32,449 nt of DNA from Gemmatimonadota bacterium (GTDB lineage: Bacteria > Gemmatimonadota > Gemmatimonadetes > Gemmatimonadales > Gemmatimonadaceae). Under the pieces are notes generated by a model that saw only the letters and a program-made list of their open reading frames with translations, was not told the DNA's origin and did no database searches. The position numbers were made by a program, and so were the translations under genes. How positions within the stretch are numbered: position 1 is the stretch's first letter; each line of letters starts with the position of its first letter. This document shows positions 1 to 32,449 of this stretch, one piece after another. Where the stretch lies: positions 1-32,449 of the forward strand of contig PLLD01000089.1 of NCBI GenBank assembly GCA_003141205.1, given 5' to 3'.

Positions 1-962
1 CGCGTTTCGCCGACGGCCAGGTCAAGTTCTTCGATGTGAACCCGCGTGTCGGCCCCCGCCCGTATGGCCAGCGGCACGCCGCCGCCGAAACGCGGGTTCA
101 CATCGAAGAACTTGACCTGGCCGTCGGCGGTCACGCGGCACTGGGCGGTGATGACGCCCACGCACTCGCCCAGGGCTTCGATAAGGCGCAGGGCCTCGGC
201 GATGATCTTCTCGTCGCGCACGGTGACGGCCCGGACGACCTCGCCCGCGCGCACCTGCAGGCGCTCGCGCGGCACGGCCACGCGGGGCACGCCGTCCAGG
301 CCCGCGTACACGTCCACCGTGTACTCCTTGCCGACCACGTGCTCCTGGAGCACGTAGTCGATCTTCTTGAACTGAAGGCGTCCCAGGACGGCGGCGCTAT
401 GGATCTCGCGCACGTTCTTGGTGCTTGAGCCCGCCCGCGCCTTGGCGATGATCGGGAACGGCCCCTTCTTCGCCTCCTTCAACGTCAGGACCCGGGCCGC
501 GCCCACGCCCTTGGAGGCCAGGAAGTTGGCCGTTTTTTCCTTGTCGCGGCAAATCTCGACGACCTGCGGCGAGGAGACCAGCAACCGCGCCCCGATCTCC
601 GCAAACCGCTCGCGCGCCCGCGACAGGACCAGCAGTTCCGTGTCGACCAGCGGAATGACCAGGCTGACGTGGCGCCGGCGGCAGATGTCAAGAATAGTGT
701 CGACGTAATGCGCGGCGTTGACGCCCGGCACCAGGAACCCCTCGTCGGCCTCATAAAAGGCCGGCGCCATCGGCGACCAGTCCGACCCGAAGAGGTTCCC
801 CTTGACGCCGAGCGCCTCCATGGCGCGGCGAAACGCCGCCAGCAGGCTCACCCGCCGCCCGATGCACGTCAGCAGGATGTTGAGCTCCTCCGATACCGTG
901 ATCACATGATGCGAGGGCTTCACGGGTCGGCCCGGCGGTCGTACCGGCTTGCGATTAAGCAT
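1..962 (-). CDS. ATP-grasp (carbamoyl-phosphate synthase large-chain-like) protein, C-terminus missing at window edge
   Basis: Minus-strand reading from ATG at 962: MLNRKPVRPPGRPVKPSHHVITVSEELNILLTCIGRRVSLLAAFRRAMEALGVKGNLFGSDWSPMAPAFYEAD...VVEICRDKEKTANFLASKGVGAARVLTLKEAKKGPFPIIAKARAGSSTKNV...VTADGQVKFFDVNPRFGGGVPLAIRAGAD. The NPRFGGG motif is typical of ATP-grasp enzymes. The first ~50 nt of the window are a fold-back and should not be translated. Confidence 0.8.
   Translation of the reverse strand, partial: MLNRKPVRPPGRPVKPSHHVITVSEELNILLTCIGRRVSLLAAFRRAMEALGVKGNLFGSDWSPMAPAFYEADEGFLVPGVNAAHYVDTILDICRRRHVSLVIPLVDTELLVLSRARERFAEIGARLLVSSPQVVEICRDKEKTANFLASKGVGAARVLTLKEAKKGPFPIIAKARAGSSTKNVREIHSAAVLGRLQFKKIDYVLQEHVVGKEYTVDVYAGLDGVPRVAVPRERLQVRAGEVVRAVTVRDEKIIAEALRLIEALGECVGVITAQCRVTADGQVKFFDVNPRFGGGVPLAIRAGADTRVHIEELDLAVGET
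8..129. repeat. Near-perfect inverted repeat at the window edge (arms 8-53 and 84-129, one mismatch, ~30-nt loop)
   Basis: GCCGACGGCCAGGTCAAGTTCTTCGATGTGAACCCGCGT at the left edge is the reverse complement of 90-128. Confidence 0.95.
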
Positions 963-1022
963 GCCTCAAGCTCCAACTAGCGGCCCCTCGAACGTGCGGG
1001 TACGCCCCACCCCGGGAGTGCC

Positions 1023-1607
1023 TCACCACTTCTGGTATACATCTTTTCGGCTGAAAAGCCGTCTGAAACTTCGCCAAAGAATCCACAGGTCCATCCGAAG
1101 GCTCACCTGCTCGACATACTGGACGTCGATTTCGAGCTTCTGCTCATGCGGAATTTCACCCCGCCCCCGGACCTGCGCCAGTCCCGTAAGACCCGGCCGG
1201 ACCTCCAGCCGCCGCCGCTGCCGGTCCGTAAACGCGCGGGCCTGGCTCAGGTACAGCGGGCGCGGGCCCACCAGGCTCATGTCGCCCTTCAGCACGTTCC
1301 AGAGTTGCGGCAACTCGTCCAGGCTGGTCTCGCGAAGCCACCGCCCGATACGCGTCAGGCGCGGGTCGGCCGCCTCGCGCGGGCTGTTGGCAAACGGATC
1401 GGCGCCGGCCGGCATCGTCCGGAACTTATAGATGATAAACGGTTTCATCCCGCGCCCGGCCCGCTCCTGCCTAAACAGGACCGGCCCGCGGCCGCTCGCG
1501 CGCACCAGCACGGCCACCAAGAAGAGCAGCCAAGAGCCCAGCACCAGGGCCGCCAGGGCGCCGGCCACGTCCACCGCCCGCTTGATTGCCCGGCCGGCGG
1601 CGCTCAC
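1023..1607 (-). CDS. Bacterial sugar transferase (undecaprenyl-phosphate hexose-1-phosphate transferase family, WcaJ/PglC-like)
   Basis: IKRAVDVAGALAALVLGSWLLF...GPVLFRQERAGRGMKPFIIYKFRTM...RLTRIGRWLRETSLDELPQLWNVLKGDMSLVGPRPL...RPGLTGLAQVRGRGE. Likely GTG start overlapping the upstream stop at 1604; the longer ORF start at 1685 is probably over-extended. Confidence 0.9.
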   Translation of the reverse strand: MSAAGRAIKRAVDVAGALAALVLGSWLLFLVAVLVRASGRGPVLFRQERAGRGMKPFIIYKFRTMPAGADPFANSPREAADPRLTRIGRWLRETSLDELPQLWNVLKGDMSLVGPRPLYLSQARAFTDRQRRRLEVRPGLTGLAQVRGRGEIPHEQKLEIDVQYVEQVSLRMDLWILWRSFRRLFSRKDVYQKW

Positions 1608-2293
1608 GGGTCCGCCTCCTTGCCGCGTGGCTCGGCCTTCCAGATCGAGCCGAATGGCACCAGGATCGCGTGCTCGCGCACCCACGGGGGCACGTAGTCC
1701 GGAAGGTTGGAGACCACAAAGATTCCCGGCTCATCCTCCAGCCCCTGGGTCAGGCGCTGCTTGCGCTCTTCCACCAACCGCCGGGCCTCGGCGCTAAGCC
1801 TGGGTCCGGCGCCCAAGAGGATGACATGCCGCCCGCGTCCCTCGACCTCCTGGACGTACGCCAGCGGCGCACCGGGCGTGCCGTCGGTCACCAGGATCGC
1901 CCCCGGCGGCAGGGCGTCCAGGGTCTCCTCGGCAAACCGCTGCGCGCCGTCGTTGCCCTGCTTCCACGGCCTCAGAAAGTATGCATACGAATCGCGATAA
2001 GGCAAGGCCCGCGGAAACAGGTTCACACCCGCCTGCTCCAGCACGGGCCGCGCCAGGCACGGCAGCACCGCGTAAACGCCCACGGGCATCAGGGCCGCCG
2101 CCAGCGCGAACGCCCCGGCCGACAAGACGCCGGGAGCCGCCGCGCTCAGCCAAATCCGCCGTCGCGCCGATGGGGCAGCCCCCGCCCGCGCACGCGCTGC
2201 CGCAATCACCGACTCCGGGCGGACGACGGGCATGGCGTGGTCGAGCGCGCGCAGGGCACGCGCGATGTCGGAATCCGTCAGGGGACCACTCAT
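1604..2293 (-). CDS. Composite ORF: anti-sigma-like N-terminus joined to a membrane/glycosyltransferase-like C-terminal segment (possible assembly chimera)
   Basis: 229 aa. N-term MSGPLTDSDIARALRALDHAMPVVRPESVIAAARARAG starts in a 4-nt overlap with the ECF sigma gene, as anti-sigma genes do. C-term LPYRDSYAYFLRPWKQGNDGAQRFAEETLDALPPGAILVTDGTPGAPLAYVQEVEGRG resembles C-terminal regions of DUF2723-type proteins. Confidence 0.5.
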   Translation of the reverse strand: MSGPLTDSDIARALRALDHAMPVVRPESVIAAARARAGAAPSARRRIWLSAAAPGVLSAGAFALAAALMPVGVYAVLPCLARPVLEQAGVNLFPRALPYRDSYAYFLRPWKQGNDGAQRFAEETLDALPPGAILVTDGTPGAPLAYVQEVEGRGRHVILLGAGPRLSAEARRLVEERKQRLTQGLEDEPGIFVVSNLPDYVPPWVREHAILVPFGSIWKAEPRGKEADP

Positions 2294-2910
2294 CGGTCGC
2301 CGCCTCCGCCCGTGTCGGCCGCCGCGAGCGCGGCCCGGAACGCCCGCATTGCGCGAACCAACAACGTCCCGACACCCGACTCCGCGACACCGACCGCGAC
2401 CGCCAGCTCGCGGTAGCTGTAGTCTTCGAATCGCAACAGCAACAGCTGCCGATCGCGCAGCGGCAACGCATCGAGTGCCGCGCGGACCTGCCGCTTGGCA
2501 TCGGCCGACATCATCTGGACATCCGGATGCGGCGCGCGGGCCGCCATTGTCAGCTCCGGCGGTTGCCCCGCCAACAGTGCCGCACGACGGCCCGCCCGGC
2601 GCCGCTCGTCCCGGAACAGATTACTCGCAACCGCGGCGAGCCACGCGCGGACATCGGCGGGCATCGATCCGCGCTGCAACAGGCGCACGAATGTCTCCTG
2701 TGCCAGATCGGCGGCGAGATCCGCGTCGCCAGTGAGTCGGTCGAGGTATCGGCGCAAGGATGTGAATTGCGCCTCGAAGACGGTTCGGAACGACCGCTCG
2801 AAATCCGTCTCGTCGACGCGTAGTTGGGTCGTCTCCGCCCTATCGCAACGGGCGGCGACCGATAGTCCGATCACACCTAGGGAGCGCGCGAGAGAGGAGT
2901 CCTGTGACAC
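2290..2910 (-). CDS. ECF-type RNA polymerase sigma factor
   Basis: FEAQFTSLRRYLDRLTGDADLAADLAQETFVRLLQRGSMPADVRAWLAAVASNLFRDERRR...ALDALPLRDRQLLLLRFEDYSYRELAVAVGVAESGVGTLLVRAMRAFRAAL: sigma-70 region 2 and region 4. True start may be internal. Confidence 0.9.
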   Translation of the reverse strand: MSQDSSLARSLGVIGLSVAARCDRAETTQLRVDETDFERSFRTVFEAQFTSLRRYLDRLTGDADLAADLAQETFVRLLQRGSMPADVRAWLAAVASNLFRDERRRAGRRAALLAGQPPELTMAARAPHPDVQMMSADAKRQVRAALDALPLRDRQLLLLRFEDYSYRELAVAVGVAESGVGTLLVRAMRAFRAALAAADTGGGGDR

Positions 2911-2914
2911 TCCG

Positions 2915-5374
2915 CTAATAGCGCCACGCCAATCCCGCGGTGACCGACAGGGGCGGCGCCTCGACCGCCTGAAGGACCGTTCCGCCCATGCCGCCGCGGC
3001 CCGGTGCAGCCGCGTAGCCCAGCACGTTCCTCCGGTTCAAGATGTTACTCAATCCGCCGAACAGGCTCAGCGCCCCACGCGAACGCCCGAGAGTCCAGTC
3101 ATGCTCCACGCCCGCGTCGAGCCGCGCGTACATCGGCACTCGCATGACACCGAGCGACCCCACCGTCGTGGCGGACCACCCAACCACTTCGGCGGGTGGG
3201 CCGACGAGCGGGTCGTGCTCCCACCTCACCGCAGTGCTAGCCATGCTGGTTCGCCAGTCGCTGGCGAGGACGCCGGCCACCCGAACCAGGTTGGCTCGCC
3301 CAAGTCGTAGCCCCAGCAAGACCGAGCCCGATTGGCCCAATGCATAGCTCGGCTGATAGGTCATTCCCGTCGTCGTCTCGAGCGTCGTGCGACCGAGCCC
3401 ATAGGTCGCGCGCCAGAGCACTCGATCCGCTGGGTCGTCCCCGCCACTGAACGTCGCGCTCGCACCCCGCGCCCGACCCGTGCCCGTCAGGAACCCGCTC
3501 ATCGCCGCCGGCCCGCTCGTCGCCGGCGCGACCAGCACGAGACCCGCCAGCCATCGGTCGTATCCGTCCACCGTGAGACGCCCCGCGCGGCCCACCGGGA
3601 CGCCAATCGCGACCGACACTTCGTCCGATTGCGCGAGCGGCACGCGCGGCGTGCCCACTGCGACCGGGAGGTCGACGCCGAATACGGTTGCGAGGGGGGA
3701 CTCATCGTTTCGAAGCGACTGATCGAATTGATGCATCCGTGCATAGCCGCCCTCGATCGATACGCCGCCGAGCGGGATCGCCAGGACCGAAAGCCGAGGT
3801 TCGAGCCGGGGGCCGGTACGCTCGGTCTCCGCGACTCGAGCGCCGGCTTCCATCGCAAGACGCTCGTTGGGCAACGCCCAGCGATGCGCGGCGAACGCCG
3901 AGAGTACCGTAGGCGCCGCGACGACGTCGAGTAGCCCGGCCGGCGACGGACCCGTGACGGCGTACCGCGTCCGGAGTTGCTCGACCGATGCTCCGATCTC
4001 GGTTCCCGCGACAGATATCTCTGCCGCCGCCCCGGTCGAGCCGGCATGGCTCGCCAGATTGCGGTTGAGCATGCCCGCCGTCACGTCGATTGCCGCCGCA
4101 AATTCAGCGTCCCATGCGCGCGCCGTCACCGCAATGTCGCCCAGCCGTCGGCTCCAGATGAGCCCCAGAGTCTGCGAACGCCAGCCCATCCCGCTCTTCG
4201 CATCGACCGGGCTTCCATTCGGGGCGTCGGCCGCCACCCGATCGCCACTTGCCACGAGCACCGCCCTGAAGTCCCCAGCCGCCGTCCCGATGTGGACGTC
4301 ACCAAAGAGGTCGCTCCACCCCATCGCATCTGCGGCCCCATCCGCGCGCTCGGGCAGCAACCCGTCGTAGCTTCGTCGTGCGCTGAGTGTCACGCCGTCC
4401 GCCCCGCCGGCGAATGGCACCGCGACCGTGGCTCGGGCAGCCGCCGTGCCGAGTCCCGCGAGCGCGCGAAGCGTATCGGACGCGCTGGTCGTGAGGTCCA
4501 CGACCCCGGAGAGCCGCCCCCCGTACCGAGCGGCCGGGACGCCGTCGTGGATTGTCACCGCAGAGACGACGTCGGGGTTGATTGCCGCGGTTCCTCCACT
4601 GGCGTGCAGGGGATTCCACATCGGCAACCCGTCCACGGTGACGGCGAGCGCGCCGGGCGGTCCACCGCGGTCGCCCACCGCCGTCGGCGATTGCGGTCCC
4701 CCCACGGCCCGCATGTGGGGATCGGTCGTCAGGGCTCGCAACACATCGACATCCCCGGTCAACGCCGTCGCGCTGATCACGCTGGCGTCGATCGCGCGGC
4801 CGTCGCTCTCGGTACGGAGATCCGGGGATGCGCCCTCAATCCGATCGGCGACGGTGCGTCCCCTGACATGCACCGAATCGAGCACGATGACCGGCGTGCG
4901 CACCACGTCCGGCGTCAACTCGATATCGACGTAAGCCGTCTCGGTATCCGTGACGAGCACGGTCAGGATAAGAGGCTGGTATCCATCAGCATGGACCGTC
5001 ACGTCCACCCGGCCCGGCGCGGCGCCGGCCAGGACGTAACCGCCCGCGGAATCCGTAACGGTGTCACGCGCACCGCACGCGAACGCGACGCGGGCGCCGA
5101 CGACCGGGTCTCCGCCGCGGGAGCGCACCCTCCCCGATATCGTGGCGGCTCCGCAGCCGCCCGCGGGCGATTGCGCCCGCGCCCCGGGAAGCCACGATCC
5201 CCAGGCAAGACCGCTCACGATCGCGAGCCGCCCCGCCGCCGCCACTCCGCGCGTCCACCCCGCGCCCGGCCTGGTGCGGACCGCACCCGTGGCACGCTCC
5301 GTTCGCACGCTTTCGCGCCTCTCGTCCCGGCCAGCGCGTTGATCGTTCGTGTCGTCCCTGTCGTCGCGAGTCAT
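2915..5374 (-). CDS. TonB-dependent outer-membrane receptor with N-terminal carboxypeptidase-regulatory-like domain
   Basis: 819 aa: signal region ...GARAQSPAGG, Ig-like CarboxypepD-reg segment ISGRVRSRGGDPVVGARVAF..., plug-like VTVDGLPMWNPLHASGGTAAINPDVVSAVTIHDGVPAARYGGRLSGVVDL, C-terminal ...LSVTAGLAWRY. Confidence 0.85.
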   Translation of the reverse strand: MTRDDRDDTNDQRAGRDERRESVRTERATGAVRTRPGAGWTRGVAAAGRLAIVSGLAWGSWLPGARAQSPAGGCGAATISGRVRSRGGDPVVGARVAFACGARDTVTDSAGGYVLAGAAPGRVDVTVHADGYQPLILTVLVTDTETAYVDIELTPDVVRTPVIVLDSVHVRGRTVADRIEGASPDLRTESDGRAIDASVISATALTGDVDVLRALTTDPHMRAVGGPQSPTAVGDRGGPPGALAVTVDGLPMWNPLHASGGTAAINPDVVSAVTIHDGVPAARYGGRLSGVVDLTTSASDTLRALAGLGTAAARATVAVPFAGGADGVTLSARRSYDGLLPERADGAADAMGWSDLFGDVHIGTAAGDFRAVLVASGDRVAADAPNGSPVDAKSGMGWRSQTLGLIWSRRLGDIAVTARAWDAEFAAAIDVTAGMLNRNLASHAGSTGAAAEISVAGTEIGASVEQLRTRYAVTGPSPAGLLDVVAAPTVLSAFAAHRWALPNERLAMEAGARVAETERTGPRLEPRLSVLAIPLGGVSIEGGYARMHQFDQSLRNDESPLATVFGVDLPVAVGTPRVPLAQSDEVSVAIGVPVGRAGRLTVDGYDRWLAGLVLVAPATSGPAAMSGFLTGTGRARGASATFSGGDDPADRVLWRATYGLGRTTLETTTGMTYQPSYALGQSGSVLLGLRLGRANLVRVAGVLASDWRTSMASTAVRWEHDPLVGPPAEVVGWSATTVGSLGVMRVPMYARLDAGVEHDWTLGRSRGALSLFGGLSNILNRRNVLGYAAAPGRGGMGGTVLQAVEAPPLSVTAGLAWRY

Positions 5375-5487
5375 GACCGCTGTGCTCCCGCAGGTTGCCG
5401 CCCCTACCCAAAGCTATCGGGCGGCTGCGTGCGCGACGTGGCACGACCCTGCGGGATTCCCTGCCATGCGTACCCGGCGGAGCTGGC

Positions 5488-5961
5488 CTACCCGGTAATC
5501 GTGAGCGTGCCGGTCGAGGCATCGTACGCGGTGGTCAGCGCGCGCAGGTTGCCGGTGGGCTGTCCGCCATACCACTGGCCATTCCCCGCGAACTCCGCGC
5601 CGTGACACGGACACTGAAAGGGCGGGGTACTGCCATTGTACACGCCCACGGTACACCCATAGTGAGGACAGACGAGCGAGAAGGCCGCGAAGCTCGCCTG
5701 CCCGGTCCGTACGGCGGCGACGGGGCCGCCGGATCCGCCATCGACTCGTGCAACGCCGCCGACGGCGGATAGGGCGGGAAAGTCTCCGACCGCGATGGTC
5801 TCGTTGACGTGCGAGGTCCCCGTCGCCGCAGCCGCACACCCTACGGCGAGGACGGCGGCAACCGCGGCGATCGTGCCTTGCGCCAGGAACGCGCGGCGAT
5901 CGATCTCCGGACCCGCCGCGGGCGGCGTCCCCTTACATCCTTCGCAGTTCTGGTGACCCAT
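5488..5961 (-). CDS. Rieske [2Fe-2S] protein with twin-arginine-like signal
   Basis: 157 aa: DRRAFLAQGTIAAVAAVLAVGCAAA leader; Rieske ligands CPHYGC...CPCHGAEF. Confidence 0.9.
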   Translation of the reverse strand: MGHQNCEGCKGTPPAAGPEIDRRAFLAQGTIAAVAAVLAVGCAAAATGTSHVNETIAVGDFPALSAVGGVARVDGGSGGPVAAVRTGQASFAAFSLVCPHYGCTVGVYNGSTPPFQCPCHGAEFAGNGQWYGGQPTGNLRALTTAYDASTGTLTITG

Positions 5962-6038
5962 TGGATGTCGTTCCTGGGCGGTGAAGCCCGGTTGTGTTGT
6001 ATGGCGCTTCGGAGGCGACGTGCTGGACGACCCGCCGC

Positions 6039-6575
6039 CTATCGGGCGGAATCAGCCGCGGTGGCGGGCAGGTGCACGACGGCAGCCACCCAGCCCGCGG
6101 CATCCTCCGTGCTCTTGTGGAGCGCGTCAACATCGACGACGACGGCATCGCCTTCCCGCGTGAGCGACAAGCGGTCCATGTTGCGTGTCGCACGCCCCGA
6201 GATGAACGTGCCATCGGGTTGGTATTTCGAATGATGCTTCGGGCACTGAAAGCGCCCGTCCGCGGCATCCCATCGGAGCGCCGTATTCTGGTGGGGGCAG
6301 GATAGCGCGAACGCATAGATCGCGTTCATCCACCGGACGAGAATGACTTGATTGTCCCGGTCGATGGTGGCGCCGTCCGTTGCGGGGATGGCGTAGCGTT
6401 GCGTCGCGACCCCCCAGCCGGCGGCCGCTCTTCGCGGGACCAGGACCAGCACGGCGAAGGCGCCCGCCGCCCGCGCCGCTGTGTGGAGAAAGCTGCGTCG
6501 TCCCGAAGCCAACGGGCATTCCGCGCAATCGGGCGGCAGGGCGGCGGGCACGGTCCTCCCCTCTGTGGAGGTCAC
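6039..6575 (-). CDS. Second Rieske [2Fe-2S] protein with twin-arginine signal
   Basis: Likely GTG start at 6575 overlapping the upstream stop: VTSTEGRTVPAALPPDCAECPLASGRRSFLHTAARAAGAFAVLVLV...; Rieske ligands SCPHQNTALRWDAADGRFQCPKHHSKY. The 212-aa ORF start at 6677 is an over-extension. Confidence 0.88.
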   Translation of the reverse strand: MTSTEGRTVPAALPPDCAECPLASGRRSFLHTAARAAGAFAVLVLVPRRAAAGWGVATQRYAIPATDGATIDRDNQVILVRWMNAIYAFALSCPHQNTALRWDAADGRFQCPKHHSKYQPDGTFISGRATRNMDRLSLTREGDAVVVDVDALHKSTEDAAGWVAAVVHLPATAADSAR

Positions 6576-7084
6576 GACGCGTTCACCAGGATCGTTCCCG
6601 CCAGCACGACGGCCGTCCACAGTGCGATACTGACCCGCGCCGTCCGCGCGAGGCGCGTCCACACGGCGGCATCCCATTGCGAGGTTGGGGTGTGCCGGAG
6701 AGCGGTCTCGGTCTTCTCGAGCACCAAGCCGTTGGCGAGCAGGAGCACCACCAACGTCATCTTCGCCCAGTACACCGGAGATTTCACGAACGTCTCGATA
6801 TCCGCGGTCACCATGAGCAGGCCGCTCATGAAGAGCAGGCCTAAGCTCACCAACACCGGCCGGTGCGCCATGTGCAGTTGCCCGAGACAGTGCACGCGAT
6901 CCCCAGCAGGACCATGCCGCGCGCGCAGCGTCACACGGTCGGTCGCCACCGCCACGCCGCCCCCAAAGAGCAGGGCGCCGAGGTGCACGAAGATGACCGC
7001 CGTAGCGATCGGCTTCGAGTTGCTGAAGGTGGACTGCCAGGGCGCGAGAAGATGCACGAGTGTCTGCAGCGGGGACGTCGCCAT
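6572..7084 (-). CDS. Multi-pass membrane protein, putative heme-b/CopD-like
   Basis: MATSPLQTLVHLLAPWQSTFSNSKPIATAVIFVHLGALLFGGGVAVATDRV...LGQLHMAHRPVLVSLGLLFMSGLLMVTADIETFVKSPVYWAKMTLVVLLLANG...; about four hydrophobic segments with His residues in or near them; starts at the upstream stop (TGATG). Confidence 0.65.
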   Translation of the reverse strand: MATSPLQTLVHLLAPWQSTFSNSKPIATAVIFVHLGALLFGGGVAVATDRVTLRARHGPAGDRVHCLGQLHMAHRPVLVSLGLLFMSGLLMVTADIETFVKSPVYWAKMTLVVLLLANGLVLEKTETALRHTPTSQWDAAVWTRLARTARVSIALWTAVVLAGTILVNAS

Positions 7085-7731
7085 CAGTTCCGCACGAACC
7101 ACATGAGCAGCGTCCCCGCGGTCGCCACGCTCATGGCCGAGATGGCGACGGTCCGGTGAAGCTGGGCGCCCGCGAGGTTGTGCTTCGCCGACCCGCCCAG
7201 CGCGCCGGCCACCGCAAACCCGGCATCGGCTGTGAGCATCGAGAGGGAATGGATGAGCCGTCGGGTCCGTCCGGTCTCATCGTGCCGGCTTTCCCACAGA
7301 TTCCATACGCCCGTGATGGTATTGGCGCCGAATAGCACGCCCAACCCGCCGGCCACGACCACATGTGCGGTCTTGAGGCCGCTGGGCGGTCGCCCATGCT
7401 GCTCATCGTGTAATAACCGTTCACCCAGGACATACTCGGCGGCCATCAAGGGAATCTCCGGATAACTGGCAATTCGGTGGACTGTGAGGCGACGGTAGTA
7501 CCAATCGCTATGCTCGACGGCTCGCGGCCGCCGCGAGATCGCGGGCGCCGAGTCGTCCGACACCCCGGACAGCATTGTCGGCGATATCACGAACGCCGGG
7601 TCAGACTCTGGCGACGTGGCGACACGGAGCGGAGACGCCGACGCGTCGAGGCGCTGCGCGCGAAGACCGGAGGCGGACAGCAACGCCAGGAGGACGGCGC
7701 CGCGCGCGACCAGATGAAACCGCATCGGCAC
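7084..7731 (-). CDS. Secreted/membrane protein with signal peptide and C-terminal His-bearing TM segments (unknown function)
   Basis: 215 aa: MPMRFHLVARGAVLLALLSASGLRAQ leader; later LKTAHVVVAGGLGVLFGANTITGVWNLWESRH...RRLIHSLSMLTADAGFAVAGALGG...LHRTVAISAMSVATAGTLLMWF. Confidence 0.65.
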   Translation of the reverse strand: MPMRFHLVARGAVLLALLSASGLRAQRLDASASPLRVATSPESDPAFVISPTMLSGVSDDSAPAISRRPRAVEHSDWYYRRLTVHRIASYPEIPLMAAEYVLGERLLHDEQHGRPPSGLKTAHVVVAGGLGVLFGANTITGVWNLWESRHDETGRTRRLIHSLSMLTADAGFAVAGALGGSAKHNLAGAQLHRTVAISAMSVATAGTLLMWFVRN

Positions 7732-7821
7732 AAGGGGTAGGGAGCGAGAGATCGCGCGTGTAGCTCGTCCGGGACAGACCGATCATGGAACGCGCGAACG
7801 ACCTCGCCTGTGACATTCGTC

Positions 7822-7867
7822 GTACATGCCGGGTACATGCCGGGTACATGCCGGACGTACATGCCGG
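7822..7867. repeat. Four direct copies of GTACATGCCGG (three perfectly tandem, the fourth after a 2-nt spacer) in a divergent intergenic region
   Basis: Copies at 7822-7832, 7833-7843, 7844-7854 and 7857-7867, read directly from sequence. Confidence 0.95.
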
Positions 7868-7959
7868 ACCCGATCCGCGTCGTTACAATTGTCCGACGGC
7901 GAGCGTCCGGCGACTAGGGCGCGAGAACGACGCCATGCCCATCGGGGAGCGACCGCACA

Positions 7960-8361
7960 ATGAGCGACGACATGCCAGCCGGCCGCGAGCTCGATGCGCT
8001 CGTCGCAGAGAGGGTGATGCTCTGGTCCGGCGTGGGGAACCGCCCCGATCGGATGTCGACCTACCTCGGCGGGGACGGATGGTCGGGAAATAGACTCGAC
8101 CAGGGCGAGGTGCTCAGCGACATCCCGTACTACAGCACCGCTGTCGGAGCGGCGTGGCTCCTGGTCGAAGGGCTAGACGAGGACTGGTGCTGCTCGCTTC
8201 AGGAGCACCCTGCGGAGTACAACGAATGGGCGTGCACCTTCGCCCATCGCCGCGACGCCCTGTCGGTTAGCGGTTCCGCGAACACGGCCGCTCTTGCCAT
8301 CTGTCGCGCGGCGCTCAAAGCCGTCGGACCCACGGGCTCTCACGTACGACCGCCCGCCTGA
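7960..8361 (+). CDS. Small protein resembling Phage ABA sandwich domain family
   Basis: [25 protein letters not shown]...[30 protein letters not shown]...[18 protein letters not shown]: matches the recalled RELDxLVAEKVM...PxYSTDxxAAWxVVE...TxxLAICxAALKAxG pattern. Confidence 0.6.
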
Positions 8362-8449
8362 AAACGCTGCGGCGGCCGCGCGGCGCAACAATTGCCACGC
8401 CGGCGAGCACCCACGCGAATCGACCTGCGCAGCTCGTGAGACTGACGGG

Positions 8450-9325
8450 ATGGCGATGACAATCAAATCACAGGACTTCCGGGTGCGGCCCGGAGACCCC
8501 GTCAGGCTCAGCAAGTGGCCGACGATTGTGCAGCCCTATTGCACGTCCGCGAGGCAGTACCAGAAACGTCTGCGCGAGCATGTGGAGGAGCTGAGCGCGC
8601 TGCAACGACTGCACTACGCGACAAACCGCTATGCCCTGCTGGTGATTTTCCAGGCGATGGATGCGGCCGGGAAGGACGGCGCGATCCAGCACGTCATGTC
8701 CGGGGTCAATCCGCAAGGCTGCGAGGTCGTCAGCTTCAAGCAGCCGAGCGTCGAAGAGCTGGAGCATGATTTTCTCTGGCGTACGACCTGCCGGCTCCCC
8801 GACCGCGGGCGGATCGGCATTTTCAATCGGTCCTATTACGAGGAAGTGCTGATCGTTCGCGTGCATCCCGAGCTTCTCCGCGCCGAGGGACTGTCGGAGG
8901 CGATGCGCGACAAGAAAAGCATCTGGGAGAAGCGGTATCGCTCCATCGTGGAGTTGGAGAGCCACCTCTATCGCAACGGCACGCGGATCGTCAAGGTGTT
9001 CCTCCACCTGTCGCAGGAAGAGCAGCGCAAGCGATTTCTCTCGCGCATCGATGAGCCGGACAAGAATTGGAAATTCAGCCTCTCGGACGTGCACGAGCGG
9101 ACATACTGGCCGCAATACATGGCCGCGTATGAGGAGTGCCTGAGCGCGACGAGCACCCATCATGCACCCTGGTACGTCGTTCCCGCCGATGACAAGGAGA
9201 ATGCCCGGTTGATCGTCTCCCACCTCGTTCTTGATGCGCTCAAGGAGCTGAAGATGGCATATCCCCGGACCGACGCGAAGCGGCGGCGGGAATTGCGATC
9301 GATCCGCAAATTGCTCGCGAAATAA
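8450..9325 (+). CDS. ppk2: Polyphosphate kinase 2 family protein
   Basis: [38 protein letters not shown]...[35 protein letters not shown]...[29 protein letters not shown]: hallmark PPK2 motifs. Start MAMTIKSQ at 8450 preferred over 8294. Confidence 0.93.
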
Positions 9326-9345
9326 CGGGCGATTTGTGGCCGCTG

Positions 9346-11703
9346 ATGGTGGATAACGCGATTGCGCCGCCATCGGCGGTGAAGGACATCCCGCCTGCGG
9401 CCGGCCTCACGAGCGCCGACGCCAGAAGCCGATTGGAGAAATCGGGGCCCAACGCCATGCCCGACACGGCGCTGCACCCCCTCCGCAGGGCGCTGGGTAG
9501 CTTCTGGGCTCCGGTTCCGTGGATGCTCGAGGCGGCGATCGTCCTCGAAGTGGTGCTCGGCAAGTACGTCGAGGCGGCGATCATCGCGTCTCTCCTGATC
9601 TTCAACGCCGCTCTGGGGTTCTTGCAGGAAGGGCGCGCCCAGGCGACGCTGGCCGCGCTGAAGGCACGGCTCGCGTTGAACGCGGCCGTCAAGCGTGACA
9701 ACGCCTGGACGTCCATACCCGCGGCCGCATTGGTCGTGGGAGATGTCGTCAAGCTCTCGCTCGGGGCCGTGGTAGCCGCCGACGTGCGTCTGACCGAGGG
9801 ATCGGTGCTGCTGGACCAGTCCATGCTCACCGGCGAATCCATTCCGATCGAAGCGGGTCCCGGGTTCGAGACCTATGCGGGAGCGCTGGTGCGGCGCGGT
9901 GAAGCGGTCGCCGAGGTCACGGCGACCGGAGCGCGCACCAAGTTCGGACGCACCGCGGAGCTCGTTCGTACCGCGCACGTTGAAAGCTCCCAGCAAAAGG
10001 CCGTGCTCCGCGTGGTGCGCAACCTCGCCCTGTTCAACGGCGCCATCATTGTGCTGCTGGTCGGGTATGCCTACACCCTCAAGCTGTCGCTGGGTGCGGA
10101 GATCATTCCCCTGGTGCTCACGGCGGTTCTGGCGGCGATCCCCGTCGCACTGCCCGCCACCTTTACTCTCGCGGCCGCGCTCGGCGCGAAGGCACTGTCC
10201 ACGCTGGACGTTCTTCCCACGAGGCTGTCCGCGATAGACGAAGCGGCCTCAATGGATGTCCTGTGCGCGGACAAGACCGGCACGCTGACGCGGAACGAAC
10301 TGACCGTGACGGCCGTCCGTCCCATGTCCGGCTTCGACGAGTCCTACGTTCTGGGCGTGGCGGCCCTGGCGAGCTCGGACGGCGGGCAAGATCCGGTCGA
10401 TGCCGCCATTCGGGCCGCCGCCGCCGCCAAGGTCGCCCCCGATCTGCCGAAGCTGGTTACCTTCGTCCCCTTCGATCCCGGGACGAAGATGTCGGCGGCG
10501 ACTGCCACGGATACGGGCGGGGCCACGGTCCGCGCCGTCAAGGGCGCCTTTGCCGTCGTGGCCGGCTTGACGCAACCGGCACCCGATGCGGCGAGGACGG
10601 CGAGCGAACTCGAGGCGCAGGGCTTCCGAGTGCTGGCCGTGGCCGTCGGGCCGCCCGCGGCGTTGAAACTTGCCGGAGTCATTGCGCTCAGCGATCCGCC
10701 CCGATCGGATTCCGCCGCGTTGATTGCGGAGCTGCACACGCTAGGCGTGCGCACAGTCATGGTGACGGGCGATGCGCCGGCGACTGCAACCATCGTGGCT
10801 CATGCCGTTGGTCTGGAGGGGAAAATCTGTCCCCCCGGGCCGATCCCCGCCGATGTGCGACCCGAGGAGTTCGCCGTGTTCGCCGGCATTCTTCCGGAGG
10901 GAAAGTATGACCTCGTGAAGGCATTTCAGAAGACGGGTCACACCGTCGGCATGTGCGGCGACGGCGCCAACGACGGGCCGGCGTTGCGCCAGGCGCAGAT
11001 GGGGATCGCGGTGTCGACGGCCACGGATGTCGCCAAATCCGCAGCCGGCATCGTGCTGACCAAGCCCGGATTGGGCGGCATCGTCGCCTCGGTGAAGGAG
11101 GGCCGCGTGACGTTCCAGCGCATCCTGACCTATACCATCAACTCCCTGACCAAGAAGATCGTCCAGGTCCTCTTTCTGGCGGCCGGGCTGGTCATGACCG
11201 GGCACGCCATCCTGACGCCCCTGCTGATGGTGATCTTGATGGTGACCGGGGACTTCCTGGCCATGTCCTTGACGACCGATAACGTCCGCTCGTCGCCCTG
11301 GCCGAATGCGTGGCACATCGGCCGCCTGACCGTGGCGGCCGTGATTTTCGCCGTGTGTGACCTGCTCTTTTGCATCGGGGTCTTTGCGTTCGGCGCATTT
11401 CACCTGTCCCTCGGATTGGATGCGCTCCGAACTTTGACCGTGATCATCCTGGTGTTCGGGGGCGAGGGCGTCCTGTACGCCCTGCGCGAGCGGCGGCGCA
11501 TGTGGAGCTCTCGACCGAGCCGATGGGTCATCGTATCGTCCGTCGCAGACGTGCTCATCATTGCTACCCTGGCGACCCGCGGAATCGCCATGACCGCCTT
11601 ACCGTTCGTCGTTGTCGTCGGCACGCTGGGCGCGGCCATCGCCTTCGCCTGCATCGTGGACGGTATCAAGGTCCCCGTGTTCCATCGCCTCGGGATCACA
11701 TAG
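9346..11703 (+). CDS. P-type (P3A) plasma-membrane proton-efflux ATPase
   Basis: LLDQSMLTGESIPIE, DVLCADKTGTLTRNELTV, GDGANDGPALRQAQMGIAVSTATDVAKSAAGIVLT; overall P3A H+-ATPase layout. Confidence 0.9.
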   Translation: MVDNAIAPPSAVKDIPPAAGLTSADARSRLEKSGPNAMPDTALHPLRRALGSFWAPVPWMLEAAIVLEVVLGKYVEAAIIASLLIFNAALGFLQEGRAQATLAALKARLALNAAVKRDNAWTSIPAAALVVGDVVKLSLGAVVAADVRLTEGSVLLDQSMLTGESIPIEAGPGFETYAGALVRRGEAVAEVTATGARTKFGRTAELVRTAHVESSQQKAVLRVVRNLALFNGAIIVLLVGYAYTLKLSLGAEIIPLVLTAVLAAIPVALPATFTLAAALGAKALSTLDVLPTRLSAIDEAASMDVLCADKTGTLTRNELTVTAVRPMSGFDESYVLGVAALASSDGGQDPVDAAIRAAAAAKVAPDLPKLVTFVPFDPGTKMSAATATDTGGATVRAVKGAFAVVAGLTQPAPDAARTASELEAQGFRVLAVAVGPPAALKLAGVIALSDPPRSDSAALIAELHTLGVRTVMVTGDAPATATIVAHAVGLEGKICPPGPIPADVRPEEFAVFAGILPEGKYDLVKAFQKTGHTVGMCGDGANDGPALRQAQMGIAVSTATDVAKSAAGIVLTKPGLGGIVASVKEGRVTFQRILTYTINSLTKKIVQVLFLAAGLVMTGHAILTPLLMVILMVTGDFLAMSLTTDNVRSSPWPNAWHIGRLTVAAVIFAVCDLLFCIGVFAFGAFHLSLGLDALRTLTVIILVFGGEGVLYALRERRRMWSSRPSRWVIVSSVADVLIIATLATRGIAMTALPFVVVVGTLGAAIAFACIVDGIKVPVFHRLGIT

Positions 11704-11706
11704 AGA

Positions 11707-13053
11707 ATGGCAGCAGAGGCACCACCCACGACGGCATTGCCATCCCCCACCGCACCGCCCGCCGCAGCCCCCCGCGACTTCTCCCACGTCTGGCGCGCGC
11801 TCCGGCATCACGATTTCCGCCTCTTCGTCGTCGGCCAGAGCATATCGCTCATCGGCACATGGATGACCCGTATCGCGACGGCGTGGCTCGTGTACCAGCT
11901 CACCCGATCCTCCCTGCTGCTCGGCACCGTCGGCTTCGCCGGTCAGATCCCGACATTTCTTCTCGCGCCCCTCGCCGGCGTTCTCGTGGATCGCCTGGAC
12001 CGCCGTCAGGTCCTCCTGTGGACCCAGGCCCTGGCGATGCTGCAGTCGCTGGCCCTCGCGTGGCTCACGCTATCGCATCGCATCACCATCGCCGAAGTCC
12101 TGGCCCTCAGCGTCTTCCAGGGCGTGATCAACGCCTTCGACATGCCGGCGCGGCAGTCCTTCCTGGTGCAAATGGTCGAGGATCGGGCCGACCTGTCGAA
12201 TGCCATCGCCATCAACTCCTCGATGGTGAACCTCGCACGGCTCGTCGGCCCCTCCCTGGCCGGTCTCGTGATCGCCGCCAGCAGCGAGGGCTGGTGCTTC
12301 CTCCTCGACGGAATCAGCTACGTCGCGGTCATCGTCTCGCTGCTCCTGATGCGGGTGCGCGTGGCCCGCGCGCCGCGTGGCACGTCGTCGCTCATCGCGC
12401 AGATGCGCGAGGGCTGGACGTACGTGTCGACATTCGTGCCCGTCCGCACCATTCTGCTGCTCTTTGCCATTATCAGCCTGATGGGGATGCCGTACGTCGT
12501 GCTGATGCCGATCTTCGCGGCGCAGGTGCTCCATGGCGGTCCGCATACGTTGGGCTTCTTGATGGGGGCCGCCGGTGTCGGCGCGGTCGTCTCAGCCCTC
12601 TCGCTGGTGGTGCGACGGTCGGTGCGTGGCCTCACGAAGATGCTGCCCATCGCCGCTCTGCTCTTTGGCACCAGCCTCGTCCTCTTCGGACTCTCGCGGG
12701 TGCTGTGGCTGTCGCTCCTGCTCATGCTGGTGACCGGGTTCGGCATGATGCAGGGACTCACCGCCAGCAACACCATCATTCAGACGCTCGTCCCCGAGGA
12801 CAAGCGCGGTCGCGTGATGAGCTACTATACCGCGGCCTTCGTCGGCATGGCTCCGTTTGGAAGCCTGCTGGCCGGTGCGCTGGCGAGCAGGATCGGCGCG
12901 CCGCGGACCGTCATGGTGACGGGCTCGTGCTGCATCGTCGGCGCCGTGTGGTTCTGGTCGCGCCTCACGGCCATCCGCACCGACATACGGCCGATCTACG
13001 AGCAGCTCGGCATCATTCCGGCGCTGAGCCCGCCCATCGACGTCGGAAGCTAG
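11707..13053 (+). CDS. MFS transporter (EntS/DUF894-like)
   Basis: FSHVWRALRHHDFRLFVVGQSISLIGTWMTRIATAWLVYQLTRSSLLLGTVGFAGQIPTFLLAPLAGVLVDRLDRRQVLL... Confidence 0.9.
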   Translation: MAAEAPPTTALPSPTAPPAAAPRDFSHVWRALRHHDFRLFVVGQSISLIGTWMTRIATAWLVYQLTRSSLLLGTVGFAGQIPTFLLAPLAGVLVDRLDRRQVLLWTQALAMLQSLALAWLTLSHRITIAEVLALSVFQGVINAFDMPARQSFLVQMVEDRADLSNAIAINSSMVNLARLVGPSLAGLVIAASSEGWCFLLDGISYVAVIVSLLLMRVRVARAPRGTSSLIAQMREGWTYVSTFVPVRTILLLFAIISLMGMPYVVLMPIFAAQVLHGGPHTLGFLMGAAGVGAVVSALSLVVRRSVRGLTKMLPIAALLFGTSLVLFGLSRVLWLSLLLMLVTGFGMMQGLTASNTIIQTLVPEDKRGRVMSYYTAAFVGMAPFGSLLAGALASRIGAPRTVMVTGSCCIVGAVWFWSRLTAIRTDIRPIYEQLGIIPALSPPIDVGS

Positions 13054-13078
13054 ACCGACCCCGGACCGGCGATGCCCG

Positions 13079-13321
13079 TCAGGACTTCGGGCGACCCCCT
13101 CGGCGCGCGACGCGAATCGCGCGCAGGTGCGGCGCCACGATCGCCAGCACCGCGAGGACCCACACGATGGTATACATCTGCTGCACTTTGGCCGACGCAC
13201 GGGCGATGTGCGCGGCGTAATACGCTCCGATCGCGACGGCATCGAGCGCCACGACCATCGTCACCATGCGGAGAAGCGCGCGCCGCGCGGCGACCAGGTC
13301 CGGCGGGAGCGGAGTACCCAT
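13079..13321 (-). CDS. Small two-TM membrane protein
   Basis: 80 aa from ATG at 13321: MGTPLPPDLVAARRALLRMVTMVVALDAVAIGAYYAAHIARASAKVQQMYTIVWVLAVLAIVAPHLRAIRVARRGGRPKS. Confidence 0.6.
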   Translation of the reverse strand: MGTPLPPDLVAARRALLRMVTMVVALDAVAIGAYYAAHIARASAKVQQMYTIVWVLAVLAIVAPHLRAIRVARRGGRPKS

Positions 13322-13367
13322 TACAGACGCACCGAGATCGAGTCCGACATGCCGCGGTGGCGCCGGC

Positions 13368-13877
13368 CTAGATCGGCACGAGGTCCCTGACGAAGACGAG
13401 CTTGTCGTCGCCCGGCCGGTAGAAATTCGGGATACGCGCCACCAGCCGGTACCCCGCCGACTCGTAGAAGCCAACGGTCGGCCGGTAAATCTCCTGCGAT
13501 GACGTCTCGATGAGCACGAGCCGCCCGTTCCGTCGGCGCACTTCCTCCTCCGCCGTCGCGACGAGGCGCCGCCCATATCCCCGTCCCTGCGCGGCGGGAT
13601 CGACCGCCACCCAATACAGATCGAACGTCCCCTCGGTGAGCGGCGTCGGCCCGACGCAGACGTACCCGTGCACCGTGCCCGGCGGCGTTTCGAGCACGTA
13701 GGTCAGGTACCCGCTCGCCTCCCCCCCCGCCAAGGAGGCGTCGACGAGCTCCATCGCGGTGTCCGCTTCGATTTGCGAGAAGTGGCCCGTCGCGACGACG
13801 ATCGAATGAATCCGGTCGCGGTCCTCGCGCTCGACCGGGCGGACCTGCGGCGTCGCCGCGACGGCCGTCATGCCCAT
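13368..13877 (-). CDS. GNAT family N-acetyltransferase
   Basis: DLYWVAVDPAAQGRGYGRRLVATAEEEVRRRNGRLVLIETSSQEIYRPTVGFYESAGYRLVARIPNFYRPGDDKLVFVRDL: acetyl-CoA binding motif. Confidence 0.92.
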   Translation of the reverse strand: MGMTAVAATPQVRPVEREDRDRIHSIVVATGHFSQIEADTAMELVDASLAGGEASGYLTYVLETPPGTVHGYVCVGPTPLTEGTFDLYWVAVDPAAQGRGYGRRLVATAEEEVRRRNGRLVLIETSSQEIYRPTVGFYESAGYRLVARIPNFYRPGDDKLVFVRDLVPI

Positions 13878-13922
13878 CTGTCCGTCCCGCGCGCGCGCAC
13901 TCCCGTCCCCTGCGGCATCAAG

Positions 13923-14447
13923 TCAGCGCTGCCTCGAATACAGCCCATTAAAGAGGTTCTTCCAGGTCGCGCCGCCGTCCGTCGACATGTCCCAGACCTG
14001 CCGTACCTTGTTCGGACTCCCTTCGCGCTGCCACGTGATCCGGTTGAGATACGCCTTCCCCGTCCGCGCCCCGACCGTTTCGCCCATGAGCACCATCTTC
14101 CCATCGGCGACACCGCCCTCGAGCAGCAGGATCGCCCCGTTATTGTCGACCCACGTCTGGTGCCAGCGCTTCGTGCTCGCGTCGTAGGTGTTGAGGCTCG
14201 TCCCCCGACTGCCGTCCGTTCCCGCCCAGTGCTCCTGCACCACGCACCCGCCGAACTCGTGCGTGACGCGGTTGGTGCCCGCCGGTGTGCCGCTCGTGTC
14301 CACGACCGTCCAATCCCCCACCCAGAAATCGAATTGCCGATACTCCGGGGCACTGCAGGGCGCGGGGAGCGTGCCCAACGCCTGCCCCGCGCGCGGCACA
14401 AGTGCGGCGACGCAGCCTAGCGCGACGATCCACCCAGTCCGAGACAT
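13923..14447 (-). CDS. Secreted DUF1579-like protein
   Basis: MSRTGWIVALGCVAALVPRAGQA leader; PEYRQFDFWVGDWTVVDTSGTPAGTNRVTHEFGGCVVQEHWAGTDGSRGTSLNTYDASTKRWHQTWVDNNG. Confidence 0.75.
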   Translation of the reverse strand: MSRTGWIVALGCVAALVPRAGQALGTLPAPCSAPEYRQFDFWVGDWTVVDTSGTPAGTNRVTHEFGGCVVQEHWAGTDGSRGTSLNTYDASTKRWHQTWVDNNGAILLLEGGVADGKMVLMGETVGARTGKAYLNRITWQREGSPNKVRQVWDMSTDGGATWKNLFNGLYSRQR

Positions 14448-14580
14448 ACGAGCTCTCCATCGGTCGAGAGAACAGTGCGGCGACGGGTCGCACGGAATGG
14501 TCCCGTGCGCCCAACCCGTGCTATAACCTATGGTCGCAACCAACAAACGTGAACGCCCGACCCTCCTCGAGTCGAGCCCC

Positions 14581-14979
14581 TCACATCCCGACGTACGCCT
14601 CCGCTTCGATCTCGACCAGCATGTTGGGGTCGACCAGATGGGATACCGCGACCAGCGTCGCCGCCGGCCGGATGTCGCCGAACACCGCTCCGTGCGCCCG
14701 CCCGACAGCCTCCCAGTCCGCAATCCGGGTCACATAGGTCCGCGTCCGCACCACATCCGTCAGCGCGCCACCCGCGCGCTCGAGGGCCGCGGCAATGTTG
14801 CGGAGCGTCTGCACGGCCTGCGCCTGCGCATCTCCGACTCCGACGATCCCGCCGTCCGGACCGGTCGCCGTCGTGCCCGAGACGTAGATGTGCGGCCCGA
14901 CGCGGACCGCGCGCGAATACCCGATGATGGGCTCCCACGGCGTGCCAGAGGCGATGTTGCGGCGTGTCGGTCGGGACAT
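14581..14979 (-). CDS. RidA/YjgF/Rid family protein
   Basis: [132 protein letters not shown]. Confidence 0.92.
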
Positions 14980-15088
14980 GGCTCTCTCCGGAAGGGCGTG
15001 AGCGTGGAGGGGACCCGAAAGATGCATCGAGCCGCCCCCGACCACCGGCCGCTTGTTCCAGCGCTCGCCGGCTTCGTACCTTGTCTCG

Positions 15089-16543
15089 ATGCGGACCGCT
15101 CGCCTCCTCGGCCTCGGCGTGCTTCTCCTCCTCGGCCTCCTCGCCGTTCGGACCGCACGCTTTACCTCGCGGCAGCTCCAGCTGTCCCCCAGTCCGTTGC
15201 TCGGCGTCGACGACAGCGCCGCCGCCATCCGACTCGCGCACGCGCTGACGTTCCGGACGATCTCCTACGGAGATTCCGCCCCTCCGCGCGACGCCCTGCT
15301 CGAGCTCCACGCATACCTGGCCGCGAGCTTTCCGGCGACCGCCGCGACGCTCACCCGGGAGGCCGTCGATAGCCTGTCCCTACTATACATGTGGCGGGGG
15401 ACCGACACCGCGCTACGGCCGCTGATCTGCATGGCGCACCTGGACGTGGTACCGATCGACCCGGCGACGGAGAGCCGGTGGCAGTACCCCCCGTTCGCCG
15501 GGCAGATCGTCGATGGCTTCGTCTGGGGGCGCGGGTCTCTCGACGACAAGGCGGGAGTCCTCGCGACCCTCGAGGCGGTCGAGTACCTGATCGCGCACGG
15601 CGTCCACCCGCGCCGAACGATCTACCTCGCCTTCGGCCACGATGAGGAGACCGCCGGGCACGGCGCCGCCGCCATCGCCGATCTCCTGCGCTCCCGTGAC
15701 GTCGTACCGGAAGCGGTCCTCGATGAAGGAGGGCTCGTCACTCGCGGTGTCATCGTCGGCGTCGCCGCTCCGGTCGCCCTTCTCGGGATCGCGGAAAAGG
15801 GGTACCTCAGTGTCGCCCTGACTGTCGATGGAGCGGGCGGTCATTCATCCGCACCGCCGCCCGAAACGACGGTCGGCGTCCTGAGTGCGGCCGTGGCGCG
15901 ACTCGAAGCCCACCCCTTCCCCGTTCGCCTGACCTCTCCCGATCGCGCATTTCTCGAGACGGTCGGACCCGAGATGTCGCTGTCGCGACGCGTGCTTCTG
16001 TCGAATCTGTGGCTCTTCGGCCCCCTGGTCGCTCGCATGCTGGCCGCCTCGCCCGATATGAATGCCTTGGTGCGCACGACCACGGCGCCGACGATGTTCG
16101 AGGGGAGCGTTAAGGACAACGTCCTCCCGGCCCACGCCCGTGCCGTGGTCAACTTTCGGCTCCTCCCGGGCGACAGCGTGGCGGGGGTGCTTGCCGCCGT
16201 CCGCCGCATCGTGCACGACCCCCGCGTCCAGATCACGCCGTACGGACCGACCCACAGCGACGCCTCCGCGGTCGCATCCACGACATCGCCGTCGTATGCC
16301 CTGCTCAACCGCGCCGTCCGGGAGGTCATCCCCGACGCCGTCGTGGCGCCCTTTATGATCGTGGCGGAGACCGATGCGCGGCAGTACCGGGGCGTGAGCC
16401 CAAACGTCTACGGATTCCTCCCCGTCGCCGTCACCGAAACGGAGCTGCCAGGGATCCATGGCGCCAACGAGCGGGTCGCCATCCACGCCTACGGCGACGC
16501 GGTGCGCATCATGATCCACTTCCTCCAGGATATGGCCCAATGA
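15089..16543 (+). CDS. M20 family metallopeptidase (carboxypeptidase S/PM20D1-like) with N-terminal TM anchor
   Basis: [38 protein letters not shown]...[22 protein letters not shown]...[60 protein letters not shown]. Confidence 0.92.
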
Positions 16544-17604
16544 CTGGCGCTACTCGACCCGATGATGTGTCCGTCGCGCGCTCTCGCGATCTCGCCGCCA
16601 GCGCTCAGCGCGCTGTCGATGAGAAAACCAAGCCCCTGGGGTCTCTCGGTGACCTGGAGGCGTGGGCCATTCGCCTCGCCTGCATCCAGCGCACACTCAC
16701 GCCACGCATCGATCGCGCGCGGGTGCTGGTCTTCGCCGCCGACCATGGCGTTGCAGCCGAAGGGGTGAGCGCCTACCCCGCGCAGGTGACGACCGAGATG
16801 ATGCGCAACTTCGCGCGGGGCGGCGCGGCCATCAACGTTCTCTCCCGCGCCAACGACATCGACGTCGAGGTGATCGACGTGGGCGTCGATGCGGATCTGG
16901 CCGACCTACCCGGGATCACGCACGCGAAAGTCCGGCGCGGATCGCGCAACCTCCGGCACGAGCCCGCCATGACCACGGAGGAGTGCGACGCGGCGATCGA
17001 GGTAGGCCGTGCCGTCGCTCGCCGTGCCGCAGCCGATGGCGTGCGCGCCATCGGACTGGGAGAGATGGGAATCGCCAACACCACCGCGGCCGCGGCGCTC
17101 CTGAGCGCGCTCGCCAGCGCACACCCTGACGCGACGGTCGGTCGCGGGACCGGCATCGACGACGCTCGCCTCGTCCACAAGCGCGCCGTCGTCGCAGCCG
17201 CCCTCGCGCGCCACGCCGCGAACGTGACCGATCCCGCCGCGCCCCGCGCCGCCCTCACCTCTCTCGGCGGTCTCGAGCTCGCCGCGATCGCGGGGGCCGC
17301 TCTCGAAGCTCCAGCGCACGGCATCGCCGTCGTCGCCGATGGCTTCATCTCCTCGGTCGCAGTCCTCGCTGCGCTCCGGATCGAGCCGGCGATCGCGGGC
17401 CATATCTTCGTCGCCCACGAGTCGGCCGAAGCGGGCCACGGCGTCGCCATCGACGCACTGGGCGCCCGACCCATGCTCCGCCTCGGCCTACGACTCGGCG
17501 AGGGGACAGGCGCCGCGTTGGCGATCCCCCTCCTGCGATCCGCCGCCGTCATGCTGTCCGAGATGGCGACGTTCGCGGACGCCGGTGTGTCCCGCGAGAG
17601 CTGA
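16540..17604 (+). CDS. cobT: Nicotinate-nucleotide-dimethylbenzimidazole phosphoribosyltransferase
   Basis: DEKTKPLGSLGDLEAWAIRLACIQ...VLVFAADHGVAAEGVSAYPAQVTTEMMRNFARGGAAINVLSR...GLGEMGIANTTAAAALL...GRGTGIDDARLVHKRAVV...VVADGFISSVAVLAALR. Start overlaps the M20 stop by 4 nt (ATGA). Confidence 0.95.
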   Translation: MTGATRPDDVSVARSRDLAASAQRAVDEKTKPLGSLGDLEAWAIRLACIQRTLTPRIDRARVLVFAADHGVAAEGVSAYPAQVTTEMMRNFARGGAAINVLSRANDIDVEVIDVGVDADLADLPGITHAKVRRGSRNLRHEPAMTTEECDAAIEVGRAVARRAAADGVRAIGLGEMGIANTTAAAALLSALASAHPDATVGRGTGIDDARLVHKRAVVAAALARHAANVTDPAAPRAALTSLGGLELAAIAGAALEAPAHGIAVVADGFISSVAVLAALRIEPAIAGHIFVAHESAEAGHGVAIDALGARPMLRLGLRLGEGTGAALAIPLLRSAAVMLSEMATFADAGVSRES

Positions 17605-18367
17605 GCCGGGAGCGCGCCCGATCCGCTCCCAGCTTCGCGCGGCCCGTGCCGCGCTCACCTTCCTCACGCGCCTCCCGCTCCGCGGCGACGTGTCTGATAT
17701 GGCGGAGCTCGCGCGCGGCACGATCTACTTCCCCCTGGTTGGCTCCCTCGTGGGCGCAGTGGGCGGTGGGGTCTATTGGATTGCGTCCGGCATCTGGCCC
17801 GCTTCGGTCGCGGTCGTGCTGTCCACCATGGCCACGGCCGCCCTCACCGGCGCCTTTCATGAGGACGCGCTCGCGGACGCGGCGGACGGATTCGGCGGCG
17901 GATGGGATCGCGAGCGCGTTCTCGCGATCATGCGCGACAGCCGCATCGGTGCCTACGGCGCGCTCGCGCTCATCCTGGTCGTCACGGCCAAGATCGCGGC
18001 GCTGAGCGCGCTCCCACGCATCGATGTCGTTCGCGCGCTCGTCGCCGGACACGCCCTTGCCCGCTGGTCCAGCTTACCCCTGCTCTGGCGTCTGCCGTAT
18101 GCGCGCGACTCCAGCGGAACCGCCACGCCATTCGTCGGCGGTGTGACGATCCCCCGGCTCACCGTCGGTACCGCGCTCACGTGCGCCGTTGTCATTTCCG
18201 TCCTCGGCTGGCACGCCCTTGGCCCTACAGTGGCCGCCTTCGGGCTCACCCTCGTCTCCGGCTGGTACTACCGGCGGCGTATCGGTGGCATCACGGGCGA
18301 TTGCCTCGGCGCCACCAATCAGTGCGTCGAGCTGGCGACGTATCTCGCGCTCGTCGCGATCGTTTAG
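17585..18367 (+). CDS. cobS: Adenosylcobinamide-GDP ribazoletransferase (cobalamin synthase)
   Basis: AALTFLTRLPLRGDVSDMAELARGTIYFPLVGSLVGAVGG...GAFHEDALADAADGFGGGWDRERVLAIMRDSRIGAYGALALIL...GTATPFVGGVT...RRRIGGITGDCLGATNQCVELATYLALVA. In-frame GTG at 17585; the ORF from 17339 is over-extended into cobT. Confidence 0.93.
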   Translation: MCPARAEPGARPIRSQLRAARAALTFLTRLPLRGDVSDMAELARGTIYFPLVGSLVGAVGGGVYWIASGIWPASVAVVLSTMATAALTGAFHEDALADAADGFGGGWDRERVLAIMRDSRIGAYGALALILVVTAKIAALSALPRIDVVRALVAGHALARWSSLPLLWRLPYARDSSGTATPFVGGVTIPRLTVGTALTCAVVISVLGWHALGPTVAAFGLTLVSGWYYRRRIGGITGDCLGATNQCVELATYLALVAIV

Positions 18368-18471
18368 ACGGCGTCGCTCAGGCTGGCAAAATTGAAGTCG
18401 CGCCCCCCCAACGGCGCTCATCCAAGTCGTCCTGCCATTCTATTGTCGCAGCTCACGGCGAGTGTGTGTGT

Positions 18472-19911
18472 TCACGCCGTCGTGGTCGGCGTGGTGCATC
18501 CTTTGTAGTTCGGGTTCGTGATCGGTGTCCCGCTCGCCCGCGTCGGCAACGTGAGGCTCACATCATTCCCGTAGTTCAGGATCGGCGTTGGGAGGTTGCT
18601 ATCATGCCCGTCGGGGAACGGTCCAACCGGGAATAGTGTCGCTTGGTCCCGGCCATACTGGCGGATCAACCGTCGCAGATCGCCGAGTCGTGTCCCGGTG
18701 CCGAAGAGCCAGAATGCACGCTCGCGAAACATCATATCCACTTGTCCATCCGCACTCAGGCCAATGGTCGAATCGGCATGAATGGGCGACTGTGACGTAT
18801 CGAACGCCACGTGCGTGCTGGCGGAATCCGCTCGGAGCGCGCTGAGATCGGCCGCCCATCCGCCGACGTCGTTCGTGTGCAACGCGACCTCGGCCTCGAT
18901 GAGCCGCGCCTCGACTCCCGTGGCGAGGGGAACCAGTGTCGAGGGGAATGCCCCGAACTTCATCGGGTAATACCACGTACCCGGCGTGACGCCGGTATAT
19001 GTTGCGCCGCACGTCAACGCGATCGTGCTGTCCACGACGACCCGAGGATCGTGGGCCGAGACAAAGCCCAGACCGTTTCCCCCCTCGTGATCGGCCACGT
19101 TGGTCAGGCCGCAGGGCTGAGACGGCCCATAATAGAGGTAGTTATTGGCATACAGATTCACGACATAGGGCGCGCCTTGGTCGGTCGTGGCTTCGAGCTC
19201 GGTGTTGTAGACGAACCCCGTTGCCACGCCCGACACGGCGCTTGCCGCGATCGCGTATTCATTGCGGTCGAGCCGAGCGCGCCCGAGACCGATCCCGGCC
19301 AGCGAGAGGACCGTGTCGCTCCCACTCGCGTGGGTGATCGCCGAATCGAAATGCGCTTCGGCGACGGCGAGGAGGGAATCGGTCGTGAGCGGCATTCCGT
19401 AGACAATGCCGCCGTCCGCGATGATATAACTGAGGGGCACACCCGCGCAGTAGTCCTCCGCCATGAACAGCTCGCCGTACGCGATCAGCGCGTAGGCCTC
19501 GCCGATCCTCGCCGCGCCGGCGGATGGATCGTACTGCCGTAACCCGCCGACCACCTGGAGGAGTGTCGATCGCGTCTGGAGGATGCTGGCAAGCGCGGCG
19601 TCCCCCACCTCCGAGAATCCGCCCTGCGCCGTCGTCATCCGGGCGTCGACGTTGGCTCCGGGCGCGAAAACGGCGCCCCACGAGAACTCATCCGACAACA
19701 CGCCGGACCATTGCATCAGGTTGTTGGCGCCGGCCAAGGCGGCGAACATCTGCCCTCGCGCGCCAATGAACTCGCTTTCGACGCCGGCTGCGTTCTTGAC
19801 CGCACCCGATCCAACGACATTCGCCGGCGGTGGAACGCTCAGCACATCACTCGGCCGACAGGCAAACGTAGCGGCGGCCAAGACGACGACGATCGCGCAT
19901 AGTGCTCGCAT
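18472..19911 (-). CDS. SusD/RagB-like outer-membrane lipoprotein
   Basis: Lipobox leader MRALCAIVVVLAAATFACRPSDVL; MFRERAFWLFGTGTRLGDLRRLIRQYGRDQATLFPVGP near the C-terminus, typical of SusD; directly downstream of SusC. Confidence 0.85.
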   Translation of the reverse strand: MRALCAIVVVLAAATFACRPSDVLSVPPPANVVGSGAVKNAAGVESEFIGARGQMFAALAGANNLMQWSGVLSDEFSWGAVFAPGANVDARMTTAQGGFSEVGDAALASILQTRSTLLQVVGGLRQYDPSAGAARIGEAYALIAYGELFMAEDYCAGVPLSYIIADGGIVYGMPLTTDSLLAVAEAHFDSAITHASGSDTVLSLAGIGLGRARLDRNEYAIAASAVSGVATGFVYNTELEATTDQGAPYVVNLYANNYLYYGPSQPCGLTNVADHEGGNGLGFVSAHDPRVVVDSTIALTCGATYTGVTPGTWYYPMKFGAFPSTLVPLATGVEARLIEAEVALHTNDVGGWAADLSALRADSASTHVAFDTSQSPIHADSTIGLSADGQVDMMFRERAFWLFGTGTRLGDLRRLIRQYGRDQATLFPVGPFPDGHDSNLPTPILNYGNDVSLTLPTRASGTPITNPNYKGCTTPTTTA

Positions 19912-19913
19912 GA

Positions 19914-22900
19914 TCACAGCCCGAGATTGAGTCGGAATACCCAATACCGCAGGAGGGGCACCGAGGCGGGGCCGTCCCCGCGGATATCGTTATTCACATA
20001 GAAGGATGTGCTTGAGTAGAACTGAGATTGTCCTACGTTCTCGCCCGCAACCTCCGGATCCGGACCGGTATACCGCGTCCACAACGCGAGATTGCGCACG
20101 GCCGCCGTCACGCTGACACTCTGGAGGCGGATCACGTCGACCCAGTGGTGTGGCACGGCATACGTCACCCCGAGCTCGCGGATTCGCAGGAAGCTTCCGT
20201 CTTCGATCAGTCCCGTGGGACTACGGCTGCAGCAGAGCCAGCCTTCCAACGCCCTCGCCTGTAGCGCCAATGGGGCGGTCGGATCATTCTGCTCGCGCAG
20301 CGTCAAGACAGTGCTTGCAAAGCCCGCGTTTACGTTGTTGACCTTGTATCCGCCTCGGTAGTCTGCCAGCGCATTGATCGTGAGCGCGCCGCGCAAGAGC
20401 CCCAGTTGCGTCGAGACCGACACCTCGCGGGTGGGCAGACTCGGTCCCGCATACGAGATGGAGTCGGCGATCGTCTCCTCGCTCGGCTCGATCACCCCAT
20501 CCCGATTGGCATCGGCGAAATGCGTCTGCAACCCCCAATAGCCATATAGCGGATACCCAGCAACCTGTTGCTGCCCGCTGAAACCGAGTGCCTGCGGCGG
20601 AACGCCGGGGGCCAGGTGCAGCAGCTTGTTGTTGTTGACCGAGCCCGCGACCGTGACATTCCACATCACGCGGGGCGTCTGCACGACGCCAACGGTCACG
20701 AGGGCCTCGGCACCGGTGTTTCGTACGGCGCCCAGATTGACCTGGTACAGGTATTGGCCGAGGTCGAAGCCAAGCGTCTGGTTGTACAGCGCGTCCTGTG
20801 TGGTCTTCGAGTAGCCCGTGAGCTCGACACTCACGCGATTCTGCCAGAGTCCGATGTCGAGACCCCCCTCGTATTCGACCGACCGTTCTGGACGAAGGTT
20901 GGGGTTCCCTGGTGTGCTGATTGTCGTGGAGGAGACGGGCGCGCCGTTGACCCATGTCGCGTTGGGCGCATACAGCTCGAGCGCCGCACCGTTGTTCGGT
21001 TGTACACCCGATTCACCGAGCGCCCCGCGCAGCCGTACCGTCAGGGTTCTGTCGTCTACCGCGAGCCAGGACACGCTCGCCTTGGGATACGCGGCGGTGC
21101 TATAGGAGTACCCGAATCCGCTCCCGGCGTCCACGCGCAACGCACCGGTGAGGAACAGGCGATCGGAGATGCCGATCTGCTCCTCAGCGTACCCACCGAG
21201 CGTCCCGGTCCGATCGGCTGTCTGTGAGATTCGCGGATTCACCGACCCATTGAGCGTCAGATTGCTGGGCGGCAGACCGTATGCGGAAGCCTGTATTCCC
21301 TGTGTGCGCGTATCCACCATCTGTAGTCCAAGCGACGTGATGGCCCGCACCCGGCGCGTCAGCGCCGCGGTTGCGGATGCCCGTAGATCCACCGAGTAAA
21401 TGTCGGTTGTACTGTTATCAATAATGAGATAGCCAACATCGTTGCCGACGCCGAAAGCGGCGAGGCCGGCCTGAGGAAGGTTGAGATGCTGCTCTCGCCG
21501 GGAACCGTGATCCAGCCCGACGGTTCCGTGCGCTACCAGCCAGCCTTCGGGTCGCCAGTTCGCCGTCAACCCGCCGGTCAGGCGGTCCACCTGTTGGCTC
21601 TGCAGCGCACCAATGTTTGCCAGGGCACCGTTATAACTGGGGCCGTATCCGTACCCGTAGGCGGAATCCGCTAGTACGGGGCCACTCGTTATAGCCAGAG
21701 ACAGCGGCGGCGTCACCTGGTACGTCGATAGGTACGCGCCTGTCGCGGTCAGGTCCGCCGTCTGACCCAGTTTAATCGACGTATTCGTTCGGACCGACCG
21801 CTGGTCCTCGCTATTCGGATTGAGTACGGAGGCGGGGAACCCCAGCGCGTCAGCCTGTGCCCGGAAAATCGGGGGCACCCGCGTGACCCCGGTTTCATTG
21901 GACAGGCCGGCCGCCACGTAATACCGAAGTGTTTCCGATCCGCCTCCCACTGACAGATCGTACTTGCTGCGCGTTCCGGTGCCGAAGAGCGAATACCGCG
22001 GATTATTCAGTGGATTGAAGTGGGTAATGCTGTCGACCACGCACGTTCCGTAGGTCGTCCCGTAGTTATACGGCGGCCCGAAAGGCGCATCTAACCCGTC
22101 GAAGGGCGGAACGAGCGCGCACTGAGTGGCGGTGCCCGTGCCGTCCGTCGTATGCCCCCAGCTGTAGTAGAACTCGGGGAAGCTGACGGGGACGCGACTT
22201 GCAGTCTGCTCCGCCGATGCCTGCCACGTGGGCCGGCCGGCCGTCCCCCTCTTGGTGGTGATGACGATGACGCCATTCGCCGCGTCGGTGCCATACTCGG
22301 TCGATGCGGCGGGGCCTTTGAGGATGTCGATCGTCTCGATCTGGCTGAAATCGATGTCGTTGAGACGACTGGGAGAGGGCGCGAAGCTGCCCGAGACCGC
22401 CACCACCCCGCCTGGCGTGTTGTCCTGCCGCACGCCGTCGACGATGAGGATCGGATCGCTTTGCAGGACGACACTGCTCTGCCCGCGAATCCGGATCGCC
22501 TCTCCGCTCCCGGTCAGACCGCCGGTCTCCACGATCTGCACACCGGGCGCTCGGGCCGAAATGAGATCCGTGACGCTCGTTATGGGCGCTGTCGGAGTGA
22601 TCGAATCGGCGTTGATGCTCGAGATCACATTGCCGACCTCGTAGCGCCGCTGCTCCCCCACCGCCGTCGTCACGACTTCGTCCAGCTTGGTCGGAGCGGC
22701 GGCGAGCGCGAAGTCGGTCGTCGTCGTCTGGTCACTCGTCACGACGACGTCTTTCGTCAGCGACTGATAACCGACGCGGCGCCCCGTGACGTGATACATC
22801 CCGGGCGCGACCCCTGCGATCGTGTACCGCCCGTCGGTGCCGGACACGGCGCTGAGCGACAGCCCCTCGATTCGAACGGAGACCTGCGCTAACGGCGACT

Positions 22901-23408
22901 GCAGGATGCCGTCGATCACGTGCCCGGTGATCTGCCCCGTGTTTTGCGGGGCCGCGACGAAGGCGCCGGCCCCGACGGACGCGCCCGCGCGGAGCGTGAT
23001 CCAGCCACTTGGTGACACCACCACGTCCACTCGCGTATCCCGAAGCAGCAGCGCGAGAGCATCGCCGACCGTGATGTTGTCGGTCGTGAGCGACACCCGC
23101 ATCTCCACCGGAACCTGGTCGCGGCTATAGGTGAGCCGGATTCCCGTTTGGGCACTGATCTCCTTCAGAGCCTCGCCCAGCGTTCCGTGCTGCACATGCA
23201 GCGCGATCTTTTGCCCGAGCACCCGAGCTCGCACCGCCGTCGTCTCATCTGTCGTCTCATCTCCGGTCGCGGCAGGGATCGCCCGAGGGGCCGGCTCTTG
23301 GGCCCGCACACCGCCGGCCATCGAGGCAAGCAGTCCGGCGGTCGCACCACAGGCGCGGATGCCGCGCCATGGCATGGTCGCTCTGATTCCGTGAGTCGAC
23401 ATGGTCAT
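19914..23408 (-). CDS. SusC/RagA-like TonB-dependent receptor with N-terminal STN domain
   Basis: ATG at 23408 overlaps the FecR stop. STN-like LGQKIALHVQHGTLGEALKEISAQTGIRLTYSRDQVPVEMRVSL..., CarboxypepD-reg GQITGHVIDGILQSPLAQVSVRIEGLSLSAVSGTDGRYTIAGVAPG, plug SINADSITPTAPITSVTDLISARAPGVQIVETGGLTGSGEAIRIRGQSSVVLQSDPILIVDGVRQ. The 1478-aa ORF is over-extended antisense to no gene but across fecR in another frame. Confidence 0.93.
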   Translation of the reverse strand: MTMSTHGIRATMPWRGIRACGATAGLLASMAGGVRAQEPAPRAIPAATGDETTDETTAVRARVLGQKIALHVQHGTLGEALKEISAQTGIRLTYSRDQVPVEMRVSLTTDNITVGDALALLLRDTRVDVVVSPSGWITLRAGASVGAGAFVAAPQNTGQITGHVIDGILQSPLAQVSVRIEGLSLSAVSGTDGRYTIAGVAPGMYHVTGRRVGYQSLTKDVVVTSDQTTTTDFALAAAPTKLDEVVTTAVGEQRRYEVGNVISSINADSITPTAPITSVTDLISARAPGVQIVETGGLTGSGEAIRIRGQSSVVLQSDPILIVDGVRQDNTPGGVVAVSGSFAPSPSRLNDIDFSQIETIDILKGPAASTEYGTDAANGVIVITTKRGTAGRPTWQASAEQTASRVPVSFPEFYYSWGHTTDGTGTATQCALVPPFDGLDAPFGPPYNYGTTYGTCVVDSITHFNPLNNPRYSLFGTGTRSKYDLSVGGGSETLRYYVAAGLSNETGVTRVPPIFRAQADALGFPASVLNPNSEDQRSVRTNTSIKLGQTADLTATGAYLSTYQVTPPLSLAITSGPVLADSAYGYGYGPSYNGALANIGALQSQQVDRLTGGLTANWRPEGWLVAHGTVGLDHGSRREQHLNLPQAGLAAFGVGNDVGYLIIDNSTTDIYSVDLRASATAALTRRVRAITSLGLQMVDTRTQGIQASAYGLPPSNLTLNGSVNPRISQTADRTGTLGGYAEEQIGISDRLFLTGALRVDAGSGFGYSYSTAAYPKASVSWLAVDDRTLTVRLRGALGESGVQPNNGAALELYAPNATWVNGAPVSSTTISTPGNPNLRPERSVEYEGGLDIGLWQNRVSVELTGYSKTTQDALYNQTLGFDLGQYLYQVNLGAVRNTGAEALVTVGVVQTPRVMWNVTVAGSVNNNKLLHLAPGVPPQALGFSGQQQVAGYPLYGYWGLQTHFADANRDGVIEPSEETIADSISYAGPSLPTREVSVSTQLGLLRGALTINALADYRGGYKVNNVNAGFASTVLTLREQNDPTAPLALQARALEGWLCCSRSPTGLIEDGSFLRIRELGVTYAVPHHWVDVIRLQSVSVTAAVRNLALWTRYTGPDPEVAGENVGQSQFYSSTSFYVNNDIRGDGPASVPLLRYWVFRLNLGL

Positions 23409-24535
23409 TTGCTCGGTGTGCTCTGGGTGGTCACCAGTGGCGCGCGACTGGCGGGCACCCCGCGATCCGCCGCACCGACCCGCCGGCGGAGAATCACCTT
23501 GCGCCCGGTCCGCTCGTACTGCGCACCCACGGCTTGCGAGATCGCATCCAGAACCTCGTCCGCGGGATCGTCCCCAAACGCGGCGGTCAACCGCCGGCTC
23601 CCCAAGGTCGAATCGGCCAGCACGATCTCGAGATCCAATGCGCGAGCGAGTGTGCGCGCGGCTTCGCGCAATGGCGTGTCCTCGAACACCAGCCGCCCCT
23701 GCGACCAGGCGAGATCCGGCGAGACGTCGGTGCCGCGCGTGACCGACATGTGGCCGGAGGCATCGATCGAGGCGCGATCCCTGGCGCGCAACTCTGTCCC
23801 GCCGAGCATGACCTCGCCCTCCGAAACGGCGACCCGCTCGCTCGGATCCCCTGCGTAAGCTGCGACCACGAATGTCGTGCCGACATCTCGGACGGTTGTG
23901 CGCTCGGTACGGACGGCGAACGGGTGCCGAGTGTCGTGCACGACCGCGAACAGCGCCTCGCCGTCGAGCTCCACAATGCGCTCGGAGCGCCCGAAATCCA
24001 GCGGCACGCGGACACGTGTCGCGGGTCCCAGCATGAGCTGCGTACCATCGTGTAGCGTCACCGTCGCCCGATTCCCCGCCGCAGTCGTGAACTCGCGGAA
24101 CTGCTGGCTTGCGGGCGACCGCGTCGCGACCGACCAGCCCAGGGCGATCACCAACCCTGCGGCGACCGCCCATCCCATCCGGCGCGCGGACGGCGCGGCC
24201 GACAACGCGGCGAGGTACGTCGGTCGCGGGGAATCGATCGGCGCGCCGATCCGGCGAATGCCGGGCGCGCTGTTGGCCCAGTCGCGCCCGCTCGCCTGCG
24301 GTTGCGCGGTCGAGGGGCCCAACCCGAGACGCGCATGCATCGCGCCCCATGAAGTCGCGGGATCGAACGACGCGCTTCCGGCCGCGCGCGCGTCAGCGAT
24401 ATGGCGCAGCGATTCGACGTACTCCTTTCGCTCGGGCGCGCCGTCCATCCACTCCAGGACGCGCTGCCGCTCCGCCGGACTGCAGGCATCCGACAAATAG
24501 CGAAGGACGAGGGGCCAATCGATCTCAGATTTCAT
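23405..24535 (-). CDS. FecR-family anti-sigma regulator
   Basis: 376 aa: WPLVLRYLSDACSPAERQRVLEWMDGAPERKEYVESLRHIADAR...ATVTLHDGTQLMLGPATRVRVPLDFGRSERIVELDGEALFAVVHDTRHPFAVRTERTTVRDVGTTFVVAAYAGDPSERVAVSEGEVML. Confidence 0.92.
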   Translation of the reverse strand: MKSEIDWPLVLRYLSDACSPAERQRVLEWMDGAPERKEYVESLRHIADARAAGSASFDPATSWGAMHARLGLGPSTAQPQASGRDWANSAPGIRRIGAPIDSPRPTYLAALSAAPSARRMGWAVAAGLVIALGWSVATRSPASQQFREFTTAAGNRATVTLHDGTQLMLGPATRVRVPLDFGRSERIVELDGEALFAVVHDTRHPFAVRTERTTVRDVGTTFVVAAYAGDPSERVAVSEGEVMLGGTELRARDRASIDASGHMSVTRGTDVSPDLAWSQGRLVFEDTPLREAARTLARALDLEIVLADSTLGSRRLTAAFGDDPADEVLDAISQAVGAQYERTGRKVILRRRVGAADRGVPASRAPLVTTQSTPSK

Positions 24536-24614
24536 CGGCGGTGGTAGCTGTGGACATCACAGCCTCAGACACCCGAACCCGATTTACCCCACCGGCAGGC
24601 CCCCCCTCAGAACG

Positions 24615-25259
24615 CTACAGGAATCCGGTAAGCTCTTCGCGCAACGCCTTGAACGCTCGACGTAGCGTGTTCTCGACCGATTTGGCCGAGATCCCCATGG
24701 CGGCCCCGATCTCGGCATGCGAGAGCTGGCCGCGCCAGCGCAGATCGAACGCTTCGCGCTGGCGAACGGGCAGGCGCTGCATGGCCCGATCCAATGCGGC
24801 GTGCAGCTCGTCCTCGTACATCTGCCGGTCCGCGCCACGCGGACCCTGCCCCATTCCCGTAATCCCGCTCTCATGCTCCGCACGCTTGCGCCAGCGCTGC
24901 GCCACCCGCTCGGCGCGAACCCAATTGAATGCCCGGTTGCGTGCGGCGCCAAAGAGATACCGCTGTATGCTCCCGTCAAGCCACCACGTCGCCCGCTGGC
25001 GCCACACCTTCGCCAGCAGATCCTGGACGATCTCCTCCGCCACCGCCGGAGACTGGACGTAGCCCAGTACGAATGCGCACAGCGGCTGATAAAAAGCGAA
25101 GTACAGATCTCTGAACGCGATTTCGTCGCCAGCGCGGATCTGCTCCACGAGCGTGCGTCCGTCCCCTACTACCGGACGCGACGCGCTCGGCGCCGTATCG
25201 GGAACGGCTACGCGATCGGACCGTGAGACGCCGCGAGGACGCATACGCTGGGCCACCAA
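24615..25259 (-). CDS. ECF-type RNA polymerase sigma factor
   Basis: LVEQIRAGDEIAFRDLYFAFYQPLCAFVLGYVQSPAVAEEIVQDLLAKVWRQRATWWLDGSIQRYLFGAARNRAFNWVR...ALDRAMQRLPVRQREAFDLRWRGQLSHAEIGAAMGISAKSVENTLRRAFKALREEL. Confidence 0.93.
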   Translation of the reverse strand: MVAQRMRPRGVSRSDRVAVPDTAPSASRPVVGDGRTLVEQIRAGDEIAFRDLYFAFYQPLCAFVLGYVQSPAVAEEIVQDLLAKVWRQRATWWLDGSIQRYLFGAARNRAFNWVRAERVAQRWRKRAEHESGITGMGQGPRGADRQMYEDELHAALDRAMQRLPVRQREAFDLRWRGQLSHAEIGAAMGISAKSVENTLRRAFKALREELTGFL

Positions 25260-25367
25260 CTCCGAGCGAATCAGATGGAGATCGCCGCGACGGGATGCCC
25301 GCGCGACTTGGGCGCCTACTATAGCGCTAGGTGGGCTCGGCGCGCAACAAATGAGGTGAGCGGCACA

Positions 25368-25782
25368 TCAACGCGACGCGCGCAACTTCTCAGCCGTTCC
25401 GTTCACATCGACGACCGTTACCACGCCATTCGGCTGCTCGATCTCCCAGAAGTCGTCCAGCGGCCGCCCGGTCACCTCGAGCAGGATGATCCGATTCACA
25501 TGCCCGTGCGCCACAACCAGTGTCGTGCCACCGCCGTACCGTGTTACCAACGCCCCCCACGCCGCGAGTACCCGCGCGCGAAACCGCGTGACACCAGATG
25601 CCGCGCCAACAGTGCATGCGCCTGGTCGAGCTGTCCCCCCTCGAGCGCGCGCTCCACGGCGGCCGCAGCACCGAGAAGATCCCGCAGCGCCAGCGCCGGC
25701 TTGAGTGCTATGCCGCGCGCCAGCGCCCTTTGCCACCCGTCGCCCCGAACAACAGGTCGAGAGCCACCGCACCGTCGCGACG
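25368..25782 (-). pseudogene. Decayed cbiB-cobC remnant: CbiB N-terminal scrap, CbiB internal segment, CobC (alpha-ribazole phosphatase/histidine phosphatase) C-terminus
   Basis: Three frames in order: DGAVALDLLFG (~25737-25782), ALKPALALRDLLGAAAAVERALEGGQLDQAHALLARHLVSR (within 25586-25735), then VTRFRARVLAAWGALVTRYGGGTTLVVAHGHVNRIILLEVTGRPLDDFWEIEQPNGVVTVVDVNGT (25368-25595). No intact ORF covers either gene. Confidence 0.72.
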
Positions 25783-25812
25783 CCGCGGGACGGTCGCCGT
25801 CCCGCCCTTCTA

Positions 25813-26913
25813 TTAGAAGGTTGCAATCCGGATCGCGGACGGACCCTGCCCCATCGCGACGCTGTCGGTCAACGCATACGTGCCGTGCTGGTAGACGAAC
25901 ACCTCCGGCGCGAGCCCCTGACCCGAGCTCCCGAAAAAGACCTGGTAGACATTCCCGGACGCATCGGGACGCGCGTCGAATGCCCCGCGGCATGCGCCAC
26001 CCGCGATCGGCGCACACACCGGATTGCTCGGGTCGCGCACGAACGTCTGCGTGGCCGTGTTCCAGATGACCGTGCCCCCCAAAAAGCTCGAGATGTAGGC
26101 CAGCCCCGCGCTGTCGATCGCGATTGTTCCGGGGCCCACACCCACGTTCGCTACCGTGGTGATGACCGAGAGGTTGGAAGTGTCGATGACGGTGAGCGTT
26201 CCGGGATTGACGTAGTCCCCCGTATTCACGACGTAGAGGTGCCCATCGGGCCCAATCGCTCCTGCCGCGGAATTCGTGCCCGTGGTGCTGACGGTGTTGA
26301 TGACCGCAAGTGTACGCGCATCGATCTCCGTCACGATGCCATTCCCGATGGGGGAGTAATTGACGTCGAGGTTGCCCGAGATGATGAACGCATGCGAGCC
26401 CCCGACGACCACGTCCGTCGGGGATGGCGCGACAGCGACCGTATCCGTGATCGTATCCGACGCTTGCCCGGCCGTGAAGCGACCGACGATCCCCCTAATC
26501 GGGTTCGTCGCCAGAATCGTGCTATCGTCCACGAACGCCTGCCCCGTCGCGTTCCCCGCCGAAAAGATCGCGTATCGCGTGATCGCCAGCGTGCTGAGAT
26601 CCACTAGCGCGACACTCGCGGCATCGCCAAGCGGCACGGCGGCCGTCGTGCCTCGCACGCTAAGCCCGACCGGCGTGATCGCGCTCGACGCGCCAAGCGC
26701 GATCTGTCGCGTCTGCGTGGGCGCGCCCAGCTGAAAGAGCGTCAGCGACCGGCCCGTGGAATTGACCACGATGCCGATCTGATGATTGGTCGCCGTCCCG
26801 CGAAGGAACGGCGCGACCGATGTGCCGGTCGCCGTGTCCGAGTGACAGGCCGCCGCGAGTAGCAGCCCCGCGATTCCGGCGCCCCACATCGCGCGCGAAG
26901 AGAAACGGGTCAT
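25813..26913 (-). CDS. Beta-propeller (YVTN-type) lipoprotein; candidate BtuG-like surface B12-binding protein
   Basis: ATG at 26913 (4-nt overlap with the btuB-like stop). Lipobox MTRFSSRAMWGAGIAGLLLAAACHSD; repeated blade-like motifs HQIGIVVNSTGRSLTLFQL, ASVALVDLSTLAITRY, GIVTEIDARTLAVINTVSTTG, GHLYVVNTGDYVNPGTLTVIDTSNLSVITTVANVGVGPGTIAIDSAGLAYISSF. Confidence 0.8.
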   Translation of the reverse strand: MTRFSSRAMWGAGIAGLLLAAACHSDTATGTSVAPFLRGTATNHQIGIVVNSTGRSLTLFQLGAPTQTRQIALGASSAITPVGLSVRGTTAAVPLGDAASVALVDLSTLAITRYAIFSAGNATGQAFVDDSTILATNPIRGIVGRFTAGQASDTITDTVAVAPSPTDVVVGGSHAFIISGNLDVNYSPIGNGIVTEIDARTLAVINTVSTTGTNSAAGAIGPDGHLYVVNTGDYVNPGTLTVIDTSNLSVITTVANVGVGPGTIAIDSAGLAYISSFLGGTVIWNTATQTFVRDPSNPVCAPIAGGACRGAFDARPDASGNVYQVFFGSSGQGLAPEVFVYQHGTYALTDSVAMGQGPSAIRIATF

Positions 26914-29069
26914 CGTGGCGTGGCGAACCGCAGTCCGAATGTCCATGTGCGTCCAGGGTAGGGGTAATCGATCAACAACGTGGCACGGCGATCGAAGACA
27001 TCATCGACACCGCCGAGTGCATCGAGCGGCCATCGGCCACTCAGGATGCGCACCGTCGCGTGCGCGTCCGTGATCCAGTAGGCTCCAAGAGCATTGATGG
27101 AGGACCCGTCCACCGTCCGGCGGTCGCCGATGTAGCGCAGCGAGACCTCGGTATGTATTCGCCCCACCGTCTCGGCTCCGCCGACGGCAGCCGTAACGCG
27201 TGGCCGGTACGGGACCTGTCCGGTCAGCACCGGTCCCGCGTACTCCACCGCGACATCAGTCAGGTTTCCGCGCAGCTCGGCCCCAATCGTCGGGAAGGAC
27301 AGCGCGCCACTCCCCTCCCATCCTCGACGCCGCACATCGACGTTGTCCGGGCTCCAGACGAAGCGGTAGTCCGGGAACCAGAGGATCATCCCCGTCACAT
27401 CCGCTCGATAGACCGCGATGTCGCCGCTGATCCGGACGGTGGACGACCCGACGTCCCGCAGCGCGAGGCGCGCTTCGAGATCGTCGTGCACCCGCTCCGG
27501 CCGAAGATCGGGATTCGGGGCAACCAGCACGCCCTCGTGGAAGAACTGGTCGGCCAGCGTCGGCGGATTGAAGGCCGACCCACCGCTCATGGATGCGACG
27601 AAGGGGCCGTGCGTCGCCGCGATAGTCACGCGCGGAGAGACCACGGTTCCGCGCACGAAGGGATCCCAATCCGCGCGCACAGCGGCATCGGCCGTGAGGA
27701 TCGTGCCCGCCCGCAGCGGCACGGACGCGTGGGCCTGCGCCCAGAGTCCCTCGTCCCGCTCCGTCGCCGGCGCCGCCACCGTGAGCTCCGTCGCAACGAC
27801 GTGGATCACGCGCACCTCACTCCCCATCGTGAAGGCGACAGGATGCAGCGGGAGGGTCGCGACGGCGGTGCCCACGACGCTCGTCGCTCGTACCGTGTCA
27901 TCGTACGGCGGTCCGATCGGAGGGCTCGGGTCGCGATACGTCGTGCGCTCGTTGTCCGCCGCGAGATCGGCCGACCAGTGCACGGGCCCGCTCGCGTCCT
28001 CGGCGTCGACCCCTCCGGACAATCGCGTGTCCCCGCTCCGCGCGAACGCCGACGGCGCATCGATCGAGCCCGCGATCCCCCGCTGGGTGCTCGCGAGCAT
28101 CCCGTGGGCACCCACCGCGATCGGCCACGCGCTCGAGGCCACCGACGCCGATAGGGACGACGTCGCCGCGGCGTCGTTCGCGCGGACAGCGGTGCCGCCG
28201 CCGCGGACCGCCGGGACGTCATACGGAAAATCTCCGGTGAGCATCCGACGATCGGCCGTAACGCTGCCCGTCAGAGCACTCGGCACATCGATACCGCCAG
28301 ACAGGATTCCCTCTCGATCTCCCCGCGAGCCACCTCGCGCTTCGGCTGACAGCATGGTCCCGGTGGGCCTGCGCGTCTCGATCAACACCACACCCCCGAG
28401 CGCCCCTCCGCCGAAGCGCGCGGCCTCCGCGCCGCGCACAATCGTGATGCTCTCGACCTGTGCGAGCGGGATGAGGGAGAGGTCGGCCTCCCCGGTCATC
28501 GGGGAGTTGAGGCGCACCCCATCGACCAGAACCAGGATCTCGTTCGCCGTCGAGCCACCGATCGAGACGGTCGCCGGTCCCCCCGGACCACCTCGGCGTG
28601 TCACAAGCACGCCACTCTGTTGATCCAGCAGTGCACCCACATCGCGCTGCCCCGAAGCATCGATCATCGTGCGCGAGATGGTCGTCGTCGCGCCGCCGGT
28701 CGTATCGGGGCGCTCGCGCACTCGCACCTCCGGCAACCGAACGGCCAGCGCCTCGAGCGCGATAGCCAGGCGGGCACTCCGTCCATTCTCGACCGCGATG
28801 TCGATCGTCGCTGGTCGAAAGCCCACCGCGCTCGCGCGCAACGAATAGGCGCCCGGTACGAGGCCGCGCACGACGAAATCCCCGTCTGCGTCCGTCACCG
28901 CGAGCCGCTCTCCGTCCGCGACATCGATGCGCGCGTCCGCGATCGCGGTTCCGCGCGCACGGTCCGTCACGCGGCCACGCACTTCACTTGGCACCTGGCC
29001 CTGCACGCCGGTCGCCACTCCGAGCGCCAGCCACGCGGCCGCAATGGTCGCCACGGGCCACGCCGTCAC
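26910..29069 (-). CDS. btuB: BtuB-like TonB-dependent (cobalamin) receptor with N-terminal CarboxypepD-reg domain
   Basis: GTG at 29069 overlaps the btuD stop. EVRGRVTDRARGTAIADARIDVADGERLAVTDADGDFVVRGLVPGAYSLRASAVGFRP; plug DVGALLDQQSGVLVTRRGGPGGPATVSIGGSTANEILVLVDGVRLNSPMTGEADLSLIPLAQVESITIVRGAEAARFGGGALGGVVLIETRR; C-term ...DYPYPGRTWTFGLRFATPR. B12 specificity inferred from the operon and riboswitch. Confidence 0.85.
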   Translation of the reverse strand: MTAWPVATIAAAWLALGVATGVQGQVPSEVRGRVTDRARGTAIADARIDVADGERLAVTDADGDFVVRGLVPGAYSLRASAVGFRPATIDIAVENGRSARLAIALEALAVRLPEVRVRERPDTTGGATTTISRTMIDASGQRDVGALLDQQSGVLVTRRGGPGGPATVSIGGSTANEILVLVDGVRLNSPMTGEADLSLIPLAQVESITIVRGAEAARFGGGALGGVVLIETRRPTGTMLSAEARGGSRGDREGILSGGIDVPSALTGSVTADRRMLTGDFPYDVPAVRGGGTAVRANDAAATSSLSASVASSAWPIAVGAHGMLASTQRGIAGSIDAPSAFARSGDTRLSGGVDAEDASGPVHWSADLAADNERTTYRDPSPPIGPPYDDTVRATSVVGTAVATLPLHPVAFTMGSEVRVIHVVATELTVAAPATERDEGLWAQAHASVPLRAGTILTADAAVRADWDPFVRGTVVSPRVTIAATHGPFVASMSGGSAFNPPTLADQFFHEGVLVAPNPDLRPERVHDDLEARLALRDVGSSTVRISGDIAVYRADVTGMILWFPDYRFVWSPDNVDVRRRGWEGSGALSFPTIGAELRGNLTDVAVEYAGPVLTGQVPYRPRVTAAVGGAETVGRIHTEVSLRYIGDRRTVDGSSINALGAYWITDAHATVRILSGRWPLDALGGVDDVFDRRATLLIDYPYPGRTWTFGLRFATPR

Positions 29070-29869
29070 CGGCCACCGCTCAGGGGCACGAGGTAGGGGA
29101 TGCCCGCATCGGTCCGCGCGAGGCCGACAGGCCATCCGAATACCTGCTCCACCCGCTCCGGAGTCAGCACCTCCGCCGGAGGTCCATCGGCCACAAGCCG
29201 CCCCTCGCTCAACAGCACGACGCGGTCGGCGTAGCGAGCCGCGAGCATCAAGTGATGCGTGATGTGCACCACGGTCACACCACCATCCGCCAACGCCCGC
29301 AACAGAACCAGGATCGCCATCTCGTGCGCCAGGTCGAGCGACGCCGTCGGCTCATCCAGCGCGAGCGCCCTCGGCGACTGCGCCAAGGCCCGTGCGATGC
29401 GCACACGCTGCCGCTCCCCGCCAGATAACGTGTCGACGGACCGGTCGGCGAATCCGGCCACGTCGCATCGGTCCATCGCCGCCGCGATCGCGGCGGCATC
29501 GGCCGGTCCCTCACTCCGCCACGGCCCGAGATGGGGATATCGTCCCATCGCGACGAGCGCTCGCGCCGTCATGGGGAACGCCTCGGTTTCTTCCTGCGCC
29601 ACGACGCCAACGGTGCGTGCGAGCGCGGGACGCGACCATTCCGAGAGCGGCTGCCCGAAGCACTCCACCCGCCCATTCGATGGCTCCACAACGCCAAGCA
29701 ACGCCTTCAGGAAAGTCGACTTGCCGGAGCCGTTCGGGCCCAGGACCGCCGTGCACCGCGCGGACGCGATATCGAGGCTGACATCGGCCAGGGCCGCGAC
29801 GCGCGCGCGCTGATACCACACGGAGAGCCGCTCGCAGCGCCACGCGGGTCCCGGCGTTTGGGGACTCAT
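29066..29869 (-). CDS. btuD: ABC transporter ATP-binding protein, cobalamin/heme/siderophore type
   Basis: Walker A LGPNGSGKSTFLKALLG, signature LSGGERQRVRIARAL, Walker B ALALDEPTASLDLAHE. ATG at 29869 overlaps the btuC stop; the 629-aa ORF is an N-terminal over-extension. Confidence 0.93.
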   Translation of the reverse strand: MSPQTPGPAWRCERLSVWYQRARVAALADVSLDIASARCTAVLGPNGSGKSTFLKALLGVVEPSNGRVECFGQPLSEWSRPALARTVGVVAQEETEAFPMTARALVAMGRYPHLGPWRSEGPADAAAIAAAMDRCDVAGFADRSVDTLSGGERQRVRIARALAQSPRALALDEPTASLDLAHEMAILVLLRALADGGVTVVHITHHLMLAARYADRVVLLSEGRLVADGPPAEVLTPERVEQVFGWPVGLARTDAGIPYLVPLSGGR

Positions 29870-30885
29870 GACCCGCGGCGACGGAGGAGTGCGACGAACA
29901 CCGGGACGCCGATCACCGCCGTCACGGCTCCGAGCGGAAGCTCCGTCGGCGCGGCGATCGTGCGGGCCGCGACATCGGTGAGGAGCACGAAGGTGGCCCC
30001 CAGAATCGCGGCGACCGGCAGCAGGGTGCGATGGTTGCTCCCCCACACGAGCCGGACCGCGTGCGGCACGATCAGTCCGACGAAGCCGACGATCCCGGCC
30101 GCGGCGACGGCCGCCGCCGCAAGCAGCGACGCGACGATGTACGCGATCCACTTGGTGCGCTCGACCGAAACGCCGAGGTAGCTCGCGGTCTCCTCGCCGA
30201 TCGCCAGCGCATTCAGTGGGCGCGCGAGCGCCAGCAGCGCGATGAAGGATGGTACGAGCACGACCGCGAGAAGCGTGACACCCGACCAATTGCTTCCGGA
30301 CAGGCTCCCCATCATCCAGATGGTCGCCGACCGAAAGGCCGCGACGTCGGCCATCGAGAGCAAGAGGAAGATCCCGGCGTTCGCGAAAGCGCCAACGATG
30401 ACGCCGGCGAGGAGCAGGATGCGCGGATCCAGCGTCGGTCCGACACCGAGCGCTACGCGCACGACGAGCGCGATCGCGACACACGACCCCACGGCGGCGC
30501 CGACCGGGACCGGCCACGGCACCGGAATGAACTGCGCGAGCGTGATCGACCCGACCGCCCCAAGCGCCGCACCGCCGGACACACCCAACACGTACGGCTC
30601 GGCCAACGGATTCCGCAGCAGCGCCTGGAACGTCGTCCCGCTGAGCGCGAGCGCGGCACCCACGAGCGCCGCCGCCATGGCACGCGGTAGTCGCAGATCG
30701 TGCACGATCGTGCGCGTCACCGGGTCCGAGTGCCCAATGAGACCGCCGAGCACCGCCCGCAACCCGAGTGGCACCGATCCGAATGCGATGCTCGCGACCA
30801 CGGCGAGCACGAACGCCACGGCGAGCGCGATCCCCCATCCCGCACGCCACGCGGTGCGATCCCCCGCGGTGGCCGACGTCGTCAT
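29866..30885 (-). CDS. btuC: FecCD/BtuC-family ABC transporter permease
   Basis: LRLPRAMAAALVGAALALSGTTFQALLRNPLAEPYVLGVSGGAALGAVGSITLA...EETASYLGVSVERTKWIAYIVASLLAAAAVAAAGIVGFVGLIVPHAVRLVWGSNHRTLLPVAAILGATFVLLTDVAART. ATG at 30885 overlaps the btuF stop. Confidence 0.94.
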   Translation of the reverse strand: MTTSATAGDRTAWRAGWGIALAVAFVLAVVASIAFGSVPLGLRAVLGGLIGHSDPVTRTIVHDLRLPRAMAAALVGAALALSGTTFQALLRNPLAEPYVLGVSGGAALGAVGSITLAQFIPVPWPVPVGAAVGSCVAIALVVRVALGVGPTLDPRILLLAGVIVGAFANAGIFLLLSMADVAAFRSATIWMMGSLSGSNWSGVTLLAVVLVPSFIALLALARPLNALAIGEETASYLGVSVERTKWIAYIVASLLAAAAVAAAGIVGFVGLIVPHAVRLVWGSNHRTLLPVAAILGATFVLLTDVAARTIAAPTELPLGAVTAVIGVPVFVALLRRRGS

Positions 30886-31865
30886 CGCGGCACGTCCGCG
30901 TGTACGCCGGCCGGAGTCGCGGGAACGCTTCCCTTGGCCTCGGGATGGATCGCATCGCGAAAGAGCTGCGCGACGTCCCCGATCGCGGGTCCCGGACGAT
31001 TGGTCAGATCGGCCGGAACTTCGATGACGCGCCCCGCGCGCACGGCGGGGAGATCCCGCCATCCGGGAGTGGTCATGAGGCGCTCCGCCCCGCCGTGCCG
31101 ATCCTCGCCGACCGAGAGGAGGATGACGCCGGGTGCGCGCGCGACGATCTCCTCCATCGAGACCTGCGGCCAATCGGTCGCCGCATCGTCGAAGGCGTTT
31201 CGTCCCCCCGCGACGCGGATCAGCTCCGCGATGAACGTGCGCGGTCCGACCGTCATCGGTGGGTCGCCCCAGATCGCGAACAGCACGGTGGGTGTCGGCC
31301 GTCCCGCGACCGATTGTCGGACGGCGGCGAGCTGCGTATGCGCGTGATCCGCGAGGGCGGCGGCCGCGCTATCGCGTCCGAGGAGGTGTCCGAGCGCTGC
31401 GGTGGTGCTGAACACGGCGGCCGTATCGCGTATAGGCGTGGCGTAGCTGGTGATACCACGGGCGTCGATCCCGGCGCGCACGGCGGACCCGTGCTTCCCC
31501 TCCCACAGGAGCACGAGATCCGGGCGCAACGCCGTGAGCTGCTCGAGATTCGGGTCGATCCCGCCCCCGACCGACGGGACCGACGCGAGCGCAGGGTCCC
31601 GGTCGTACCGCGTCCGGCCGACTAGCTGGGATGTCGCGCCGAGTGCTATGACCATTTCGGTCGCGCTCGGGACGAGCGAGACGACGCGCTGCGCCGGCTG
31701 GTTGAGCCGAACGGTGTCTCCGTCCGCGTCGATCGCGACGAGAGCTCGGGCGACATCGGCGCGCTTGCCCGCCGGTGATGTGCGGCATGCGACGAGTCCC
31801 ATTACCAGCGTTCCGCTGGCCGTGGCAATCCGCCGTCCCCGAACCCATCCACCCACCAACAACAT
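30882..31865 (-). CDS. btuF: Periplasmic cobalamin-binding protein (BtuF/FepB-like), probable lipoprotein
   Basis: [82 protein letters not shown]...; lipobox-like GLVACR; directly downstream of the B12 riboswitch. Confidence 0.92.
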
Positions 31866-31907
31866 GCCCGTCTCTTCCTCCTTCCGCGCGGGAAGAGGTG
31901 GACGGGC
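31866..31907 (-). promoter_or_regulatory. RBS-sequestering hairpin abutting the btuF start codon (candidate riboswitch expression platform)
   Basis: RNA GCCCGUCCACCUCUUCCCGCGCGGAAGGAGGAAGAGACGGGC-AUG: GCCCGU/ACGGGC (6 bp) plus CUCUUCC/GGAAGAG (7 bp); the AGGAGG Shine-Dalgarno lies in the loop/stem. Confidence 0.75.
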
Positions 31908-32004
31908 GGTGGTGGCGCGAAGACCGGGACGTCAACAGACGCGTCCCGCCATCACGGCATGTCGCCCCGCCTCCCTCCCTCGAGGTGTATCGTGCGGGAG
32001 CGAA

Positions 32005-32235
32005 CGGGGCGCGTCTCCTGGCTCGAGGCAGTCGTGCTCGCCTTCCCAGAGCACGCCGCGGCCAATCGCCGCGCGCGTTCCAGTGGCATTCTGAGCACGC
32101 CGGTCCGGTGGTACCACTCGGCCAATGCACATGGCATCTGCCGCCCACCAGGCCTCTGACAGTGGCGGGGCCGCGCCGGCATTGCACCGGACTTCCGCGA
32201 ACCCCATTCGCAATCAATTGTGGACGCGAACCTAT
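32005..32235 (-). ncRNA. Cobalamin (B12) riboswitch aptamer upstream of btuF
   Basis: Minus-strand conserved blocks in order: GGAAGTCCGGTGCAATGCCGG (32176-32196), CCCGCCACTGTCAG (32156-32169), GCCACTGG (32080-32087), GGGAAGGCG (32039-32047), B12 box GCCAGGAGAC (32013-32022). 5' boundary uncertain. Confidence 0.93.
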
Positions 32236-32305
32236 ACGATGCTCCGACCACGCGCAAGCAAACGGGCGGTGGCACCTCCCCGGTCGATCGTGTACCCTCC
32301 GGCGC

Positions 32306-32449
32306 ATGCCCGTACAGACACGCGCCGCCGTTCTGATGGTCCAGGGCACAGCGTCCCACGTCGGGAAATCGACCCTCGTGACCGCCCTCTGCCGCATCTT
32401 CGCACGCGACGGCTGCCGCGTGGCCCCGTTCAAGGCGCAGAACATGTCC
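32306..32449 (+). CDS. cobQ: Cobyric acid synthase, N-terminus (truncated by window end)
   Basis: [48 protein letters not shown]: CobQ/CbiP P-loop GTASxVGKS and PFKAQNMS. Confidence 0.93.

Follow-up and report, generated by a model that had tools for sequence, protein, structure and literature searches.

Pathway decay of the kind described here is common. Salvage of cobinamide has been described for E. coli, and 15% of bacterial genomes are predicted to be capable of it (PMC6461909). Like such salvagers, the Gemmatimonadaceae genome considered here has corrinoid uptake, an adenosyltransferase, CobU, CobT and CobS all present, and no intact cbiB was found in it; unlike those of the E. coli type, it keeps cobQ, and what is left of the lost genes can still be recognized. 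The closest described gene arrangement is the intact Gemmatimonadaceae locus btuFCD-btuB-propeller-cbiB-cobD-cobO-cobC-cobT-cobS (G021:C1; G061:C21 = JAQBQB010000019.1; G114:C7). The window, i.e. the whole stretch of 32,449 nucleotides analyzed, resembles this locus in its divergent cobQ and in the order of the genes as far as the propeller, and carries remnants of cbiB and cobC at the expected place and in the expected orientation; the differences are the destruction of cbiB, cobD, cobO and cobC and the position of cobT-cobS, 7 kb off on the other strand. With known bacterial pseudogenes formed by internal deletion the remnant shares the frame breaks, the loss of the catalytic part and the occurrence of intact homologues in relatives, and it differs from them only in the genes concerned. 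There is little doubt in our interpretation of the locus as the pseudogene remnant of a riboswitch-led operon, which lost cbiB-cobD-cobO-cobC by at least two deletions, with cobinamide salvage as the presumed consequence.

The upstream half of the operon, from the start of cobQ through the riboswitch, btuF, btuC, btuD and btuB to the propeller gene, is arranged as in the relatives. The 3′ end of this riboswitch-led B12-uptake operon, which is encoded on the minus strand, is formed by the decayed cbiB–cobC scrap. The relevant features of the window are:

32330–32449, plus strand: 5′ part of cobQ, truncated where the contig ends (75% identity over 40 amino acids).
31991–32221, minus strand: cobalamin riboswitch leading the operon (RF00174, 51.5 bits, cut-off 31.5).
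30882–31865, minus strand: btuF-like periplasmic binding protein (PF01497, E 9e-36).
29866–30783, minus strand: btuC-like permease (FecCD; start approximate; PF01032, E 7e-88; 57% identity to BtuC of G021).
29066–29850, minus strand: btuD-like ABC ATPase, C-terminal part of the open reading frame 29066–30955, start approximate (Pfam ABC_tran, NCBIfam heme/corrinoid ATPases).
26910–29135, minus strand: btuB-like TonB-dependent receptor (Pfam Plug and TonB_dep_Rec; 43% identity to the receptor of the G021 operon).
25813–26946, minus strand: intact beta-propeller-like gene, immediate upstream neighbour of the remnant and synteny anchor (orthologues at 48–71% identity).
25744–25779, minus strand: possible N-terminal cbiB scrap (RDGAVALDLLFG), a weak profile match (shuffle p ~0.05) at the correct distance after the propeller stop.
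25586–25720, minus strand: internal cbiB pseudogene fragment (ARGIALKPALALRD...ARHLVSR), 59–70% identical to intact CbiB of G075, G061 and G021.
25584–25595, minus strand: deletion junction from cbiB (LVSR) to cobC (VTRF) with a different frame, located by frames and alignments and spanning 2.6–3.3 kb in the relatives.
25368–25592, minus strand: cobC pseudogene fragment, C-terminal third and stop, the N-terminal RHG catalytic motif missing (Pfam His_Phos_1, TIGR03162).
16540–17604, plus strand: cobT, intact, away from its operon position (PF02277, E 7e-122).
17627–18367, plus strand: cobS, intact and, like cobT, away from its operon position; start approximate (PF02654, E 3e-52).

The original prediction had claimed that an internal CbiB-like piece and a C-terminal CobC-like piece occur here in different frames, and translation of the window confirmed that all the quoted peptides are on the minus strand, in the frames given. 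Directly after the propeller gene, one frame reads ARGIALKPALALRDLLGAAAAVERALEGGQLDQAHALLARHLVSR at 25720–25586, and the reading is continued in another frame by VTRFRARVLAAWGALVTRYGGGTTLVVAHGHVNRIILLEVTGRPLDDFWEIEQPNGVVTVVDVNGTAEKLRASR-stop at about 25592–25368. In tblastn searches, the middle fragment of CbiB showed 70% identity over 44 amino acids to G075 (E 4e-14), 66% to G061 and 59–61% to G021, in alignments of 44–49 amino acids. The Pfam family CobD_Cbib by itself matched it weakly (E 0.018, below the cut-off), so its assignment to CbiB rests on the close relatives together with synteny, as a syntenic intact orthologue exists in G021, G061, G114 and G075. The gene is not intact: about 180–230 nt preceding the fragment and everything beyond LVSR have been lost, and the reading frame shifts at both ends. 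Concerning CobC, the C-terminal piece is homologous to the family by Pfam His_Phos_1 (E 5.7e-13, 49.4 bits versus a cut-off of 21.7) and by NCBIfam TIGR03162, alpha-ribazole phosphatase (E 1.5e-8, profile positions 115–175 of 176), the 34 bits scored with the latter being under the full-length cut-off of 162.9, as expected of a fragment. The RHG motif present in the CobC of the relatives is absent from it.

A third piece, the N-terminal CbiB scrap DGAVALDLLFG, had also been proposed. Its position is suitable, at 66 nt past the propeller stop, compared to 45, 63, 63 and 77 nt for the corresponding Gly in the relatives, but its profile score is weak, being equalled by 5% of shuffles and by 4.6% of window positions. 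From its placement, it is likely, although unproven, that it corresponds to the cbiB N-terminus; the case for it is weaker than originally stated.

Orthologues of the propeller gene occur in few Gemmatimonadaceae. When the same position was inspected in relatives, as the original prediction had advised, intact genes were indeed found there: in G021, G061, G114 and G075, cbiB begins within tens of bases of the propeller stop and is directly followed by cobD and cobO. The next gene is cobC in three of the four (G021, G061 and G114), while in G075 cobC was not found at the syntenic place. In the operon of the relatives cobT and cobS come after cobC, and a divergent cobQ and cobU are on the other side of the operon in G021, G061 and G114. 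Since the relatives carry cobD and cobO between cbiB and cobC, the latter two were not ancestral neighbours; so, of the claim that internal deletions had fused cbiB and cobC, the deletions stand and the adjacency of the two genes does not. Concerning cobC in the relatives, G021 has two cobC-like genes (L029:2514-3179 and L029:3970-5694), one of them sharing an open frame with cobT; this frame, of 574 amino acids, is possibly a CobC-CobT fusion, and G114 looks alike.

The extent of the missing DNA was estimated from conserved motifs. The distance from GEPP to KPAL in CbiB is 216–270 nt in the relatives and 38 in the window, while that from LVSR of CbiB to the GESL region of CobC is 2.6–3.3 kb in the relatives and essentially none in the window. 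No fewer than two deletions, their number and order being inferred, account for this: some 0.2 kb was lost within cbiB, and some 2.6–3.3 kb from mid-cbiB to the last third of cobC, the latter including the remainder of cbiB, the whole of cobD and cobO, and the beginning of cobC. The window retains no trace of cobD, whose loss was judged from position only, as aminotransferase paralogues are many and TIGR01140 could not decide its presence. Comparison of the region with the relatives by blastn gave no useful match, the DNA being too diverged. The fragments are as similar to the relatives as their intact neighbours are (BtuC 57%, CobT 59%, CobS 48%, propeller 48–60%), which suggests that the deletions are recent relative to the split. 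At the junction, the CbiB part is readable up to ...HLVSR, and alignment of the CobC part begins near VTRF. The microhomology originally proposed there survives as a possible shared stretch of roughly 7–9 nt, weaker than stated; a deletion through it is plausible as a mechanism, but unprovable.

Several observations concern the surroundings of the remnant. A perfect 9-bp GC hairpin, terminator-like for the plus strand, is found at 25785–25805, just past the propeller stop. Strong GC hairpins also occur about 45–50 nt past the propeller stop in the sister genomes G016 and G063, where they possibly serve as a 3′ end in place of read-through to the genes that were lost. The pair cobT-cobS (16540–18367), about 7 kb away, is out of place and in the opposite orientation to the other operon genes, which may reflect an inversion that also included the genes at 18472–25259 (TonB receptor, FecR, ECF sigma factor). 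The gene of the uncharacterised propeller-like protein follows that of a btuB-like receptor also in genomes for which searches gave no cbiB (L015, L016 and L019), making the protein a candidate for acting with this receptor in corrinoid uptake.

The genome is a MAG of 344 contigs, 82.6% complete, and was inspected by family searches. These found no intact cbiB, cobO or cobC elsewhere in it, in line with the original prediction that the organism had lost this copy. The only other His_Phos_1 match in the genome, on contig C333, covers just profile positions 1–77, and the single matches of G016 and G059 are limited to the same positions. Contig C330, of 7321 bases, carries at its end cobU and the 3′ portion of cobQ (profile positions 184–477). 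As cobQ is split over two contig ends (32330–32449 and G000:C330:6384-7321), contigs C17 and C330 are probably adjacent in the genome, separated by some 0.4 kb. A PduO-type adenosyltransferase is encoded on C189 and is present in 10/10 genomes examined. The interpretation as a remnant is based on the fragment homology and the intact genes after the orthologous propeller in four relatives, on the sizes of the missing stretches and the failure to find intact cbiB, cobO or cobC in the same genome, on the retention of cobT, cobS, cobU, both cobQ ends and the PduO-type adenosyltransferase, and on a propeller tree that places the genome as sister to three in which cbiB, cobO, cobS, cobU and cobQ were not found.

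An assembly or binning artefact, by which distant parts of an intact operon were joined, or a difference between strains at the locus, is an improbable explanation. The evidence comes from one genome of many contigs, but the two parts could share at most about 7–12 nt where they join, far below usual assembly word sizes, a separate second frame-breaking deletion exists inside cbiB, the missing cbiB, cobO or cobC did not turn up on any stray contig of the bin, and cbiB and cobO were not found in the sister clade either. Counterpoints to the reading as a remnant are that intact copies could lie in the sequence missing from the MAG, that no second genome of the genus was found in which the junction recurs, and that the retained cobQ is without obvious use once cbiB is gone. 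It seems very unlikely that its persistence beside a dead cbiB reflects an unrecognised enzyme performing the CbiB/CobD step (aminopropanol attachment), so that the pathway was not lost. Still less credible is a functional small gene encoding a chimeric or truncated protein, either from the open reading frame 25368–25826 (minus strand, 152 amino acids, TTG start) or from the frame with the CbiB piece. The interval does contain open reading frames of 152 and 157 amino acids, and the frames of the fragments are open; both open reading frames, however, start within the propeller gene and cross one of the two homologous parts out of frame, the CobC part has lost the catalytic RHG motif, most of both ends is missing from the CbiB part, and no promoter-like site was found for the remnant region. 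A search for phage matches to the same region was also negative. Chance resemblance in GC-rich DNA, conceivable for the N-terminal scrap alone at its ~5% level, is refuted for the two main fragments by E-values of 4e-14 and 6e-13 and by their correct order and syntenic place, and can practically be dismissed.

In the interpretation of the locus as a pseudogene remnant, the ancestor had a riboswitch-controlled operon btuF-btuC-btuD-btuB-propeller-cbiB-cobD-cobO-cobC, then cobT-cobS, and in the lineage two or more deletions destroyed cbiB, cobD, cobO and cobC, leaving the out-of-frame scrap, as synteny and homology show. The attachment of aminopropanol to cobyric acid would no longer be made, cobamides would be made from imported cobinamide, as in E. 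coli, or imported whole, and the CobC step would be taken over by another phosphatase. The late B12 pathway is partly kept, not wholly lost. From its gene content the genome looks like that of a cobinamide salvager, for which it is predicted that cobinamide would be usable and cobyric acid would not. In a limited literature search, no report was found of cobinamide salvage in Gemmatimonadota or of a remnant of this locus.

In the tree of one gene, the propeller gene, the genome is sister to G016, G059 and G063 with support 97/100. Family searches of these three found none of cbiB, cobS, cobO, cobU and cobQ, and no cbiB or cobC trace was found around their propeller genes. It is plausible that the genome is an intermediate in a stepwise loss of cobamide assembly. 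The Gemmatimonadaceae would then offer a series, from the whole operon in the relatives, through dead cbiB-cobD-cobO-cobC with salvage kept, to a sister clade that gave no match for any late-pathway gene searched for, and this makes a useful case, real but ordinary, for how B12 dependence evolves.
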